From the NCBI RefSeq assembly GCF_019904235.1, contig NZ_CP063202.1:2356001-2420000 (forward strand): DNA of 64,000 nucleotides, read 5' to 3'. The notes beneath the pieces are model-generated. The model was not told the origin of the DNA and searched no databases. It saw only the letters and a program-made list of their open reading frames with translations. Position numbers and translations under genes: made by a program. Of this stretch, positions 1 through 64,000 are shown piece by piece. This stretch comes from Erythrobacter sp. SCSIO 43205. Lineage in GTDB: Bacteria > Pseudomonadota > Alphaproteobacteria > Sphingomonadales > Sphingomonadaceae. Every line of letters starts with the position of its first letter. Position 1 is the first letter of the stretch.

Positions 1-503
1 AGCGCATAGCCAACGCAAATATCGGCAACGGTAAAGCGATCCGCGCACAGATACTCGCGCGCCTCCAACCGCTGCTCGATCTTCACAAGGCGCTTTTCAA
101 ACCAGTTGGCATAGGCGTGGCCCGCATCCTCCCAGCCCTTGCGCTTTTCGAAGATCGCAAAGCGCATATAGACCGTTTGCGGGAAGGTGATCGTGGCATC
201 GGCGTGATAGGTGTAGTCGAGATATTCGCCATAATCGCGCTCTCCCGGCTGAACGATCAGGGCATCCGCCCCGCTCTTCACCGCCAAGTAATGCGCAATC
301 GCGCAGCTCTCGGTCATCTGCGTATCGCCATCAATCAGCATCGGGATCGTGCCGAGCGGATTGATCTCCAGATATTCGGGCGCTTTGTGGCGCGGTGGAA
401 AGGGCAGCATCCTGAGATCAAGCTCGACCCCTGCCTCTTCCGCCGCCCAGGTGCAGCGCTGCCCGCGTGAACCTGCGCAGGTATAAAGGATAGGAAGAGC
501 CAT
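1..503 (-). CDS. Glutathione S-transferase family protein (3' part outside window)
   Basis: Reading leftward from the ATG at 503 gives at least 167 residues with no stop before the window edge, so the C-terminus is missing. The N-terminal thioredoxin-like half has the GST pattern of a short strand-helix start, then NPLGTIPML (cis-Pro region) and MTESCAIAHYL (glutathione-binding E-S pair). The C-terminal helical half ends at FTVADICVGYA, the usual N-capping motif of the GST helical domain. The family conjugates glutathione to electrophiles or reduces peroxides in the cytoplasm; the substrate cannot be told. The start codon overlaps the stop of the upstream DUF808 gene by one base (TGATG), so the two are probably cotranslated. 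Confidence 0.85.
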   Translation of the reverse strand, partial: MALPILYTCAGSRGQRCTWAAEEAGVELDLRMLPFPPRHKAPEYLEINPLGTIPMLIDGDTQMTESCAIAHYLAVKSGADALIVQPGERDYGEYLDYTYHADATITFPQTVYMRFAIFEKRKGWEDAGHAYANWFEKRLVKIEQRLEAREYLCADRFTVADICVGYA

Positions 504-1444
504 CAATGCGCGCCCTCATAGCCGATGATCTTATGCAGCACGAAAGCGATGACCATGCCGAGCGCTAAACCGATCACCCCCGAAATCGCGGCATAGGTGA
601 CCCAGCCTGCGATGCCAGAAAATGCGCCAGTCGCGCCGGCAACCGCATATTCTGCGCCATGGGCGATGTCATAAAACAGGTCAAAGCCGACCTCATGCGT
701 GCCGTGAACGATAATCCCGCCGCCAACCCACAGCATCGCAATGGTGCCAACAAAAGAGAGGGCGATCAGAAGATAGGGAACCGAGTTCACAAGGAAGCGC
801 CCAAAAGATTGCGCAGCAGAACTCTCCTTCTTGCTAAGGTGCAGGCCAACATCATCCATCTTCACAATCAAGGCGACTGCGCCGTAAACCACAATAGTCA
901 CGATGAAACCCACAAGAGCAAGCGCAAGGCCGCGTTCCCACCATGTCGGGAGGTCAAGCTCGTTCAAGGTGATTGCCATGATCTCAGCAGACAGGATCAA
1001 ATCGGTGCGGATGGCGCCTGAAATACGCTGTTTTTCAAAACTTTCCGGATCGGTGATGACGTCTTCAACCGTCTTGCCGTGCTTTGCCCCGCCAAGCTTT
1101 TCCATCACCTTTTCCGCGCCTTCATAGCAAAGGAAGGCACCGCCCAGCATCAGGATCCAGATGATCGCTTGTGGCAGGAATTCGGACAGCAGAATGGCGC
1201 CGGGAAGAAGGATGATGAGCTTGTTGAAAAGGCTGCCCTTGGTGATCGCCCAAATGATCGGAAGCTCGCGCGCTGGCGAAAGGCCCGTCACATAGCTTGG
1301 TGTGACGGCGGCATCGTCAATGACAACGCCTGCGGTTTTGGAGCCCGCTCTGCCTGCGGCCGCCGCGATATCGTCCACCGAAGCAGACGCCGCGCGAGCG
1401 ATCACTGCCACATCGTCAAACAGCGCAACCAATCCTGATGGCAT
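503..1444 (-). CDS. DUF808 (YedI-like) inner-membrane protein
   Basis: The protein of 313 residues from the chosen start begins MPSGLVALFDDVAVIARAA and carries GGAFLCYEGAEKV, both hallmarks of the DUF808/YedI family of polytopic inner-membrane proteins. Hydrophobic segments lie in the first third and throughout the C-terminal half. An ATG five codons upstream (1459) is possible, but homologues such as E. coli YedI begin near the chosen Met. No biochemical function is established for the family. The gene is followed with one-base overlap by the GST gene, and runs divergently from rpsF. Confidence 0.85.
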   Translation of the reverse strand: MPSGLVALFDDVAVIARAASASVDDIAAAAGRAGSKTAGVVIDDAAVTPSYVTGLSPARELPIIWAITKGSLFNKLIILLPGAILLSEFLPQAIIWILMLGGAFLCYEGAEKVMEKLGGAKHGKTVEDVITDPESFEKQRISGAIRTDLILSAEIMAITLNELDLPTWWERGLALALVGFIVTIVVYGAVALIVKMDDVGLHLSKKESSAAQSFGRFLVNSVPYLLIALSFVGTIAMLWVGGGIIVHGTHEVGFDLFYDIAHGAEYAVAGATGAFSGIAGWVTYAAISGVIGLALGMVIAFVLHKIIGYEGAH

Positions 1445-1512
1445 CTCGCACCTTTCCATTATAAGTTTCTATGGCTTGCCCAAGTGCACTTGCATCGCCG
1501 AGTGCACAAGAC

Positions 1513-1540
1513 TTGCAATCTCCACCAAACTCGGTATGTG
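1513..1540 (+). promoter_or_regulatory. Candidate sigma-70 promoter of the rpsF operon
   Basis: TTGCAA at 1513-1518 and TATGTG at 1535-1540 are separated by 16 bases, about 100 bases upstream of the rpsF start. It is the best -35/-10 pair seen in the divergent gap. A sequence match only; not proven. Confidence 0.35.
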
Positions 1541-1641
1541 CGCGCATCCCTTCTTTGAAAGAGGGTCAGAAGAAAGCCGGAGGGGCCCTGCAATCCCGCA
1601 GACAAGCCAGCGATCGGCATTACAGTGTAAGGATAAGAAGC

Positions 1642-2007
1642 ATGGCTCTTTATGAGCACATCTTCCTTGCGCGTCAGGACTTGAGCCAGTCTCAAGTGGA
1701 CGCGTTGGCGGCCACGGCGACCGAAATCGTCGAAGCGAACGAAGGTAAAGTCACCAAGACCGAAACCTGGGGCCTTAAATCCCTCGCTTACAAGATCGAG
1801 CGCAACCGTAAAGCGCACTTTGTCATGCTCAACATCGAAGGCCCGGGCTCCGTGGTCGCTGAGCTTGAGCGTCAGACCCGTATCAATGAAGACGTCATCC
1901 GTTACATGACCATTCGTGTCGACGAACACGAAGAAGGTCCATCTGTGATGATGCGCAAGAACGAGCGCGACCGTAAGCGCCGTTCAGACCGTGAGGAGCG
2001 TGACTGA
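1642..2007 (+). CDS. rpsF: 30S ribosomal protein S6
   Basis: The protein of 121 residues begins [18 protein letters not shown] and contains the S6 fold markers [19 protein letters not shown] and [21 protein letters not shown]. The charged C-terminal tail ([16 protein letters not shown]) is typical of alphaproteobacteria. S6 binds the central domain of 16S rRNA together with S18. The start is the ATG at 1642, preceded by AAGGATAAG as ribosome binding site; an upstream in-frame extension to 1471 lacks homology and is ignored. The stop overlaps the rpsR start by one base, so S6 and S18 are coupled. Confidence 0.97.
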
Positions 2008-2231
2008 TGGCCCGTCCTTTCTTCCGCCGCCGTAAGTCTTGCCCATTCGCTGGCAAAGACGCCCCCAAGATCGATTACAAAGACGTGCGTCTGCTTCAGG
2101 GCTTTATGTCCGAGCGTGGCAAAATCGTGCCTTCGCGCATCACCGCCGTCTCAGCCAAGAAGCAGCGTGAACTGGCCAAAGCCATCAAACGCGCACGCCA
2201 CATCGGCCTGCTTCCTTACATCGTGAAATAG
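2007..2231 (+). CDS. rpsR: 30S ribosomal protein S18
   Basis: The 74-residue protein starts [14 protein letters not shown] and has the S18 core [50 protein letters not shown] split over its middle and end. It partners S6 on the 30S platform. It overlaps rpsF by one base (TGATG) and is followed after 13 bases by rplI, whose ribosome binding site GGAGGAG directly follows the rpsR stop. Confidence 0.98.
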
Positions 2232-2244
2232 GAGGAGTTACCCA

Positions 2245-2895
2245 ATGGATATTATTCTCCTCGAACGCGTCGAAAAGCTCGGCACGATTGGCGATGTTGT
2301 CACCGTCAAGGATGGCTACGCCCGCAACTACCTTCTTCCGCAAAAGAAGGCCCTGCGCGCAAACGAAGCCAACAAGGCTGTCTTTGAAGCGAACCGTGAG
2401 CGTCTCGAAAAAGAGAACGCTGAGAAGCGGACTGAAGCTGAAAAAGCTGGTGAGAAGGTCGCTGGCGCTGAGGTTGTTCTCATCCGTGCGGCATCGAACA
2501 CCGGCCAGCTTTACGGCTCGGTCAACGTTCGCGACATGGTCGCTGGCCTGACCGCTCAAGGTCATGACATCGACAAGAAGCAAGTCATCATGGGCGCGCC
2601 GATCAAAACGATCGGTATGCACGACGTGACCGTTGCGCTTCACCCAGAGGTGCACGTAACCGTGAAAGCCAACGTTGCCCGCTCTGACGATGAAGCTGAG
2701 CTTCAGTCACAAGGCGTCGATGTTCTTGCGCAAATGTTCGAAGAAGAGCAGCGCGAGATCGAAGAAGCAGCGGCTGCGAACACCCGCGACCCAAGCCTTG
2801 AGCCTGGCGAAATTCCCGAAGAGCTTTTCGAAGAAGGCCAAGCGCCTGAAGGCGACGAAGCTGCTGAGGAAGCCGGTGAGGAAAGCGAAGGCTAA
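2245..2895 (+). CDS. rplI: 50S ribosomal protein L9 with acidic C-terminal extension
   Basis: The N-terminal domain begins [19 protein letters not shown] and carries the signature [13 protein letters not shown]; a long charged connecting helix follows, then the C-terminal 23S-binding domain to about residue 160. At 216 residues the protein is some 65 longer than E. coli L9 (149). The extra part is a Glu/Ala-rich low-complexity tail (residues about 160-216) with no basic stretch. Such tails are known in some alphaproteobacterial L9 proteins, and their role is not known. L9 limits frameshifting and helps ribosome fidelity. Last gene of the rpsF operon. Confidence 0.96.
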
Positions 2896-2922
2896 GCCTT
2901 TCGCTTCTAATACAAGCCAATC

Positions 2923-2961
2923 AAAAGGGCGCGAGGGTCATAAGACTTTCGCGCCCTTTTT
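2923..2961 (+). terminator. Rho-independent terminator of rpsF-rpsR-rplI
   Basis: GGGCGCGA at 2927-2934 pairs with TCGCGCCC at 2949-2956, flanked by AAAA on the left and a T run on the right (TTTTT to 2961). It sits about 30 bases after the rplI stop. Confidence 0.85.
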
Positions 2962-3018
2962 GTAAAGGGGCCTCACACCGCCTACATTGATGAAAACAAC
3001 GAGAACGAGAAGAGCTTA

Positions 3019-4455
3019 ATGACACCAATCCCCACCATACTTGAACAATTGCAACAGCACTACTCCGATGCCGTCTCGACCTTGCGAGCAGACGTTATCG
3101 AATTCGGAAAATCGGGCGCGATCCCACCAGAGCGCAAGCGCCACGATGGCTCTTACGCCTATCCTCAGCTGACCTTGCGATATTCAGGAGTGGGCGATCC
3201 CAAAGACCGCAGCCGCGCCTTTGGTCGATTGGAAATGCCGGGGACATATTCGACGACGATCACGCGCCCTGATCTGTTCGCTGGCTATCTGGCTGAGCAA
3301 TTGGGACTGATCAGCCAGGAATATGAGATCGACGTCTCAGTCAGCCGCTCGCGTCAGGAAATCCCCTTCCCTTATGTCCTCGACGGGGAAGCAGGCGCCG
3401 CCATGCAAGGTATCGCGCCGCAGGAGATCGCGCAGCATTTCCCATCAACCGACCTTTCGCTGATCGGTGATGAACTGGCTGATGGCATTGAGCTTGCCGA
3501 TGGTAAGGATATTCCGCTCTCGCTTTTCGATGGTCTGCGTACGGATTACTCGCTCGCTCGCCTCGCTCACTACACTGGAACTCAAGTTGAGGACTTTCAG
3601 GACTTCATCCTCTTCACTAACTATCACCGCTATGTCGATGAGTTTGTGAATTGGGGCGCGCAGCAAATCGGCAAGGATGGCTACACCGCTCTCACGGGCG
3701 CGGCAGGCCTGCTGATTGAAGAGAGCACTGACAACGCGCAGGAACAGCTGAACGACACCGCATGGCGGCGCCACCAGATGCCAGCTTATCACCTTATGCG
3801 CGATGACGGGCGTGGTATCACCCTCGTCAATATCGGCGTTGGCCCCTCTAATGCAAAGACTATCTGCGATCACTTGGCGGTACTGCGCCCTCATGCCTGG
3901 ATGATGATCGGCCACTGCGGCGGCGTTCGTTCAAGCCAGAAGATCGGCGACTTTGTGCTCGCTCATGCATATTTGCGCGACGATCATGTGCTTGACGGAG
4001 TGCTTCCTCCAGAAGTGCCCATCCCGCCAATCGCAGAGGTTCAACTCGCCCTTGCGAGCGCTGCCGAAGCGGTTTCGGGTGTGCAAGGCGCAAACATCAA
4101 ACAACGGATGCGCACCGGTACGGTTGTCACGACCGATGACCGCAATTGGGAACTCCTCTACGCGACCTCTGCCAAGCGTTTCTCGCAAAGCCGCGCGATT
4201 GCGGTGGAGATGGAAAGCGCGACAATCGCTGCGCAAGGATACCGTTTCCGTGTGCCTTACGGGACGTTGCTATGTGTGTCCGACAAGCCTTTGCACGGTG
4301 AGATCAAGCTGCCGGGTCAGGCCAACAAATTCTACGAAGAGGCAATTGCTGCCCACCTTCAAATCGGCCTCGAAGCGGTCAAGAATTTGCGCGATGAGGG
4401 CGACAGCCTCCACTCACGCAAGTTGCGCGCATTTAACGAACCACCGTTCCGTTAA
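3019..4455 (+). CDS. amn: AMP nucleosidase
   Basis: The 478-residue protein matches E. coli Amn (484) in length and layout: an N-terminal AMP nucleosidase domain (about residues 10-170, with KRHDGSYAYPQLTLRYSG) and a C-terminal nucleoside-phosphorylase-like domain (about 250-470) with MIGHCGGVRSSQKIGDFVLA, VEMESATIAAQGYRF and LLCVSDKPLHGEIK. It hydrolyses AMP to adenine and ribose 5-phosphate, helping to set adenylate pools in the cytoplasm. The ATG at 3019 is preceded by GAGAACGAGAAGAG. It stands alone between a terminator and a convergent hydrolase gene. Confidence 0.95.
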   Translation: MTPIPTILEQLQQHYSDAVSTLRADVIEFGKSGAIPPERKRHDGSYAYPQLTLRYSGVGDPKDRSRAFGRLEMPGTYSTTITRPDLFAGYLAEQLGLISQEYEIDVSVSRSRQEIPFPYVLDGEAGAAMQGIAPQEIAQHFPSTDLSLIGDELADGIELADGKDIPLSLFDGLRTDYSLARLAHYTGTQVEDFQDFILFTNYHRYVDEFVNWGAQQIGKDGYTALTGAAGLLIEESTDNAQEQLNDTAWRRHQMPAYHLMRDDGRGITLVNIGVGPSNAKTICDHLAVLRPHAWMMIGHCGGVRSSQKIGDFVLAHAYLRDDHVLDGVLPPEVPIPPIAEVQLALASAAEAVSGVQGANIKQRMRTGTVVTTDDRNWELLYATSAKRFSQSRAIAVEMESATIAAQGYRFRVPYGTLLCVSDKPLHGEIKLPGQANKFYEEAIAAHLQIGLEAVKNLRDEGDSLHSRKLRAFNEPPFR

Positions 4456-4470
4456 ACGGGATGAAGGCGG

Positions 4471-5220
4471 CTATTGGCTGAAGAAGCCGACTAACGCATC
4501 GCTGAAAGCTGGCTCGGCAACGCTCGACATATGGGTTCCGGGTATCTCCATATATCGCCCATCGGGCAGCGCCGCGGCCAGCTCTTTGGCTGAACCATTG
4601 TCCTGATCCTTGTCGCCGCAGATGAGCGCCGTCGGCATGGTGATTTTCGCAAGGTCTTCGGTTGCGACATCATCCACAGCACCGAGCAAAAGCCTTGCCG
4701 CCTCGCGGTCTATTCCCATGGTTTTCATGAAAGACTTGGCCATGAAAGCGGGATCGCCGCGCTTGATTTCGTCAAAGCGGTCAATGGCGTCGATGAAGAA
4801 AGCAGAGCGGTTTTTCCAACCTGAAAGCCCCTGCAAACCCATCCCGCATAGCGCGAGGCGGCGCGGTTCAAGCCCTTCGATGACTGCCTTGGCCGAGGTT
4901 CGCGCACCGAGCGAGAAACCGGCCAGATCGTAGTCCTCAAGCTGGAAATACTCGATCAATGCCGCGAGGTCTTTGGTCAGAACACCGTGAGGATAGGCGA
5001 GTGCATCGTGCGATTTTGCGCTCGCCCCGTGTGCGCGAAGATCCGGCATGATGCATTTGAAGCCCGCCTCGGCAAGCTTGGCAGCATGACCGAATTTGAT
5101 CCAATTCATTTCGGCCGATGAGAACAGCCCGTGGACGAGCACCAGCGGCCAGCCCTCGCCCATCACCGTGACTCCAAGGTCAGCGCCGTAGAAGCTTGGA
5201 AAGAGAGTTTTGTCCATCAT
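4471..5220 (-). CDS. Alpha/beta-fold hydrolase
   Basis: The 249-residue protein has the canonical fold markers: oxyanion region LVLVHGLFSSAEMNW, nucleophile elbow AGFSLGA (Ser103), an acidic residue in ICGDKDQD (near 199) and a His in IPGTHMSS (near 230). A complete Ser-Asp-His triad suggests an active esterase or related hydrolase; the substrate is unknown. Its start overlaps the stop of the GFA-family gene by four bases (ATGA), the last step of a tightly packed leftward run from asd. Confidence 0.85.
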   Translation of the reverse strand: MMDKTLFPSFYGADLGVTVMGEGWPLVLVHGLFSSAEMNWIKFGHAAKLAEAGFKCIMPDLRAHGASAKSHDALAYPHGVLTKDLAALIEYFQLEDYDLAGFSLGARTSAKAVIEGLEPRRLALCGMGLQGLSGWKNRSAFFIDAIDRFDEIKRGDPAFMAKSFMKTMGIDREAARLLLGAVDDVATEDLAKITMPTALICGDKDQDNGSAKELAAALPDGRYMEIPGTHMSSVAEPAFSDALVGFFSQ

Positions 5221-5669
5221 CCAACTACCCCAAGCAATTCAACCCACTCTTGCGAAGTCTGAGGAGCCTCATCCATCGTCTTTGTTCCGTCTGGAAGACT
5301 GATCCAGGGCTGCTTGCTCTTTACCCAGATATGCGCCGCCAGTTCCAGCTCATGGCTCTTGTCCAAAGTGCCACAACGCAAACTTGCCAGCCCCGGCCGA
5401 CTCGGATTCGTGGCATAAATCCGCGCCTTGCATTGGGGGCAACCGGTGATTGATGCCTCAATGCCGCTGGGCTGTGTGTAGTGGCCGCAATCGGTTTCGC
5501 CCTCGATCGAGATGTCATCGAGGGAAAAGAGCATATGTTCGCTAAAGGCAGAACCGGTGCGGCTCTGGCAATCGGTGCAATGGCACGCGTAAGGGTTGAG
5601 CCGAAATCCGACCGCCAGCCGGTATCTGACCGCGCCGCACAGACAACCGCCGCTAAGTTCGCCTTTCAC
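5217..5669 (-). CDS. GFA/CENP-V domain zinc protein
   Basis: The 150-residue protein begins MKGELSGGCLCGAVRYRL and contains YACHCTDCQSRTGSAF and ITGCPQCKARIYA, the cysteine pattern of the glutathione-dependent formaldehyde-activating (GFA) fold with its zinc sites. The family name comes from Paracoccus Gfa, but many members, probably including this one, have no proven substrate. It overlaps its neighbours by four bases at both ends, so it is probably translated together with the HCCA-isomerase-like protein and the hydrolase. Confidence 0.85.
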   Translation of the reverse strand: MKGELSGGCLCGAVRYRLAVGFRLNPYACHCTDCQSRTGSAFSEHMLFSLDDISIEGETDCGHYTQPSGIEASITGCPQCKARIYATNPSRPGLASLRCGTLDKSHELELAAHIWVKSKQPWISLPDGTKTMDEAPQTSQEWVELLGVVG

Positions 5670-6316
5670 CGCTTCGCGAGCCCCTTTTGCTCAAGCCGCC
5701 ATTTGGCCATGTCCACGCGGTCCTGCCCGAAGAAGGGTTCTCCATCCACCACAAACGTCGGCACACCCCAATGGCCAGCCTCTTCGAGAGCCTTGCTGTT
5801 CCCCTCAATCTCCCCATCAAGCGCCTGCGCGTCGGATGAGGCTTCCGCTTCGAGCTCTGCGAAATCGAGCCCTGCGCGCGCAGCGGCATTCGCCAGATGA
5901 TCGCCTTCGTGCCAATTTTCGGTCGAGCCATCCCAAATGATCGGCGCGACTTCTGCCGCAAATTCGAGGCCCCTACCCCGACGTGTCGCGGCCTGTCCCA
6001 AGCGGCAAATGCGATAGATGTACGGTTGATCCTCAGCGATCTTGCGCGTTGCCAAATCCTGCACAATCGGGTCCGGACGCGGCCAGCTTAGAGGGATGCC
6101 AAGAAATTGAGCCGCCCTCAGGCAATCCATCACGATATATCGGGGCGCTGCGGGGTTGCCGGTGAACAAAATGTCTGGATCCCTCACCGCGATCGGCAAA
6201 ACCGTGCGCAAGGTGATGTCGAGATCATACTCGCGTGCCATGTCGCGGTATCGCCCGACCGCCAGATAGGAATAGGGCGAACGGAAGCTGAAAAAGAGGT
6301 CGGCTTTCAGTGTCAT
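5666..6316 (-). CDS. 2-hydroxychromene-2-carboxylate isomerase family (DsbA-like, kappa-GST) protein
   Basis: The 216-residue protein starts MTLKADLFFSFRSPYSYLA, where the Ser of the SPYS motif replaces the DsbA cysteine, as in HCCA isomerase and kappa-class GSTs. The cis-Pro segment WGVPTFVVDGEPFFGQDR closes the thioredoxin fold and a helical insert lies between (about residues 60-150). HCCA isomerase catalyses a glutathione-dependent step of naphthalene breakdown; no other naphthalene genes are near, so a general glutathione role is more likely here. The end overlaps the GFA gene by four bases. Confidence 0.85.
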   Translation of the reverse strand: MTLKADLFFSFRSPYSYLAVGRYRDMAREYDLDITLRTVLPIAVRDPDILFTGNPAAPRYIVMDCLRAAQFLGIPLSWPRPDPIVQDLATRKIAEDQPYIYRICRLGQAATRRGRGLEFAAEVAPIIWDGSTENWHEGDHLANAAARAGLDFAELEAEASSDAQALDGEIEGNSKALEEAGHWGVPTFVVDGEPFFGQDRVDMAKWRLEQKGLAKR

Positions 6317-6352
6317 TCCGACAGTTTAGCGCGCTTTACCGTAAAATCACAG

Positions 6353-6907
6353 CTATCTGAAAAAGCACTGTGTCCCGGCGTAAAGCATTGACACAGCGCC
6401 TTTGTCGACAAACCCGCCCATTCGCTCGCCAATCGCAAACTCTTCACCAAGAGTGCTGCCCTCTATGGGCGCGTATCCAGCGGCACCGTCGAGCTCGTCC
6501 AAAGGCGTGCCAATTTGAATATCGGCATCGACCCGGATTTTTTGCCCTTCACCAGATGGCGCTGCGCCGACATTCCACCCGACAAGCGATCCCTCCTGAA
6601 AGTTCACATTGAGTTCGCCGGGATAGCTGGTGATCACCATCGGTCCTGCGCCGCATTCTTCGATAGTGTTGGTGCCAGTGGGCTCGCCGAGAATTTTGGC
6701 GACAGATGTTTCCACCTCATTTTGTCCAGCTGCGAAGAAGAAGCTCTCCGCCCCCGCTATAAGTCCCTGCCCGTGAAGCGTCACGCGCCCTTCATCAATG
6801 AAGCCAACCGGCATATCGCCCGACATTCGATCAGCGGGCGACGGCACTTCACCGCTGTCACACGCGGCGAGCGCGAAGACGGCCAATGCGATTGAGAAAA
6901 GGCGCAT
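6353..6907 (-). CDS. Hypothetical lipoprotein
   Basis: The 184-residue protein has a lipoprotein signal, MRLFSIALAVFALAACDSG, with the lipobox LAAC giving lipidated Cys16. The remainder is mildly acidic and Gly-rich, with two further cysteines (EECGAGP and GTQCFFR) that could pair in the periplasm. I do not recognise a known domain. It begins five bases after the asd stop and reads in the same direction, so it should be cotranscribed with asd; a functional link to lysine/threonine synthesis is not evident. Confidence 0.7.
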   Translation of the reverse strand: MRLFSIALAVFALAACDSGEVPSPADRMSGDMPVGFIDEGRVTLHGQGLIAGAESFFFAAGQNEVETSVAKILGEPTGTNTIEECGAGPMVITSYPGELNVNFQEGSLVGWNVGAAPSGEGQKIRVDADIQIGTPLDELDGAAGYAPIEGSTLGEEFAIGERMGGFVDKGAVSMLYAGTQCFFR

Positions 6908-6912
6908 AAGCT

Positions 6913-7938
6913 TCAGCCTTTCTTGAGGTGGCGGCGACCGAGCAGTTCAGCGATCTGAACCGCGTTCAGCGCCGCGCCTTTGCGCAGGTTGTCGGAGACG
7001 CACCACAAGGCAAGGCCGTTCTCGACCGTCGGGTCCTCGCGCACGCGGCTAATGTAGGTGGCGCTGTCACCGGCACTTTCGACCGGGGTGACATAGCCTT
7101 CGTCCTCGCGCTTATCGATCAGCATGATGCCGGGTGCTTCGCGCAGAATATCTTGCGCTTGCTCGGCCGAGATTTCCTTCTCGAACTCGATGTTCACAGC
7201 TTCCGAGTGACCCACGAACACCGGAACGCGCACACAGGTTGCGGTGAGTTTGATTTTAGGGTCGAGGATTTTTTTCGTCTCGACCGTCATCTTCCACTCT
7301 TCCTTGGTGAAACCATCATCAAGGAAAACGTCGATGTGCGGGATAACATTGAACGCGATTTGTTTTGTGAATTTCGCAGGTTCGACAGGATCACCGACAA
7401 AGATTGCGCGCGATTGTTCGAACAGCTCGTCCATGCCCGCTTTGCCAGCACCGGAAACCGACTGATAGGTCGATACGACCACACGTTTGATCGTCGCTGC
7501 ATCGTGCAATGGCTTCAGAGCCACTACAAGCTGCGCGGTTGAACAGTTGGGGTTCGCGATGATGTTCTTCTTGGTGTAATCATCAATCGCATCCGGGTTC
7601 ACCTCGGGCACGATCAGCGGCACATCCGGGTCCATGCGGTAAAGCGAGGAATTGTCGATCACCACGCAGCCAGCTGCGGCAGCCTTGGGCGCATATTCTT
7701 TCGCCGGGCCGCTCCCTGCTGCGAAAAGGGCAATATCCCAACCAGACCAATCGAAATGCTCAATATTCTTGCATTTGAGCATCTTGCCCGTGTCGCCATA
7801 CTCGACCTCGGTCCCCTGACTGCGCGAGCTTGCGACAGCTGCGATTTCGTCTGCTGGAAACTCGCGTTCGGCCATGATCTGCATCACTTCACGGCCCACA
7901 TTTCCGGTCGCTCCGACGACTGCTACACGGTAGCCCAT
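6913..7938 (-). CDS. asd: Aspartate-semialdehyde dehydrogenase
   Basis: The 341-residue protein has the NADP-binding start YRVAVVGATGNVGREVMQ and the catalytic cysteine motif NPNCSTAQ; the later segment VRVPVFVGHSEAVNIEFE is also typical of the family. It reduces beta-aspartyl phosphate to aspartate semialdehyde, the branch point to lysine, diaminopimelate, methionine and threonine. It heads a leftward run lipoprotein / HCCA isomerase / GFA / hydrolase, and lies divergent to the MEST-like hydrolase with 75 bases between them. Confidence 0.96.
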   Translation of the reverse strand: MGYRVAVVGATGNVGREVMQIMAEREFPADEIAAVASSRSQGTEVEYGDTGKMLKCKNIEHFDWSGWDIALFAAGSGPAKEYAPKAAAAGCVVIDNSSLYRMDPDVPLIVPEVNPDAIDDYTKKNIIANPNCSTAQLVVALKPLHDAATIKRVVVSTYQSVSGAGKAGMDELFEQSRAIFVGDPVEPAKFTKQIAFNVIPHIDVFLDDGFTKEEWKMTVETKKILDPKIKLTATCVRVPVFVGHSEAVNIEFEKEISAEQAQDILREAPGIMLIDKREDEGYVTPVESAGDSATYISRVREDPTVENGLALWCVSDNLRKGAALNAVQIAELLGRRHLKKG

Positions 7939-8013
7939 TTATCGTATTCCTTTTGCGTCTTTGGGTTGCGCCGTCTGTTCCGACGGCTAGCATCGCTCCC
8001 CTAGGGAGATTTC

Positions 8014-8880
8014 ATGGCAGCCGATACACACATTTGGCGCGAAAAGGCACAATATTTCGACTTTCAGGGCCATCAGATTGCCTATTGGACGTCCGAGAAT
8101 ACGTCTGCGCGCCCATTATTGCTCGTGCATGGCTATCCGACTTGTGCGTGGGATTGGACGAGCGTCTGGGATCGGCTGGCTGCGCATCACCATCTGATCG
8201 CCTGCGATATGCTGGGATTTGGGCTCTCTGATAAGCCGAGCGGCGGATATTCGATCCACAAACAGGTCGACATTCAAGAGGCGTTGTTGGCGCATCTCGC
8301 AATCACGGAATTTGACGCGCTGGTGCATGATTACGGCGTCTCGGTGGGACAGGAATTGCTCGCCCGACAACAGGAAGGATCAAGCGCTCAAGGCCTTGGC
8401 AAGATTGTCTTCCTCAACGGCGGCATCTTTCCCGATCAGCACCGTCCAGTGACGATGCAAAAGATCGGCGTTTCGCCCTTTGGGTTCCTGCTTGGCTTGC
8501 TCATTAACCGGGAGCGCTTCGGGAAGAGCTTCTCTCATGTGTTTGGGCCAAACACCAAGCCTGGCGCTCAAGAGTTGGACGCATTTTGGGGCTTCATCAG
8601 CGCAAATGCGGGCAACCGCATCATGCACAAACTGCTCCACTACATCGCTGACAGGCGTAGGCATAAGGAGCGCTGGGAAGCGGCTCTGGTGGGCGCGGAG
8701 ACTAAGATCGGCCTGATCAACGGAGCGCTTGACCCCGTGTCTGGCCGCCACGCCTATGACAAGTGGCGCGAGGTGGTGCCGGGGGCGCGGCACCATTTGC
8801 TGCCTACCATTGGTCACTACCCGCAGGTTGAAGCGCCTGAAGAGGTCGCGGCCAAGGCGTTAGAGTGGCTTCAACCCTAA
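8014..8880 (+). CDS. MEST-like alpha/beta hydrolase with Asp nucleophile elbow
   Basis: The 288-residue protein has HGYPTCAWDW, ACDMLGFGLSDKP, LVHDYGVSVGQELLAR and LNGGIFPDQHRPVTMQK. The HDYG elbow places Asp where serine hydrolases have Ser, as in epoxide hydrolases and haloalkane dehalogenases. The segment NGGIFP..HRP is characteristic, as far as I recall, of the vertebrate imprinted gene product MEST/PEG1 and its bacterial relatives. A probable catalytic His lies in TIGHYPQVEAP near the C-terminus. The substrate is unknown. It runs alone, divergent from asd, and ends at a palindromic repeat. Confidence 0.85.
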   Translation: MAADTHIWREKAQYFDFQGHQIAYWTSENTSARPLLLVHGYPTCAWDWTSVWDRLAAHHHLIACDMLGFGLSDKPSGGYSIHKQVDIQEALLAHLAITEFDALVHDYGVSVGQELLARQQEGSSAQGLGKIVFLNGGIFPDQHRPVTMQKIGVSPFGFLLGLLINRERFGKSFSHVFGPNTKPGAQELDAFWGFISANAGNRIMHKLLHYIADRRRHKERWEAALVGAETKIGLINGALDPVSGRHAYDKWREVVPGARHHLLPTIGHYPQVEAPEEVAAKALEWLQP

Positions 8881-8881
8881 C

Positions 8882-8964
8882 CGTCATTCCGGCGAAGGCC
8901 GGAATCCAGAGCAACAAGCCTCAGAGGTTGCGGCACTGGACCCCGGCCTTCGCCGGGGTGACGG
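8882..8964. repeat. Palindromic intergenic repeat, family A (copy 1)
   Basis: A left arm at 8882-8909 (CGTCATTCCGGCGAAGGCC...) is the near-exact inverted complement of the right arm at 8936-8964. A related copy lies at 38127-38208. It fills the gap between the convergent MEST-like and dipeptidyl peptidase genes, where the paired arms could also act as a bidirectional terminator. Confidence 0.85.
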
Positions 8965-8975
8965 GAAAGTGTGAT

Positions 8976-11207
8976 CTATTCCGGCGGCGTCACCCCATTG
9001 TCCTCAAGAAAGCGAAAAATCGTATTCCACAGATGCGGACTGATCTGCTCACCCGATACACGGTGCGTGTAGCCGGGATAGAGCATCATCTCGAAGGGCA
9101 CGTTGTTCTCTTGAAGGACGCTAATCAGCTCTGACGAGTTTTCAAACACCACATTATCATCGGCCATGCCATGTATCAGCAGCAGCGGGTCGCTGATCTT
9201 GGTGGCATCGGGAATGGCGCTTGCAGCCTCGTAAGCCTCAGGCACCTCACGCGGGTCACCCATGAAACGCTCGGTATAGTGGGTGTCGTAAAGCTCCCAC
9301 TTGGTTACCGGCGCGCCCGATACGCCCGCTGCATAAAGCCCCGGATCGGCCTGAAGCTGCTTTAGCGTCATATAGCCGCCATAAGACCAGCCATAGAGGG
9401 CGATCTTGTCTGGATCGACAAAGTCCAGCGTTTTCAAGAACTCAGCGCCAGTCTTTTGATCACGAACCTCAACCCCGCCCATCGCGCGGTAGATAGGTTG
9501 CTCAAAATCGACCCCGCGATTGGCCGTGCCACGGTTGTCGAGGGCGAAGTAGATATAACCCTTGTCGACAATCGCCTGAGCGAGCGCCCCGCCCCAGCCC
9601 TTGTCCACGATCTGCGGACCTGGTCCGGAATAGTGGTAGTAGAACACGGGGTACTTTTTTCCCGGCTCCATCTCGGGCTTGAGCATCATGTAGTGAAGCG
9701 GCGTCCCGTCCTCTGCTGGAATAGTGCCGTATTCCGGCATGGTGTGACCCATCAGGAACGGCGTGTAGGGATGCTCTTCGGAAAGCGCGTTTTCTTGCAC
9801 CCAAGTGAGTTGCTGGCCCAAATCGCCAGCGAGATAACTTTGCGGTGGTTGGTCGGGGGCCGAGCGGGTGACGTACAAACGGCTTCCGGTCGGGTCCATG
9901 CTCGCGGTGTTGGTGTAGTCAGTGTCGGTCAGGCGCTTGGGCTCTGAAGGCTTTGAAAGATTTGTCGAATAGACCTGTTCCGTCAGCACATCCTCGACCG
10001 CTACAAAGAACAGCTGGTCCTTATCCTCATTTATCCCGACAAGCTTGGTCACAGGCTCTTTGAGGCTGGTCAGCTGCGTCCATTCGTTGCCGTCGAAGCG
10101 GTAGAAATTGCCGAAGCCATCGCGCTCGGACCACCACAGAAGCGAGCCGTCCTTGAGGAAGCGATAGTTGTCGGAAAGGTTGATCCAATAGTCTTCGCGC
10201 GCCGCGTTTTCAGTGAACCAGACCTCGCTCTCACCCGTCGCAGGATCGACACGAAGCATATCGAGCACGGTCTGCTCGCGGTTCTGGCGCTGGACATAGA
10301 GATTGCCATCCGGGCCCCAATTAACCCGCGCGATATAGATGTCGGTGTTCTCGCCAAGATCGACTTTCACGCGGTTCCCGCCGTCAGGATCCATCACATA
10401 AAGTTCGACAATCGCATTCTCTGAACCTGCGACCGGATACCGCTGGTCAAACACCTGCGTACCTGTTGCACCAATCGCTGCGCGCGTGACGATGCCAACG
10501 GGGCTTTCATCGGTGCGCTGAACGGCAAGGCGCGTGTCATCGCCCTTCCACCAATAGCCCGTAAGGCGGCTCATCTCTTCTTGCGCGACAAACTCTGCCT
10601 CCCCCCAGCGGATGGTGTCCTCTTCCTTGGGCGTGATCGGCGCAGCCTCCTCGCCGACCTCGCCCACCCACAATTGGCGGTCGCGAATGAAGGAGACATA
10701 GCCTGCCTTTGGCGAGAGTTTGGGGTTCAGCTCGCTTTCTTCGGTGTCGGTAAGGCGCTGAACACTTCCGTCTAGTTTGGCGAAATACAAATCGCCATCA
10801 ATCGGCACGAGCACGCCGCTCGCATCGCTCGCCCATTGATAGGTGATAATGCCTTTAAGGCTCCCAACACGCTCCCGCTCGCGCTGCATCTTTTCGTCTT
10901 CGGAAAGCTCGCGGCCCGAACCGACAGCTTCGGAATCCACCAACATCCGCCATTCGCTGGTTTCGAGATCAAAGCCCCACAGGTCATAGCGTGAGGAATC
11001 TTCCTCCCGGTTCCGAAGCAGCGTCAGATAGCGGCCATCGGGCGAAAACTGAACAGCGCGCGGGGTTGGGCCGTTCAATGAGGGCGAGGCAAAGACGCGC
11101 TCAAAAGTAAGCTCAGGGGTTTGGGTCATATGGTCGTCGGCCAGGGCTGTGGTGGAAAGAAGTGCGGCAGAAGCGGCAGCGAGAAACAATCGCATTGGGT
11201 GAGTCAC
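8976..11207 (-). CDS. Dipeptidyl peptidase IV (S9B serine peptidase)
   Basis: The 743-residue protein has a signal peptide (MRLFLAAASAALLSTTALADD, so a start at the second Met, 11195, is equally likely), a beta-propeller domain (about residues 35-480) with DPP4 signatures such as EEMSRLTGYWW, and a C-terminal hydrolase domain. The triad is Ser608 (GWSYGGY), Asp683 (GMADDNV) and His715 (GYTHRV), with human-like spacing. The EE pair that binds the substrate N-terminus is present. It removes X-Pro dipeptides from peptides in the periplasm. It stands alone after the rplS terminator. Confidence 0.95.
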   Translation of the reverse strand: MTHPMRLFLAAASAALLSTTALADDHMTQTPELTFERVFASPSLNGPTPRAVQFSPDGRYLTLLRNREEDSSRYDLWGFDLETSEWRMLVDSEAVGSGRELSEDEKMQRERERVGSLKGIITYQWASDASGVLVPIDGDLYFAKLDGSVQRLTDTEESELNPKLSPKAGYVSFIRDRQLWVGEVGEEAAPITPKEEDTIRWGEAEFVAQEEMSRLTGYWWKGDDTRLAVQRTDESPVGIVTRAAIGATGTQVFDQRYPVAGSENAIVELYVMDPDGGNRVKVDLGENTDIYIARVNWGPDGNLYVQRQNREQTVLDMLRVDPATGESEVWFTENAAREDYWINLSDNYRFLKDGSLLWWSERDGFGNFYRFDGNEWTQLTSLKEPVTKLVGINEDKDQLFFVAVEDVLTEQVYSTNLSKPSEPKRLTDTDYTNTASMDPTGSRLYVTRSAPDQPPQSYLAGDLGQQLTWVQENALSEEHPYTPFLMGHTMPEYGTIPAEDGTPLHYMMLKPEMEPGKKYPVFYYHYSGPGPQIVDKGWGGALAQAIVDKGYIYFALDNRGTANRGVDFEQPIYRAMGGVEVRDQKTGAEFLKTLDFVDPDKIALYGWSYGGYMTLKQLQADPGLYAAGVSGAPVTKWELYDTHYTERFMGDPREVPEAYEAASAIPDATKISDPLLLIHGMADDNVVFENSSELISVLQENNVPFEMMLYPGYTHRVSGEQISPHLWNTIFRFLEDNGVTPPE

Positions 11208-11288
11208 CTCTAATAAGAGCTTTATCGAATGCTCGATCTAATGCTGATGTTCCTCGCAATCACGTGGATGAAACGCAAGGCCCGCAAA

Positions 11289-11321
11289 CGAAAAAGGGCG
11301 GCCCGCGATGGACCGCCCTAT
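11289..11321 (-). terminator. Terminator of the ffh-rplS cluster
   Basis: Read leftward, AGGGCGG (to 11313) pairs with CCGCCCT (ending 11295) and is followed by TTTTTCG. It lies 24 bases beyond the rplS stop. Confidence 0.85.
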
Positions 11322-11344
11322 TCAAAAACCCTGTGGGTTCGCTC

Positions 11345-11713
11345 TTAGCTCTTAGGAGCGTTTTCCCGACGTTCCGCGATACGCGCACGCTTACCGGTGC
11401 GGCCACGCAGATAGTAGAGCTTCGCACGGCGCACAACGCCGCGACGCACCACGGTGATGCTGTCGACGATTGGCGCATAGAGTGGGAACACACGCTCCAC
11501 ACCTTCGCCAAAGCTCATTTTGCGAACAGTGAAGTTCGAGCCCATGCCGCGGTTCGAACGGGCAATGACTACGCCTTCAAAGTTCTGAATACGCTCACGT
11601 TGGCCTTCGACAACCTTCACGCCAACACGAACGGTGTCGCCTGCGCGAAAGTTTGGAATTTCTTTTGTAACCTTGCTGATTTCTTCAGCTTCGATTTGCT
11701 GGATCAGGTTCAC
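11345..11713 (-). CDS. rplS: 50S ribosomal protein L19
   Basis: The 122-residue protein reads (V/M)[14 protein letters not shown], then [31 protein letters not shown], and [15 protein letters not shown], all L19 hallmarks. L19 sits at the 30S-50S interface. The start is a GTG at 11713 that overlaps the trmD stop TGA (GTGA); the longer in-frame reading from 11785 lies inside trmD and lacks homology. It is the last gene of the cluster and is followed by a strong terminator. Confidence 0.96.
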
Positions 11714-12555
11714 TGGTCCGTATCCTTTTTCTTTTGCCGCGCGCCAGAGGCAGACTGGACCGGATCGCCACAATAGCGTTCCCACAAGTCCGGCCTGCGT
11801 AACCGAGTGATCTCTTGCGCCTTTGCTTCACGCCAAGCCGCAATCTTCGCATGATCCCCCGATCGCAGCACTTCGGGGATCGTGCGCCCTTCCCATTCGT
11901 AAGGTCGGGTATAGTGCGGATACTCAAGAAGGCCGTCCTCGAACGACTCTTCAGTCCCACTAGAAGCCGCGCCCATTACGCCGGGAAGCAGCCGAATGCA
12001 AGCATCAAGTATGGTGATCGCGGCTGTTTCCCCGCCTGAGAGAACGATGTCGGCAAGGCAAACCTCTTCGATTTGCGGGCGAGCCTCGAACAGGCGCTCG
12101 TCAAAGCCCTCAAACCGTCCGCACAGGATGGTGACGCCGGGGCCACTGGCGATCTCGCGAATGCGGTCTTGCGTGATGGGTTTGCCGCGCGGGGTCATGG
12201 CGAGGATGGGCACAGGAACATCCTCCCCCACTGGGGGAGGTGGCCGCCGCAGGCGGTCGGAGGGGGCGCTTGTCTCGCCCTGCCCCTCCACCCCGCTCCG
12301 CGCGGTCCCCCTCCCCATGCTGGGGAGGACTGAATCCAAAGCCCGCGCCATCACATCGCACCTTAGCACCATCCCCGCCCCGCCGCCTGCAGGCGTATCG
12401 TCAACGGTTCGGTGCTTATCCGTGGTAAAGTCGCGCGGGTTGACCGTAGCGCAAGACCAATCGCCGCGCTCAAGCGCCCTACCCGCAAGGCTCGCGCCAA
12501 GGGGACCGGGGAACATCTCTGGGTAGAGCGTGAGGATGGTTGCGGCGAAGGTCAT
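11710..12555 (-). CDS. trmD: tRNA (guanine-N1)-methyltransferase with in-frame palindromic insertion
   Basis: The 281-residue protein has the TrmD knot signatures [29 protein letters not shown] and RLLPGVMG, followed by the C-terminal domain [16 protein letters not shown]. It methylates G37 of tRNAs read at CNN codons, preventing +1 frameshifting. E. coli TrmD has 255 residues. Residues about 77-113, rich in Pro, Arg and Gly, are extra and are encoded by a palindromic repeat that lies in frame at about 12217-12330, between the N-terminal SAM region and the trefoil knot. The gene should still work, since all motifs are kept. Confidence 0.95.
12221..12328. repeat. Palindromic repeat, family C, inserted in trmD
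   Basis: Two hairpins, CCTCCCCCactGGGGGAGG at about 12222-12240 and CTCCCCatgctGGGGAG at about 12311-12327, bound a GC-rich core. The same kind of layout (hairpin, G/C-rich core, hairpin) recurs between trpA and accD at 39214-39333. Here the element is translated. Confidence 0.8.
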
Positions 12556-12559
12556 AAGC

Positions 12560-12679
12560 TTAATTCAAACTACCCGCTCGTGGACTTTGCAACAAACCTC
12601 CGACACACCCGCCAATCGAAATTCCGGCGAACAAAGACCACGCCAATGCCTCGGTCAATTGGAGATAGTGAGTTTCCAT
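12560..12679 (-). CDS. Predicted 39-residue membrane microprotein
   Basis: An ATG at 12679 opens a 39-codon frame with one central hydrophobic segment ([20 protein letters not shown]) and a short polar tail ending at TAA (12560-12562), four bases before the trmD start. It begins five bases after the stop of the 58-codon frame upstream. Tight packing in an operon and the clear membrane segment favour a real gene, but no ribosome binding site stands out and no homologue is recognised. Confidence 0.4.
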
Positions 12680-12683
12680 TGGC

Positions 12684-12860
12684 TTACCAAGTCACCCCAT
12701 CCTTCGCCCGCGTATCGACATTGAGCTCAAACACGTCAGGCCGCGAATAGTGGCCGTCAGTATCAAGGCTGGTAAGCCCCTGCCCGCGCTCTGAGATGCC
12801 CAATTCGGCGTGCAAAGCCGCCTCACCGCGAGGTTCATTCAAGATGCTAAGGATGGTCAC
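12684..12860 (-). CDS. Small hypothetical protein, 58 residues
   Basis: A GTG at 12860, five bases after AAGGGG, opens a 58-codon frame ending at 12684. The product is soluble and has a striking C-terminal stretch, SLDTDGHYSRPDVFELNVDT, that looks like folded-domain sequence and not like noise. It could be a free-standing small protein or the remaining 3' end of a lost longer gene. It lies 22 bases after the TIGR04222 gene and five bases before the 39-codon frame, all leftward. Confidence 0.45.
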   Translation of the reverse strand: MTILSILNEPRGEAALHAELGISERGQGLTSLDTDGHYSRPDVFELNVDTRAKDGVTW

Positions 12861-12882
12861 AAGAGCCCCTTAAGCAAGCTAC

Positions 12883-13710
12883 CTAGCCCCCGCAACCACC
12901 GCAGCCGCCTCCGCAGCCTGAACCGCCTCCATCTCCATCACTGTCCCCGCTATAGCCTGCATCGCCGCCTGAGCCAGCCTGACGCGCTGCGTGGACAGGT
13001 TCCCACGGCGTACCAACAAGAACCGTCGTTCCAAACAAGGCAACCGCAAAGCCCGCCTCATTGGCTTGCGGGGCGCGTTTCAGGCGGCTGCCGTTTTCTT
13101 CCATGGTCTTGACCACTTCCTGGCCAGCAATGGTGCGCTTGTTACCAGTGAAAAACCGGATCAGCCCAAAAACGAATGTCACAATCAATAGCACGACAAG
13201 AAAGCCGGTTGGCTCGCCCAGCGCTGCGCCTGCCTGTTGGCGATAAAGACCAATCAAAAAGAGCAACGCATAAGGAAGTGCCGATAAAAAGCGCAGGCGC
13301 AAGCGCTCAGATGAATCCATCAAGAGCCCGCGCCGGATCAACCTCGCTTCCACGCGCTCGGCTTGGGCAGCGATGGATTTGTGCGCCTCGGAAGTCGTGA
13401 AATCGCCCACCTTGGCTAGCACTGCACGCTCAGCATCACCGTCGGCGCCTTCGCTTCTTTTGACCCGCAATCTTTTCTTGTCGCCAGATTCCAATGCCCC
13501 CTTGGCGAACAGCGAGGAAAGCACCGCAACATTCAAGCGATCCGCTCCACCTGTGAGCACGGCGACTTCTTCCAGATCGTCCACTTCACCGCGCTTGCCT
13601 TGAGGGCGCAGGTTCGCAGGGATCCAAAGCCCCGCAGCAACGCAGGTCAAAAGCATCACCACATAAAAGACGAGAAAGTCGCTGCCAGAATATGAACTGA
13701 AAAATTCCAT
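12883..13710 (-). CDS. TIGR04222-domain membrane protein with Gly/Cys-rich tail
   Basis: The 275-residue protein has an N-terminal transmembrane helix (FLVFYVVMLLTCVAAGLWI), a cytoplasmic segment (about residues 35-140) with VAVLTGGADRLNVAVLSSLFAKGAL, two more membrane segments (about 143-160 and 170-190), then after about residue 240 a low-complexity tail of Gly, Asp and Ser that ends in a Gly/Cys run (GCGGGCGGCGG). This matches the TIGR04222 family, whose function is unknown. It begins overlapping the GRDP-like gene by one base. Confidence 0.8.
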   Translation of the reverse strand: MEFFSSYSGSDFLVFYVVMLLTCVAAGLWIPANLRPQGKRGEVDDLEEVAVLTGGADRLNVAVLSSLFAKGALESGDKKRLRVKRSEGADGDAERAVLAKVGDFTTSEAHKSIAAQAERVEARLIRRGLLMDSSERLRLRFLSALPYALLFLIGLYRQQAGAALGEPTGFLVVLLIVTFVFGLIRFFTGNKRTIAGQEVVKTMEENGSRLKRAPQANEAGFAVALFGTTVLVGTPWEPVHAARQAGSGGDAGYSGDSDGDGGGSGCGGGCGGCGG

Positions 13711-14270
13711 CAGAAGATCACTCCAATCACAACGGCAATTGCAATACCCAGCGTAACCCAGCCCACCGCTCCCAGAATTGCAAGGCGGCGGTCAAGGATC
13801 ATAACATCATGCGGGTTAATGCGAAGGCTCTTGGGATCGACCCCAAAGCGCCTACCTGCACTGGGCCAGATGTCGGCAGGTGGGGGCTCGCCAAAAGTCC
13901 TCTCATATGATCGAAAAGTCTGGGCATATTGATCGTAATACCGCGTGCGCTCGACTGTCCCTCCGGCGGTTGGTCCGTGGTGCAAGTCCATGCCCAGAAC
14001 CGTCGGGCAAAATTCGCCCCAATACTCACGGCTGAATGTCAGGTGCAGATGCCACACCTGATCGACCGCATCCGACGGCGTAACCTCGTGCTCGGCGGTG
14101 CAGGCGAGATAGCAGAAACGCTTGTATTCGTGGATGACAGCCTCAGCGTGTTCAACCGTCCAGCGGTTCTCACGCGCAAGACGCGCCGCAAAGGTGAACT
14201 CGGCATCAACAGGGCCGATGGTGTAACCTTCAAGACGGCGCCAAAGATCGGTGTCGGCAAGAGCGCTCAT
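13710..14270 (-). CDS. GRDP-like (glycine-rich domain-containing protein-like) protein
   Basis: The 186-residue protein contains FAARLARENRWTVEHAEAVIHEYKRFCYLA and DAVDQVWHLHLTFSREYW. The DxxWHLHL motif is characteristic of the GRDP-like (DUF1399) family, best known from plant glycine-rich-domain proteins. A C-terminal hydrophobic segment (LGAVGWVTLGIAIAVVIGVIF) anchors it in the membrane. The stop overlaps the TIGR04222 start by one base and its start is five bases after the rimM stop. Pairing with a TIGR04222 protein suggests the two act together at the membrane; their function is unknown. Confidence 0.75.
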   Translation of the reverse strand: MSALADTDLWRRLEGYTIGPVDAEFTFAARLARENRWTVEHAEAVIHEYKRFCYLACTAEHEVTPSDAVDQVWHLHLTFSREYWGEFCPTVLGMDLHHGPTAGGTVERTRYYDQYAQTFRSYERTFGEPPPADIWPSAGRRFGVDPKSLRINPHDVMILDRRLAILGAVGWVTLGIAIAVVIGVIF

Positions 14271-14275
14271 AAGCG

Positions 14276-14782
14276 CTATTGGTCGGCGAAATCCTGGGCG
14301 ATGACAAGTTTTTGCTCATCCCACTCGATCACCGCCTGCCTGGTCATGGGGACAAGAAGCGTCTTCATCCCCTTGGCTGGCGGGGGATCAAGGGTAATTT
14401 CTACGATGTCGGTCGCGCCATAATTCTGTACCGCTGCGACCGTGCCGATCACGCGGCCTGTATCGGTCTGCGCCTCCAGGCCAATGAGGTCGGCATGATA
14501 GTATTCGTCTTCGGCAAGTTGCGGCAATTCTTCGCGCGGTACGCTAAGCGTGGTGCCGCGCAATTTTTCCGCAGCATTTCGCCCGTTCACTTCGGCAAAG
14601 CGAGCGACCGCCCCGCCCTTGTTATCAGAACGAATTTTTTTGAGGGTGAGCTCGCCTGAATTGAAGCTCTTATGCGCTTTCAGCGCCTCAAGCCCTTCGC
14701 CAAGCAGTTTCAGACGGACCTCGCCCGCCACGCCATGCGCGCCAGTTACGGCGGCAAGGACAATCGGTTCGTTTGAACTCAT
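14276..14782 (-). CDS. rimM: 16S rRNA processing protein RimM
   Basis: The 168-residue protein begins with IVLAAVTGAHGVAGEVRLKLL, the RimM N-terminal barrel, and ends with a PRC-barrel domain (EYYHADLIGLEAQTDTGRVIGTV and GATDIVEI...LLVPMT). RimM helps maturation of the 30S head by binding S19. In most proteobacteria trmD follows directly; here four leftward frames lie between them. Upstream, a palindromic repeat separates it from rpsP. Confidence 0.95.
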   Translation of the reverse strand: MSSNEPIVLAAVTGAHGVAGEVRLKLLGEGLEALKAHKSFNSGELTLKKIRSDNKGGAVARFAEVNGRNAAEKLRGTTLSVPREELPQLAEDEYYHADLIGLEAQTDTGRVIGTVAAVQNYGATDIVEITLDPPPAKGMKTLLVPMTRQAVIEWDEQKLVIAQDFADQ

Positions 14783-14792
14783 TTACAGAACT

Positions 14793-14873
14793 CCGCTCGC
14801 CCTGAGCCCGTCAAAGGGCTGCAGGTCCCCTTCACAAGGAAAAACGATCCTTTGACAAGCTCAGGATGAGCGG
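14793..14873. repeat. Palindromic intergenic repeat, family E (copy 1)
   Basis: CCGCTCGCCCTGAGC at 14793 onward is the inverted match of GCTCAGGATGAGCGG ending at 14873, with further pairing inward. A similar element lies at 41747-41862. It sits between rpsP and rimM within the operon, where it could affect RNA stability. Confidence 0.8.
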
Positions 14874-14890
14874 GTTTTGGCATGAAAAGT

Positions 14891-15370
14891 TTAGCTCTCT
14901 GGCTTCTCTTCACCGCCCTCTTCACCAACAGCTTCTTCAGCAGGAGCCTCTGCCGCTGCTTCTTCTGGCGCTGCTTCTTCAGCAGGTGCTTCGGCTGCCG
15001 CTTCTTCAGCTGCTTTCGCTGCCTCTTCGGCTTCTTTCGCCTTCTCAGCCTTCTCTTCAGCACGCTCTACGGCTTTCTCGCCGGGCTTACCCTTGTTCGG
15101 GTTGTTGCGTGCTTCACGCTCAAGAATGCCAGCAGCATCGAGGAAGCGGTGTACACGGTCCGAAGGCTTCGCACCAACCGAAAGCCAGTGACGGGCACGG
15201 TCTTCGTTCAATTTCACGCGCTCAGGATTGTCCTTGGCGAGCAGCGGGTTGTAGGTGCCGATTTGCTCAAGGTACTTACCATCGCGCGGAGCTCGCGAGT
15301 CAGAGACGACGATGCGGTAGTAGGGACGCTTTTTCGCACCACCGCGCGAAAGACGGATTGCAACTGCCAT
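14891..15370 (-). CDS. rpsP: 30S ribosomal protein S16 with Ala/Glu-rich extension
   Basis: The first 80-90 residues are a standard S16 ([50 protein letters not shown]). The protein is 159 residues, against 82 in E. coli. The extra C-terminal half is a low-complexity Ala/Glu/Lys tail, probably a charged helix, with an internal repeat of [10 protein letters not shown]. Long acidic S16 tails occur in other sphingomonads. S16 is needed for 30S assembly. It follows ffh after 49 bases. Confidence 0.96.
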
Positions 15371-15419
15371 TATAGATTACCTTTCAAGTGTAACTGTCTG
15401 TATTATTTTGAATTCGTGG

Positions 15420-16889
15420 TTATTTCTTTTTGGGACCGCCAAGGCCGGGAAGACCGGGTGGGAGCCCGCCGCTGGGACCGCCCATGCCGGGTAGGCCACC
15501 GGGCATTGATCCGCCCATGCCAGGGGGCATCCCGCCGCCACCAAACATGGCAGCAAGGCTTTTCAGGCCGCCCATTTTCTTCAATTGCTTCATCGCCTTG
15601 GACATTTCCTGATGCATTTTCAGGAGCTTGTTCACGGTCTGAACATCTGTACCGGAACCGGCGGCGACACGCTTCTTGCGCTTGGCGTTCATCAAATTGG
15701 GATTGGCGCGTTCTTTGGGCGTCATCGAACCGATAATCGCGTCCATATGAACCAGCACTTTGTCGTCCATGTTGGATGCAGCAAGCGCTTGCTTCGCCTT
15801 CTTCATGCCAGGCATCATGCCCGCAAGCATCCCGAGGCCACCCATATTCTGCATTTGCTTCAATTGCATACGCAGATCGTTGAGGTCGAATTTGCCCTTC
15901 TCGAAGTTTTCAGCGAGCTTTGCCGCCTCTTCCTCTTTGATGGTCGCTGCCGCCTTTTCAACAAGGCTGACAACATCGCCCATGCCGAGGATACGGTCGG
16001 CAACGGAAGCGGGGCGGAATGTCTCAATGGCGTCGAGCTTTTCGCCCGTACCTGCAAATTTGATCGGCTTGCCCGTGACCGCGCGCATCGATAGCGCAGC
16101 ACCGCCTCTGGCATCGCCGTCCATACGGGTAAGCACAACGCCGGTAAGCGGTACTTCACCCGAAAAGCTTTGCGCGACATTCACCGCGTCCTGACCGGTG
16201 AGGCTATCGACAACAAGGAGCACTTCGGTAGGCGCAGAAACCTGCGATACGGCCTTCATTTCGGCCATCAAAGCTTCGTCGACGTGCAAGCGGCCTGCGG
16301 TGTCGAGCAGGAGAACGTCGAAGTTTTGAAGCTTTGCCGCGCCCATTGCGCGCCGCGCGATATCGACCGGCTGTTGCCCTTCAATAATCGGCAGGGTCGC
16401 GACATCGACCTGTTCGCCCAAAACCTTGAGCTGTTCCTGCGCCGCCGGACGGTTCACGTCCAGGGACGCCATCATGGCTTTCTTGCCGTGGCGCTCGCGG
16501 ATCAGCTTGCCAAGCTTTGCAGTGGTCGTGGTTTTACCGGAGCCCTGAAGACCCACCATCATAATCACAACCGGCGGCGTGGCGTTGAAGTTTAATTCTT
16601 CGCCAGCACCAACTTCGTCGCCCTCGCCTGTGAGCATGGCGACAAGTTCGTCATGGACGATCTTGACGACTTGCTGGCCCGGTGTGACCGATTTGAGGAC
16701 GTCTTGACCAACGGCCTTCTCTGTTACCGCATCAATAAACCGGCGCGCAACGGGAAGGGCGACGTCGGCTTCGAGCAATGCCACGCGCACCTCGCGCATC
16801 GCATCGCGAACGTCTTGCTCTTTGAGGCTGCCGCGGCCTTTAAGTTTATCGAATACCCCGCCAAGACGGTCGGACAAGTTGTCAAACAT
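15420..16889 (-). CDS. ffh: Signal recognition particle protein Ffh (SRP54)
   Basis: The 489-residue protein has the N domain (1-90), the GTPase G domain with P-loop MVGLQGSGKTTTTAKLG, LLDTAGRLHVDEALM and TRMDGDARGGAALS, and the M domain with a Met/Gly-rich tail (about 430-489, MPPGMGGSMPGG...) ending PKKK. With the 4.5S RNA it binds signal sequences on the ribosome and delivers them to FtsY. The start ATG at 16889 follows GGGGGAGG by eight bases. A second copy of its first 20 codons lies immediately upstream, and the stop of that frame overlaps the ffh start. Confidence 0.97.
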   Translation of the reverse strand: MFDNLSDRLGGVFDKLKGRGSLKEQDVRDAMREVRVALLEADVALPVARRFIDAVTEKAVGQDVLKSVTPGQQVVKIVHDELVAMLTGEGDEVGAGEELNFNATPPVVIMMVGLQGSGKTTTTAKLGKLIRERHGKKAMMASLDVNRPAAQEQLKVLGEQVDVATLPIIEGQQPVDIARRAMGAAKLQNFDVLLLDTAGRLHVDEALMAEMKAVSQVSAPTEVLLVVDSLTGQDAVNVAQSFSGEVPLTGVVLTRMDGDARGGAALSMRAVTGKPIKFAGTGEKLDAIETFRPASVADRILGMGDVVSLVEKAAATIKEEEAAKLAENFEKGKFDLNDLRMQLKQMQNMGGLGMLAGMMPGMKKAKQALAASNMDDKVLVHMDAIIGSMTPKERANPNLMNAKRKKRVAAGSGTDVQTVNKLLKMHQEMSKAMKQLKKMGGLKSLAAMFGGGGMPPGMGGSMPGGLPGMGGPSGGLPPGLPGLGGPKKK

Positions 16890-17037
16890 AGTTCACGCCT
16901 CCCCCGTTGTTGGCCGCTAATTCTTGGTAGTCGCGATGCCGAACCGAAAAAGTGGTATCCATTTTTTCTGGCATCACTCCGCGACCTTTGAGCTTGTCAA
17001 AGACGCCGCCTAAGCGATCGGACAGATTGTCAAACAT
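16882..17037 (-). CDS. 51-codon upstream frame duplicating the first 20 codons of ffh
   Basis: The ATG at 17037, nine bases after GAGGAG, opens a frame whose first 20 residues are identical to the Ffh N-terminus, although 13 of the 20 codons use a different synonym. The match stops at codon 20, where a palindromic repeat (16935-16975) enters; the rest (31 residues) has no homology. Its TGA lies seven bases into ffh (16884-16882), so translation of the two is probably coupled. It may be a remnant left by recombination between two ffh alleles, or a regulatory leader peptide. Confidence 0.6.
   Translation of the reverse strand: MFDNLSDRLGGVFDKLKGRGVMPEKMDTTFSVRHRDYQELAANNGGGVNYV
16935..16975. 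repeat. Short palindromic repeat upstream of ffh
   Basis: GATGCC at 16935-16940 pairs with GGCATC at 16970-16975, and the core GAAAAAGTGG / CCATTTTTTC (16946-16968) forms a near-perfect inner hairpin around TAT. The shape resembles common short alphaproteobacterial palindromes. It separates the duplicated ffh start from the real one. Confidence 0.75.
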
Positions 17038-17082
17038 CTTCAACTACTCCTCACAAGACCACATGAGCCCTGATAAACGCGA

Positions 17083-17115
17083 AAAACGCCGGCGGACGAA
17101 ACCTCGTCGGCCAGC
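17083..17115 (-). terminator. Probable terminator downstream of tRNA-Ala
   Basis: Reading leftward, a 12-base arm (about 17115-17104) pairs with 17099-17088 with one mismatch and one G-T pair, followed by GTTTTTC. It lies between tRNA-Ala and ffh, both leftward, and would end the tRNA transcript or anything from the palindromic region at 17192-17272. Confidence 0.55.
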
Positions 17116-17191
17116 GTGCGGAAATCCTCGACAGATAACCGGCTTTTTTAGTCTAACGCCATCGGCTTGGATTTTTCGACTGGGTGGAGGC

Positions 17192-17272
17192 GAAAATTGT
17201 GGCTTTTCGTGACCCGGAGCGCAGCGATCTTAAGGATCGTGAGCACCGGAAGCGCGAAAACCCGCAATTTGC
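17192..17272. repeat. 81-base imperfect palindrome
   Basis: The sequence is symmetric about position 17232: CGATC/GATCG around TTAAG in the centre, CCGG arms further out, and outer arms GAAAATTGTGGCTTTTC (17192-17208) against GAAAACCCGCAATTTGC (17256-17272, read inverted) with three to four mismatches. It could fold as one long hairpin in RNA from either strand. It lies between the tRNA-Ala 3' end and the terminator at 17083. Confidence 0.7.
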
Positions 17273-17301
17273 AGCCCGCCCAGGCGGAAAAGACAAGTCG
17301 A

Positions 17302-17377
17302 TGGTGGAGCCTAGCGGGATCGAACCGCTGACCTCAACACTGCCAGTGTTGCGCTCTCCCAGCTGAGCTAAGGCCCC
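17302..17377 (-). tRNA. tRNA-Ala (anticodon GGC)
   Basis: The cloverleaf reads GGGGCCT acceptor, D-arm GCTCAGCTGGGAGAGC, anticodon arm CAACA-CTGGCAG-TGTTG with anticodon GGC, T-arm with GGTTCGATCCC, and 3' AGGCTCC-A. CCA is encoded in the genome (17304-17302). Confidence 0.95.
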
Positions 17378-17438
17378 GTATCATCGTTGTGTTGGCATTG
17401 TTTCAAACGCCATACCCTCGCTTTCACGAGGGAGCGCC

Positions 17439-17467
17439 CCATTAGGACTGCCCCTCGCGAAACGCAA
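17439..17467 (-). promoter_or_regulatory. Candidate promoter of tRNA-Ala
   Basis: On the minus strand TTGCGT (17467-17462) and TAATGG (17444-17439) are 17 bases apart, about 60 bases upstream of the mature tRNA 5' end. Sequence match only. Confidence 0.4.
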
Positions 17468-17475
17468 GAGCAAAA

Positions 17476-17817
17476 TCAGTTATCGTCGTTGTCGTCGTCA
17501 TCTTTCGATGCGGTCACGCCAAGATCGTCGTCGCCACCAAGGTCGACATCGTTATCGGGCGAGTCTTCAGCGTCGTCGATATTTTCGATGTCTTTGAGAT
17601 CATCATCTTCATCATCAGCCGCCAGATCGGTGTCAGCTTCGCCGTTCTTCGCCTTTTCAGGGTCGTCGATCGGAATTGGCTGCTTGGATTTCAGAACAGG
17701 CTCTGGATACCACTGGTGACCGTTCGGGCTTGTCACAGGGTTATCATTGCCAAGATCATAAAAACGCTCGCCCGTTTGCGGGCAGGTGCGCTTTGTTCCC
17801 CATTCGGGTTTAGGCAT
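17476..17817 (-). CDS. TIGR02300 family (FYDLN acid domain) protein
   Basis: The 113-residue protein begins MPKPEWGTKRTCPQTGERFYDLG, the FYDLN signature with a CxxTGxxFYDL pattern. The rest, from about residue 50, is an extreme acidic low-complexity tail (Asp/Glu/Asn, ending DDDDNDDN). The family is common in alphaproteobacteria, is short, and has no known function; the single Cys and the acidic tail might bind metal or basic proteins. The ATG at 17817 is chosen because homologues begin there and not at the in-frame ATG at 17847. Confidence 0.85.
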   Translation of the reverse strand: MPKPEWGTKRTCPQTGERFYDLGNDNPVTSPNGHQWYPEPVLKSKQPIPIDDPEKAKNGEADTDLAADDEDDDLKDIENIDDAEDSPDNDVDLGGDDDLGVTASKDDDDNDDN

Positions 17818-17970
17818 TTGGTTGGTCCTTATCTGGTCCCGCCACAATGGACGGGCAGTAAATCAATAACTGTCATTTGGGCCGCGCATTGAAGGAATCA
17901 AGTCATCGCGCGGCTTTGATCGGCGCGCGCCTTGCCATAGCCTTGTAGCGCTGTCAAAGAACCGTCCGAA

Positions 17971-19299
17971 ATGCATACCACAATGACCAGTCATACATTC
18001 ACATCATCGCCCCCGCTCAAGGGCCGTTTAACGGTTCCCGGCGACAAATCGATCAGCCACCGCTCCCTTATGTTCGCAGGGCTTGCCGTTGGAGAATCGC
18101 GCATCACCGGATTGCTTGAAGGCGAGGATGTCCTCGCCACCGCAGCGGCGATGCGCAAGCTGGGCGCTGATATTGAACGATTGGGAGACGGAACTTGGGT
18201 GGTTTACGGCGCAGGGCTTGGCAGCCTGCTCGAACCGCGCACCGCTCTTGATATGGGCAATTCTGGAACCTCGACGCGGCTGATGATGGGTCTTCTGGCA
18301 AGCCATGCCGTCAGTGCAACCTTTGTGGGCGATGCGAGCCTTTCTGGCCGTCCCATGAACCGCGTGATCGAGCCACTTAGCCAGATGGGCGCATCGTTTG
18401 AGGCGTCGAGCGGAGGCACCCTGCCCTGCATGGTGCGCGGCGCGTTTCCGGCAGTGCCAATCACATACCGCCTGCCCGTAGCGAGTGCGCAGGTAAAAAG
18501 CGCGGTCCTGATCGCTGGCCTCAACACGCCCGGTATTACAACGGTGATCGAGCCTGTCGCCACACGCGATCACACCGAGCGGATGCTTACCGGATTTGGC
18601 GCGCAGCTGGAGATCGGCGAAGACAAAGGCGAGCGCGTCATTACTATTCACGGTGAGGCGGACCTGACCGCGATGGATGTGACCGTCCCGGGCGACCCTT
18701 CATCAGCGGCATTCTTCCTCGTTGCGGCAAGCATCATTCCGGGAAGCGATCTTGTGGTCGAAAACGTCGGCCTCAATCCTACGCGCGCTGGCATTGTGAC
18801 AGTGCTCAAGCAAATGGGCGCTGACATTGAGGAATTGAACGCCCGCGAAGTCGGCGGCGAGCCCGTCGCGGACCTGCGCGTCCGTTATGCTCCGCTTACC
18901 GGGATCGATGTGGACCCGGCCATCGTCCCAAGTATGGTGGATGAGTTCCCCGTTCTGTTTGTCGCCGCTGCTCTTGCCAAAGGAACCACGCGCTGCACGG
19001 GTCTTGAGGAATTGCGCGTTAAAGAAAGTGACCGCATCGCCGTAATGGCAGCCGCTCTCACCGCAGCAGGAGCCCGCGTTGAAGAGCAAGAGGACGGCCT
19101 CACCATCTACGGCACGGGCGGAGAGCCTCTTAACGGCACATCAGGCGAGCCTGTAAAAACGCATCTCGACCACCGGATTGCGATGAGCATGGCGGTGGCT
19201 GGCCTTACAAGCAAGAACGGTGTCGAAGTCGACGACACCGCTCCGATCGCGACGAGCTTTCCGAGCTTTATGGAGCTTCTCGAAGGGGCAAGTCGATGA
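17971..19299 (+). CDS. aroA: 3-phosphoshikimate 1-carboxyvinyltransferase (EPSP synthase, CP4-like)
   Basis: The 442-residue protein (or 438 from the ATG at 17983) carries the EPSPS signatures GDKSISHRSLMFAGLA, SAQVKSAVLIAGLN, GITTVIEP..TRDHTERML and LRVKESDRI, closest in pattern to the class II enzyme of Agrobacterium CP4. It joins shikimate 3-phosphate and PEP in chorismate synthesis. Where CP4 has Ala (GNAAT) this protein has Gly (GNSGT), the form usual in glyphosate-sensitive enzymes. It ends with a four-base overlap (ATGA) into a small membrane gene and heads the aroA-cmk-rpsA run. Confidence 0.96.
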   Translation: MHTTMTSHTFTSSPPLKGRLTVPGDKSISHRSLMFAGLAVGESRITGLLEGEDVLATAAAMRKLGADIERLGDGTWVVYGAGLGSLLEPRTALDMGNSGTSTRLMMGLLASHAVSATFVGDASLSGRPMNRVIEPLSQMGASFEASSGGTLPCMVRGAFPAVPITYRLPVASAQVKSAVLIAGLNTPGITTVIEPVATRDHTERMLTGFGAQLEIGEDKGERVITIHGEADLTAMDVTVPGDPSSAAFFLVAASIIPGSDLVVENVGLNPTRAGIVTVLKQMGADIEELNAREVGGEPVADLRVRYAPLTGIDVDPAIVPSMVDEFPVLFVAAALAKGTTRCTGLEELRVKESDRIAVMAAALTAAGARVEEQEDGLTIYGTGGEPLNGTSGEPVKTHLDHRIAMSMAVAGLTSKNGVEVDDTAPIATSFPSFMELLEGASR

Positions 19300-19508
19300 T
19301 TGGCCAATACCGAGACACTCTTATGACTCTCGCCGTCGGCATTCCTGTACTGGCGGGGATGATCATCAAACACGGAGGCCTTAAGGAGACGTGGAATCAA
19401 AACAATGGCGGTCTAATTATTACCATAACTGTCATTTTAATCATCCTCGGACACTCGGTTCGCAAGGATCGCCAGAAGGTAGCTGAAATCCGAAAGGGGC
19501 AGGATTGA
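19296..19508 (+). CDS. Small two-helix membrane protein
   Basis: The 70-residue product has two hydrophobic segments (LMTLAVGIPVLAGMII and GGLIITITVILIILGHSV) separated by a short polar stretch and a basic C-terminus. It overlaps aroA by four bases and the next gene by four, so it is translated as part of the operon. I recognise no family. Confidence 0.6.
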   Translation: MIGQYRDTLMTLAVGIPVLAGMIIKHGGLKETWNQNNGGLIITITVILIILGHSVRKDRQKVAEIRKGQD

Positions 19509-19777
19509 ACACTCCGCTCGACATATACTCCCTCATCGGCTTCGTCGGCACGGCCTGCATCATCGGTGCCTACGCCTATCTGACTTATGTCGATAAGCCC
19601 AATCCCTTCATCCTCCACGGGACCAATCTCACTGGCGCAGGCCTGCTCACCATCAGCCTTCTGGTTCACACCAATTGGCCAAGTCTCGTGCTCGAAGGCT
19701 TTTGGGCGGCGATTGCCATATTTGGACTGTACAAAGCCTTGCGAGCCCGCGCGCAAAGCGACAAAACGGTGCAATGA
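19505..19777 (+). CDS. CBU_0592-like small membrane protein
   Basis: The 90-residue product has three hydrophobic segments (IYSLIGFVGTACIIGAYAYL, LTGAGLLTISLLV, LEGFWAAIAIFGLYKAL). The pattern fits the CBU_0592-like family of short bacterial membrane proteins of unknown function. The start is a TTG at 19505, overlapping the stop of the previous gene (TTGA), since no ATG is available near. The stop overlaps the next ATG by four bases. Confidence 0.6.
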   Translation: MNTPLDIYSLIGFVGTACIIGAYAYLTYVDKPNPFILHGTNLTGAGLLTISLLVHTNWPSLVLEGFWAAIAIFGLYKALRARAQSDKTVQ

Positions 19778-20016
19778 TCAAAACGATCTTGAGCCTAGGG
19801 GGAACGCCGAGACGCCGCCGTCTTGCAGGCGCTCTCATCCTCTTTACAACAGCAATCGCATCGTCGGCCTTGCGCAATGGAGGCCAATTTCTGACGATTG
19901 ATATGGCATCAAATCTCGCGATTGCTGCTATTGTGTTTGGACTGCTGCACTTTCGGTGGCGAAACCGGGAAAGGCGCGAATTGACGCCGGGGAAGCTTGA
20001 GGACACATTTTCATGA
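19774..20016 (+). CDS. Small membrane protein
   Basis: From the ATG at 19774 the product is 80 residues, with one or two hydrophobic segments (AGALILFTTAIASSAL and ASNLAIAAIVFGLL) and basic flanks (PRRRR, RWRNRERRE). It overlaps the genes on both sides by four bases (ATGA). A longer in-frame reading from 19675 lies inside the previous gene and is rejected. No family is recognised. Confidence 0.55.
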   Translation: MIKTILSLGGTPRRRRLAGALILFTTAIASSALRNGGQFLTIDMASNLAIAAIVFGLLHFRWRNRERRELTPGKLEDTFS

Positions 20017-20651
20017 TCATTGCCGTCGACGGGCCTACAGCATCAGGCAAAGGCACCATTGCCAAGAGGTTGGCCGCGCACTTTGGCGTGCCCTGTCTTG
20101 ATACGGGCCTTCTTTACCGGGCGGTGGGGCGTCAGGTTGCGATGAATGGCGGCGATCCTGACAACCCGATAGATGCACTTGCAGCCTGCGATTTTCCCGA
20201 TGCGCTGCTTGACGACGACATCCTTCGCACTGAGGAGACAGGCGGCCTTGCAAGCCGCGTCTCGGTTCACCCCGAAGTGCGCGAGGCCCTGTTCAAACGG
20301 CAACGCGCTTTTGCAGAGCAACCCGGCGGCGCGGTGCTGGACGGACGCGATATTGGCACCGTGATCGCGCCTGATGCGGACGTAAAGCTGTTCATCACCG
20401 CAAGCGTCCAATCCCGGGCACGACGTCGCTGGCTTGAGATGGTCGAGAAAAAACTCGACCACGAAGAGGAAATCCCGCTTTCTGAAATTGAGAAGGACGT
20501 TGTCGCCCGTGATGCGCGCGATATCAATCGTAAGGACGCGCCTCTTAAAGCCGCACCCGACGCCTTGGTGATCGATACCACCACTTTTGACCGCGAACAG
20601 GCTTTTGAACTGGTCCGCGAGGCGGTTGAAGAGGCTCTCGCCAAGACGTGA
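20013..20651 (+). CDS. cmk: Cytidylate kinase
   Basis: The 212-residue protein has the P-loop VDGPTASGKGTIAKRLA, the LDTGLLYRAVG segment, and the CMP-binding VLDGRDIGTVIAPDADVKLFITAS. It phosphorylates CMP and dCMP. The gene precedes rpsA by 214 bases, the common aroA-cmk-rpsA order of proteobacteria, here with three small membrane genes between aroA and cmk. Confidence 0.96.
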   Translation: MIIAVDGPTASGKGTIAKRLAAHFGVPCLDTGLLYRAVGRQVAMNGGDPDNPIDALAACDFPDALLDDDILRTEETGGLASRVSVHPEVREALFKRQRAFAEQPGGAVLDGRDIGTVIAPDADVKLFITASVQSRARRRWLEMVEKKLDHEEEIPLSEIEKDVVARDARDINRKDAPLKAAPDALVIDTTTFDREQAFELVREAVEEALAKT

Positions 20652-20865
20652 AATCGCTTGCAATTGCGCCCTGTTCCCGCTAGGCGCGCGCCCGTTCCGG
20701 ACATCGTTAGCGGTGAACAGAACCTTCGCTCGTGCATTCGGCCTTGCGGAGATGTCGGCCTCTTGCCCCGCAAGGCCAGCGCAATGGTGCGTCAGGCGGC
20801 GGTTTAAGACCCGGAGAAAAACTCCGTGGCCGGTAACAAACAAAACCAAGGATTAGCCAAGACTT

Positions 20866-22575
20866 ATGGCAACCTCACCTAACCCGACGCGCGACGATTT
20901 CGAAGCGCTCCTTAACGAACAACTCGGCGGCGCCGGCGACGAAGGCTTTGAAGGCCGCGTTGTTATGGGCACTGTCACTGCAATCGAAGCAGGACACGCC
21001 GTTATCGACGTAGGTCTTAAAAGCGAAGGCCGCGTCAACCTCAAAGAATTTGCACGCGGCGAAGACGACCACGGCTTGTCGGTTGGCGACGAAGTCGAAG
21101 TCTATGTCGACCGCGTTGAAAACGCTGACGGCGAAGCCATGCTGTCGCGTGACCGCGCTCGCCGCGAAGCAGCGTGGGACAAGCTCGAAAACGAGTTTGG
21201 CGAAGGCAAGCGCGTAGAAGGCCGCATCTTTGGCCGCGTCAAAGGTGGCTTCACTGTCGACCTCGATGGCGCTGTTGCATTCCTTCCCGGCTCACAAGTC
21301 GACATCCGCCCTGTGCGCGACGTCACGCCGCTTATGGAAGTGCCTCAGCCTTTCCAAATTCTCAAAATGGACCGTCGCCGTGGCAACATCGTTGTCTCGC
21401 GCCGTGCCGTTCTTGAAGAAACTCGCGCCGAACAACGCAGCGAGCTTATCAACGACCTTGCCGAAGGTCAGGTCATCGACGGCGTGGTCAAGAACATCAC
21501 CGACTACGGTGCATTCGTTGATCTTGGCGGCATTGATGGCCTCCTCCACGTCACCGATATGAGCTACAAGCGCGTCAACCACCCAAGCGAAGTGATCGCC
21601 ATCGGCGACACCGTGACGGTTCAAATCGTACGCATCAACGCCGATACTCAGCGCATCAGCCTTGGCATGAAGCAGCTTGAAAGCGATCCATGGGATGGTG
21701 TGGCAGCGAAATACCCAGTTGGCATGAAGCTTTCGGGCCAAGTCACCAACATCACCGAGTATGGCGCGTTTGTTGAGCTTGAAGCTGGTATCGAAGGCCT
21801 TGTCCACGTCTCTGAAATGAGCTGGACCAAGAAGAACGTCCACCCAGGCAAGATCGTCAGCACTTCACAAGAAGTCGAAGTGGTGATCCTCGAAGTCGAC
21901 AGCGACAAGCGCCGCATTTCGCTTGGCCTCAAGCAGGCTCAAGGCAACCCATGGGAAGAATTCGCAGAGAAATTCCCAGTGGGCGCGGAAGTCACCGGCG
22001 AAGTCAAGAACGCGACCGAATTCGGTCTGTTCATCGGCCTCGATGGCGACGTCGACGGCATGGTCCATATGTCGGACATCGCATGGGGCATCTCTGGCGA
22101 AGACGCGCTGGCGCTTCACCGCAAGGGCGAAGAAGTCAAAGCTGTTGTGCTCGACGTTGACGTTGAGAAAGAACGCATCAGCCTTGGCATGAAGCAGCTT
22201 GAAAAAGGCGCTCCAACCGAAGCAGGCGCAGCGGCCGCTGGTTCGCTTCGCAAGGGCGAAACCGTCACTGTCACCGTTCTCGAAGTTCGCGATGGCGGCC
22301 TCGAAGTTCAGGTTGGCGACGATGGCGCAACCGGCTTCATCAAGCGCTCTGACCTTGGCCGTGACCGCGACGAACAACGTCCAGATCGCTTCCAGGTCGG
22401 CAGCAAGGTCGACGCAATGGTCACCGGTTTCGACCGCTCGAAAAAGCCAAACTTCTCGATCAAGGCGCGTCAAATCGCCGAAGAGAAAGAAGCAGTGCAA
22501 CAGTTCGGTTCATCCGATTCAGGCGCATCGCTCGGCGACATCCTTGGCGAAGCGCTCAAGGGCAAAGAAGACTAA
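20866..22575 (+). CDS. rpsA: 30S ribosomal protein S1
   Basis: The 569-residue protein contains six S1 (OB-fold) repeats; examples are VVMGTVTAIEAGHAVIDVGLKSEGRV, VIDGVVKNITDYGAFVDLGGIDGLLHVTDMSYKRV and LSGQVTNITEYGAFVELEAGIEGLVHVSEMSWTK (each quoted in parts across the protein). S1 unfolds and holds mRNA on the 30S subunit. The 214-base leader before the ATG is untranslated as far as can be seen and could hold the autogenous control site that S1 mRNAs often have. A strong terminator follows. Confidence 0.97.
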   Translation: MATSPNPTRDDFEALLNEQLGGAGDEGFEGRVVMGTVTAIEAGHAVIDVGLKSEGRVNLKEFARGEDDHGLSVGDEVEVYVDRVENADGEAMLSRDRARREAAWDKLENEFGEGKRVEGRIFGRVKGGFTVDLDGAVAFLPGSQVDIRPVRDVTPLMEVPQPFQILKMDRRRGNIVVSRRAVLEETRAEQRSELINDLAEGQVIDGVVKNITDYGAFVDLGGIDGLLHVTDMSYKRVNHPSEVIAIGDTVTVQIVRINADTQRISLGMKQLESDPWDGVAAKYPVGMKLSGQVTNITEYGAFVELEAGIEGLVHVSEMSWTKKNVHPGKIVSTSQEVEVVILEVDSDKRRISLGLKQAQGNPWEEFAEKFPVGAEVTGEVKNATEFGLFIGLDGDVDGMVHMSDIAWGISGEDALALHRKGEEVKAVVLDVDVEKERISLGMKQLEKGAPTEAGAAAAGSLRKGETVTVTVLEVRDGGLEVQVGDDGATGFIKRSDLGRDRDEQRPDRFQVGSKVDAMVTGFDRSKKPNFSIKARQIAEEKEAVQQFGSSDSGASLGDILGEALKGKED

Positions 22576-22599
22576 GTCTTTAGTCACACTGGCAAACCG

Positions 22600-22637
22600 A
22601 AAACGGCCCGCCCGCAGCAATGCAGGCGGGCCTTTTC
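22600..22637 (+). terminator. Terminator of rpsA
   Basis: GGCCCGCC at 22605-22612 pairs with GGCGGGCC at 22625-22632, with inner GCA/TGC pairing, and is followed by TTTTC. It lies 25 bases after the rpsA stop. Confidence 0.85.
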
Positions 22638-22688
22638 TATTGCGAGATGCACGATTAGAGTGGCGCTTGAGAAGAGGATCCCCACCCC

Positions 22689-23444
22689 ATGCTTGAAGTC
22701 CATCAATTCCCGTGCCTTTCCGACAATTACGGCTTTCTGCTGCACGATCCATTGAGCGGAGAAACCGCCGCAATCGACACCCCTGATGGGGGAGAATATC
22801 TGAAACAGGCAAAGGCCAAGGGCTGGACCATTTCGCAAATCTGGAACACGCACTGGCACCCGGATCACGCTGGCGGCAATGGCGAGATTGTAAAGGCGAC
22901 ACACGCGAAGGTTATCGCGCCACAAGAGGTGGAGAAGCTCTCCCAAATCGACCAGGTGGTATCGCATGACGACATTGTCACTATAGGCGACCATAAAGCG
23001 CGCGTGATTGACGTGTCGGGCCACACCAATGGCCATGTTGCATTTTACTTGGAAGACAGCGGCATGGCTTTCGTCGGCGACAGTGTCTTTGCCCTTGGTT
23101 GTGGTCGAATGTTCGAAGGCGAGCCTAAGCAGTTTTGGGATAGCCTTTCGCGCATCAAACAGCTTCCCGAAGACACGGTTCTTTACTGTGCGCATGAATA
23201 CACTCAGGCGAATGCGAAATTCGCGCTCCACGCTGACCCCGACAACGCTGAGCTTCAAGAATACGCTGCTGAGATCGACGACAAGCGCGCTCGTGCAGAG
23301 GCGACTGTCCCGACGGTGTTGGGGCGCGAGCTGGCCACCAACCCGTTCCTGCGCGCCGACGATCCGGCGCTGCAAGCGCGCTGGGGCGGCGATGCGCCGC
23401 ACGAAACCTTCGCCGCCATTCGCGCCGGCAAAGACAACTTCTAA
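22689..23444 (+). CDS. gloB: Hydroxyacylglutathione hydrolase (glyoxalase II)
   Basis: The 251-residue metallo-beta-lactamase-fold protein carries the binuclear metal motif NTHWHPDHAGGN, later ligands in SGHTNGHVAFY and VGDSVFALGCGRMFEG, and the C-terminal helical HAGH domain with YCAHEYTQANAKFAL. It hydrolyses S-D-lactoylglutathione to D-lactate, completing methylglyoxal detoxification. It is followed after eight bases by a quinone reductase that starts with GTG. Confidence 0.95.
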   Translation: MLEVHQFPCLSDNYGFLLHDPLSGETAAIDTPDGGEYLKQAKAKGWTISQIWNTHWHPDHAGGNGEIVKATHAKVIAPQEVEKLSQIDQVVSHDDIVTIGDHKARVIDVSGHTNGHVAFYLEDSGMAFVGDSVFALGCGRMFEGEPKQFWDSLSRIKQLPEDTVLYCAHEYTQANAKFALHADPDNAELQEYAAEIDDKRARAEATVPTVLGRELATNPFLRADDPALQARWGGDAPHETFAAIRAGKDNF

Positions 23445-23452
23445 GCTCTCGC

Positions 23453-24427
23453 GTGCAAGCGTTACGGGTTCAAGAACTATCGCCGGACCTTTCAGGGGTC
23501 CATCTGGTCGAGTTACCAGAGCCAAGCCGCGCGCCGGGCGAAGTCTTGGTGCGCGTCAAAGCAGCGTCTTTGAACTTCCCCGATTTGCTGATGACCAAGG
23601 GGGAGTATCAGTTCAAGCCAGAGCCCCCTTTCACCAGCGGCCTTGAGATGGCGGGCGAAGTGATTGAAGCAGATCCCGGCAGCGGCTTCACGCCAGGCGA
23701 TAAGGTAATCGGCGGCAATAAGACAGGAGCGTTTGCGGAGGTCATTAGTCTCCCCGAACGGGGCCTTTCCCCCCTTCCCCCCGGTCTCACCTTTGCACAG
23801 GGCGCGGCGATGGGAGCGGCCTATCAGACTGCTTACACCGGGCTTGTCGAACTAGGCGGATTAGAAGCCGGACAATGGGTTTTGGTTCACGGCTCAAGTG
23901 GCGGCGTGGGATTGGCGGCTTGCGATCTTGCGAAAGCCTTGGGAGCGCGCGTGATTGCAGCCACAGGGGTTGAGGCGAAACGCGCAGCAATCGAAGCCGC
24001 CGTCGAACCAGACGCTGTTATCACCGCGAAGGGCCGCTTTCGCGAGCAAGTGGCGGACCTCACAAATGGCAAGTTATGCGACATCGTCTTCGATCCGGTA
24101 GGCGGCGATGTTTTCGACGAATCGACACGCTGTGTGAGCTTTGCTGGCAAGCTTATCGTGGTCGGCTTCACCAGTGGGCGCATCGCAGAGATTGCGACCA
24201 ATATCCCTCTCATAAAAGGCTTTAGCGTCGTCGGACTTCGCGCTGGCGAATACGCTCGGCGCTTTCCCGAACGAGGCCAAGCGATCAACGAAGCGATTGC
24301 CAAACTGGCAAGCGCAGGACGCATCACGCCAACAATTGACCGCACCCTGCCGCTCTCACACTGGCGCGAGGGCTTCGACGCCATGGCGCGCCGGGAGCTG
24401 GTCGGGAAAGTTGTGCTTGAAATGTGA
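23453..24427 (+). CDS. NADPH:quinone oxidoreductase (zinc-independent MDR family)
   Basis: The 324-residue protein has the MDR catalytic fold (VRVKAASLNFPDLLMTKGEY, GLEMAGEVIEADP) and nucleotide-binding VLVHGSSGGVGLAACDLAKALGARVIA. It lacks the zinc-ligand set of alcohol dehydrogenases, as expected for quinone or enone reductases. It ends FDAMARRELVGKVVLEM. The start is a GTG at 23453, eight bases after the gloB stop; cotranscription with gloB is likely, and both may act on reactive carbonyls. Confidence 0.85.
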   Translation: MQALRVQELSPDLSGVHLVELPEPSRAPGEVLVRVKAASLNFPDLLMTKGEYQFKPEPPFTSGLEMAGEVIEADPGSGFTPGDKVIGGNKTGAFAEVISLPERGLSPLPPGLTFAQGAAMGAAYQTAYTGLVELGGLEAGQWVLVHGSSGGVGLAACDLAKALGARVIAATGVEAKRAAIEAAVEPDAVITAKGRFREQVADLTNGKLCDIVFDPVGGDVFDESTRCVSFAGKLIVVGFTSGRIAEIATNIPLIKGFSVVGLRAGEYARRFPERGQAINEAIAKLASAGRITPTIDRTLPLSHWREGFDAMARRELVGKVVLEM

Positions 24428-24491
24428 GCTCCTGCGAAAGCAGGAGCCTATCTCGAAAGGTTGGATGATGGGCTCCTGCTTCCGCAGGAGC
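24428..24491. repeat. Pair of hairpin repeats, family D
   Basis: Two hairpins of the same type, GCTCCTGCgaaaGCAGGAGC at 24428-24447 and GCTCCTGCttccGCAGGAGC at 24472-24491, are separated by 24 bases. They fill the gap between the convergent quinone reductase and atpF and could end both transcripts. Confidence 0.85.
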
Positions 24492-24501
24492 GCAACTCAT
24501 C

Positions 24502-25023
24502 TCAGAGCGACGAGATAACCTCGTCAGCGAGTGCCTTGTCAGCATCCTTATCATGTTTGTCAGCGATAATCTTGCGCGAGGCCGTAGCAGCCGCGTCTAC
24601 CGCAGTAGCGCGCACACCTGCGACAGCTTCACGCTCTGCCGCTGCGATCTTGTCTTCGGCCATGCGCTTGCGACGCTCTACCATCGCCTTGCTGTCTTCT
24701 TCAGCCTTGGCGAGGATTGCGTCGGCTTCACGCTGAGCGCCTTCCATCATGGCTTCAGCGTCTTTTTCAGCGCCAGCAATCTTGGCTGCATACTCGTCGC
24801 GCAAAGTCTCTGCTTCAGCGCGAAGCGCCTTGGCTTCATCAAGCTGGGCTTTGATCTCGGCAATCTTCTTGTCGAGCCCGCCGGCAATCGCGGAAGGAAC
24901 CTTCTTCCACAGGACAATCGCAATCAACACAGCCATCGAGAGGCTGACCCATTGATAGTCCTGAAGGCCAAAGGCCGACGGCCCCTCGCCCGCTGCGATT
25001 GTGAGAGAAATGAGATTAGGCAT
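24502..25023 (-). CDS. atpF: ATP synthase Fo subunit b
   Basis: The 173-residue protein has one N-terminal membrane helix (YQWVSLSMAVLIAIVLWKKVP) followed by a long charged coiled coil (about residues 50-160) rich in Ala, Glu and Lys. It forms the peripheral stalk with b-prime. The start at 25023 overlaps the b-prime gene by eight bases, and it is the last gene of the Fo operon. Confidence 0.9.
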   Translation of the reverse strand: MPNLISLTIAAGEGPSAFGLQDYQWVSLSMAVLIAIVLWKKVPSAIAGGLDKKIAEIKAQLDEAKALRAEAETLRDEYAAKIAGAEKDAEAMMEGAQREADAILAKAEEDSKAMVERRKRMAEDKIAAAEREAVAGVRATAVDAAATASRKIIADKHDKDADKALADEVISSL

Positions 25024-25510
25024 CTGTAAGCGCCTTCTTCACCGCAGAGCGAGCGCTCCGCTTGTCAACTTTAGTACCAGCAAGCCGGGCAACGATTTCC
25101 TGCGCTGCTTCGGTCGCCACATCTTCGACCTCGGCCATCGCGCTCTCACGCGCTGCTTCGATCTCGGCTGCTGCTTTCTCAAGCTTGGCATCGAGACGCT
25201 TTTGCGCCGCTGCCAGCTTCTTCTCTGAGGAAGAGGCCGCTTTGGCCTTCGCCTCTGCGATCAACCCTTGCGCCGCAGCACGGTTTGCATTCTCACGCTC
25301 ACGCCACGCTTCTTCTTGCGTGTCAGCCGCGTCGCGGGCTGCCTGAGCTGCTGCGAGATCGTCCGCGATTTGTTTGTCGCGAAGTTCAACAGTGCTCATC
25401 ACTTTGGGCACCATTCCGCGCCCGATGAGGAAGAAGGTTATGCCAAAGAACACCAGCATCCAGAAAATCTGACTGGAATAAGTGTCTGCTAATTGGGCTA
25501 TCTGAGGCAT
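25016..25510 (-). CDS. ATP synthase Fo subunit b-prime
   Basis: The 164-residue protein starts MPQIAQLADTYSSQIFWMLVFF, has a single N-terminal membrane helix with an IGRGMVPKV turn, and then an Ala/Glu coiled coil with ALTDA at the end. The paired b and b-prime genes are typical of alphaproteobacteria and photosynthetic organisms, where the peripheral stalk is a heterodimer. It follows atpE after about 100 bases. Confidence 0.9.
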   Translation of the reverse strand: MPQIAQLADTYSSQIFWMLVFFGITFFLIGRGMVPKVMSTVELRDKQIADDLAAAQAARDAADTQEEAWRERENANRAAAQGLIAEAKAKAASSSEKKLAAAQKRLDAKLEKAAAEIEAARESAMAEVEDVATEAAQEIVARLAGTKVDKRSARSAVKKALTDA

Positions 25511-25609
25511 GGATTAGGCCTTCGAACGTGAGGGGGCGAGAGCGTTAGTTGATAAAACACCTCCAGGAGGCAGATTCGCTGAATCCGCCTCCTGTAGGAG
25601 TTTGTAGGA

Positions 25610-25837
25610 TTAAGCGACGAAGATCAGGATCATCGCGACGACGAACGCCAGCAGGCCGAGAAGCTCAGCTGCGGCGAAGCCGATGAAGAGGCGACCTTGT
25701 TGGCCGTCTGCAGCGCCCGGGTTGCGAAGTGCGCTCTCAAGGAACGAACCAAAGACGTTACCCACACCGATCGCGGCCATACCGGCACCGATTGCTGCGA
25801 GGCCTGCGCCGACGAGCTTGGCTGCTTCTGCTTCCAT
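25610..25837 (-). CDS. atpE: ATP synthase Fo subunit c
   Basis: The 75-residue hairpin has GAGLAAIGAGMAAIGVGNVFG (helix 1), the SALRNPGA polar loop and FIGFAAAELLGLLAFVVAMILIFVA (helix 2). Glu58 is the ion-binding carboxylate. No sodium-type ligand set is visible (Leu follows Glu58), so proton coupling is expected. It forms the rotor ring. It lies between atpB and the b-prime gene. Confidence 0.96.
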   Translation of the reverse strand: MEAEAAKLVGAGLAAIGAGMAAIGVGNVFGSFLESALRNPGAADGQQGRLFIGFAAAELLGLLAFVVAMILIFVA

Positions 25838-25887
25838 TGTAAAAACTCCTTAGAAAATCAGTCTGTTAATTGGGAAAATAAAGTAAC

Positions 25888-26691
25888 TCAGTGAAGGTGC
25901 TCTGCATCGTTGATGTAAAGCGAGGTGAGCAGTGCAAAGACGTATGCCTGAATGCCTGCCACCAGAATTTCGAGGGCTGAGATGCCGATCATCAGGATGA
26001 AGCTTGGCGCACTGACCAGAAGGCCAAAACCAAGACCTGCGTTAAGACCATCCATCACGAAGCTTGAAAGCACTTTCAAAAGGACGTGGCCTGCCATCAT
26101 CGCCACAAAGAGACGCAGCGCGAGGCTGAACGGACGCACGAGAAACGAGATCAGCTCGATTGGGAAAATGATCGGGATCATCGGCAGCGGGGTACCGTGC
26201 GGCACGAACAGGGTGAAAAACTTGATGCCGTGCTTCCAGAAACCAACCAGCAGCACGATGGAGAAGCTGATGATGGCGAGCACACCGGTCACAGTGAAGT
26301 GGCTGGTGAAGGTGAACGGGTGAAGCCCAACAAGGCCAATAGGCAGAAGGCCCAAAAGGTTGCCGAACAGGATGAACATGAACAGGCTGAAGACATAAGG
26401 GAGGTATTTTTTACCACCTTCGCCAATGTTCGCCTCAAGCATATCGTCGATAAAGCCAGTGAAGCTTTCTACTGCCATCTGCCAACGACCGGGCACCAGC
26501 TCGCGCTTCATGCCTACAAAGACGAAGGCCCAAAGCAAAACGGTTGTCACAGCCATCCACAAAGCGGAATTGGTGAACGCGATGTTATATCCGGCAATTT
26601 CCCAGACGTCAGAGCCGAAAAGTGGCTCGATCTGGAATTGCTTCATCGGATCGACTTTGGCTTCCGCTACCGGATTAGGTGCGCCTGTCAC
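25888..26691 (-). CDS. atpB: ATP synthase Fo subunit a
   Basis: The 267-residue protein has five to six membrane segments and the signature RPFSLALRLFVAMMAGHVLL, whose Arg in helix 5 faces the c-ring carboxylate. It forms the proton half-channels. The order atpI-atpB-atpE-b-prime-b is the usual alphaproteobacterial Fo operon; the F1 genes are not in the window. Confidence 0.95.
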   Translation of the reverse strand: MTGAPNPVAEAKVDPMKQFQIEPLFGSDVWEIAGYNIAFTNSALWMAVTTVLLWAFVFVGMKRELVPGRWQMAVESFTGFIDDMLEANIGEGGKKYLPYVFSLFMFILFGNLLGLLPIGLVGLHPFTFTSHFTVTGVLAIISFSIVLLVGFWKHGIKFFTLFVPHGTPLPMIPIIFPIELISFLVRPFSLALRLFVAMMAGHVLLKVLSSFVMDGLNAGLGFGLLVSAPSFILMIGISALEILVAGIQAYVFALLTSLYINDAEHLH

Positions 26692-26745
26692 GATCGTGTG
26701 TATCCCTTGGTACCTGTTTAAACGCGCCCGCCCTGACTTTGACCT

Positions 26746-27084
26746 TTATTGAGGGTCATCATCAGGAGTTTTGGACTGCGCATTAGCCGCAGTAATGATA
26801 TTCCTGAAAGCAACGCCAATTCCGAGGAACAGACCCACTAACAGACCCCAAGGCGATGTTCCGAACAAGGCGTCAACCGCCCATCCGATCACAAAGCCTC
26901 CCAAGATCCCGCCGATGAGGTCCGCTAGCACCCGGTTGCCGCTGCGATAATTCGCATCAGCCCCCTTTTGCTTTGACCGGTTGCGTTCATCTTCGCGTTC
27001 TCTCGCAGCTTTCAGCCGCGCTTCGAGCGCATCAATTCGCGCATCCTCAAGGATGGGTTCTTTGGCGGGTTTTTCCTCGCTCAT
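26746..27084 (-). CDS. atpI: AtpZ/AtpI-type ATP synthase assembly protein
   Basis: The 112-residue protein has a charged N-terminus (IDALEARLKAAREREDERNRSKQ, probably a coiled coil) and two membrane helices (VLADLIGGILGGFVIGWAVDALF and SPWGLLVGLFLGIGVAFRNII). This is the AtpZ/AtpI family that helps assemble the c-ring and supply Mg2+ or other ions. First gene of the Fo operon, 54 bases before atpB. Confidence 0.85.
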   Translation of the reverse strand: MSEEKPAKEPILEDARIDALEARLKAAREREDERNRSKQKGADANYRSGNRVLADLIGGILGGFVIGWAVDALFGTSPWGLLVGLFLGIGVAFRNIITAANAQSKTPDDDPQ

Positions 27085-27258
27085 GCTGACCTCTTCATAA
27101 AGATGGAAAAGCGCGAGCTCGAAAGGTGCCCGCCAAGGGCGAGTGCCCCCTAGAAGAGCGCGATTCTGGAGTCAATGGTGGTGTAGTGGGTTTTCCGCGC
27201 GATGCTGCGAATGAAAGGCCGGCCAGGCAGCGTTTTGCGCCGCTGTATCGTCAAAGGG

Positions 27259-27648
27259 CTACGGGCAAATGGGTAGACGCGCAGGCGGAGCGGACGTGCG
27301 GGTCTGCCACGAGCCATCGGGCGCCTGATATTTTTCGCCCGGAACGGTGCGCGCAATCGCCTGACACCCGGCGGTAGTCGCATATTGTTCGACCGTCGCA
27401 TTATTTTCCTGCGCTTTGCGGGTATAAACCGCGCGGCGTTGGATATTGATGTCATTGACAAGGGTTTGCAGCGCAGGCGTTGGCTGACCAACAATCCCCA
27501 GATAACCGTCAATCTGTTCGCCAACGCTGCCATTGGCGCGCGCTGCGGCATAGGCCGGATCGCGCTGAGCCATTGCGGGGGTCGCCATACCGGTCAAAAC
27601 AGTGGCACCTGCAATCAGGACCATCATGGATTTGCGAAAGCTGTTCAT
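27259..27648 (-). CDS. ydbL: YdbL family (DUF1318) periplasmic protein
   Basis: The 129-residue protein has a signal peptide (MVLIAGATVLTGMATPAMAQ) and the DUF1318 core: VGEQIDGYLGIV, LVNDINIQRRAVYTRKAQENNATVEQYATTAGCQAI. In E. coli YdbL is encoded with YdbH and YnbE, which form an intermembrane lipid-transfer bridge, and it is thought to modulate them. The same three-gene order is kept here. It lies 43 bases after ynbE. Confidence 0.88.
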   Translation of the reverse strand: MNSFRKSMMVLIAGATVLTGMATPAMAQRDPAYAAARANGSVGEQIDGYLGIVGQPTPALQTLVNDINIQRRAVYTRKAQENNATVEQYATTAGCQAIARTVPGEKYQAPDGSWQTRTSAPPARLPICP

Positions 27649-27691
27649 CTCGTTTCCTTTTCAACCTTCCCGTCGGCGTTTGCGCGCCGCA

Positions 27692-27880
27692 TCAGAAGAT
27701 GTCTGCATTCTCATCAATCGTATTGCTGGCATCTTCTGCCAGACGATATAGCACTTCGGCGCGAATGTTGACGTTGAGCTCGATCACAATCGGTTCTTCG
27801 GGTGCGGCGACGTTGATACATCCGCCAAGCCCCGCAACCCCGCCTGCGATCGCGGCAATCTGCCACACCTTACGGTTCAT
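27692..27880 (-). CDS. ynbE: YnbE family outer-membrane lipoprotein
   Basis: From the ATG at 27880 the product is 62 residues: a lipoprotein signal with lipobox GLGGC (lipidated Cys21), then PIVIELNVNIRAEVLYRLAEDASN, a beta-rich segment followed by a helix that matches the YnbE pattern. In E. coli YnbE multimerises and caps the YdbH bridge at the outer membrane. The longer in-frame reading from 27952 overlaps ydbH and is not supported. Confidence 0.85.
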   Translation of the reverse strand: MNRKVWQIAAIAGGVAGLGGCINVAAPEEPIVIELNVNIRAEVLYRLAEDASNTIDENADIF

Positions 27881-27948
27881 ATTCGCTCCCCTGAATTTGA
27901 CGAAGCCGAGTGTGGCACCGCCGCTTTCGGGGGTCAATTTGTCGTGTG

Positions 27949-30900
27949 TCATAGCTTTCCATCGCTTTCTGGAGGTTGAACGGCAGGGTCTTCCCTGCGT
28001 TCAGCTTTGCCCGGAGAAGGTGTGGGTGTTGGTGTGGGAACAGGATTTGGCGCTGGAACGCTGCTGCGAGGCACAATTTTGTTGCCCTCGATTGTCAGCA
28101 GACCCTGATCGATGGGATTGCCAAAGACTGTGGGGTCAAACAGGCCGCGGACAATCGTCGCCAGCAGATAGAAGTTTTCCGAGCGCACATTGATCTTGAA
28201 CCGGATCGGCAGGTTAGCAAGCTGTCGCGTGACGAAATTCCTGCTCGCCCCTGCGCCTTGCCTGACGCCATCAATATTGAAATTGGTGACAATCTCGCCC
28301 GCCAGATTGCCGTTCAGTTCAATGCTCATCTGATTGTAATCGAGCGAGCGGAGCGTCTGGAATGCGTAATTGCCCATTGCGCCCAGGTCTTCGTAAGTAA
28401 GCTCGCCCACGTAAGAAACATTGCCGCCCGGAGGCCGCGAAATGAGCAGGCCGCCAGCAATCGTGCCATTGCCCTGCGCATCGAAGATGATCGGAATGGT
28501 GCCGTCGAACTGCCCGGTCGCGCTGATGTTAGAAAGCTCCATCTGCGTTACAAATGTCGCGGCATCGAGCGCTATGATCTCGAAGATGTAGCTTTGCCCC
28601 TGCCCGCCTCCATAATCGAGCGTCACGGGCCGCAAGATCAGCTCGCCGCCCATAAAGGGCCAGCGTCCGTCATTCACCTGAATGAGCGTGCCATCGGTGA
28701 TCGAATAGACGATCCGACCATCAAGCGCCTCGATCCCCGGATTGACCGAAGCGATGGTGGCGACCTGATTTGGCGCGGTGGTCATGGCAAGGAGGTCGGT
28801 AAACTCTATCGTGCCCGCAAGACCGCGCACAGGGCCAAAGGCAGCAGCAAAGTCGAACCCTTGGGTCGAGAAGGTGCCGGTGCTGTCGATGTCGCTCCCG
28901 TTCCAATCCACGCGGCCCTCGCCCTTTATCATCCCATCGGCAAAGGCGATCAGACCTTTGGTAAGCGGTGTTAGATCGTCGGGCTGGAACGCCTCGTCAA
29001 AGGCGAGCCCGGGAACAGTGAAGTCTGCACCGCCTTTACCCGTCGCTAAATCATGGCTCAGCATGATTCGAGCCACTTTGCGCGATGTTGCGGCATGGGA
29101 CAGATCAGCATTGGCGAGCACCATGCCATCGGCAAACGTCAGGCTCGCGCCCTCGCTTGCCAAGGGTTCTATGCGCCGGGTGGCTCCGGGTTCGACCCTC
29201 TCGGTGACTGTAAAAGCGCCGTCGCGAAGGGCGAGCACATTGTCGGCAAAGCTCCATTCGCCCGAAAGCGCTGAAATATCGAGTGGCACGAGGTCGAGAG
29301 AGGCATTGACCCCTTCAATCTCGCCGCCAATCACATCGCCAAGTTCGCCGTCGATACGGGCCGCATCGAACCGCACGGCTTCGCCGCTAGCGCCGATCCT
29401 TGCGGTAAGGTCGGTAAGCGCGAAACCACCGGGATAGCGCAGGGTGGCACTCGACGCGGTGATGGCGGCAGGGCTTTCGCCCAATGTTCCGGCGAGTGCG
29501 ACTTCGCCTACGCGGGCGCCGATTTGCAAGGCATCGCGATATTGCACGATCGCGCCGCCTGCGTCCGGGCAAACGGTCAGTTCTTGTCGGCGCAGCGCGA
29601 AGTCATAAGCGTTGAGCCCTGCGAGCCGCGCGGTGCCGCAGCGCGTTCCTAACGCCAATCCGCTGCTTTCGGACCACCGCCCCTCAATGGGAAGAACAAG
29701 ACCCTGAAGCCTTCCGCCCGGTATATTTCCCTGGGCAAGCATTGTGCCGTCAAATTGCACTGCTCCGCTCGCATTTCGTCGTGCTTCAAGGCGGGGGATG
29801 CTGATCGCATCGGCCCCTTCGCGATATTCGACCATGCTCATGCGCAGGGCCAGATTGCCGCTGCCGCGCTGCGAGAGGCGCGCATTGATCCGGGGCAGGT
29901 CCGCGCCGCCGGTGAGGATATTGCCGGAAAGGTTCTCTGGCTGCCCCTCGCCTGCGCTCGCATAGCTGACACGCGACATTGCCAGCAGCGTCTCGCCACC
30001 AACGCTCCTCAGCCACGCTTCGGGAACAACAACACGCACAGTATCACTGGTGGTGCGCACAGAGGCATCGGCAGCAAAGGTGCCGCCCGAAAGTCCCCGG
30101 CCAAGGCCGCGCTCAAGCTTGGCCAGAAGCGAGCCGACAAGCGTGCCCTCCCCTGCCGCTCGCGCCTCGGCCAGACCAGCGCCATTGATGAAGGTCCTTG
30201 CGTCGATCGCATCGCCCGTCACCCCGCCTGTCCATTCATTGCGGGCAAAGCCCTGCTGGCTGCGCAAGGTGCCTTGCGAAGCGATGCGGGCTGCATTGGC
30301 GTAACTGGTCTTCAACCCTTGGCCCGAAATGTCATGGCGAAGGCTCAATTCGACCTGTTCGCCAAATGCGAGGGCAAAATCCGCCGAACCGCCAAGCGTG
30401 CCGAGCGCCATATCAGAATAGCCCAAGTCTGAGCCATTGAGCGCCAGATCGCCTTCAACCGAGGCAAGATCTTGAGCCAGCGTCAACACCGCGCCCACAT
30501 CGGCTGCTGCTATATTTGCCCCCTCGCAGGTAAGCTCGCGCAACCGCAGCGGACCATCGAAGGTGAGCCTTCCTGCATCACTGGTGAGGTCGCCAAAGGC
30601 GGTTGCGCCCCTCGCCGAGCACCCTTCTACGCCTAGCCCCGGTGCCGTGGCCGCGAGCGTGCCCACAAACCCGTCGTCAATCGCGCCTTTGCCGTCCAGT
30701 TTGGCACCGATGACACCATATTCGCTCGAAATCCGCGCGCGCCCGTCGACGATGCGCACGTTATATGTGGGCAGCCCCGCCGGCTCCTCGCTTTCGGCAA
30801 AAAGCAGGGCATCAAGGCTCCCGAAGCTCAGCACGCCATTGGCAAATTCGCCAAACAGACGTGGCCGCGTCAATTCGATCTGGCCAAGCGCAGGCGGACC

Positions 30901-31227
30901 GTAGGTATAGGATAGAGCAAGCGTCACCCGCTCGGCGGTAAAATCGGGCCGCGCCGGATCGCCCACAACAAGGTTGCGGATAACCTGTCGCCGCGCACCG
31001 ATGCTCTCGATCTCGTAGCTCGCCTCAAGCCCGTAATTGGCAAGCGTGTCTTCGATCAGATTGCCCGCAATCCGCTCCCGCCCAAGCCATGCGAGCGATC
31101 CCGCCAGCACCACGAACGCCAGCACCATGAGGCTTATCCGCCAGCGCCAACGCGCAGGCCAAAAGCGCCGTCTGCGCTTCAGATCGGGTAAATCCGCTTC
31201 GGGCTGAACCTCTGCCATGGGCCTCAT
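27949..31227 (-). CDS. ydbH: YdbH family AsmA-like intermembrane transport protein
   Basis: The protein is 1092 residues from the chosen ATG at 31227 (31218 is also possible). One N-terminal membrane helix (WRISLMVLAFVVLAGSLAWLG) anchors a long periplasmic beta-rich domain with repeated short strands; the C-terminal part (about the last 250 residues, with GGELILRPVTLDY, DAQGNGTIAGGLLIS and FKINVRSENFYLLATIVRGL) matches the YdbH/dicarboxylate-transport domain. AsmA-like proteins such as YdbH, TamB and YhdP carry phospholipids from inner to outer membrane. A Pro/Thr-rich tail (PAPNPVPTPTPTPSPG) ends it. It precedes ynbE and ydbL. Confidence 0.88.
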   Translation of the reverse strand: MRPMAEVQPEADLPDLKRRRRFWPARWRWRISLMVLAFVVLAGSLAWLGRERIAGNLIEDTLANYGLEASYEIESIGARRQVIRNLVVGDPARPDFTAERVTLALSYTYGPPALGQIELTRPRLFGEFANGVLSFGSLDALLFAESEEPAGLPTYNVRIVDGRARISSEYGVIGAKLDGKGAIDDGFVGTLAATAPGLGVEGCSARGATAFGDLTSDAGRLTFDGPLRLRELTCEGANIAAADVGAVLTLAQDLASVEGDLALNGSDLGYSDMALGTLGGSADFALAFGEQVELSLRHDISGQGLKTSYANAARIASQGTLRSQQGFARNEWTGGVTGDAIDARTFINGAGLAEARAAGEGTLVGSLLAKLERGLGRGLSGGTFAADASVRTTSDTVRVVVPEAWLRSVGGETLLAMSRVSYASAGEGQPENLSGNILTGGADLPRINARLSQRGSGNLALRMSMVEYREGADAISIPRLEARRNASGAVQFDGTMLAQGNIPGGRLQGLVLPIEGRWSESSGLALGTRCGTARLAGLNAYDFALRRQELTVCPDAGGAIVQYRDALQIGARVGEVALAGTLGESPAAITASSATLRYPGGFALTDLTARIGASGEAVRFDAARIDGELGDVIGGEIEGVNASLDLVPLDISALSGEWSFADNVLALRDGAFTVTERVEPGATRRIEPLASEGASLTFADGMVLANADLSHAATSRKVARIMLSHDLATGKGGADFTVPGLAFDEAFQPDDLTPLTKGLIAFADGMIKGEGRVDWNGSDIDSTGTFSTQGFDFAAAFGPVRGLAGTIEFTDLLAMTTAPNQVATIASVNPGIEALDGRIVYSITDGTLIQVNDGRWPFMGGELILRPVTLDYGGGQGQSYIFEIIALDAATFVTQMELSNISATGQFDGTIPIIFDAQGNGTIAGGLLISRPPGGNVSYVGELTYEDLGAMGNYAFQTLRSLDYNQMSIELNGNLAGEIVTNFNIDGVRQGAGASRNFVTRQLANLPIRFKINVRSENFYLLATIVRGLFDPTVFGNPIDQGLLTIEGNKIVPRSSVPAPNPVPTPTPTPSPGKAERREDPAVQPPESDGKL

Positions 31228-31277
31228 CACTTGCGCGCAAGCCTCGACAAAGGCAATGATAGTCGCGTGTAAAATCA

Positions 31278-32039
31278 GTGCACGAGGCGAGATTGCCACA
31301 ATCTGAAGACGCATTTGACTTTGGCGAGGAGCGTGCGGGCACCCTCGCGCCCAAGTCGGATGCGGGAAAGCACGCAGGGCTTGGCCATCGCGAACGCCTG
31401 CGCGAGCGGCTCCTTAAGGGCGGTGCAGAGGCGCTGGCTGATTACGAGGTGCTCGAATACCTCCTGTTTGCCGCGATCAAACAGGGTGATACCAAGCCTA
31501 TCGCCAAGGCGCTTCTTGCCCAGTTCGGCTCGCTCGCAGGAGTGCTCAACGCCGACCCGGCCGCACTCCAGCGCACGAAAGGCGTGGGAAAGACCAGCGC
31601 GGCTGCCCTTAAAAGTGTCGCCATTGCCGCGCGGCGCATGGCAAGAAGCGAGATCATCCAAAAGCCCGTCCTTTCAAGCTGGCAATCGCTACTCGATTAT
31701 CTCGCCATCGACATGGCGCATTTGACGGTGGAGCGCGTGCGCGTGCTTTATCTCGACAGCAAGAACCGCCTCATCGACGATCACCATGTCGGCGATGGTT
31801 CGATTGACGAGGCCGCCATTCACCCGCGCGAAGTGATCCGCCGGGCGATGGATGTGGGCGCGGCTGCGCTGATCCTTGTCCACAATCACCCATCCGGTTC
31901 GCCAGAACCGAGCAAGGCCGACATTCAAATCACACGAAAGATTGCAGAGGCCGGACGGCTGCTGGGCGTAACGGTGCACGACCATGTGATCGTCGGGCGC
32001 GAAGGTCATGTATCTTTGCGAGCGAAGGGCCTGATCTAA
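31278..32039 (+). CDS. radC: RadC family JAB-domain protein
   Basis: The 253-residue protein has an N-terminal helix-hairpin-helix segment (KGVGKTSAAALKSVA) and a C-terminal JAB1/MPN metalloprotease-like domain with the JAMM motif HNHPSGSPEPSKAD (H-x-H-x7-S-x2-D). RadC was named for a repair phenotype later assigned elsewhere, so its real role is unclear. The start is a GTG at 31278; the first ATG is well inside the conserved region. It lies divergent from ydbH, 50 bases away. Confidence 0.9.
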   Translation: MHEARLPQSEDAFDFGEERAGTLAPKSDAGKHAGLGHRERLRERLLKGGAEALADYEVLEYLLFAAIKQGDTKPIAKALLAQFGSLAGVLNADPAALQRTKGVGKTSAAALKSVAIAARRMARSEIIQKPVLSSWQSLLDYLAIDMAHLTVERVRVLYLDSKNRLIDDHHVGDGSIDEAAIHPREVIRRAMDVGAAALILVHNHPSGSPEPSKADIQITRKIAEAGRLLGVTVHDHVIVGREGHVSLRAKGLI

Positions 32040-32163
32040 AGCACGCCGCCTTTAATACGGGTGCAAGGAAAGGTGCAGGTAACTGCTCCCCGCCTCTTGC
32101 AATCATTGCCCCTCCCGCTTAGCCGCGCCCCCGACACTTCACTTCACAAAAGGACATTGCCCG

Positions 32164-33489
32164 ATGGTCCCCCGTTACGCCCGCCCCGCTATGACCGCTC
32201 TTTGGGAGCCGGAAGCCAAATATCGCATCTGGTTCGAAATCGAAGCGCACGCGACGCAGAAGCTTGGCGAAATGGGCGTTGTGCCTGCCTCGGCTGGCAA
32301 GGCGCTATGGGATTGGTGGGCGACGAACCCTAAAATCGACGTTGAAGCCATCGACGCGATTGAAGCGGTGACAAAACACGATGTGATCGCGTTCCTTACT
32401 TGGGTCGCTGAGCAAGTCGATGCGGCTGGCTTCACCGGCGAAGCGCGTTTCATGCACCAAGGCATGACGAGCTCCGACGTGCTCGACACCACGCTTGCGG
32501 TGCAATTGGCGCGGGCGACCGATATTTTGCTAGAAGACTTGGATGGGCTTTTGGCGGCCATCAAAATGCGCGCCGAAGAGCATAAGTTCACTCCCACCAT
32601 CGGGCGCAGCCACGGTATCCACGCAGAACCCGTGACCTTCGGCCTCAAACTCGCGCAGGCCTATGCCGAGTTTGACCGCTGCAAAACGCGCCTGATTGCC
32701 GCTCGCAAGGAAATCGCGACTTGCGCTGTTTCGGGTGCGGTCGGAACCTTCGCCAATATCGACCCTCAGGTTGAGGCTTACGTCGCTGAACAACTTGGCC
32801 TTGAGGTTGAACCGATCAGCACTCAGGTCATCCCGCGCGACCGTCACGCCGCATACTTCGCGACGCTTGCGGTGATCGCTGGCTCTATTGAACGCCTTGC
32901 GGTGGAAGTGCGGCACCTTCAGCGCACGGAAGTTCTCGAAGCGGAAGAGTTTTTCTCCAAGGGCCAGAAGGGTTCGAGCGCCATGCCGCATAAGCGCAAC
33001 CCCATTCTGACGGAGAATCTGACCGGGCAAGCGCGCATGATCCGCGCTTACGCCCTGCCCGCGCTTGAGAACGTGGCGCTTTGGCATGAGCGCGATATTT
33101 CGCACTCCTCGGTGGAGCGTTTTATCGGACCCGATGCGACGATCACCCTCGATTTCGCGCTCGCACGCCTGACCGGGGTGGTCGAAAAGCTTCTCGTTTA
33201 TCCTGAGCGGATGCAGTCGAACATGGATGCAATGGGCGGGCTCATTCATTCACAGCGTGTTCTGCTTGCTCTCACCCAAGCAGGGGTGAGCCGCGAGGAT
33301 GCCTATCGTCTGGTGCAGCGCAACGCGATGAAGGTGTGGGAATCGGGTGGCAAAGTCATGCTTCTCGATCTGCTCAAAGCCGATGATGAAGTGACCGCTG
33401 CCCTTTCTGAAAGCGAACTCGAAGAGAAATTCGACCTCGAATATCACTTCAAACACGTGGACACGATCTTCGCGCGCGTTTTTGGATAA
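32164..33489 (+). CDS. purB: Adenylosuccinate lyase
   Basis: The 441-residue protein starts MVPRYARPAMTALWEPEAKY and has HQGMTSSDVLDTTLAVQL, IGRSHGIHAEP and the fumarase/aspartase signature GSSAMPHKRNP. It acts twice in purine synthesis, splitting SAICAR and adenylosuccinate to release fumarate. It stands alone, 124 bases after radC. Confidence 0.97.
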   Translation: MVPRYARPAMTALWEPEAKYRIWFEIEAHATQKLGEMGVVPASAGKALWDWWATNPKIDVEAIDAIEAVTKHDVIAFLTWVAEQVDAAGFTGEARFMHQGMTSSDVLDTTLAVQLARATDILLEDLDGLLAAIKMRAEEHKFTPTIGRSHGIHAEPVTFGLKLAQAYAEFDRCKTRLIAARKEIATCAVSGAVGTFANIDPQVEAYVAEQLGLEVEPISTQVIPRDRHAAYFATLAVIAGSIERLAVEVRHLQRTEVLEAEEFFSKGQKGSSAMPHKRNPILTENLTGQARMIRAYALPALENVALWHERDISHSSVERFIGPDATITLDFALARLTGVVEKLLVYPERMQSNMDAMGGLIHSQRVLLALTQAGVSREDAYRLVQRNAMKVWESGGKVMLLDLLKADDEVTAALSESELEEKFDLEYHFKHVDTIFARVFG

Positions 33490-33562
33490 GGCGCAAGCTG
33501 GACACGGGCTCCAAATCGCTTAGGCTTGCAAGCGGACTTTGAACGGATAGGGGTAAGGCGCC

Positions 33563-33931
33563 TTGCAAATTGTGCGCACTATTGTGTGGGTCGTGATTTC
33601 GATCGCGATCATGCTTTTCTCAATCCTCAACTGGAACCCGGTTGAGATCACTTTGTGGAACGGCATTCTGGTTGAAACGAAGGTTCCGGCTTTGGTGATC
33701 CTCGCCTTCCTGCTCGGCCTGTTCCCGATGTGGCTTTACCATCGCAGCGTCAAATGGGGGCTTCAGCGTCGTATTCGCAGCCTTGAAAGCTCGATCAAAT
33801 CCGCAGCGCTCGCTCGTCAGCGTGAAACGCCTGTGGATACGACTGCGGACAAGCCTGTGGATGCACCTGTGGAAAAGCCGGCAGAACCCCTCTCCCCCGT
33901 CGATGAGGCACGAGAAGAGAGCAAGCCATGA
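33563..33931 (+). CDS. LapA domain membrane protein
   Basis: The 122-residue protein has two membrane helices (IVWVVISIAIMLFSILNWNPVEI and VPALVILAFLLGLFPMWLYHRSV), then a helical segment and a Pro/Glu-rich tail (TPVDTTADKPVDAPVEKPAEP). The two-helix part with NWNPVEITLW matches the LapA (DUF1049) family, which in E. coli works with LapB in lipopolysaccharide assembly. The start is a TTG at 33563 preceded by GGGTAAGG. It overlaps pyrF by four bases. Confidence 0.8.
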   Translation: MQIVRTIVWVVISIAIMLFSILNWNPVEITLWNGILVETKVPALVILAFLLGLFPMWLYHRSVKWGLQRRIRSLESSIKSAALARQRETPVDTTADKPVDAPVEKPAEPLSPVDEAREESKP

Positions 33932-34602
33932 GCAATCCTGTCTATCTCGCGCTTGATGTGCCTCAGATTGAGCCTGCAAAAGCTCTCATCAACAAGGTGA
34001 AAGCGCATATTGGCGGCGTGAAGCTCGGCCTTGAATTCTTTTGCGCGCATGGCGGCCACGGTGTCCACGAAATCGCGCACTTGGGCTTGCCAATCTTTCT
34101 CGATTTGAAGTTTCACGACATCCCCAACACTGTCGCGTCTGCCATGATGGCGATCCATGTTTACGAGCCTAAAATCGTCACCATCCACGCAAGCGGCGGG
34201 CGCGCGATGATGGAGGATGCGAAGGCAGCAGCGGCGGAAGGGTGCAAGGTTGTCGCCGTCACCACGCTCACGAGCATGGATGAAACAGACCTTGCAGCAA
34301 CAGGCGTTGGTGGCTCTGCTGAGGACCAGGTGATGCGCCTTGCCGAGCTTGCGCACTCAGCGGGACTCGACGGGATCGTGTGTTCGGGACGCGAAGTGGG
34401 CAAGGTCCACAAGCAATGGAAAGACGGCTATTTCGTTGTCCCCGGCCTTCGCCCCGCAGGGTCAGGTGCTGGCGATCAGAAACGCGTTGTCACCCCCCGC
34501 AAGGCGCGCGATGATGGGGCAAGCGTCCTCGTCATAGGCCGCCCGATCAGCCGCGCCGACGATCCAGAGGCCGCTGCCCGCGCGATTGAGGCGACGCTTT
34601 AG
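33928..34602 (+). CDS. pyrF: Orotidine 5'-phosphate decarboxylase
   Basis: The 224-residue TIM barrel has the catalytic signature FLDLKFHDIPNTVASA (Asp-x-Lys-x-x-Asp) and C-terminal PGLRPAGSGAGDQKRVVTP and VIGRPI. It performs the last step of UMP synthesis. Its ATG overlaps the LapA-like stop (ATGA). Confidence 0.97.
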   Translation: MSNPVYLALDVPQIEPAKALINKVKAHIGGVKLGLEFFCAHGGHGVHEIAHLGLPIFLDLKFHDIPNTVASAMMAIHVYEPKIVTIHASGGRAMMEDAKAAAAEGCKVVAVTTLTSMDETDLAATGVGGSAEDQVMRLAELAHSAGLDGIVCSGREVGKVHKQWKDGYFVVPGLRPAGSGAGDQKRVVTPRKARDDGASVLVIGRPISRADDPEAAARAIEATL

Positions 34603-34728
34603 TCCGCCCGTTTGACACTGGGGTAGCCAGCCCTTTACGCTTTGCACAGCAAGCATGATACAGCGCAGGTACAGCTTGCGCGGGGCAAACATATATCCAA
34701 CCAATTCATTACTTCTGGGGGCAGCTGG

Positions 34729-35373
34729 ATGGAATTTCGTAATTCAAGGTGGGGTCTTCTATTGGCTTTCGCGATGGCGGCTTTGGGCCTGCCGTCTGCT
34801 GCGGCCGCGCAAAACCAACAGCTGATCCAAATGCGGGATGGCGTCGATGAGGCACACAAGCGGGTTTATGATCGCTACGGTGGCCCGGAAGAGAGGGTGA
34901 CCAATTACGGCGGCTCCAAAACATATCGCACCTATAAAATGGTCCGCTGGAACACGGACAGAGCACTTTGCCGCACGCCTCAAGGAAAGATCGGCGTATT
35001 GTTGCTCGGCGCTATCCGCACACAGAAACTGGTTGAAACCTTTTCAAACGGTCGATCCTGGCCGCGTCCTGGCGATGGCGACTACACATACACAACGCGG
35101 TTTGATATCGTCGTGCCTCTTCGCGTGACCCTGACAGGGGGCGGGTTTGTGTTCGCATATGATCTGAGCGCAATGCGCACGCGCTGGTCTGGCGATGAGC
35201 ACTCCTGGACGATCAGCCAATATGACGACAATTTCCGGCGTATGTTGCGCAATCAACCTGATCAGACTTACCGCAATGGTTTGCCAAGCGAATTGCAAAT
35301 CAGTGCGCAAACTTTGGAAAGCAATATCTCGCAGCAATTGGATACGTGCCAACAGGTGCGGCGCAGCGCGTAG
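34729..35373 (+). CDS. Hypothetical secreted protein
   Basis: From the ATG at 34729 the product has 214 residues with a clear signal peptide (WGLLLAFAMAALGLPSAAAAQ, cleavage after AAA-AQ). The mature part has MRDGVDEAHKRVYDRYGGPEE, a single internal Cys (ALCRTP), a beta-rich middle (FDIVVPLRVTLTGGGFVFAYDL) and a C-terminal Cys (DTCQQV), so one disulfide is possible. I recognise no domain. The longer in-frame reading from 34642 lacks a signal. It lies between pyrF and trpF and reads the same way. Confidence 0.6.
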   Translation: MEFRNSRWGLLLAFAMAALGLPSAAAAQNQQLIQMRDGVDEAHKRVYDRYGGPEERVTNYGGSKTYRTYKMVRWNTDRALCRTPQGKIGVLLLGAIRTQKLVETFSNGRSWPRPGDGDYTYTTRFDIVVPLRVTLTGGGFVFAYDLSAMRTRWSGDEHSWTISQYDDNFRRMLRNQPDQTYRNGLPSELQISAQTLESNISQQLDTCQQVRRSA

Positions 35374-35436
35374 TTGCGCGATCAAGGCCCCTTGCACCTT
35401 CCACTTGCCTGTAGACGCGTCTAAATCCCCAAACGT

Positions 35437-36075
35437 ATGCCTGTTCGGATCAAAATCTGCGGCCTTTCGACGCCTGACACCATTGCCGCGTGCGCCCATG
35501 CCGGGGCAAGCCATATCGGGTTCAACTTCTACCCGCCTTCCCCGCGTTTTGTGTCGGCCGAGCAGGCTGCAAAACTTTCTGAAGGGGTGCCTGCAACCTT
35601 GCAGAAAGTCGGGGTTTTTGTCGATGCAGATGATGCGTTTCTTGCGCAGATGGTAGAGGCGGGGAAGCTTGATGCGATCCAGCTTCACGGTAAAGAAACC
35701 CCTGCGCGCGCTGCCGAAGTATGCGCACGTTTTGATTTGCCCGTCTGGAAGGTTCTGAGCGTGGAAAACGAGGAAGACATCGCACAGGCGGCTGAATACT
35801 CAGACACCGCCGATTTCCTCTTGTTCGATGCCAAAACTCCCAAAGGCTCAGCGCTTCCGGGCGGTATGGGGCACAGCTTTGATTGGAACCTGCTCAAAGC
35901 TTACCACGGGCCGCTCCAATGGGGACTTGCTGGCGGGCTGACGGCGGACAATGTCGCAGAGGCGATCAACGCCACCGGAGCGCAATTGGTCGACACCTCA
36001 TCCGGGGTCGAAAGCGCGCCGGGCATCAAAGATGCGGCGATGATCGAGACCTTCTGCAAGGCCGCTCTTTCCTGA
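35437..36075 (+). CDS. trpF: Phosphoribosylanthranilate isomerase
   Basis: The 212-residue TIM barrel starts VRIKICGLSTPDTIAACAHAGASHIGFNF, with the catalytic Cys7-region KICGL, then KVGVFVDADD, QLHGKE, LFDAKTP and the phosphate-binding GGLTADNV and DTSSGVESAPGIKD. It converts PRA to CdRP in tryptophan synthesis. trpB and trpA follow within 3 kb, but an oppositely oriented outer-membrane protein gene lies between trpF and trpB. Confidence 0.96.
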   Translation: MPVRIKICGLSTPDTIAACAHAGASHIGFNFYPPSPRFVSAEQAAKLSEGVPATLQKVGVFVDADDAFLAQMVEAGKLDAIQLHGKETPARAAEVCARFDLPVWKVLSVENEEDIAQAAEYSDTADFLLFDAKTPKGSALPGGMGHSFDWNLLKAYHGPLQWGLAGGLTADNVAEAINATGAQLVDTSSGVESAPGIKDAAMIETFCKAALS

Positions 36076-36099
36076 ACGAACCCCACCGCTCCCAAAGAA

Positions 36100-36129
36100 A
36101 AAGGGCGACCCGTCTCCGGATCGCCCTTT
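36100..36129 (-). terminator. Terminator of the outer-membrane protein gene (works both ways)
   Basis: AAAGGGCGA at 36100-36108 pairs with TCGCCCTTT at 36121-36129. Leftward it is followed by TTTTTCTTT, a good T run; rightward the T run is only TTT. It therefore mainly ends the leftward gene at 36157, and perhaps also trpF. Confidence 0.8.
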
Positions 36130-36156
36130 GGGTTGTAATCTATTCGCGTTGGGCGA

Positions 36157-36621
36157 TTAGAACTTGATGCCGCCGCCGACAGCAAAGGTGTCGATATCGG
36201 AGAAGTCGGAGAAGAAGTGGCGGTATTCGCCCTTCACGTAGAAGTTGCCGCCAAGCTTTTGCTCAACGCCAAGGCCTGCGTGCCATACGTCTTCACCCGA
36301 GGTGAAGCTGCGGCCGCCAGCTGCGAAAATGCGGGTGCTTTCGCCAGCTTTCGTACCGATGCGCCCGGTAAGGCCGTACAGTTCGTCAGAACCGTCAACG
36401 AGCACTTTGTCGACAGACACTTCGCCGCCAACGAAGACAGTCTCGCCAAGGTCGAAGTCATAGCCCGCTGCTGCGCCGATGAAGCCTTCGTCAAAGCCGC
36501 CGCCGGTGGCGAGGCCACCGCGAACTTCAACGCGGCCTTCGCCAGCTGCGTCTTGTGCCATTGCCGGGGTTGCAAAAGCGGTTGCAGCCAGTGCTGCGGT
36601 AATCAAAGCAATCTTTTTCAT
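36157..36621 (-). CDS. Small outer-membrane beta-barrel protein
   Basis: The 154-residue protein has a signal peptide (MKKIALITAALAATAFATPAMAQ) and alternating hydrophobic strands rich in Gly and aromatic residues (GFIGAAAGYDFDLGETVFVGGEVSV, GGNFYVKGEYRHFF), ending in a Phe (GGGIKF), the C-terminal signature recognised by BamA. It looks like an eight-strand porin-like/OmpA-like barrel or opacity-type protein. It lies between trpF and trpB on the opposite strand. Confidence 0.75.
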   Translation of the reverse strand: MKKIALITAALAATAFATPAMAQDAAGEGRVEVRGGLATGGGFDEGFIGAAAGYDFDLGETVFVGGEVSVDKVLVDGSDELYGLTGRIGTKAGESTRIFAAGGRSFTSGEDVWHAGLGVEQKLGGNFYVKGEYRHFFSDFSDIDTFAVGGGIKF

Positions 36622-36747
36622 TGCACGTCCTCTATAGATTTGAGGTTGTTAGGGGACGGCTTAGGTAGGTTTACGTGGATGAACCTTCAATTACAGAAAA
36701 TGCTATTATTCCAGCCTTCGGTAATTTTGTGACTCATTTGCCACACA

Positions 36748-36753
36748 TTATAA
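36748..36753 (-). promoter_or_regulatory. Possible -10 box of the outer-membrane protein gene
   Basis: The minus strand reads TATAAT here, 126 bases upstream of the start at 36621. No good -35 box lies at the right distance, so this is weak. Confidence 0.25.
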
Positions 36754-36870
36754 ATCTGCCAGAAAGGTTTGCGCGTGCTGTCCAAGCATTGCGCGCGCCC
36801 ACAGGTGCCCAGACACACCGTTCTTGACACGGCTGGACAGGCGCGGCTCTTCCTGCCAACGGATTTTTCC

Positions 36871-38109
36871 ATGAATCAGACTACTCCTAATTCCTTCCGC
36901 AATGGGCCCGATGAACGCGGGCATTTTGGCGAGTTTGGCGGGCGCTATGTCGCTGAAACGCTGATGCCGCTGATCCTCGATCTGGAGCGTGAATATCGCG
37001 CGGCGCAGCAAGACCCTGAATTTCAGCGCGAGTTTGACGATCTGCTAGAGCATTACGTCGGGCGCCCTTCGCCGATGTATTATGCTGAACGTCTGACCGA
37101 GGAGCTTCGCAAAGACGCTCCTAAGGGCATGGGCGCGCAAGTTTGGTTCAAGCGCGATGAGCTCAATCACACCGGCGCGCATAAGATCAACAATTGCATC
37201 GGGCAGATTTTGCTCGCCAAACGCATGGGCAAGACCCGCATTATCGCGGAAACCGGCGCGGGGCAGCATGGTGTGGCCACCGCAACCGTCTGCGCGCGCT
37301 TTGGCCTGCCTTGCGTGATCTACATGGGCGCAGAGGATGTTGCGCGCCAATCGCCCAATGTCTTCCGCATGAAGCTGCTTGGCGCAGAAGTCGTCCCCGT
37401 CACCAGCGGCGGCGCGACGCTCAAAGATGCGATGAACGAAGGCCTTCGCGATTGGGTCGCCAATGTGCACGACACCTTTTACATCATCGGCACCGCCGCC
37501 GGCCCCCACCCCTACCCCGAAATGGTGCGCAATTTCCAAAGCGTGATCGGCACCGAAGCGCGCGCGCAGTTGCTAGCCCGCACCGGCAAGCTGCCCGACC
37601 TGCTGATCGCGTGCATCGGCGGAGGCTCCAATGCGCTTGGCCTGTTCCACCCGTTTCTGGACGATCCAGACGTGAAGATGCTCGGCGTAGAAGCAGCAGG
37701 CCACGGCCTTGATGGCGACGAACACGCCGCAAGCCTTCTGGGCGGCGCTCCCGGAGTGCTCCACGGCAACAAGACCTACCTCCTGCAAGACGAAGACGGC
37801 CAGATCACCGAAGGCCACTCGATTTCCGCAGGACTCGACTACCCCGGCATCGGCCCCGAGCATGCATGGCTCAAAGACACGGGCCGCGTCGAATACACCG
37901 CCGTCACCGATGATGAGGCGCTCGAAGGCTTCCAACTGCTCTGCCGCACCGAGGGGATTATCCCTGCGCTGGAGCCCTCCCACGCCCTCGCCGCCGTCGC
38001 CAAACGCGCGCCGCAGATGCGCGAGGACGAGATCATCTGCATGAACCTGTGCGGCCGCGGCGATAAGGACATTTTCACCGTGGCTGAAAAGCTTGGGGTG
38101 GAGATGTGA
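36871..38109 (+). CDS. trpB: Tryptophan synthase beta subunit
   Basis: From the ATG at 36871 the protein has 412 residues and begins [32 protein letters not shown] after eight residues. The PLP lysine is Lys105 in [15 protein letters not shown], with [20 protein letters not shown] for phosphate and EPSHALA downstream. It joins indole and serine to make tryptophan. Earlier in-frame readings (from 36769) lie in the upstream gap without homology. Confidence 0.97.
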
Positions 38110-38126
38110 GCCCCCTCACCTGCACC

Positions 38127-38208
38127 CGTCACCCCAGCGAAGGCTGGCGTCCAGAGCGGCAAAGAAAAGCGCTCGCCGCCCTAGATTCCGGCCTGCGCCG
38201 GAATGACG
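38127..38208. repeat. Palindromic intergenic repeat, family A (copy 2)
   Basis: CGTCACCCCAGCGAAGGCTGG... at 38127 pairs with GATTCCGGCCTGCGCCGGAATGACG ending at 38208. It is related in both arms to the element at 8882-8964. It lies between trpB and the small membrane gene. Confidence 0.8.
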
Positions 38209-38236
38209 AAAAGTCCGATAGAGACGGGAGCCACGT

Positions 38237-38440
38237 TTGAGGTTTGAGAAAACTAAGATCTTCGCACGCTACGCTGGGATTTTCTTACTCAGTCTCTTAG
38301 GTGCAAGTCTCTTCGAGAACTGGCTAATCGGTCGCGAAATGTTCGGCCCAAGCGCCTGGGGCGCTGCAATCGGGGCATCAATCGGATTAATCTGGCACGA
38401 CCGCGCGAAATACCGAGACAAAAAAAAGACATTCGAATGA
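38237..38440 (+). CDS. Small membrane protein between trpB and trpA
   Basis: The 67-residue product has two hydrophobic segments (YAGIFLLSLLGASLFENWLI and SAWGAAIGASIGLIWH) with basic ends (RAKYRDKKK). The start is a TTG at 38237 with GGGAG upstream; no ATG exists in frame near. The stop overlaps trpA by four bases (ATGA), which supports translation. No family recognised. Confidence 0.5.
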   Translation: MRFEKTKIFARYAGIFLLSLLGASLFENWLIGREMFGPSAWGAAIGASIGLIWHDRAKYRDKKKTFE

Positions 38441-39213
38441 CCCGCCTCCAAAACGCCTTTTCCAAACCCCATGCCGCCTTCGTCGCCTTCATCACCGCTG
38501 GCGATGGCGACACTGCAGCTAATCTCGACGCGCTGGTCGAAGGCGGCGCGGATGTGATTGAGCTGGGGATGCCCTTTACCGATCCGATGGCCGATGGCCC
38601 TGCGATCCAGAGCGCCAATTTGCGCTCGCTTGGCAAAGGCACGACCACCGCCGATGTGCTGCAAATGGCATACGACTTCCGCGAGCGTCACCCCGATGTG
38701 CCGCTGGTGCTGATGGGCTATGCCAACCCGATGATCCGCCGGGGGCCTGAGTGGTTTGCAAAAGCTGCCAAGGGTGCAGGCGTCGACGGTGTCATCTGCG
38801 TCGATATTCCGCCTGAAGAGGACGATGCGCTGGGGCCGGCACTTCGCGCCGAGGGCATTTCCCCCATCCGCCTAGCCACCCCCACCACCGACGCCGCGCG
38901 CCTGCCGCAGGTGCTTGAGGGGTCGAGCGGCTTTCTCTATTACGTCTCCGTCGCCGGGGTCACCGGGCTGCAACAGGCCGCTCAAGGCTCCATCGAGGAG
39001 GCTGTCGCGGCGCTGAAAGCGGCCACCGATATTCCGGTCGCGGTCGGCTTTGGCGTGCGTGAACCCGCGCAAGCCGCTGCCATCGCCAAGCACGCCGATG
39101 GGGTGGTCGTCGGGTCCGCCTTTGTTGACTTGGTGGGCGAACATGGCGCAAACGCTCCGGCAAAGCTAAAAGAGCTGACGAGCGCGATGGTTGACGCCAT
39201 TCGCACGGCATAA
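38437..39213 (+). CDS. trpA: Tryptophan synthase alpha subunit
   Basis: The 258-residue TIM barrel has the catalytic pair Glu42 and Asp53 in VIELGMPFTDPMADGP, PLVLMGYANPM, FLYYVSVAGVTG and GFGVREPAQ. It splits indole-3-glycerol phosphate and passes indole to TrpB. It is separated from trpB by a repeat and a small membrane gene, and is followed by another repeat and accD. Confidence 0.97.
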   Translation: MTRLQNAFSKPHAAFVAFITAGDGDTAANLDALVEGGADVIELGMPFTDPMADGPAIQSANLRSLGKGTTTADVLQMAYDFRERHPDVPLVLMGYANPMIRRGPEWFAKAAKGAGVDGVICVDIPPEEDDALGPALRAEGISPIRLATPTTDAARLPQVLEGSSGFLYYVSVAGVTGLQQAAQGSIEEAVAALKAATDIPVAVGFGVREPAQAAAIAKHADGVVVGSAFVDLVGEHGANAPAKLKELTSAMVDAIRTA

Positions 39214-39333
39214 CTCCCCTCCCGCCTGCGGGAGGGGTCGGGGGTGGGCCTTGCTACGGCTGGAAAACCCACCCCGCTGCGGCTAAGGAGCAAGCTCCTA
39301 AGCCTCACTGCCCCTCCCGTAAACGGGAGGGGT
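39214..39333. repeat. Palindromic intergenic repeat, family C (copy 2)
   Basis: The element starts with CTCCCGCctGCGGGAG-type hairpin at 39214-39238 and ends with CCCTCCCGTaaACGGGAGGG at 39311-39332, with a C/G-rich core between. It has the same two-hairpin layout as the in-frame element in trmD. Non-coding here. Confidence 0.75.
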
Positions 39334-39363
39334 GCAAAGGGTCGAAAAGGACAATTGGAACAC

Positions 39364-40218
39364 ATGAGCTGGTTAAACCGCGTCCGCAATTCGCTGGGCT
39401 TTGGCGATCAAAAGACAAGCACCGAGAAAGACCTTTGGATCAAATGCTCCAATTGTCAGGAGATGCTGTTTGTCTCCGATTATGAGGAAAACCTTCATGT
39501 CTGCCCCAAGTGCGACCACCACGGGCGGATCAACGCCGATACGCGGCTTTCGCTGCTGCTGGATGAAGGTTTTGAGCTGCTGCCGGTCCCGCAAGTGACC
39601 GAGGACCCGCTCAAGTTCAAGGATTCGAAGAAATACACCGACCGCCTGAAAGCCGCGCGGGCAAAGAGCCCCCATGCCGATGCCTTTATCACGGGTTCGG
39701 GCACGATTGACGGACAGCCAGCGGTTGTCGGTGTTCAGGACTTCAGCTTTATGGGCGGCTCGATGGGCATGGCCGTGGGCGAGGCGTTTTGTCAGGGCGC
39801 GCAAAAAGCGCTCGACCGGAAATGTGCCTATATCGTGGTGACAGCGGCAGGCGGCGCACGGATGCAGGAGGGGATATTGTCCCTGATGCAAATGCCGCGC
39901 GCGACCGTTATGACGCGGCGTTTGAAGGCGGCGGGATTGCCTTACATCGTGGTCCTCACCGATCCCACCACAGGCGGCGTCACCGCAAGCTACGCCATGC
40001 TTGGCGATATCCACATTGCAGAGCCCGGCGCGCTGATCGGCTTTGCGGGCCAGCGCGTGATCCAAGACACGATCCGCGAGCAATTGCCCGAGGGCTTCCA
40101 GCGCGCGGAATATCTCCACAAGCACGGCATGGTCGATATGGTGGTGCCGCGTCATGAGCTGAAAGAGCGCCTGGCGGCGGTGCTGGAGTTTTTGCAGCCG
40201 ACAGATCAAGCCGCTTGA
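39364..40218 (+). CDS. accD: Acetyl-CoA carboxylase carboxyltransferase beta subunit
   Basis: The 284-residue protein has the N-terminal zinc ribbon with Cys28, Cys31, Cys47 and Cys50 (IKCSNCQ and VCPKCD) and the carboxyltransferase core with [13 protein letters not shown] [28 protein letters not shown] and [15 protein letters not shown]. It makes malonyl-CoA for fatty acid synthesis with AccA. The ATG at 39364 fits family starts; the longer in-frame reading from 39244 crosses the repeat. Confidence 0.96.
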
Positions 40219-40224
40219 GGTAAT

Positions 40225-40328
40225 CGTCATTGCGAGGAGCCGAAGGCGACGTGGCAATCCAGTTTCTGACCGTCAGGCTCGTTGAAAAGTTGGATCATGG
40301 ATTGCTTCGCCTGCGGCTCGCAATGACG
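40225..40328. repeat. Palindromic intergenic repeat, family B
   Basis: CGTCATTGCGAGGAGCCGAAGG at 40225 onward pairs with the inverted CTTCGCCTGCGGCTCGCAATGACG ending at 40328. Nearly the whole gap between accD and folC is this element. Confidence 0.85.
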
Positions 40329-40339
40329 GATGAAGGCTA

Positions 40340-41626
40340 ATGGACTTCGGCAAATCAGACGACCCGCGCGTCCAGGCGCAACTTGAGCGCTTAAGCGCGC
40401 TCAGCGTCCCGCAAGGGCGTTTGGGGCTGGAGACCATCACCGCGCTGATGGAGCGCCTCGGCAATCCGCACCGCAAGCTGCCGCCTGTGTTCCATGTCGC
40501 TGGCACCAATGGCAAAGGCTCGGTCTGCGCGTTTCTGCGCGCCATGCTCGAGGCCGACGGCAAGCGCGTCCACGTCACCACCTCGCCCCATCTTGTGCGC
40601 TATAACGAGCGGATCAGGATTGCGGGCAGACTGATCGATGACGGGCCGCTGGCGGACCTCTTGAAAGAGGTGCTGGATGCAGGCGAGGACCTTGCACCAA
40701 GCTTCTTCGAAGTCACCATCGCCGCCGCCTTCCTCGCCTTCAGCCGCACCCCAGCCGATGCTTGCGTAGTCGAAGTCGGCCTAGGCGGGCGCTTTGATGC
40801 AACCAATGTGCTGGAGCCTGGGGCGCTCGCAGCTTGCGGGATTGCAGCGCTGGGGCTCGATCACGAGCGGTTTTTGCTCGCACCTGAAGAGGGTGTGCCT
40901 AAAGAGCCGATGGCGCGGATTGCGTTCGAGAAGGCAGGGATTGCGAAGAAGGGCGTGCCGCTTGTGACGATGGACTACGGCCCTGTATCAAACCGCGAAA
41001 TCGTCGCGGCATCCGATCGCGCAGGTGCGCCGCTAAAGATGATGCACCATGCGTGGGATTTTCGCGATGGTCCGACGCTTGCCTATCAAGATGCTGGAGG
41101 TCGTTTGAACCTGCCCGTCCCGCGGCTGCCCGGCAGGCACCAATTCGCCAATGCAGCGCTCGCTGTCGCTATGCTGCGCAATCAGGGCAAGGTGACGATC
41201 ACGACCGAAGCGCTTGCCGAGGGAATTGTTACCACGAGATGGCCCGCGCGTATGCAAATTTTGTCCAAAGGCCCGCTAATCGGTGAGCGAACGGTCTGGC
41301 TCGACGGTGGCCACAATCCGAACGCCGGTGCTGCGATTGCGGAGGCCATAGAAGGCCCGCTTCACCTGATCCTCGGAATGCTCGACAACAAGAACCCACG
41401 AGCGCTGCTCGATCCCTTTGGCGATAGGGTGCGCACGCTTCAGGTGGTGCCAGTGCCAGACCACGATTGCCATCCGGCAAGCGCGTTTGGCGAGGCTGCT
41501 GTCGCGCGCAAAGACCTTGAGAATGCGCTGCTGAATGTGCCTCCGGATGGCTCGCCCATCCTCATCGCAGGTTCGCTTTATCTAGCAGGCGAAGCGCTGC
41601 GATTGAATGACGAGATCCCAGACTAA
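40340..41626 (+). CDS. folC: Bifunctional folylpolyglutamate/dihydrofolate synthase
   Basis: The 428-residue Mur-ligase-fold protein has the P-loop VAGTNGKGSVCAFLRAML, then TSPHLVRYNERI, VEVGLGGRFDATNV and the C-terminal WLDGGHNPNAG domain. It joins glutamate to dihydropteroate and extends folate polyglutamates. accD-folC is a common proteobacterial pair. A 238-base gap of repeats follows. Confidence 0.95.
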   Translation: MDFGKSDDPRVQAQLERLSALSVPQGRLGLETITALMERLGNPHRKLPPVFHVAGTNGKGSVCAFLRAMLEADGKRVHVTTSPHLVRYNERIRIAGRLIDDGPLADLLKEVLDAGEDLAPSFFEVTIAAAFLAFSRTPADACVVEVGLGGRFDATNVLEPGALAACGIAALGLDHERFLLAPEEGVPKEPMARIAFEKAGIAKKGVPLVTMDYGPVSNREIVAASDRAGAPLKMMHHAWDFRDGPTLAYQDAGGRLNLPVPRLPGRHQFANAALAVAMLRNQGKVTITTEALAEGIVTTRWPARMQILSKGPLIGERTVWLDGGHNPNAGAAIAEAIEGPLHLILGMLDNKNPRALLDPFGDRVRTLQVVPVPDHDCHPASAFGEAAVARKDLENALLNVPPDGSPILIAGSLYLAGEALRLNDEIPD

Positions 41627-41649
41627 GGCACTACGGTTGCAAAGCGTCC

Positions 41650-41735
41650 GCCTAGGTGGGGGCAACGCCCCCGCCATGGGGTAGGCGGGCGCGGGCTCGC
41701 TGCATTCGCAGCAAGCCGGGGGATGCCACAGGTCC
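41650..41735. repeat. GC-rich hairpin region after folC
   Basis: GGTGGGGGCaacGCCCCCGCC near 41656-41676 forms a strong hairpin, followed by a GC-rich stretch with a second, weaker palindrome (GGCTCGCTGCattcGCAGCAAGCC, about 41693-41716). No T run follows, so it is not a standard terminator; it may be a repeat element. Confidence 0.5.
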
Positions 41736-41746
41736 ATTCGAGTACT

Positions 41747-41862
41747 CCGCTCATCCTGAGCTTGTCGAAGGATCGCACTTTACTTTTGCAAGGTAGGAAA
41801 GAAGAAAAACGGTCCTTCGGAGTCGAAGACTGCGTATAGCGCCACCGGCTCAGGACGAGCGA
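41747..41862. repeat. Palindromic intergenic repeat, family E (copy 2)
   Basis: CCGCTCATCCTGAGCTTGTCGAAGGATCG at 41747-41775 pairs, imperfectly, with the inverted arm ending CGGCTCAGGACGAGCGAG at 41862. It is related to 14793-14873. It separates the convergent folC and permease genes. Confidence 0.75.
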
Positions 41863-41864
41863 GT

Positions 41865-43166
41865 TTATTGTGGCTCTCGCCCCGCACTCCCCATCGCCTC
41901 ATCGACTAGCCCTGAACGCATCATCCACCAGAATAGCGCTATCCCCGGAAGCGCCAACACGGTGGTCAGCAGGTAGAAGTTCACATAGCCAACACTCTCG
42001 ATCAGCCCGCCTGCCGTGGTGCCTGTCAGCAAGCGCCCCACAACGCTCGCGCCTGCCGAGATCAGCGCATATTGCGCCGCCGTAAATCGCAAGTCGCAGA
42101 GCGCCGAAAAGTACGCGACTACGACCACACCACCATATCCGCTGGCGAAGTTTTCAAAGCCAATCGCACCCGCCATCCCCCAGTTCGAGTGTCCCACCAC
42201 CGCCAGCCCCGCAAAGCTCAGATTGGACACCGCCATCAGCACAAGCGCGAGCATCACCGAGCGTTTGAGGCCGAGCTTTGTGTAGAGCACTCCGCCTACG
42301 AAAATCCCGATCATAAAGGCCCAGAAACCCACCCCCACATCGTAGATTGCGATCTCGTCATTGGTGTAGCCAAGGTCATCGAACAGCAGACGGAAGGTAA
42401 GGTTCGCGAGCGTATCGCCGATCTTGTGAACGAGGATGAAGGCGAGCACGAGCCACGCGCCGTACCTTCCCAGAAACTCGCGGAAAGGCCCCGCGATGGA
42501 CTGCCACACATCAGCGACGCCCTTCTTGGCGATGGTAACGGTGCGCCTTGTGGGCTCGCCGATGATCAGCGCAGTCAGCATTGCAGGAAGCGCTAGGCAC
42601 GCGCAGGCGAGATAGGCCGCCTCCCACCCCGCGCGCGCCGCAACGACCAGCGCAAGAGCGCCCGCCCCTGCCGCTCCTATGCGCCAGCCATATTGGCTCA
42701 TGCCCGAACCCGTGCCGAGTTGATCGGGGCGCAGCGTCTCAATGCGATAGGCGTCGATTACAATGTCAAAAGTGGCGCCCGCTACGCCCACCAGCACGGC
42801 GGCAATGACAGTCGCAAACAAGCTCTCGCTGGGGTCTACCAGCGCAAGGTTCACTACGGCTGCAATAACCAGCGTGCCTGAGAACAGCATCCAAGAAACC
42901 CGCTGCCCCATGCGGCCAATGACGGGCAGGCGCACCCCGTCCACCACCCATGCCCAGAACACTTTGAAATTGTAGACGAGGAAGGCGAGCGTGAAAGCGG
43001 TCACCGTCGCCTTGTCGATCCCGTCTTGGGCAAGCCTTGTGGTGAGCGTTGCCCCGATCATTGCGTAGGGAAAGCCAGAGGAGACGCCGACAAAGAAGGC
43101 CGCGAGCGCCTCTTTCTCAAGGTAGGGAGCGATTGCTCCCCAAATCCCTCGCGCCTGTGTGGTCAC
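41865..43166 (-). CDS. AmpG-like MFS permease (short)
   Basis: The 433-residue protein has about twelve membrane segments. The AmpG family is suggested by AAFFVGVSSGFPYAMIGATL at the start, IDAYRIETLRPDQLGTGSGMSQYGWRIG, and FENFASGYGGVVVVAYFSALCD in the second half. AmpG imports muropeptides (GlcNAc-anhydroMurNAc) for cell-wall recycling. Its start overlaps the stop of the larger permease by four bases, so two permeases of the same family are encoded in tandem. Confidence 0.8.
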   Translation of the reverse strand: MTTQARGIWGAIAPYLEKEALAAFFVGVSSGFPYAMIGATLTTRLAQDGIDKATVTAFTLAFLVYNFKVFWAWVVDGVRLPVIGRMGQRVSWMLFSGTLVIAAVVNLALVDPSESLFATVIAAVLVGVAGATFDIVIDAYRIETLRPDQLGTGSGMSQYGWRIGAAGAGALALVVAARAGWEAAYLACACLALPAMLTALIIGEPTRRTVTIAKKGVADVWQSIAGPFREFLGRYGAWLVLAFILVHKIGDTLANLTFRLLFDDLGYTNDEIAIYDVGVGFWAFMIGIFVGGVLYTKLGLKRSVMLALVLMAVSNLSFAGLAVVGHSNWGMAGAIGFENFASGYGGVVVVAYFSALCDLRFTAAQYALISAGASVVGRLLTGTTAGGLIESVGYVNFYLLTTVLALPGIALFWWMMRSGLVDEAMGSAGREPQ

Positions 43167-44977
43167 TCCGCAGGCCGCGTCTTTGGCTCAGGCCCCACAT
43201 CATCACTGCCCATTTTCGACTGGCGATACCATTCGGCGAGGCACAGGACCACCGCGACCAGTCCGATCAGCGTGGTGAGCACGAAAACATCGAAATAACC
43301 CTGCTCCTCGATCATCTCGCCCAAAGCTCCGCGCCCCAGCGTGCCGACCAGCAAGGTGAGCGAGGAGAGGAGCGCGTATTGCACCGCTGCATATTTCTTC
43401 GAAACGATGGAAGAAAGCCACGCGATATAGGCCGCGCCTGCAATGCCGATGGCAAGGTTTTCGAACATGATCGTGAAGGTAAGACGCGGCAGAGCGTCTG
43501 AGCCGAATGGCGCGAATGTGCTGATCAGCCAGGTAAAACCGACAAGGTCGCTCGCTGCCTGCATATTGGCCCCGCCCACCGCCATGTCGGCATAGAGGAG
43601 GTTGGTGAGCGCTGCGAGAAGCGCGCCCAAAGTCAGCGTCAGCATCCGTCCCAAAACGGTTAGCATATAGCCGCCCAGTGCAAGCCCAGCGATAATCGCG
43701 CCCACACCAAAGAACTTGGACGCGAACGCCACCTCGTCATTGGTGTAGTTCAATTCGCCCAGATAGAACGGATAGGCAAAGGTTCCCCAGATCGCATCGC
43801 AAATCCGATAGGTGAGGACCAGCGCGAGGATCAGAATAAGCGGCCAGCCGATACGCCCGACAAACTCCACCAGCGGCACCAAAAGCGCGCGGTAGAGGTG
43901 GTCAACAAAGCCCGAGGCGCGCTGAACGCTTTCGTCTTGCGCAATAACATCATGTCCGCTCGCTTTACGGCGGTGCAGCATCCCGGCGATCATGGCGGGT
44001 ATAATGATTGTGGCGGCAATAATGAGCGGGCCCATCTTGGCTGTGAATTCGGTCGGGTCCGGGCGGCCACTTTCATTCAAAGGGAACATTCCAAGAAGCC
44101 AGTTGGGGTCGATTACAAAGGCTCCCAAATCCACCACCCCCATCATCGGCACAAAGCCACCAAGCGCGCGGACCATGAAGATACCGAGAATGAGCAGCGC
44201 CCAGCCCCACAGACCGACGACGATCCAAAGGAATTTCGCCCGAACATCGCTGCGCACCTCGCCCACTTGGTAAAGCTCTGCGAGTTCATCGTCGCTGGCC
44301 CCAATCGCGCTTGCGTGATCCCTCGCCGTATCGGGCGCAAAAAGTCCGGCGAACCCGACCACAAGAATCGCACCGCCGAAAAGGAGATAGGTTTCAGGCC
44401 AGCCGATGCGCGCGGCGATGATCAGGCCCAGTGCGCCCCCGAACAACGAAGCAAGGCGGTATCCCATCTGATAAATCGTCGAGAGCATATCGAGGGTCGC
44501 TTCCTCGTCGGCAACGTCAATCCGCCATGCGTTGATTGCAATGTCCTGCGTCGCGCTGGCGAGAGCGCCGATCCCTGCAAGAAGAGAAAACCAGCCAAGC
44601 TGCGTCTTGGGTTCAAGCAGCGATAGCGTCACCAGAATAACGCCCAAGATCAGCTGCATCGGCGCGATCCACTGCTTGCGTTTGCCAAGCGCGCGCAGGC
44701 CCGGAAGATCGATTTTGTCCACCAGAGGCGACCAGATGAATTGGAAAGCATACGCCAATCCGATGAGCGAGAAGACGCCCATCGTTTCAAGGTCCACTTC
44801 AGCCTCAGACAGCCAAGCGTAGAGCGTCCCCAAAAACAGAGCGAAAGGCAGACCGCTGGTGAACCCAAACAGCGCCATATAGGCCGATTTCTTGTTCTTG
44901 AGCGCGCGCAGCACTTCGCCGATGCCGGGTTTGCTTTTTTGCGCTTGAGGCTCTTCAGAGGTGGCAGCTTCGTTCAC
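43163..44977 (-). CDS. ampG: AmpG-like MFS permease (long)
   Basis: From a GTG at 44977, preceded by GGGATAAG, the protein has 604 residues. It begins with a soluble segment, then FGFTSGLPFALFLGTLYAWLSEAEVDLETMG and QDIAINAWRIDVADEEATLDMLSTIYQMGYRLASL, both AmpG signatures; the C-terminal half has MFENLAIGIAGAAYIAWLSS. E. coli AmpG has 491 residues; the extra length is a central insertion (about residues 230-370). The in-frame extension to 45166 would run into the divergent Rieske gene and is rejected. Confidence 0.82.
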   Translation of the reverse strand: MNEAATSEEPQAQKSKPGIGEVLRALKNKKSAYMALFGFTSGLPFALFLGTLYAWLSEAEVDLETMGVFSLIGLAYAFQFIWSPLVDKIDLPGLRALGKRKQWIAPMQLILGVILVTLSLLEPKTQLGWFSLLAGIGALASATQDIAINAWRIDVADEEATLDMLSTIYQMGYRLASLFGGALGLIIAARIGWPETYLLFGGAILVVGFAGLFAPDTARDHASAIGASDDELAELYQVGEVRSDVRAKFLWIVVGLWGWALLILGIFMVRALGGFVPMMGVVDLGAFVIDPNWLLGMFPLNESGRPDPTEFTAKMGPLIIAATIIIPAMIAGMLHRRKASGHDVIAQDESVQRASGFVDHLYRALLVPLVEFVGRIGWPLILILALVLTYRICDAIWGTFAYPFYLGELNYTNDEVAFASKFFGVGAIIAGLALGGYMLTVLGRMLTLTLGALLAALTNLLYADMAVGGANMQAASDLVGFTWLISTFAPFGSDALPRLTFTIMFENLAIGIAGAAYIAWLSSIVSKKYAAVQYALLSSLTLLVGTLGRGALGEMIEEQGYFDVFVLTTLIGLVAVVLCLAEWYRQSKMGSDDVGPEPKTRPAE

Positions 44978-45050
44978 GTATTCGCTTATCCCTTTTGATT
45001 TGCGTCCAAGTGTGGGGCATAACGCGCTCAAGGGAAATAGGGAGAGGGCG

Positions 45051-46211
45051 ATGAACGCCACAACAACGCAAGATTTGCCCAGTTTAAGGCCCACAGCGGG
45101 CCAACTCGCACTGGCGGAAAATATTCGCCAAGGCGTTGATAGCCGCGCGGTTGACGCAATCGGCACCGTCCCGGCCTGCCGCTACACTGATCCGGCGCAC
45201 TTTGCACGTGAGAAAGCGGCACTGTTCGACCAACTGCCGCAAGTGCTCTCCCCTTCCGCTCTCCTTCCTGAACCGGGGATGGTGGTGCCGCATGATGATA
45301 CGGGTAGGCCGCTGCTGATCACTCGTGACAATGAAGGGCGCGCGCACGTTTTTCTGAATGTTTGTCAGCATCGCGGTACGCGCCTTGTCGAAGGGCGCGA
45401 GGTTCAATGCGCAAAGCGCATGGTCTGTCCCTATCACGCTTGGACCTACAAACTTGATGGTAAGCTCCTCGCCCTCCCCCGGCCAGAAACCTTTCCCAAT
45501 CTGGACAAGTCGGATCACGCACTTGTTGAACTGCCTAGCATCGAAATTGGCGGTCTTATCTGGTTCGCCCCGCAGGAGGGTGCTGACTTTGGCCATGCCA
45601 AAGCAATCAGCGAAGATTTCGACGCCTTTGGAATGGGAGAGTTGCACCTCTTCCGTCGCAAGACGCACGATGTGCGCGGCAATTGGAAGCTCATCATGGA
45701 TGCCTTCCTCGAAAGTTATCATGTGACGCGCCTCCACGCGAACACCATCGGCCCCTTTTTCAAAGATGGTATTACCAGCGGTGACCAGATCGGGCCGCAT
45801 ATGCGCTCTGCCGTTGGACGTTTGGAGGAGATGGAGGGCGTAGACTTCACCGATATGGCCGCGATGCGCCGGGTCATTACCTTTGCCTATCAATTGTTTC
45901 CGGCAACTGTGATCGTTCCCAGCCCGGACTATGTAAACATCATGGTATTGATGCCCCAGGCGCACAATCACACTATCGTCGAAGATTTCATGCTCATCCC
46001 CGAAGAGCCGAAAACCGATAAGGCTCTCGACCATTGGGAGCGGTCCTGGAAGCTGCTTGATGGCGGCGTTTTTGCATCCGAAGACTTCCGCGCAGCAGAG
46101 CTTGGCCAGCAAGGTTTGGAAAGCGGCGCGATTAAGGAGCTCACCATGGGAACGCTTGAGAGCGGGATCGTGCGGTTTGATGCGATTGTGCAGGAGCATT
46201 TAAGCGCCTAA
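45051..46211 (+). CDS. Rieske aromatic ring-hydroxylating oxygenase, alpha subunit
   Basis: From the ATG at 45051 the 386-residue protein has the Rieske [2Fe-2S] ligands Cys105, His107, Cys126, His129 (CQHRG and CPYHAWTY) and the mononuclear iron site Asp218, His225 and His230 (DAFLESYHVTRLH). It would add oxygen to an aromatic or related substrate in the cytoplasm, using a separate reductase not seen nearby. It is divergent from the permease pair with 73 bases between. Confidence 0.88.
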   Translation: MNATTTQDLPSLRPTAGQLALAENIRQGVDSRAVDAIGTVPACRYTDPAHFAREKAALFDQLPQVLSPSALLPEPGMVVPHDDTGRPLLITRDNEGRAHVFLNVCQHRGTRLVEGREVQCAKRMVCPYHAWTYKLDGKLLALPRPETFPNLDKSDHALVELPSIEIGGLIWFAPQEGADFGHAKAISEDFDAFGMGELHLFRRKTHDVRGNWKLIMDAFLESYHVTRLHANTIGPFFKDGITSGDQIGPHMRSAVGRLEEMEGVDFTDMAAMRRVITFAYQLFPATVIVPSPDYVNIMVLMPQAHNHTIVEDFMLIPEEPKTDKALDHWERSWKLLDGGVFASEDFRAAELGQQGLESGAIKELTMGTLESGIVRFDAIVQEHLSA

Positions 46212-46221
46212 AGGGCGGACC

Positions 46222-47040
46222 ATGCCCACAAACCCAAAGAAATCCGAGGATCGCCCCGAGGGCGACCGTATCGCCAAATTGCTCGCGCGGGCCGGTATCG
46301 CTTCGCGGCGCGAAATTGAGCGGATGATTGCGGACAAACGCATCACCCTTCATGGCAAGCCAGTTGAGACGCCTGCGACTTTCCTCAATGATTTGAAAGG
46401 CGTGAGCGTTGATGGAAAGCCCGTCGCAGGGCCAGAGCCCGCGCAACTGTTCGCCTTTAACAAGCCCACTGGCCTTATCACCGCCGAACGCGATCCAGCA
46501 GGGCGTGCGACGATCTACGCGGCGCTCACCAACGCTCTGCCCAAAGGCACACCGCGCCTCATGCCCATCGGGCGGCTCGACCTTAATACCGAGGGGCTAT
46601 TGCTACTTACCAATGATGGCGGCCTAAAACGCACGATGGAATTGCCCTCCAGCGGCATCCCGCGCACCTACCGCGCCAGAGCTTTTGGCGAGGTTACCCA
46701 GGAACAGCTTGAGGCCCTTATTGAAGGGGTTGAAATCGACGGCATTCGCTATGGCTCAATCGACGCGAACCTTGACCATGGATCGGGCGGAAAAGGTCAT
46801 AAAAATCACTGGATCGAAATTACCATTACCGAGGGCAAAAACCGCGAAGTGCGGCGCGTGCTCGAATATCTCGGCCTCAAGGTGAACCGCCTTATTCGCA
46901 TTGGATACGGCCCGTTTGCACTTGGCGACCTGCCGCGTGGACAGGCAGTGCGTATTAAAAAGGGCGACCTTGATCGCTTTGTCGCGAGCCTTAAATCGCC
47001 CTCCTCAAACAGAGGTGGCGAGAGGAAGGAGCGCAAATAA
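46222..47040 (+). CDS. RNA pseudouridine synthase (RsuA/RluB type)
   Basis: The 272-residue protein has an N-terminal S4 domain (DRIAKLLARAGIASRREIERMIADKRITL) and the RsuA/RluB catalytic motif MPIGRLDLNTEGLLLLTNDG, with the nucleophilic Asp, then KNREVRRVLEYLGLKVNRLIR. It isomerises a uridine in rRNA. RluB is the likeliest assignment, RluE or RsuA less likely. It follows the Rieske gene after ten bases and precedes rsmD, another rRNA modification gene. Confidence 0.85.
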   Translation: MPTNPKKSEDRPEGDRIAKLLARAGIASRREIERMIADKRITLHGKPVETPATFLNDLKGVSVDGKPVAGPEPAQLFAFNKPTGLITAERDPAGRATIYAALTNALPKGTPRLMPIGRLDLNTEGLLLLTNDGGLKRTMELPSSGIPRTYRARAFGEVTQEQLEALIEGVEIDGIRYGSIDANLDHGSGGKGHKNHWIEITITEGKNREVRRVLEYLGLKVNRLIRIGYGPFALGDLPRGQAVRIKKGDLDRFVASLKSPSSNRGGERKERK

Positions 47041-47586
47041 ATGCGTATTATCGCTGGCGAATGGCGGGGGCGAAAGCTTACCGCGCCAAAGGGCGATGCG
47101 ACGCGCCCAACAGGCGACCGCACGCGCGAGACGCTTTTCTCTATGCTCACCAGCCGTTTGGGAAGCTTTGAGGATTTGCGCGTTGCCGACCTTTTTGCAG
47201 GGTCAGGCGCTTTGGGCATTGAGGCACTTTCACGCGGCGCTGCGCATTGTCTTTTTGTAGAGCAAGACCGTGACGCACTGGACGCGATCCGCGCCAATAT
47301 TGCGACATTCGATGCGCGTGGCCGCAGCACAGTCGAAGCAGGCTCGGTCATGGGACTTCGCGCCGCGAAAGAACCGCTCGACCTCATCCTGCTCGACCCG
47401 CCCTATCACACTGGCGCAGGCGAAGTGGCGCTGGACCGTCTCTTGCGCCTCGGCTGGATTGGCGAGGCGACCTGGATCGCGCTTGAAACTGCCTTTGACG
47501 AAGAACCCGCGATAAAGGGGCTGGCCATCGAAACAAGCCGCAAGGTCGGCAAGGCGCGGCTTCATATTATGCAGCGCGCTGACTGA
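47041..47586 (+). CDS. rsmD: 16S rRNA (guanine-N2) methyltransferase RsmD
   Basis: The 181-residue protein starts MRIIAGEWRGRKLTAPKGDATRPTGDRTRETLFSML and has the SAM motif VADLFAGSGALGIEALSRGA and the catalytic LILLDPPYH. It methylates G966 of 16S rRNA. The ATG directly follows the TAA of the pseudouridine synthase gene, so both rRNA modification enzymes are coupled. Confidence 0.95.
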   Translation: MRIIAGEWRGRKLTAPKGDATRPTGDRTRETLFSMLTSRLGSFEDLRVADLFAGSGALGIEALSRGAAHCLFVEQDRDALDAIRANIATFDARGRSTVEAGSVMGLRAAKEPLDLILLDPPYHTGAGEVALDRLLRLGWIGEATWIALETAFDEEPAIKGLAIETSRKVGKARLHIMQRAD

Positions 47587-47609
47587 CGCAAAGCGACAAA
47601 TCACAAACG

Positions 47610-47638
47610 AAAAGGGCAGCGCAAACGGCTGCCCTTTT
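47610..47638. terminator. Bidirectional terminator
   Basis: AAAAGGGCAGC at 47610-47620 pairs with GCTGCCCTTTT at 47628-47638. It lies between the convergent rsmD and the small secreted-protein gene and has T runs in both directions. Confidence 0.85.
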
Positions 47639-47660
47639 CTAAAATTCCGACGCGCGATTT

Positions 47661-47975
47661 TTACATCGAGCTTGCCGGTTGACCGGGCCAATAATCGAGC
47701 GGACGGTTGCCCCAGTTAAGGCCGGCTGCGCGCGGGTTAATACAGCCGTCCTGATCGTCATTCATGCAGACATCATAGACGGTGCCTTCTACGCGGACCT
47801 TGGTCGCTTTGCCCTTGGCATTGCGCTCTACAACGACTGGCGATTGCGCTTTGGTCGAGCCATCGGCTGATGAGAATTCGCTGTCACTTTTGTGGTCATC
47901 TGCCAAGGCGGTGCCACCGACGCCCAGCATGGCGATTGAAGCGGTAGTGATGAGCGTTGCTACAAGGTTTTTCAT
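47661..47975 (-). CDS. Small secreted hypothetical protein
   Basis: From the ATG at 47975 the product has 104 residues: a signal peptide (VATLITTASIAMLGVGGTALADD), a polar spacer, then VRVEGTVYDVCMNDDQDGCINPRAAGLNWGNRPLDYWPGQPAS, with two cysteines that could form a disulfide. Similar small proteins with an NP-(R)-AAGL-NWG-(N)R-PLDYWPG end are, to my recollection, common in sphingomonads, with unknown function. The shorter start is chosen because the signal begins there. Confidence 0.65.
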   Translation of the reverse strand: MKNLVATLITTASIAMLGVGGTALADDHKSDSEFSSADGSTKAQSPVVVERNAKGKATKVRVEGTVYDVCMNDDQDGCINPRAAGLNWGNRPLDYWPGQPASSM

Positions 47976-48168
47976 GATTAAGTCCTGTGCTTGTCCTTTT
48001 TCCGTTCCGTCCTTGCCCATGCTTATTCAGACCGGGCAGCGATCGTTCCAAATTTTTGCAGAACGGTCGATTTAGTCGGGGACGCAGGGCTTGTGAGGCT
48101 GTGCGCCCGGCCCCACATTCTGCAAGATTGCAATTCCAACATTTGTTCTATACTTGTTCCCCTGACTT

Positions 48169-50496
48169 ATGACTTCACAGCTTCCCCAATCGGCCCCTTC
48201 TGGCGCGCGCGATGCCGCGACCGAAACTGGCGTCCCGCCTTATGCGGCGCGGCTCAACCCGCCGCAGCGTGAGGCTGTACTGACGACCGAAGGGCCGGTT
48301 TTGATGTTGGCGGGTGCTGGTACGGGGAAGACCGCGGCGCTGACTGCGCGCATGGCGCATTTGGTGGCAACACGGCGCGCCTGGCCAAGCCAGATTTTGT
48401 GCGTAACCTTCACCAATAAGGCCGCCCGCGAAATGCGCGAACGAGTAGCGGCTCACCTTGGCGCTCCGGGCGAAGGGTTGCCGTGGCTTGGCACCTTTCA
48501 CTCGATCTGTGCCAAGATGCTACGCCGCCATGCCGAGCTTGTCGGCTTGCAAAGCAATTACACCATTATCGACACCGACGATCAGCTTCGGCTTTTGAAA
48601 CAGCTCATCACCGAATCCGAGCTTGATGAAAAACGCTGGCCCGCACGGTCTTTGGCTGCACTGATCGACCGGTGGAAGAACCGCGGACTAAACCCGGCGG
48701 ACCTCGATGCGGTTGAAAACGAAGCCTACGCCAATGGCAAGGGTGCGATGATGTACGGGCTGTACCAGGATCGTTTGAAGGCTCTGAACGCCTGCGATTT
48801 CGGCGATTTGATGTTGCATATGCTCAACATCTTCCGCAAGCACACCGATGTTCTTGCCGAATATCAGAGCCGCTTCAAATACATCATGGTGGACGAATAT
48901 CAGGACACCAATGCGGTGCAGTATCTATGGCTGCGCCTGCTTGCTCAAGCACACAAAAACATCTGCGTGGTCGGCGATGATGATCAATCGATCTATTCAT
49001 GGCGCGGTGCAGAAGTTGCCAATATCCTGCGGTTTGAAAAGGATTTTCCGGGCACTGCGGTCGTGCGTTTGGAGCAGAATTATCGTTCCACCCCGCAGAT
49101 TTTAGGCGCGGCCTCTGGTTTGATCCAAGCGAACTCCGAACGCCACGACAAGACGCTGTGGACCCAAAGCAATGGCGGCGACAAGGTCAAGGTCATCGGC
49201 GTGTGGGACGGCCCCGAAGAAGCGCGGCGCGTGTCAGAAGAAATCGAAAGGCTTGAACGCGAAGGCGCGCCGCTGAACCAGGTCGCCATTCTCGTGCGCG
49301 CGCAATATCAAACGCGTGAGTTCGAAGACCGCTTCATTCAAGTCGGCATAAACTATCGCATTATCGGGGGCTTTCGCTTTTACGAACGCGCCGAAATTCG
49401 CGATGCGCTGGCTTATCTTCGCGTCATTGCCCAGCCTCAGGATGATCTGGCGTTTGAGCGGATTTACAACCAGCCCAAGCGCGGGCTTGGTTCAAAGACG
49501 CTGGAGAAGATGCACATTCACGCGCGGCAAGTGGGGCTTCCGCTTGCGGCAGCGTCCCTGCAACTTGCAGACAGCGATGAATTGCCCAAACGCGCAGCGA
49601 ACACCATTGGCGCGCTCATGCGGCAATTCCTGAGCTGGCGTGAGGCAGCCGAAGTCACTTCGCCCGCTGACCTGCTTCGCCAGGTGCTCGATGAAAGCGG
49701 CTATAATGATATGCTTGCAAAGGACCGCTCTGCTGAAAGCGCCGGGCGGGCGGAAAACCTCTCGGAACTTGCGCGGGCGATGGAGGAGTATGAGAGCCTC
49801 GGCGACTTTCTCGAACACGTCAGCCTTGTCATGGACAACGACCGCTCAGACGAGGAAGAAACCGTCACAATCATGACAATCCATGCGGCAAAGGGATTGG
49901 AATTCGATCATGTGTTCTGCGTCGGGTGGGAAGAGGGCGTTTTCCCATCACAGCGGGCCATTGACGAGGGGGGTCTTGCCAGCCTCGAAGAGGAGCGCCG
50001 CCTCGCTTACGTTGCGATCACGCGGGCAAAGCGCAAATGCACGATCCTGCACGCCGCCAACCGCCGGATTTACGGCCAATGGACAAGCTCAATCCCCTCG
50101 CGCTTTATCGAGGAATTGCCGGAAGAGTTCATCGACCAGGAAACTACAATGAGCGGCGGCGCATCACTTTGGCGGGCCAATTGGAGCGAAAACGAAGACC
50201 CCTTTGCGCACGTTGCTGAGCAAAATCCGAGCCGTGCGCAGGCCAGAGGCCCCGGATGGCAGCGTGCAGTGTCCACTGGCTACGAAACCACGCCCAAGCG
50301 CCTCGCAGAACCGGGCCGCAGCGCCGCAAGTTTCGCCGCCGCGCCTCGTTCGGAAATCGCGATTGGCGCGATGGTCGAGCACGCGAAATTCGGTGTTGGC
50401 TGCGTGATCGATCAGGAAGGCAACAAGCTTACCATCCAGTTCGAAGAAGCGGGTGAAAAGCGGGTGATCGATAGTTTTGTGACGCCTGTCGCCTAG
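48169..50496 (+). CDS. uvrD: UvrD/PcrA-family DNA helicase
   Basis: The 775-residue superfamily 1A helicase has motif Ia AGAGTGKTAALTARM (Walker A), FTNKAAREMRERV, motif II MVDEYQDTN, motif III DDQSIYSWRGAEVANIL, motif IV VRLEQNYRSTPQIL and later motifs VTIMTIHAAKGLEFDHV and EERRLAYVAITRAK. A C-terminal domain (about 660-775) with IGAMVEHAKFGVGCVIDQEGNKLTIQFEE is a Tudor-like fold that binds RNA polymerase in PcrA/UvrD proteins. It unwinds DNA in nucleotide excision and mismatch repair. The end overlaps the hemolysin-III gene by four bases tail to tail. Confidence 0.95.
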   Translation: MTSQLPQSAPSGARDAATETGVPPYAARLNPPQREAVLTTEGPVLMLAGAGTGKTAALTARMAHLVATRRAWPSQILCVTFTNKAAREMRERVAAHLGAPGEGLPWLGTFHSICAKMLRRHAELVGLQSNYTIIDTDDQLRLLKQLITESELDEKRWPARSLAALIDRWKNRGLNPADLDAVENEAYANGKGAMMYGLYQDRLKALNACDFGDLMLHMLNIFRKHTDVLAEYQSRFKYIMVDEYQDTNAVQYLWLRLLAQAHKNICVVGDDDQSIYSWRGAEVANILRFEKDFPGTAVVRLEQNYRSTPQILGAASGLIQANSERHDKTLWTQSNGGDKVKVIGVWDGPEEARRVSEEIERLEREGAPLNQVAILVRAQYQTREFEDRFIQVGINYRIIGGFRFYERAEIRDALAYLRVIAQPQDDLAFERIYNQPKRGLGSKTLEKMHIHARQVGLPLAAASLQLADSDELPKRAANTIGALMRQFLSWREAAEVTSPADLLRQVLDESGYNDMLAKDRSAESAGRAENLSELARAMEEYESLGDFLEHVSLVMDNDRSDEEETVTIMTIHAAKGLEFDHVFCVGWEEGVFPSQRAIDEGGLASLEEERRLAYVAITRAKRKCTILHAANRRIYGQWTSSIPSRFIEELPEEFIDQETTMSGGASLWRANWSENEDPFAHVAEQNPSRAQARGPGWQRAVSTGYETTPKRLAEPGRSAASFAAAPRSEIAIGAMVEHAKFGVGCVIDQEGNKLTIQFEEAGEKRVIDSFVTPVA

Positions 50497-51128
50497 GCGC
50501 CCGTCACCGCAATCCAAACACTTGCAAAGAATGAAAGCCCGCCACACGTGCCGAAAGCGTGCCAGATCGGATAGCGGTAGAGCATCGCTTTGCGACGGTA
50601 GAAAAGCGTGCCCACCGTGTAGAAAATCCCGCCACTGGCAATCAGAGCGAGGCTTAACTTGGGCAGACCGGCGGTAAAATCAGGCAAAGCGACAAGGGCA
50701 AACCAGCCCATTCCAAGATAGGAATACAGCGACCAGTTGGAATCAGGATTGCCGCCTGCGAGTTTGAACACCGCGCCAATAAGCGCAAAGACCCACAACA
50801 CACCGCCAATGGCAAAAGCGCTCCATGTTCCGCACACAATGAGCAGCGGGCTAAAAACACCCGCAATCACGACATAGATCGCGGCGTGATCCCAGCGGCG
50901 CAAATTTGCACGCCATTCGTGACGCGGCAGCAGATGGTAGGCAAACGAAATGCTGATCGAGAAAAGCGCTGCGAGAGCGTAAATCACGACCCCTGCAATC
51001 AGCAGGGCACTGCCGGATCTGGAAGCGGCCTCAACAAGAAGAGCGCTTGCCGGTGCGAGAAACGCAAGGCCGGCAGCATGGACGAGAAAATCCGCCTTGC
51101 GTTCAGGAGCGGTCTTGCTGGGAAACAT
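50493..51128 (-). CDS. Hemolysin-III/PAQR family (TrhA-like) membrane protein
   Basis: From the ATG at 51128 the 211-residue protein has seven membrane helices and the PAQR motifs ISFAYHLLPRHEWRANLRRWDHAAIYVVIAGVFSPLL and IWHAFGTCGG, with the histidines and Asp expected for the zinc site. Bacterial members are linked to membrane energetics or lipid homeostasis; the haemolysin name is historical. The in-frame ATG at 51203 is rejected because it overlaps the upstream helicase gene. Confidence 0.85.
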   Translation of the reverse strand: MFPSKTAPERKADFLVHAAGLAFLAPASALLVEAASRSGSALLIAGVVIYALAALFSISISFAYHLLPRHEWRANLRRWDHAAIYVVIAGVFSPLLIVCGTWSAFAIGGVLWVFALIGAVFKLAGGNPDSNWSLYSYLGMGWFALVALPDFTAGLPKLSLALIASGGIFYTVGTLFYRRKAMLYRYPIWHAFGTCGGLSFFASVWIAVTGA

Positions 51129-51154
51129 CGCGAGAGCCCCAAACCAATGATGGC

Positions 51155-52558
51155 CTATGCGCCGAACCCAATATCCAGAAAGCCGGGTTTCGGACCGTTC
51201 CATTCACCCGCAGGTACGGGTTCATCATCCTCGTCCCGTTTATGACCGCGTGTTTTGCGATCTGGTTTGTCGTCAGACGATTTAGAGCGTTCGCGGCGCG
51301 GTTTCTTTGGCGCAGCGTCGTCATCATCGCGGGCGCGACTGCGCGAACGGGAGCGTTTTGGCTTTTCTTCCGCCGCCTCGCCTGCGCCATCATCATGGCG
51401 TTTGCTATCACTCTTGCCCGGTTCGGCAAGCTCAACGCGCACGTCTTCTTTGCCAAACACTTTGACCGGGCTTCCGGTCAGTTTTTCAACATTGGCAATG
51501 GCCTCTTCGTCCTCTTTGGAAACGAAGGTGAAGGCGCGGCCCTTCGCGCCTGCGCGGCCCGTGCGACCGATGCGGTGGACATAATCGTCCGGGTGCCAGG
51601 GCGTGTCGAAATTGAAGACGTGGGAGACACCTTTAATGTCGAGCCCCCGTGCAGCGACGTCGGATGCGACAAGAATGTTCACATCGCCCGATTTGAACCG
51701 CTCAAGCTCCTTCAGGCGCGAGTTCTGGTCCATGTCGCCGTGGATTTCGCCTGAAGCAAAGCCGTGGCGCTGGAGGCTCTTGTTAAGCTCACGCACGGTG
51801 GTCTTGCGATTGGCAAAGATGATCGCGGTTTCAACGTGGTCATTCCGCAGAAGCCAGCGCAAGGTTTCGCGCTTTTTGCGTTGATCGACCGGAATCTTGA
51901 AGGCAGTGATGTCCTTGTTCGTGGTCGCCGCGCGCGCTGTCTCGATCCGCTTGGGATTGTTGAGGAATTTCTTCGCAAGCTTCTCAATCGGAGGAGGCAT
52001 GGTGGCCGAGAACAGCATCGTTTGCCGCGTATCGGGCAGCTTGTCGCAGATAAATTCAATGTCCGGGATGAAGCCCATGTCGAGCATCCGGTCGGCTTCG
52101 TCGATCACCAGAAGTTCGCATCCCGAAAGCAGAATTTTGCCCCGCTCGAACAGGTCCATCATCCGGCCCGGTGTCGCAATCAGAACATCCACGCCATCGT
52201 TCAGCGCCTTGATCTGATCGCCCATCTGCACGCCGCCGATAAGCAACGCCATCTTCAGATCGTGGTTTTTGCCGTACTTTTCGAAGTTCTCGGCAACCTG
52301 CGCGGCGAGCTCACGCGTGGGCTCAAGGATAAGCGAACGCGGCATCAGCGCGCGGCGGCGACCCGATGCCATGACATCAATCATGGGCAGCACGAAGCTT
52401 GCGGTTTTGCCCGTGCCCGTTTGCGCAATCCCGATGATGTCTTTCATCATAAGGATCGGCGGGATCGCCTCTGCCTGAATGGCGGTCGGCTCAGTATAGC
52501 CAGCCTCATCGACGGCTTTGAGCAGTTCAGGGGAAAGGCCGAGATCGGCAAATGTCAT
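51155..52558 (-). CDS. rhlE: DEAD-box RNA helicase (RhlE-like)
   Basis: From the ATG at 52558 the 467-residue protein has the Q motif FADLGLSPELLKAVDEAGYTEPTAIQ, motif I AQTGTGKT, motif II VIDEADRMLDMG, motif III FSATMPPPIEKL, and motif VI HRIGRTGRAG. A Glu/Arg/Lys/Ser-rich low-complexity tail (about 375-467) follows, ending DIGFGA, as in RhlE-like proteins that act in ribosome assembly and RNA decay. An in-frame extension from 52819 lacks helicase homology. Confidence 0.93.
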   Translation of the reverse strand: MTFADLGLSPELLKAVDEAGYTEPTAIQAEAIPPILMMKDIIGIAQTGTGKTASFVLPMIDVMASGRRRALMPRSLILEPTRELAAQVAENFEKYGKNHDLKMALLIGGVQMGDQIKALNDGVDVLIATPGRMMDLFERGKILLSGCELLVIDEADRMLDMGFIPDIEFICDKLPDTRQTMLFSATMPPPIEKLAKKFLNNPKRIETARAATTNKDITAFKIPVDQRKKRETLRWLLRNDHVETAIIFANRKTTVRELNKSLQRHGFASGEIHGDMDQNSRLKELERFKSGDVNILVASDVAARGLDIKGVSHVFNFDTPWHPDDYVHRIGRTGRAGAKGRAFTFVSKEDEEAIANVEKLTGSPVKVFGKEDVRVELAEPGKSDSKRHDDGAGEAAEEKPKRSRSRSRARDDDDAAPKKPRRERSKSSDDKPDRKTRGHKRDEDDEPVPAGEWNGPKPGFLDIGFGA

Positions 52559-52731
52559 ACGTTCGATAATGTCCGGATTAAGTGAAGCACGATAGCCCGT
52601 TTTACAGGGTGCCAAGTGCTGCGATGCACAATTGCCCCCTGCAAAGTTGCGCACCGCTTGGCCAAAAAGGGCTCTAAAGTCAAGAAATGCGCTCAGTGAT
52701 GCCCCGCGCAAAATGGCGAGCGCGACGCTCG

Positions 52732-53358
52732 CTACTCGCTGACCGGTACAAGTCGGCGCATTCCAGCCACCTGGCATTTCGCTCCGCTGCGCGATTGCAG
52801 CTGGTCGCGTTTTACACAAAGGCGTCCGTCATCGTTGCGCTCAACATAGAAGCCGGAATAGAAATCGCGCGCCCGGCATCCGCGAGCAAGGTTGAGGCTG
52901 ACGATGCGCTGATCATTCAGAAAAAGCAGCAAACGATTGCCATTGCCCGTCTGAACCCCGGCGATACCGGAGACGGGTACACAATTGTCCATCTTACGCT
53001 CTTCAAAAGTGGCCGGCAGACCCTGTCGCGGCAGCCTTGCAAGCAAGCTGTTGCGATTGCCCTGGCGGTAAGGCGAGATGCGGATAGTCACCCGGCGCTC
53101 AATCCGCACCTGATGGGCGGTGTTCGCATTATACAGCGCTTGCAAGGGGTTAGCGCCGCTCACTTCAGACGGGATCGCAAGCGGGAGAGCAGGAGCCACC
53201 GGATCGCTATGCGATGCAGAGCCGATGTCGGGCGAGACACATTGAGGAGCAGAAACCATCGGGACGCCGCGCACCTCGTCTGCATCAGACGCGCCGCTTC
53301 CAAGCCCCAAAGGCAATAAAAGCGCAAGCGTCGTCGCCAAGGCGAAACTGCTAGACAT
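52732..53358 (-). CDS. Hypothetical secreted protein
   Basis: From the ATG at 53358 the product has 208 residues with a signal-like N-terminus (SSSFALATTLALLLPLGLGSGASDA). The mature part has RVTIRISPYRQGNRNSLLARLPRQ, FEERKMDNCVPVSGIAGVQTGNGNRLLLFLNDQRIVSLNLARGCRARDFYSGFYVERNDDGRLCVKRD with three to four cysteines (one in a repeated context of C-x-R). I recognise no domain. The pattern RDFYSGFYVE..DGRLCVKRD recalls secreted proteins of other sphingomonads of unknown role. Confidence 0.55.
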   Translation of the reverse strand: MSSSFALATTLALLLPLGLGSGASDADEVRGVPMVSAPQCVSPDIGSASHSDPVAPALPLAIPSEVSGANPLQALYNANTAHQVRIERRVTIRISPYRQGNRNSLLARLPRQGLPATFEERKMDNCVPVSGIAGVQTGNGNRLLLFLNDQRIVSLNLARGCRARDFYSGFYVERNDDGRLCVKRDQLQSRSGAKCQVAGMRRLVPVSE

Positions 53359-53515
53359 GAAGTCCCTTCTTCCCTCCGGTGAATTCAGCCAATTCCCACA
53401 TTTGGCCCGGTCAGTATGCACGAATTAGCATGGATGATTGAACGCTGCCTTAATACTCTCACCCGCTTGGCAAAGCTCTGGCAAAGCTGCGCTCTTGTGT
53501 GGCATAGATACCTCA

Positions 53516-54955
53516 ATGAACGCGATCTCACCCCCATTGAGTGCCTTTTGCGCAAAAGCCAGCGAATTGCTCGGGCCAAAAGGCTGGATGACTCAGGTCG
53601 AGGATCTGGAGCCTTGGCTTACCGATTGGCGCGGGCGTTATACCGGCAAAGCGCTTGGCCTTGCTTCGCCTGCCTCGACGCAGGAAGTGGCTGCATTAGT
53701 GAAGCTTTGCGCCGAACATGAAGTTCCCATTGTTCCTCAAGGTGGCAATAGCGGGATGGCCGGGGGCGCAACGCCCGATAAAAGCGGCACTTCAGTGCTT
53801 TTGTCGATGCGACGCATGAACGCCATCCGCTCGCTGGATGCCGCCGCTGGTCAAGCAGTGTGCGAGGCGGGCGTGATTTTGCAAACCTTCCAAGAGGCAG
53901 CTGAGGCAGCCGACCTTCGTTTCCCCCTCACCCTTGGCGGAAAAGGGTCCGCGACCATTGGCGGGCTGATTTCGACCAATGCGGGCGGTACTCAAGTACT
54001 GCGCCACGGGACCATGCGCGCTCAGGTTCTGGGGATTGAGGCGGTGCTCGCTGATGGCAGCATATTCAACGCCTTGACGGCCTTGAAAAAAGACAATCGC
54101 GGATTCGACTTAAAGCAGCTGCTCATCGGATCGGAAGGCACTTTGGGCATTGTGACGGCGGCGACCTTGCGCCTTCTTCCGGCGCCGCGAGCGCGCGCGA
54201 CCGCCTGGGTGGGGCTGAGCGCCCTTCCCGATGCGCGCACGCTTCTTCGCCGGATTGACCGCGCTTTAGGAAACACTTTGGAAGGGTTCGAGATAGTCCC
54301 TCGACACTGTCTTGAAAGCGTCCTTGCCCACCTTCCCGATGCGCGCGCGCCCATGGATGATCATCATCCCTGGAACGCGTTGATAGAATGCGTCGCTATC
54401 GAAGGCGATGATGCGGCGCTGCGCGAAAAGCTGGAAGAGGCGTTGGCTGCCGCTGTTGAAGACGGTCTTGTGGCAGACGCGGTGATTGCGACCAATGAAC
54501 GGCAAGCAGACGATTTTTGGACCCTGCGCGATTCCATCTCCGCCGCAGAACGCGCGCTCGGCCCTGCGATGCAGCACGACATCAGCGTTCCGGTTGAGAA
54601 AATGCCCGAATTCATCCTCGAAGCCTCTCCCCTGATCGAGGCGGAATTTGCAGGCACGCGCGCGGTGGCCTTTGGTCATCTGGGCGATGGCAATGTCCAC
54701 TTCCACGTCCTCGCGCCACAGGACGCTGTTCCGGGTGAATGGGAAGAAGCGGAAGGGAAAAAGGTCAGCGCGCGGGTCTATGATCTGGTGAGCGCGTGGG
54801 GCGGCTCGATCAGTGCAGAGCACGGCATCGGACAGATGAAAGTCGCTGACCTGAAAAGGCTTGCCGATCCGGTAGCGCTTGATCTTATGGCGCGCGTTAA
54901 AGATGCGCTCGATCCAAAGGGGCTGCTTAATCCGGGCAAGCTTTTGGTAAAATAG
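53516..54955 (+). CDS. FAD-linked oxidase (GlcD/D-2-hydroxyacid dehydrogenase type)
   Basis: From the ATG at 53516 the 479-residue protein has the PCMH FAD domain (VPIVPQGGNSGMAGGATPDKSG, GGLISTNAGGTQVLRHGTMRAQVLGIEAVLADG) and the C-terminal FAD-oxidase C domain (GHLGDGNVHFHVLA, SISAEHGIGQMK, ALDPKGLLNPGKLL). The His-x-x-Gly-Asp-Gly-Asn-x-His motif marks D-2-hydroxyacid dehydrogenases such as D-lactate, D-2-hydroxyglutarate and glycolate oxidases. An earlier ATG at 53438 gives an extension without homology. sapC follows after 137 bases. Confidence 0.9.
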   Translation: MNAISPPLSAFCAKASELLGPKGWMTQVEDLEPWLTDWRGRYTGKALGLASPASTQEVAALVKLCAEHEVPIVPQGGNSGMAGGATPDKSGTSVLLSMRRMNAIRSLDAAAGQAVCEAGVILQTFQEAAEAADLRFPLTLGGKGSATIGGLISTNAGGTQVLRHGTMRAQVLGIEAVLADGSIFNALTALKKDNRGFDLKQLLIGSEGTLGIVTAATLRLLPAPRARATAWVGLSALPDARTLLRRIDRALGNTLEGFEIVPRHCLESVLAHLPDARAPMDDHHPWNALIECVAIEGDDAALREKLEEALAAAVEDGLVADAVIATNERQADDFWTLRDSISAAERALGPAMQHDISVPVEKMPEFILEASPLIEAEFAGTRAVAFGHLGDGNVHFHVLAPQDAVPGEWEEAEGKKVSARVYDLVSAWGGSISAEHGIGQMKVADLKRLADPVALDLMARVKDALDPKGLLNPGKLLVK

Positions 54956-55092
54956 CACGAGCATTTCGGCACACCGCTTGCGCCGCGCGGCAGGAGCGCC
55001 TAAAGCCCACGCGCATTTGACGGGTGGGGGTATTGCACGCTTTTCGCGAGGCCCGTCTCCCATATGAGATTAACCGGTTTAGGAGAAACCAC

Positions 55093-55878
55093 ATGGCCAG
55101 CGCGCCGAAACCGCAACTTCCGCTGTTTTACAACGACCTGCTTCCGCTCAATAGCCGCGATCACGGTGACTTTCGGGTAACGACGTTCGACGATGCGTCT
55201 TTCATCGCTGACACTCATGCGATCCCGCTGACGGTTGACGAATTCGTCGATGCACAGCGCAATTATCCAATCGTTTTCACCGCAAACGATAGCCCGCTGC
55301 CAATCGCTCTCATGGGCCTCAACGAAGGCGTTAACACCTTCATCGATGGCGAGAACAAGCTTGAAGCGGGCGTTTATGTGCCAGCTTACATCCGCCGCTA
55401 CCCCTTCATTCTCGCAAAATTGCAGGCCAATAGCGAGGATATGTCACTGTGTTTTGATCCAAAATCGGGCGTTGTGAAGCAGGCCGATGAAGGCCATGCG
55501 CTGTTCGAAGGCGAAGGTGACGAGAAAAAAGCGACCGAATATACCAACAATGTTTTGGAATTTTGTCGTCGTTTTGAAGAGTCGGGCCAACGCACCAAGG
55601 CATTCCTTGAAAAGCTTACTGAACTCGACCTTCTGATGGACGGCGAGATTGCGATCACTCGCAACGATATGCCAGAAAAACCATTTGTTTATCGCGGGTT
55701 TAAGATGGTTGACGAGAAGAAGCTGCGTGAGCTTGCGACCGACAAGGTCGAGGAACTCAACAAAAGCGGTATGCTCATGCTCATCCATGCGCATCTGTTC
55801 TCGATGAACCTGATGCGCAACATTTTTGAGCGTCAAACCGCGCAAGGCAAAGTGCCTATGCCTGAGGCCAATACTTAA
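55093..55878 (+). CDS. SapC family protein
   Basis: From the ATG at 55093, preceded by AGGAG, the 261-residue protein has LLPLNSRDHGDFRV, EFVDAQRNYPIVFTA, VYVPAYIRRYPFILA, LFEGEGDEKK and FKMVDEKKLRELATDKV. This is the SapC family (Pfam SapC), named after a Campylobacter S-layer locus but found widely in alphaproteobacteria next to cupin or oxygenase genes of unclear function. The longer in-frame reading from 55024 overlaps no homology. A structured non-coding region follows. Confidence 0.85.
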   Translation: MASAPKPQLPLFYNDLLPLNSRDHGDFRVTTFDDASFIADTHAIPLTVDEFVDAQRNYPIVFTANDSPLPIALMGLNEGVNTFIDGENKLEAGVYVPAYIRRYPFILAKLQANSEDMSLCFDPKSGVVKQADEGHALFEGEGDEKKATEYTNNVLEFCRRFEESGQRTKAFLEKLTELDLLMDGEIAITRNDMPEKPFVYRGFKMVDEKKLRELATDKVEELNKSGMLMLIHAHLFSMNLMRNIFERQTAQGKVPMPEANT

Positions 55879-55914
55879 CGCTTTCTTCCCTTAACCCTAG
55901 GGAAAACATCACCA

Positions 55915-56094
55915 ATTCCGACGTTGTTGGGGCGGCCTGCTGGTTGAAAGCGGGGCGCCCCACGCTTATGTGACGCTCGTGGGCGGTTACCCCCTCATGA
56001 GCCGCCCGGAACGCGCGATTGTTCGCTGCGATCCACCCTGAACCTGGCCACCTCGTGCTTCCCCCCCCTTTTTGCACGAGGTGGCTTCTTTTTT
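55915..56094 (+). ncRNA. Candidate structured small RNA or sapC 3' region
   Basis: No frame of note exists from 55879 to 56138. GGGCGGC at about 55930 pairs with GCCGCCC at about 56000-56010 across hairpins AAGCG..CGCTT and GCTCGTG..CATGAGC, and a terminator closes it. The strand is set by the terminator and by the preceding sapC. Either an independent RNA or the sapC 3' end; the C-rich terminator loop recalls alphaproteobacterial trans-acting sRNAs such as the alpha-r8/MmgR (suhB) family, but this match is from memory. Confidence 0.35.
56047..56094 (+). terminator. Strong rho-independent terminator after sapC
   Basis: GCCACCTCGTGC at 56047-56058 pairs perfectly with GCACGAGGTGGC at 56074-56085, closed by a loop of eight C and five T, and followed by TTCTTTTTT. 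Twelve perfect base pairs and a long T run make it the strongest terminator in the window. Confidence 0.92.
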
Positions 56095-56138
56095 AAGGTT
56101 GTGGTCTTTCTTTGGGTGCGTCCAGCAAATGGCGGGCG

Positions 56139-57185
56139 CTATTCCGCCGCTTGAGCAACGTGGCGTCCCGAACCTAAACCCGCCGTCTCAGCGCCAAGAA
56201 TCCGGACAAGGCCAGCTAGCATCTGAGCCAGCGGCCCCACTCTGGACGACGGCTCGCAAAGAGAGGCGTCGAGATAGGTGGTGCGACAAAGCTCGATTTG
56301 AATGGCGTGTATGCCCTGATTTGGGCGAGCGTGGCGATCAAGTACATATCCTCCGGAATACGGTCGATTGTGCGCAGCCACTTGTCCCGCCTCATCCAAA
56401 TATCGGAATGCGTGCGCGGCCAGAATATGATCGCACGATGCGCCATAACGGTCCCCGATCACGATCCGGGGCACTGCCTCGCCCGGAGCGCGGCGACGCA
56501 GTGGAGGCATCGAATGCAAATCAATAAGCAGCGCTGCCCCCCAGGCATCGCGTATCCGCGCAAGCTCCTTTTCCAGAAACTCATGATAGGGTCGGTGTAT
56601 CTGCTCAATGCGCCGCGCCAGCTCGTTGTGTGAAAGTTTGGAGCGCCAGATTTCTCCAAAGCCGGGCAACCGCCGAGGCACAATGCCAAGCCCGCTGCGC
56701 GCTCTTGTATTGCTGGATGGGCCGGGACGGCGGTCTTCGTCAAAGGCGCTCGTGTCAAAACCCTTGGGCCGCGAAATCATGCCCCAATCAATGTCATCCG
56801 AAGCGCGATTGAGATCAATCATGGCGCGCGGGGCGTGAGCCACCAAAAGTCCGGTGCCCGATGCGCGCGCGACCTCGACTCCAACGGCATCAACCCGGCG
56901 GTCCTCCAAGCGCAATTGCGAGGAACGCGGATCGCGCATTTGCTCAGTAATCTGGGACGGATAATTGCACCCGGCATGAGGCACGGCGATAAGCACCGGC
57001 AATGGCATATCTCGCGGCGCCACATGAACAAACGCGGGGCTTTGCGCATCGCTATCGCTTGACCATGAGATCGAGCCGCCTCTGGTCGTGACAAGCCCCT
57101 TTCGCTCGCCCAACCCGCGCGCCGCAATTTCGCCTTGCGAAAAGGTCGGTTCGGATGATCGCTCAGACTGGGAATAAGACCGCAT
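56139..57185 (-). CDS. N-formylglutamate amidohydrolase family protein
   Basis: From the ATG at 57185 the 348-residue protein has AVPHAGCNYPS, VDAVGVEVARASGTGLLVAHAPRAMIDLNRA, LLIDLHSMPP and QIELCRTTYLD, the pattern of the FGase fold with metal-binding histidines and acidic residues (HAG, DLNR, DLHSMP). FGases hydrolyse N-formylglutamate in histidine breakdown; no hut gene is near, so a more general role is possible. It is divergent from cpdR with 228 bases between. Confidence 0.85.
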   Translation of the reverse strand: MRSYSQSERSSEPTFSQGEIAARGLGERKGLVTTRGGSISWSSDSDAQSPAFVHVAPRDMPLPVLIAVPHAGCNYPSQITEQMRDPRSSQLRLEDRRVDAVGVEVARASGTGLLVAHAPRAMIDLNRASDDIDWGMISRPKGFDTSAFDEDRRPGPSSNTRARSGLGIVPRRLPGFGEIWRSKLSHNELARRIEQIHRPYHEFLEKELARIRDAWGAALLIDLHSMPPLRRRAPGEAVPRIVIGDRYGASCDHILAAHAFRYLDEAGQVAAHNRPYSGGYVLDRHARPNQGIHAIQIELCRTTYLDASLCEPSSRVGPLAQMLAGLVRILGAETAGLGSGRHVAQAAE

Positions 57186-57413
57186 GGGAGTTTCTTGCTG
57201 CCCTGTTTGCAAAGCGGTGTCAAAAAAAGATTGGACCAAAGTTCCCGCCTGGCGCGTTACCAAATACAGCCATTGCTAGGCCAAATTGCCACACGCGAAA
57301 TTCGGTTCGGCAGGTTGTCTGCCAACCAATTGGTCTGTTTTGGACGATTTTAGCGAGGGCAATACGCAAGTTCACAAAACATTTCTTAAGTGATTGGCTC
57401 TATACAGATGTGC

Positions 57414-57803
57414 ATGACGACGCCCCAAACTCCCCGAATCCTCCTTGCCGAAGATGAAGAGGCGATGCGCGCCTATCTTGAGCGCGCACTGACCAAGGCC
57501 GGCTTTCACGTGACCAGCGTGGATCGCGGGACCGAAGCGGTTCCGCTGCTCGAAAAAGAGCATTTTGATCTTCTCTTGTCTGACATTGTCATGCCCGAAA
57601 TGGACGGGATAGAGCTCGCTCAACGCTGCGCAGAAGTTTCCCCGCGCACCAAGGTCATGTTCATTACCGGTTTTGCCGCTGTATCTTTGCGCGCGAGCCG
57701 TGAACAACCTCATGCAAAAGTGCTTTCAAAGCCATTTCACCTGCGCGACCTTGTGCTTGAGGTTGAACGCGTCTTCGAAGAGCAGCGCGAAGCACACATT
57801 TAG
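57414..57803 (+). CDS. cpdR: CpdR-type response regulator
   Basis: From the ATG at 57414 the 129-residue protein is a stand-alone receiver domain: acidic pocket RILLAEDEEAMRAYL, phospho-acceptor Asp57 in LLLSDIVMPEMDGIELA, KVMFITGFAAVSLRA and KVLSKPFHLRDLVLEVE. The ITGFAA and SKPFHLRDLV stretches are characteristic of CpdR. In Caulobacter the unphosphorylated form brings ClpXP to the cell pole and starts degradation of CtrA and other cell-cycle regulators. Confidence 0.9.
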   Translation: MTTPQTPRILLAEDEEAMRAYLERALTKAGFHVTSVDRGTEAVPLLEKEHFDLLLSDIVMPEMDGIELAQRCAEVSPRTKVMFITGFAAVSLRASREQPHAKVLSKPFHLRDLVLEVERVFEEQREAHI

Positions 57804-57899
57804 CGAAATTTCACGCGAATCGCTTGCACTCGTGTGCGAGCTTCGCTAACGGGCGGCCTCTCGCATTCAATCGAGCGCGAGGCAGACAAATGATGGTGC

Positions 57900-57974
57900 G
57901 GGCGTATAGCTCAGGGGTAGAGCACTATGTTGACATCGTAGGGGTCCCAAGTTCAAATCTTGGTACGCCCACCA
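57900..57974 (+). tRNA. tRNA-Val (anticodon GAC)
   Basis: Cloverleaf: GGGCGTA acceptor, D-arm GCTCAGGGGTAGAGC, anticodon arm CTATG-TTGACAT-CGTAG with anticodon GAC, variable and T-arm CCAAGTTCAAATCTTGG, 3' TACGCCC-A with CCA encoded (57972-57974). Confidence 0.95.
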
Positions 57975-57981
57975 TCATCTC

Positions 57982-58010
57982 AAAAGGCGTCGCGATTGCG
58001 GCGCCTTTTT
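57982..58010 (+). terminator. Terminator of tRNA-Val
   Basis: AAAGGCGtCGC pairs with GCGgCGCCTTT around GATT and is followed by TT, seven bases after the tRNA. This is a standard rho-independent terminator. Confidence 0.85.
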
Positions 58011-58173
58011 GCGTTGCCGTTTGCGTATTTTTGGCAAAGCGCGCCCCATCCAGCTTCTTGCAAACTTGCAACAATATGCACCTCTGCTAGAGCCCGTTGG
58101 CACAGGATGGGATCACACATCCAGATAATTCAAATACGACGTTCCCCCGGACGGAAGGACAAGGCGTACGCCC

Positions 58174-59395
58174 ATGCAAAAAATTCAGGTGAAGAACCCG
58201 GTCGTCGAGCTCGACGGCGATGAAATGACCAAGATCATCTGGCAGTGGATCCGCGAGCGGCTGATCCTGCCCTATCTCGATATTGATCTGAAATATTACG
58301 ATCTCTCGGTTGAAAAGCGCGATGAGACGGACGACCAGATTACCATTGATGCCGCCAATGCGATCAAGGAACACGGTGTTGGTGTGAAATGCGCCACCAT
58401 CACCCCTGATGAAGCGCGCGTTGAAGAGTTCAACCTCAAGAAAATGTGGAAGTCGCCCAACGGCACGATCCGCAACATCCTTGGCGGTGTGGTTTTCCGT
58501 GAGCCTATCGTGATCGACAACGTGCCGCGCCTCGTACCGGGCTGGACCGACCCAATCGTGGTTGGCCGCCATGCCTTTGGTGACCAGTACCGCGCCACTG
58601 ATACGCTGATCCCGGGCCCTGGCCGCCTGCGCATGGTTTACGAGGGCGAGGACGGCACTGAGATTGACCTCAACGTCTTCGACTTCCCAAGCGCTGGCAT
58701 CGCAATGTCGATGTACAACTTGGACGATTCGATCCGTGACTTCGCACGTGCTTCGATGAACTATGGCCTCGACCGTGGTTGGCCAGTGTATCTTTCGACC
58801 AAGAACACCATCATGAAAGCCTATGACGGCCGCTTCAAAGACCTGTTCGAAGAGGTTTTTGAAAACGAATTCAAAGAGAAATTCGCCGAGGCTGGCATCA
58901 CTTACGAACACCGCCTGATCGACGACATGGTTGCCTCTGCTCTCAAGTGGTCGGGCAAGTTCGTGTGGGCGTGTAAGAACTATGACGGCGATGTTCAGTC
59001 CGACACCGTCGCACAAGGATTTGGCTCATTGGGCCTCATGACGTCTGTTCTGATGACGCCCGATGGCAAAACCATCGAAGCAGAAGCTGCCCACGGAACC
59101 GTTACCCGCCACTATCGCCAGCACCAGCAGGGCAAGGCGACCTCGACCAACCCGATTGCCTCGATCTTCGCGTGGACGCGTGGCCTTATGTATCGCGGCA
59201 AGTTCGACGACACGCCCGATTGTGGTCCGCTTTGCCGAAACGCTTGAGCGCGTCTGCATTGAAACGGTCGAAAAAGGACAGATGACCAAGGACTTGGCTC
59301 TGCTCATCGGTCCGGGCCAGAACTGGCTCACCACCGAGCAATTCTTCGAAGCGATCGTTCAGAACCTTGAAAAAGAAATGCAAAACTGGGCGTAA
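58174..59395 (+). CDS. icd: NADP-dependent isocitrate dehydrogenase, interrupted by a one-base frameshift
   Basis: The N-terminal 348 residues ([25 protein letters not shown]..., with [19 protein letters not shown] and [30 protein letters not shown]) match a standard dimeric Icd of about 406 residues. At 59220-59221 one extra T shifts the frame and a stop follows at 59245-59247. Without that T the reading continues as [17 protein letters not shown]... to LEKEMQNWA at 59395, giving 406 residues. It is a TCA-cycle enzyme. The extra base may be a sequencing error; if real, the gene would lose its last 55 or so residues. Confidence 0.92.
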
Positions 59396-59433
59396 TTTGC
59401 ATTTGGAACGAGCCCGCTGAAAAAGCGTAGAGT

Positions 59434-59471
59434 AAGGGCGGCCTCTCTATTCGAGCGGGCCGCCCTTTGTT
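59434..59471 (+). terminator. Terminator after icd
   Basis: AAGGGCGGCC at 59434-59443 pairs with GGCCGCCCTT at 59458-59467, followed by TGTTT. It lies 39 bases after the icd stop. Confidence 0.75.
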
Positions 59472-59492
59472 TACCGAAAAAGGTATGCCGGA

Positions 59493-61152
59493 TTGACTGA
59501 AAACCGTTTGAATCAGAGCAATAGCAAAGCGCGCCTCGAAGTGCGTCAGGCAAAACTCAAGGGACGTACGCGCAATTGGCGATCTTGTAAGGCGCGCTTA
59601 CGATGACCTGCCCGCCTACACGCAAGGCGAAATCCGGGGGCAGATCAATAACTATCCCGAAGGCTGTTTCGTTGCTCAGCTTGACGGGAAGATCGTCGGC
59701 TATTGCGCCTCGATGCGGCTCGATGAAAATGTCGCGCTTAGCGATCACACGTGGGATGAGGTCACCGGTAACGGATTTGGCTCGCGCCACGATCCCACCG
59801 GCGACTGGCTCTATGGCTATGAGCTTTGCGTAGACCCTAAGGTGCGCGGGACACGGCTTGGCAGAAGACTGTACGAAGAGCGCCGCACGCTTGCTGAACG
59901 CCTTGAACTCACGGGAATTGTCTTTGGTGGACGTATGCCGGGTTATGCCCGCGCTAAACGCCGCAAGAACAACCGGGCCGACAATCCGCAAGAATATCTG
60001 GACCTCATCCTTGAAGGGAAGGTTCATGATCCCGTCCTGCGGTTTCAGCTTGCCAACGGATTCGAGCCTGCGGGTATTTTGCACAAATATCTGCCCGAAG
60101 ACCGTGCTAGCCGCGGCAACGCTGTGCGCATGGTGTGGCGCAACCCCTATGTTGATGGCGATGCGCCTAAGAAGCACCGCCTGCCGCGCGACGTGCAAGG
60201 TGTGCGCATTGCGACCTGTCAATTGCAGGCACGCGCTGTTGCAAACTTCGATGAATTTATGGCTCAGGTGAAGTATTTCGTCGATGTCGCAGCGGATTAC
60301 GAAAGCGACTTCATCGTATTTCCTGAACTTTTCACGCTGATGCTGCTCTCTGCCGAAGAGGATGAGCTAAGCCCGCAAGAAGCAATCGAAGCCTTGAGCG
60401 AATATACGCCGCGCATCCGCACCGCGCTTTCCGAAATGGCTCTTGCCTATAACATCAACATTATCGGCGGATCACACCCTACGCGGATGCCCGATGGTGA
60501 CATCCATAACGTCGCTTACGTTTGCCTGCGCGATGGGTCGATTTATGCGCAGGAGAAAATCCACCCTACCCCCAATGAGGCGTACTGGTGGAACATCAAG
60601 GGCGGCGATTCAATCGATGCCATCCCGACCGATTGTGGTCCAATCGGCGTGCTCATCTGCTATGATTCGGAATTCCCGGAACTTGCCCGCAGGCTCGTCG
60701 ACGAAGGTGCGCGGATTATCTTCGTCCCCTTCTGCACTGACAGCCGCCAAGGCTATATGCGGGTCCGATATTGCGCTCAGGCGAGGGCGATTGAAAACCA
60801 GTGCTACGTCGTGATGAGCGGTAATGTCGGCAATCTGCCAAATGTCGCGAACATGGACATCCAATACGCGCAAAGCTGTATCCTGACGCCTTGCGATTTT
60901 CCATTCGCGCGCGACGGAATTGCCGCTGAAGCCTCGGAGAATGTCGAAACGCTCACGATCAGCGATGTAAACCTGGCAGACCTTCAATGGGCCCGCGCCG
61001 AGGGGACTGTGCAAAACCTGGCTGATCGGCGGTTCGATCTTTATCGCATTGAATGGGATAAGCGCGTAGGCAATATCTCAGACCCGATTGGCGAAGACAC
61101 GCACACGCCCGCTGCAACCCTTTCTGATGGCAGGGGGCATGGGGGCGGCTGA
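59493..61152 (+). CDS. GNAT acetyltransferase/nitrilase fusion, with a probable frameshift near the start
   Basis: The main part has a GNAT domain (GEIRGQINNYPEGCFVAQLDGKIVGYCASMRLDE... YGYELCVDPKVRGTRLGRRLYEERRTLAERL) and a C-terminal carbon-nitrogen hydrolase with the Glu-Lys-Cys triad (FPELF, KIHPTPNE, ICYDSEFPE). The likely N-terminus starts at TTG 59493 (MTENRLNQSNSKARLEVRQAKLK) in another frame. Removing one G of GGG at about 59561-59563 joins the two as KLKDVRAIGDLVRRAYDDLPAYTQGE, giving about 552 residues. Substrate unknown; the closest class is amidases of unclear role. Confidence 0.8.
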
Positions 61153-61193
61153 TAGTGTTGACCATGCAACTTTTAGAATTGGACGACTAAACG

Positions 61194-62957
61194 ATGGCCG
61201 GCGAATTGACGATGTCCCCGGTGATGCAAGATGCACTGGTGATCCTTGGATCGGCAGGCATCGTCATCCCCGTGTTTGCGCGTTTTCGCATCACACCGAT
61301 TATCGGTTTCATCCTTATTGGCGTGGCGGTTGGCCCCTTTGGCCTTGGGATGTTGGTCGATGAGAACCCGTGGTTGCAATATGTGACCATATCCGACCCT
61401 GAACGATTAACACCCTTTGCCGACTTCGGCATCATATTGCTTTTGTTCGCCATCGGGTTGGAGCTGTCGTTCAACCGGCTTTGGCAACTCAGAAAACTCG
61501 TCTTTGGCCTCGGCAGCCTTGAGCTCCTTATCATTGGCAGCATTTCGGCGGCTTTCTTTGGCCAGTATTCAGGCATGGATACGACCGCCGCGCTCGCATT
61601 GGGCTTTGCACTGGCCTTCTCATCGACCGCGATCGTGCTGCCGATAGCGGGCACGAAAAGTCCGGTTGGCCGCGCCGCATTGTCCATGCTTTTGTTTGAA
61701 GACATCATGATCGTGCCGATCATCTTTATCCTCGGCGCGCTTGCTCCCACGGCGGCAGCTGGCGGGGTTGAAGGGCTGACCAATACGCTCGTGTCAGGCG
61801 GCCTGGTTATCATCGTGCTGCTTGTTGTGGGGCGCTTTGCCCTGCCCCGCCTGTTCAGTCAGGCTGCCCGCACCAAAAGCCCCGAACTGTTTCTTGCAGC
61901 CACCATGCTGGTGGTTATCGGCGCAAGCCTTGCAACGTCGGCGACCGGCCTATCACCTATCGTGGGCGCGCTGATCGCAGGGCTTCTGATCGCTGAAACG
62001 GAATATCACGGCGAAGTCGAAACCATCATGGAGCCGTTTAAAGGCCTTGCCCTCGGTGTATTCCTCATCACTATCGGGATGAGCGTCAACCTCCTTCAAG
62101 TGTGGGCTAATTTGGGCGAGGTTATCGCCGCACTGGTCGGGCTTTTGGTATTCAAAGCGATTATTACCGGCACCCTTCTCAAGATGATGGGCGCACGGCG
62201 CAGCACTGCCGCGGAAACGGGCGTCTTGATGGCAAGCCCCTCTGAAACCACTTTGATTGTTCTTGCCGCTGCAACCAGCGCTTTGGTGATCGACACTGAA
62301 ACTGCACAATTCTGGCAGATCGTCACCGCACTCGGCCTAACGGTCACACCGCTGCTGGCAAAGCTTGGCCGGGTGATTGCGCGGCGCATAGAGCTCGCGC
62401 CGGAATTGCCCGAAGAGGATTCAGAAGAGGCGCGCACCATCATCATCGGTGGGGGGCGCGTGGGGCGCTTGGTCGCCGATATGATGACAAAGCACGACCA
62501 ACCCTATGTCATCCTCGACAGTGACCCCGATCTGATCGACGATGCAAAGCGCAATGGATACCGCGCCACATTCGGCGATGCCGCGCGCGGAGATTCGCTC
62601 ACCCGCCTGGGGGTCGAAACCGCGCCTTCCGTGGTCCTGACCATGGACGAGCCCGTGCTAGCGCAGCGATTGGTGGGCAAATTGCGCAAAGAGCACCCCG
62701 ACCTACTGATCGTATCGCGCGCCCGCGACACCGATCACGCCGCGCAATTGTACCGCGCAGGGGCGAGCCACGCCGTACCCGAAACGCTCGAAAGCTCGTT
62801 GCAACTGTCCGAGGCGGTACTGGTCGATATTGGCGTAGCTATGGGGCCGGTCATCGCCTCAATCCACGAAAAGCGCGACGAATTTCGTGAGCGTCTGGAG
62901 ATTGACGGCGGGTTGAAACAGCCGCCAAAGCTCCGGACATCGACGAGCGAAGGCTAA
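61194..62957 (+). CDS. Kef-type monovalent cation:proton antiporter (CPA2) with RCK domain
   Basis: The 587-residue protein has twelve or so membrane segments (FRITPIIGFILIGVAVGPFGLGML at the start, FGIILLLFAIGLELSFNRLWQLR) and a C-terminal TrkA-N/RCK domain from about residue 415 (ARTIIIGGGRVGRLVADMMTKHDQPYVILDSDPD). It resembles YbaL/KefB-like antiporters that export K+ or Na+ in exchange for protons, gated through the nucleotide-binding RCK domain. It follows the nitrilase gene after 41 bases. Confidence 0.88.
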   Translation: MAGELTMSPVMQDALVILGSAGIVIPVFARFRITPIIGFILIGVAVGPFGLGMLVDENPWLQYVTISDPERLTPFADFGIILLLFAIGLELSFNRLWQLRKLVFGLGSLELLIIGSISAAFFGQYSGMDTTAALALGFALAFSSTAIVLPIAGTKSPVGRAALSMLLFEDIMIVPIIFILGALAPTAAAGGVEGLTNTLVSGGLVIIVLLVVGRFALPRLFSQAARTKSPELFLAATMLVVIGASLATSATGLSPIVGALIAGLLIAETEYHGEVETIMEPFKGLALGVFLITIGMSVNLLQVWANLGEVIAALVGLLVFKAIITGTLLKMMGARRSTAAETGVLMASPSETTLIVLAAATSALVIDTETAQFWQIVTALGLTVTPLLAKLGRVIARRIELAPELPEEDSEEARTIIIGGGRVGRLVADMMTKHDQPYVILDSDPDLIDDAKRNGYRATFGDAARGDSLTRLGVETAPSVVLTMDEPVLAQRLVGKLRKEHPDLLIVSRARDTDHAAQLYRAGASHAVPETLESSLQLSEAVLVDIGVAMGPVIASIHEKRDEFRERLEIDGGLKQPPKLRTSTSEG

Positions 62958-63001
62958 TTTCTGGCGAGCCGATGCTGCGCACGCTCGTGCCGGGGCAATG
63001 C

Positions 63002-64000
63002 TTACTGGCTCAAGAGCGCTTTAACCGCAGCGATTGCTTCGCTTGCCTTTGAACCATCTGGTCCGCCGCCCTGCGCCATATCCGGACGTCCACCGCCGCC
63101 CTTGCCGCCAAGCGCTTCAACACCTGCGCGCACCAGATCAACCGCGCTGAACCGATCCGTCAGATCATCGGTTACCGCTGCTGCAATGCTGGCCTTGCCG
63201 TCGTTCACCGCGACAATCGCTGCGACACCTGATCCGAGGCGTTGTTTAGTTTCGTCAAGCAGAGGGCGCAGCTCTTTTGGGTTCAATCCCTCAAGAACCT
63301 GCCCGCTGAACGCAATGCCGCCGACCTCTTCATCGGCAGGCCCTGCGTCGGTGCCACCTGTGCCTCCGCCGCCAAGCGCGAGCGCTTTCTTGGCCTCAGC
63401 CAGCTCTTTTTCAAGCCGCTTGCGTTCATCCATCAGCGCGCTGATCCGGGCTGGCACCTCTTCGGGTGTCGCTTTGATCACGCTCGCTGCCGTCTTCAAC
63501 GCTTCTTCACGGTTGACCAGCCACTTGCGTGCTGCATCGCCAGTGAGAGCTTCAATCCGGCGCACGCCAGAAGACACAGCGCTTTCCGAAATGATGCGGA
63601 ACAGGCCGATGTCGCCAGTCGCGTTGACGTGGGTCCCGCCGCACAGTTCGACAGAATAATTGCGTCCCTCGCCTGCCCCCGGACTTTTGGAGACGCGCCC
63701 CATTGAGAGAACGCGCACTTCATCGCCATATTTCTCGCCAAACAGCGCAAGAGCGCCCGCCTCGACCGCATCATCCGGGCTCATTAGCCGCGTTGCCACA
63801 GGTTCATTGGCGAGGATTTCGGCGTTTACCTCGGCCTCAATCGCAGCGATGTCTTCGCTCGACAAAGCCTTGGGGTGGGAGAAATCGAAGCGCAGCCGGT
63901 CATCTGCGACAAGCGAGCCTTTCTGGGTCACATGATCGCCAAGCTGACCGCGCAATGCGGCGTGCACGAGGTGCGTTGCTGAGTGATTGGCGCGAATCTG
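63002..64000 (-). CDS. alaS: Alanyl-tRNA synthetase, C-terminal third (5' part outside window)
   Basis: Reading leftward from the window edge gives 332 residues to the stop at 63002-63004. They include the editing-domain zinc ligands [12 protein letters not shown] at the very start and [13 protein letters not shown], then the SAD region [14 protein letters not shown], a coiled-coil ([20 protein letters not shown]) and the C-Ala domain ([16 protein letters not shown]). It charges tRNA-Ala and edits Ser and Gly mischarging. Confidence 0.96.

Follow-up and report, generated by a model that had tools for sequence, protein, structure and literature searches.

The gene for the signal recognition particle protein Ffh in Erythrobacter sp. 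SCSIO 43205 (G000 below) is preceded by a second copy of its own first 20 codons, and the question raised by this locus is how such a silently recoded start came to stand in front of the real one and whether it takes part in the translation of ffh. In the window (the whole stretch of DNA that was analysed, 64,000 nucleotides) the upstream copy opens a reading frame on the minus strand, which runs from an ATG at 17037 to a TGA at 16882 and comprises 51 codons and the stop. Codons 1-20 of this frame and those of ffh, which starts at 16889, both encode MFDNLSDRLGGVFDKLKGRG. The similarity between the copies stops at 16978 and a palindrome begins directly after it (16977-16933). The downstream gene is an equivalog match to TIGR00959 with a score of 567.6 bits (cutoff 473.2). 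The original prediction, made from the letters of this stretch, described a 51-codon frame with its own ribosome site, a palindrome after codon 20 and an overlap onto the ffh start, all of which are confirmed in the sequence. From upstream to downstream, the features of the locus are:

17302..17377, minus strand: tRNA-Ala (GGC), the first gene upstream of the ffh leader (ARAGORN; Rfam tRNA model, 61.8 bits)
17079..17126, minus strand: hairpin resembling the ffh motif (cf. RF01793), between tRNA-Ala and the leader (Rfam, 21.6 bits)
17047..17052, minus strand: ribosome binding site 1, GAGGAG, the ancestral ffh site; similar ones stand before single-copy ffh in relatives
16882..17037, minus strand: putative leader cistron, 51 codons and TGA; a reading frame with related peptides in protein searches
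16978..17037, minus strand: copy 1 of ffh codons 1-20; 59 of 60 bases as in the single ffh start of the sister genome G024
16933..16977, minus strand: palindromic insert, a hairpin through which the leader frame reads in frame
16898..16905, minus strand: ribosome binding site 2, GGGGGAGG, within the leader frame and before the real ffh start (-11.3 kcal/mol)
16882..16889, minus strand: 8-base overlap, ATGTTTGA, made up of the ffh ATG (16889-16887) and the leader TGA (16884-16882)
16830..16889, minus strand: copy 2, which is codons 1-20 of the real ffh and holds 12 of the 13 silent differences
15420..16889, minus strand: ffh, signal recognition particle protein, 489 amino acids (TIGR00959); rpsP and rimM come next

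This layout has two features of a coupled leader cistron, namely an upstream frame with a ribosome site and a start, and a stop that overlaps the next start (here by 8 bases). A consensus scan of 16800-17480 for terminator-like sites, as would mark a transcription attenuator, returned none. Judged on its sequence, the upstream frame is probably a leader cistron that is translated and, through the overlap of its stop with the ffh start, coupled to ffh; it would have arisen when part of the ffh start was duplicated around a palindrome.

When the upstream copy was compared with the whole 3.38-Mb genome, the real ffh start was the only low-E match besides the copy itself (1e-6; next 0.155), so the likeness does not arise by chance. 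The genome is a single contig at 99.98% completeness and the same layout occurs in four other genomes, so an assembly error is unlikely. A search for a copy of the gene's own start upstream of 401 ORFs of at least 150 amino acids (13 stretches, four of them known cases; spurious overlapping frames included) gave a clear result for four ORFs, all of them ffh (scores 81-113; the next score, 52, belongs to a low-complexity frame). Within the sampled DNA, no gene other than ffh shows this layout.

A frame-blind pattern of two ffh-like starts 105-165 bases apart identified a duplicated ffh start in five of 114 genomes of the genus (G000, G036, G043, G048 and G074); a stricter pattern matched three, and a comparison of ffh leaders covered 90 of the first 100 genomes. 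The leader cistron is absent from the other 109 genomes. An apparent copy in G058 (L092) was discarded as a scaffold artefact, the ffh coding sequence being present there twice around a run of N. On an ffh tree of 37 genomes, several deep nodes of which have low support, the five cases lie on scattered lineages: G000 beside G024, G036 beside G067, G043 beside G006 and G045, G074 among G053 and G056, and G048 next to the G043-G006-G045 group. Four of the five have single-copy sisters (G024; G067; G006/G045; G053/G056).

Scanning public sequences gave 22 matches. Five are duplicated ffh starts, from Erythrobacter sp. MO_005.B18, two uncultured Erythrobacter, one uncultured Altererythrobacter and one Parvularculaceae MAG, and 17 are not; two of the latter are normal ffh genes that matched a second time by chance. 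The scan is not exhaustive: it picked up one contig of the Parvularculaceae MAG but missed contig C25 of that genome, which matched separately, and G528, described below, lies outside the pattern and was found by reading leaders. No duplicated start at a wider spacing (about 164-224) was found in 397 family genomes. A class-wide sample of 385 genomes yielded the window genome alone, implying that the leader is rare outside the Erythrobacter-genus and Parvularculaceae groups.

The two copies in G000 differ at 13 of 20 codons (14 bases) and every change is silent; the 20 identical residues with 13 recoded codons and no replacement that had been described at the outset are therefore correct. The nearest relative in the set, G024, has a single ffh start and was taken as the reference. 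Against this reference, 12 of the 13 differences fall on the real ffh copy and one on the upstream copy, with copy 1 differing from the G024 start at 1 of 60 bases and copy 2 at 13 of 60. Between the two genomes, 161 of the 387 silent codons in codons 21-440 of ffh are different. Under this rate, the single change in the 19 silent codons of copy 1 has a probability of 0.0005 and the 12 changes in the 19 of copy 2 a probability of 0.048. Among 28 single-copy genomes the observed-to-expected ratio of silent change in the first 20 codons is 0.70 (rank 69 of 455 windows along the gene), and among the 14 genomes of the DKLKGRG type it is 0.57 (rank 9 of 455). Nucleotide-level constraint on the first 20 codons was considered as the whole explanation and rejected, the effect being mild and the leader being left unexplained by it. 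From these comparisons we infer that copy 1 resembles a start still in use and copy 2 a start released from that constraint.

The absence of replacements had been taken to mean that the duplicated peptide was under selection. This argument fails, given the side of the pair on which the differences sit relative to the sister, and zero replacements are no proof of selection on an upstream peptide because purifying selection on Ffh itself predicts zero. Nor are replacement-free copies a rule. The copies differ at 14 of 60 bases in G000, 2 of 60 in G036, 1 of 54 in G043, 5 of 48 in G074 and 5 of 54 in G048, and the G074 and G048 pairs carry replacements, one in G074 (D7A, in the real ffh) and two residues in G048.

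The same comparison bears on the account that was originally thought the simplest, namely that the upstream copy is the left end of an older ffh allele, stranded when recombination brought in a divergent ffh. Copy 1 is of the resident type, as this account would have it, and copy 2 is remote from the sister, lying 8 of 60 bases from the nearest of 86 single-copy starts; however, this also means that none of the 86 is a closer donor than 8 of 60 bases. An imported gene should be more diverged from the sister than its neighbours are, and ffh is not: it is about 86% identical between G000 and G024 (alignment from codon 12), and where the surroundings can be matched, the identity is 79-85% (the 79.8% piece takes in ffh). 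Divergence does not shift clearly around the ffh start, with silent changes at 35 of 66 codons in codons 2-70 and at 138 of 340 in codons 71-440 (P=0.077), and a change-point test placed the best break at codon 416 (permutation P 0.032) and none near the start. In G036 and G043, furthermore, the copies are only 2 and 1 bases apart and are of their own lineage. Since ffh is not unusually diverged, allele replacement is left without support, and we regard it as very unlikely. Elsewhere in the window, trmD (11710-12555, minus strand) has an insert that keeps the frame and adds about 30 repeat-like residues immediately ahead of the AMTPRG region; a related insert occupies the corresponding position in trmD of the sister G024.

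Four of the five genus cases have an ATG-to-ATG spacing of 148 and the fifth has one of 133; every spacing is 1 mod 3, and the leader frame is open in all five. By shuffling, a single open frame has a chance of 0.21-0.37, and all five together have one of 0.0018; the inserts are somewhat stop-poor, with 5 of the 10 frames in the two alternative forward phases also open, and the counts would be non-independent if the five share one origin. The insert tails of G000, G036 and G043 are identical to each other at 13-17 of 38 bases, so that descent from one event would mean that the inserts diverged widely without gaining a stop or a frameshift. In nine units from eight genomes, which include the second group described below, the stop ends at +8 relative to the next ATG in eight and at -3 in one, the chance of a stop landing between -10 and +10 being 0.07-0.23 per unit.

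The strength of site 1 ranges from -6.9 to -9.2 kcal/mol in the five cases, and the single-copy genomes have a median of -8.4 (n=86). In four of the five, site 2 falls below site 1 in strength (-5.2, -5.5, -7.7 and -3.4 kcal/mol), and hence ffh may depend on coupling in these four. The window genome reverses the order, with -11.3 kcal/mol for site 2 and -8.8 kcal/mol to the anti-SD for site 1 (GAGGAG, 17052-17047), and because site 2 is the stronger here, ffh could start independently in this genome. The predicted accessibility of start 2 gave no consistent picture. Collectively, the recurrence and the conserved geometry lend support to the second idea of the original prediction, a leader frame tied to ffh translation, with translation and coupling as the predicted steps.

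A second version of the leader, with another insert, was found in 3 of 30 ffh leaders read around a MAG recorded as Parvularculaceae (G114), these being the best 30 loci from 62 genomes searched. G114 has two tandem units of 127 bases, G520 has one (123) and G528 has one (124). The inserts are unlike the Erythrobacter palindrome, although a hairpin is common among them. Three of the units have their stop at +8. In G520 it is at -3; the spacing there is 0 mod 3, and an ordinary stop 3 bases before the ATG preserves the end position. A profile of these leaders matched two proteins, one of them identical to the leader of G528. As the Parvularculaceae group carries a different insert, at least two origins are likely. 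In G528 (L191) there is seemingly a further truncated ffh start and palindrome ahead of the leader, as if amplified and then decayed.

A profile built from the five leaders gave 57 matches among 5.8 billion proteins and a wider profile gave 59. By our count 29 of these are leader peptides, namely P0060 and P0001-P0028, with P0004 from the window itself among them, a set in which broken leaders are under-represented because the protein database holds called ORFs. The other matches look like truncated or joined Ffh (six read). Counted from MFD or MFH, 21 of the 29 leader peptides are exactly 51 residues long, and 26 have a C-terminal V, encoded by the GTT of ATGTTTGA (the exceptions are P0014, P0022 and P0028). 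K25, F30 and A41 are invariant across the 21 peptides of 51 residues. Three longer peptides (72, 72 and 62 amino acids) contain palindrome codons repeated in frame. In P0027 and P0028 the palindrome is read in another frame, P0027 ending in NV and P0028 in S; since the frame of the palindrome is shifted in these two and P0027 still ends in NV, the sequences point to selection on the frame and end position rather than on the palindrome-encoded peptide. The DNA position upstream of ffh was seen for four of the 29, P0002 (G043), P0003 (G036), P0004 (G000) and P0005 (G048), and for the remaining 25 we infer the same place from their two ends. Porphyrobacter sp. MBR-155 (35 contigs) and Erythrobacter MAGs are among the named sources, and the peptides are annotated, where named at all, as 'hypothetical protein'.

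These regularities speak against a neutral scar, in which insertion of a palindrome and a partial duplication left a role-less upstream frame while ffh uses its own new ribosome site. A scar would suit the rarity of the leader (5 of 114), the strong site 2 of the window genome and inserts that are stop-poor (5 of 10 other forward frames open), but it does not predict that 21 of 29 peptides have 51 residues and 26 a terminal V, nor that length changes by whole codons (148-133=15, and the in-frame repeats). The weakness of site 2 in G036, G043 and G048 also counts against it, as does the finding that a second group, whose insert is another one, has much the same end position, and we consider this explanation unlikely.

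It is likewise doubtful that the leader peptide is itself the regulator, a nascent or finished mimic of the Ffh N-terminus that senses the state of SRP or of the ribosome and sets ffh translation. Such a peptide would have to tolerate the reading of its palindrome part in another frame, as in P0027 and P0028, so that this part is not essential; and 109 of the 114 genus genomes manage without the leader, and the scan found no terminator-like site. Consistent with a regulatory peptide are the restriction of the layout to ffh in the DNA sampled, the three residues that are invariant past the copied part in the 21 peptides, and the position of the leader downstream of an ffh-motif-like hairpin.

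A further alternative makes use of the overlap itself. Every +8 unit ends in GTT TGA, preceded in the window genome by an SD-like run, and a +1 slip at GUU UGA would give an N-terminally extended Ffh. The GTT TGA is, however, forced by ATGTTTGA, and G520 has its ordinary stop 3 bases before the ATG. At the RF2 frameshift site the SD-like run is closely spaced, unlike the approximately 10 bases between the run and the GUU at the ffh leader. A frameshift product thus appears extremely improbable.

We return to the coupled leader cistron and to the palindrome within it. The same type of palindrome is also found in the ffh 5' leader of several single-copy genomes, where its core starts 81-88 bases before the ATG at five loci and 133-134 at three, with a second copy in G018 at 149, and in the five leader-cistron genomes it starts 68-78 bases before the real ATG; the search expression behind these distances missed some copies visible in the leader comparison. 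The two palindromes of G018 (L023) stand in tandem in its ffh 5' leader at a distance of about 61 bases, and the start is not duplicated. The alignment of 16 leader palindromes contains 16 pairs, 7 of which have changes on both sides. By eye, the palindromes inside leader cistrons form a subtype distinct from the 5'-leader type, and their sequences favour a common source.

The G000 palindrome is the sole match in its genome at up to 3 mismatches. Pattern matches in 16 genomes were located at ffh in 9 of 10 cases, the tenth being in the rpsO-pnp gap of G076. A covariance model, with 150 of 1065-1416 candidates scored per genome, placed its 11 best matches at ffh (10 genomes) and gave weaker ones elsewhere (next E 1e-7). 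With one strong copy per genome, at ffh, the palindrome was rejected as a dispersed repeat. Nine other weak copies have no exact direct repeats of 14 bases or more flanking them at up to 300 bases. In three genomes including the window's, the rpsO-pnp gap (genes named by eye from translations; L166, L159 and L161) contains weak relatives of the palindrome, and this gap is perhaps a second preferred site of the palindromic element.

Between the tRNA gene and the leader, the hairpin at 17126-17079 scores 21.6 bits with the full RF01793 model, under the gathering score of 35, and so falls short of membership in that family. The hairpin is strongly conserved in most of the 90 leaders, not all of which show it within the 120 bases compared, and its upper stem exhibits a compensatory swap across the genus (GACGA/TCGTC to AACGA/TCGTT). 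The Rfam ffh motif had no match at E<=1 in 10 related loci, and for this reason the RF01793 model may be too narrow for this group.

In the model that we favour, ribosomes would load at site 1 and start at copy 1, the original ribosome site and ATG having been retained. They would read the 51 leader codons, palindrome included, and stop on top of the ffh start, where re-initiation by translational coupling would follow with site 2 assisting. Frame and stop position would be maintained by selection because ffh is essential, and the leader frame because of the proposed coupling. As to origin, an illegitimate event at the palindrome may have joined a palindrome-free start region to a palindrome-bearing leader. 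Such a join is favoured by the similar palindrome-to-ATG distance in both layouts, and homology-facilitated illegitimate recombination is a known route. Later, recombination between the 60-base repeats could have evened out or removed copies. One old event, followed by losses and conversion, is favoured by the insert subtype and length that the cases have in common, and the lineage-specific copy pairs need conversion or repeated gain.

Translationally coupled leader cistrons, with stop and start overlapping in a bacterial mRNA, are of a known kind; the putative one described here is distinguished by being cut from the gene's own start. The ffh leader shares with them a small frame with its own ribosome site that ends on the start of an essential gene, and differs in being a copy of the downstream gene's start together with a palindromic element, its coupling being predicted. 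In sequence, the ffh palindrome may resemble palindromes of the Rhizobiales. Bru-RS and similar palindromes of the Alphaproteobacteria are short stem-loop elements in intergenic gaps (PMC2267715); the ffh palindrome differs in its low copy number and in its presence in the ffh leader of many genomes of the genus. The Rickettsia palindromic elements (RPE) are short palindromes read in frame inside a protein frame (review PMC10969869). The ffh-leader palindrome is likewise read in frame, but it sits in a duplicated start and not inside a gene, and dispersal in many unrelated genes was not observed: it has one strong copy (a tandem pair in one genome), with weaker relatives that are apparently intergenic.

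Meyer et al. 2009 (PMC2704228) described the ffh motif RF01793, a hairpin with a bulge that precedes ffh in Sphingomonadales and may regulate the gene. It would correspond to the hairpin at 17126-17079, which is below the cut-off, and the leader cistron is an additional feature, one of which the available part of Meyer et al. 2009 (PMC2704228) makes no mention. Control of ffh expression was in 2009 not fully understood, and no transcriptional or translational regulation was reported, as far as that part of the paper goes (PMC2704228). In the openly accessible literature, we found nothing on an ffh leader peptide, upstream ORF or start duplication.

The leader defines a small peptide family, mostly of 51 amino acids. 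It also illustrates a way in which a palindromic element could become established where an essential gene begins and leave the cell viable, provided that duplication and reading frame yield a coupled cistron. More tentatively, it is possible that the self-derived leader is a regulated ffh initiation site that controls synthesis of the SRP protein and that probably arose at least twice in the Alphaproteobacteria. A recurrent leader built from the start of ffh itself is a testable handle on the control of ffh expression.
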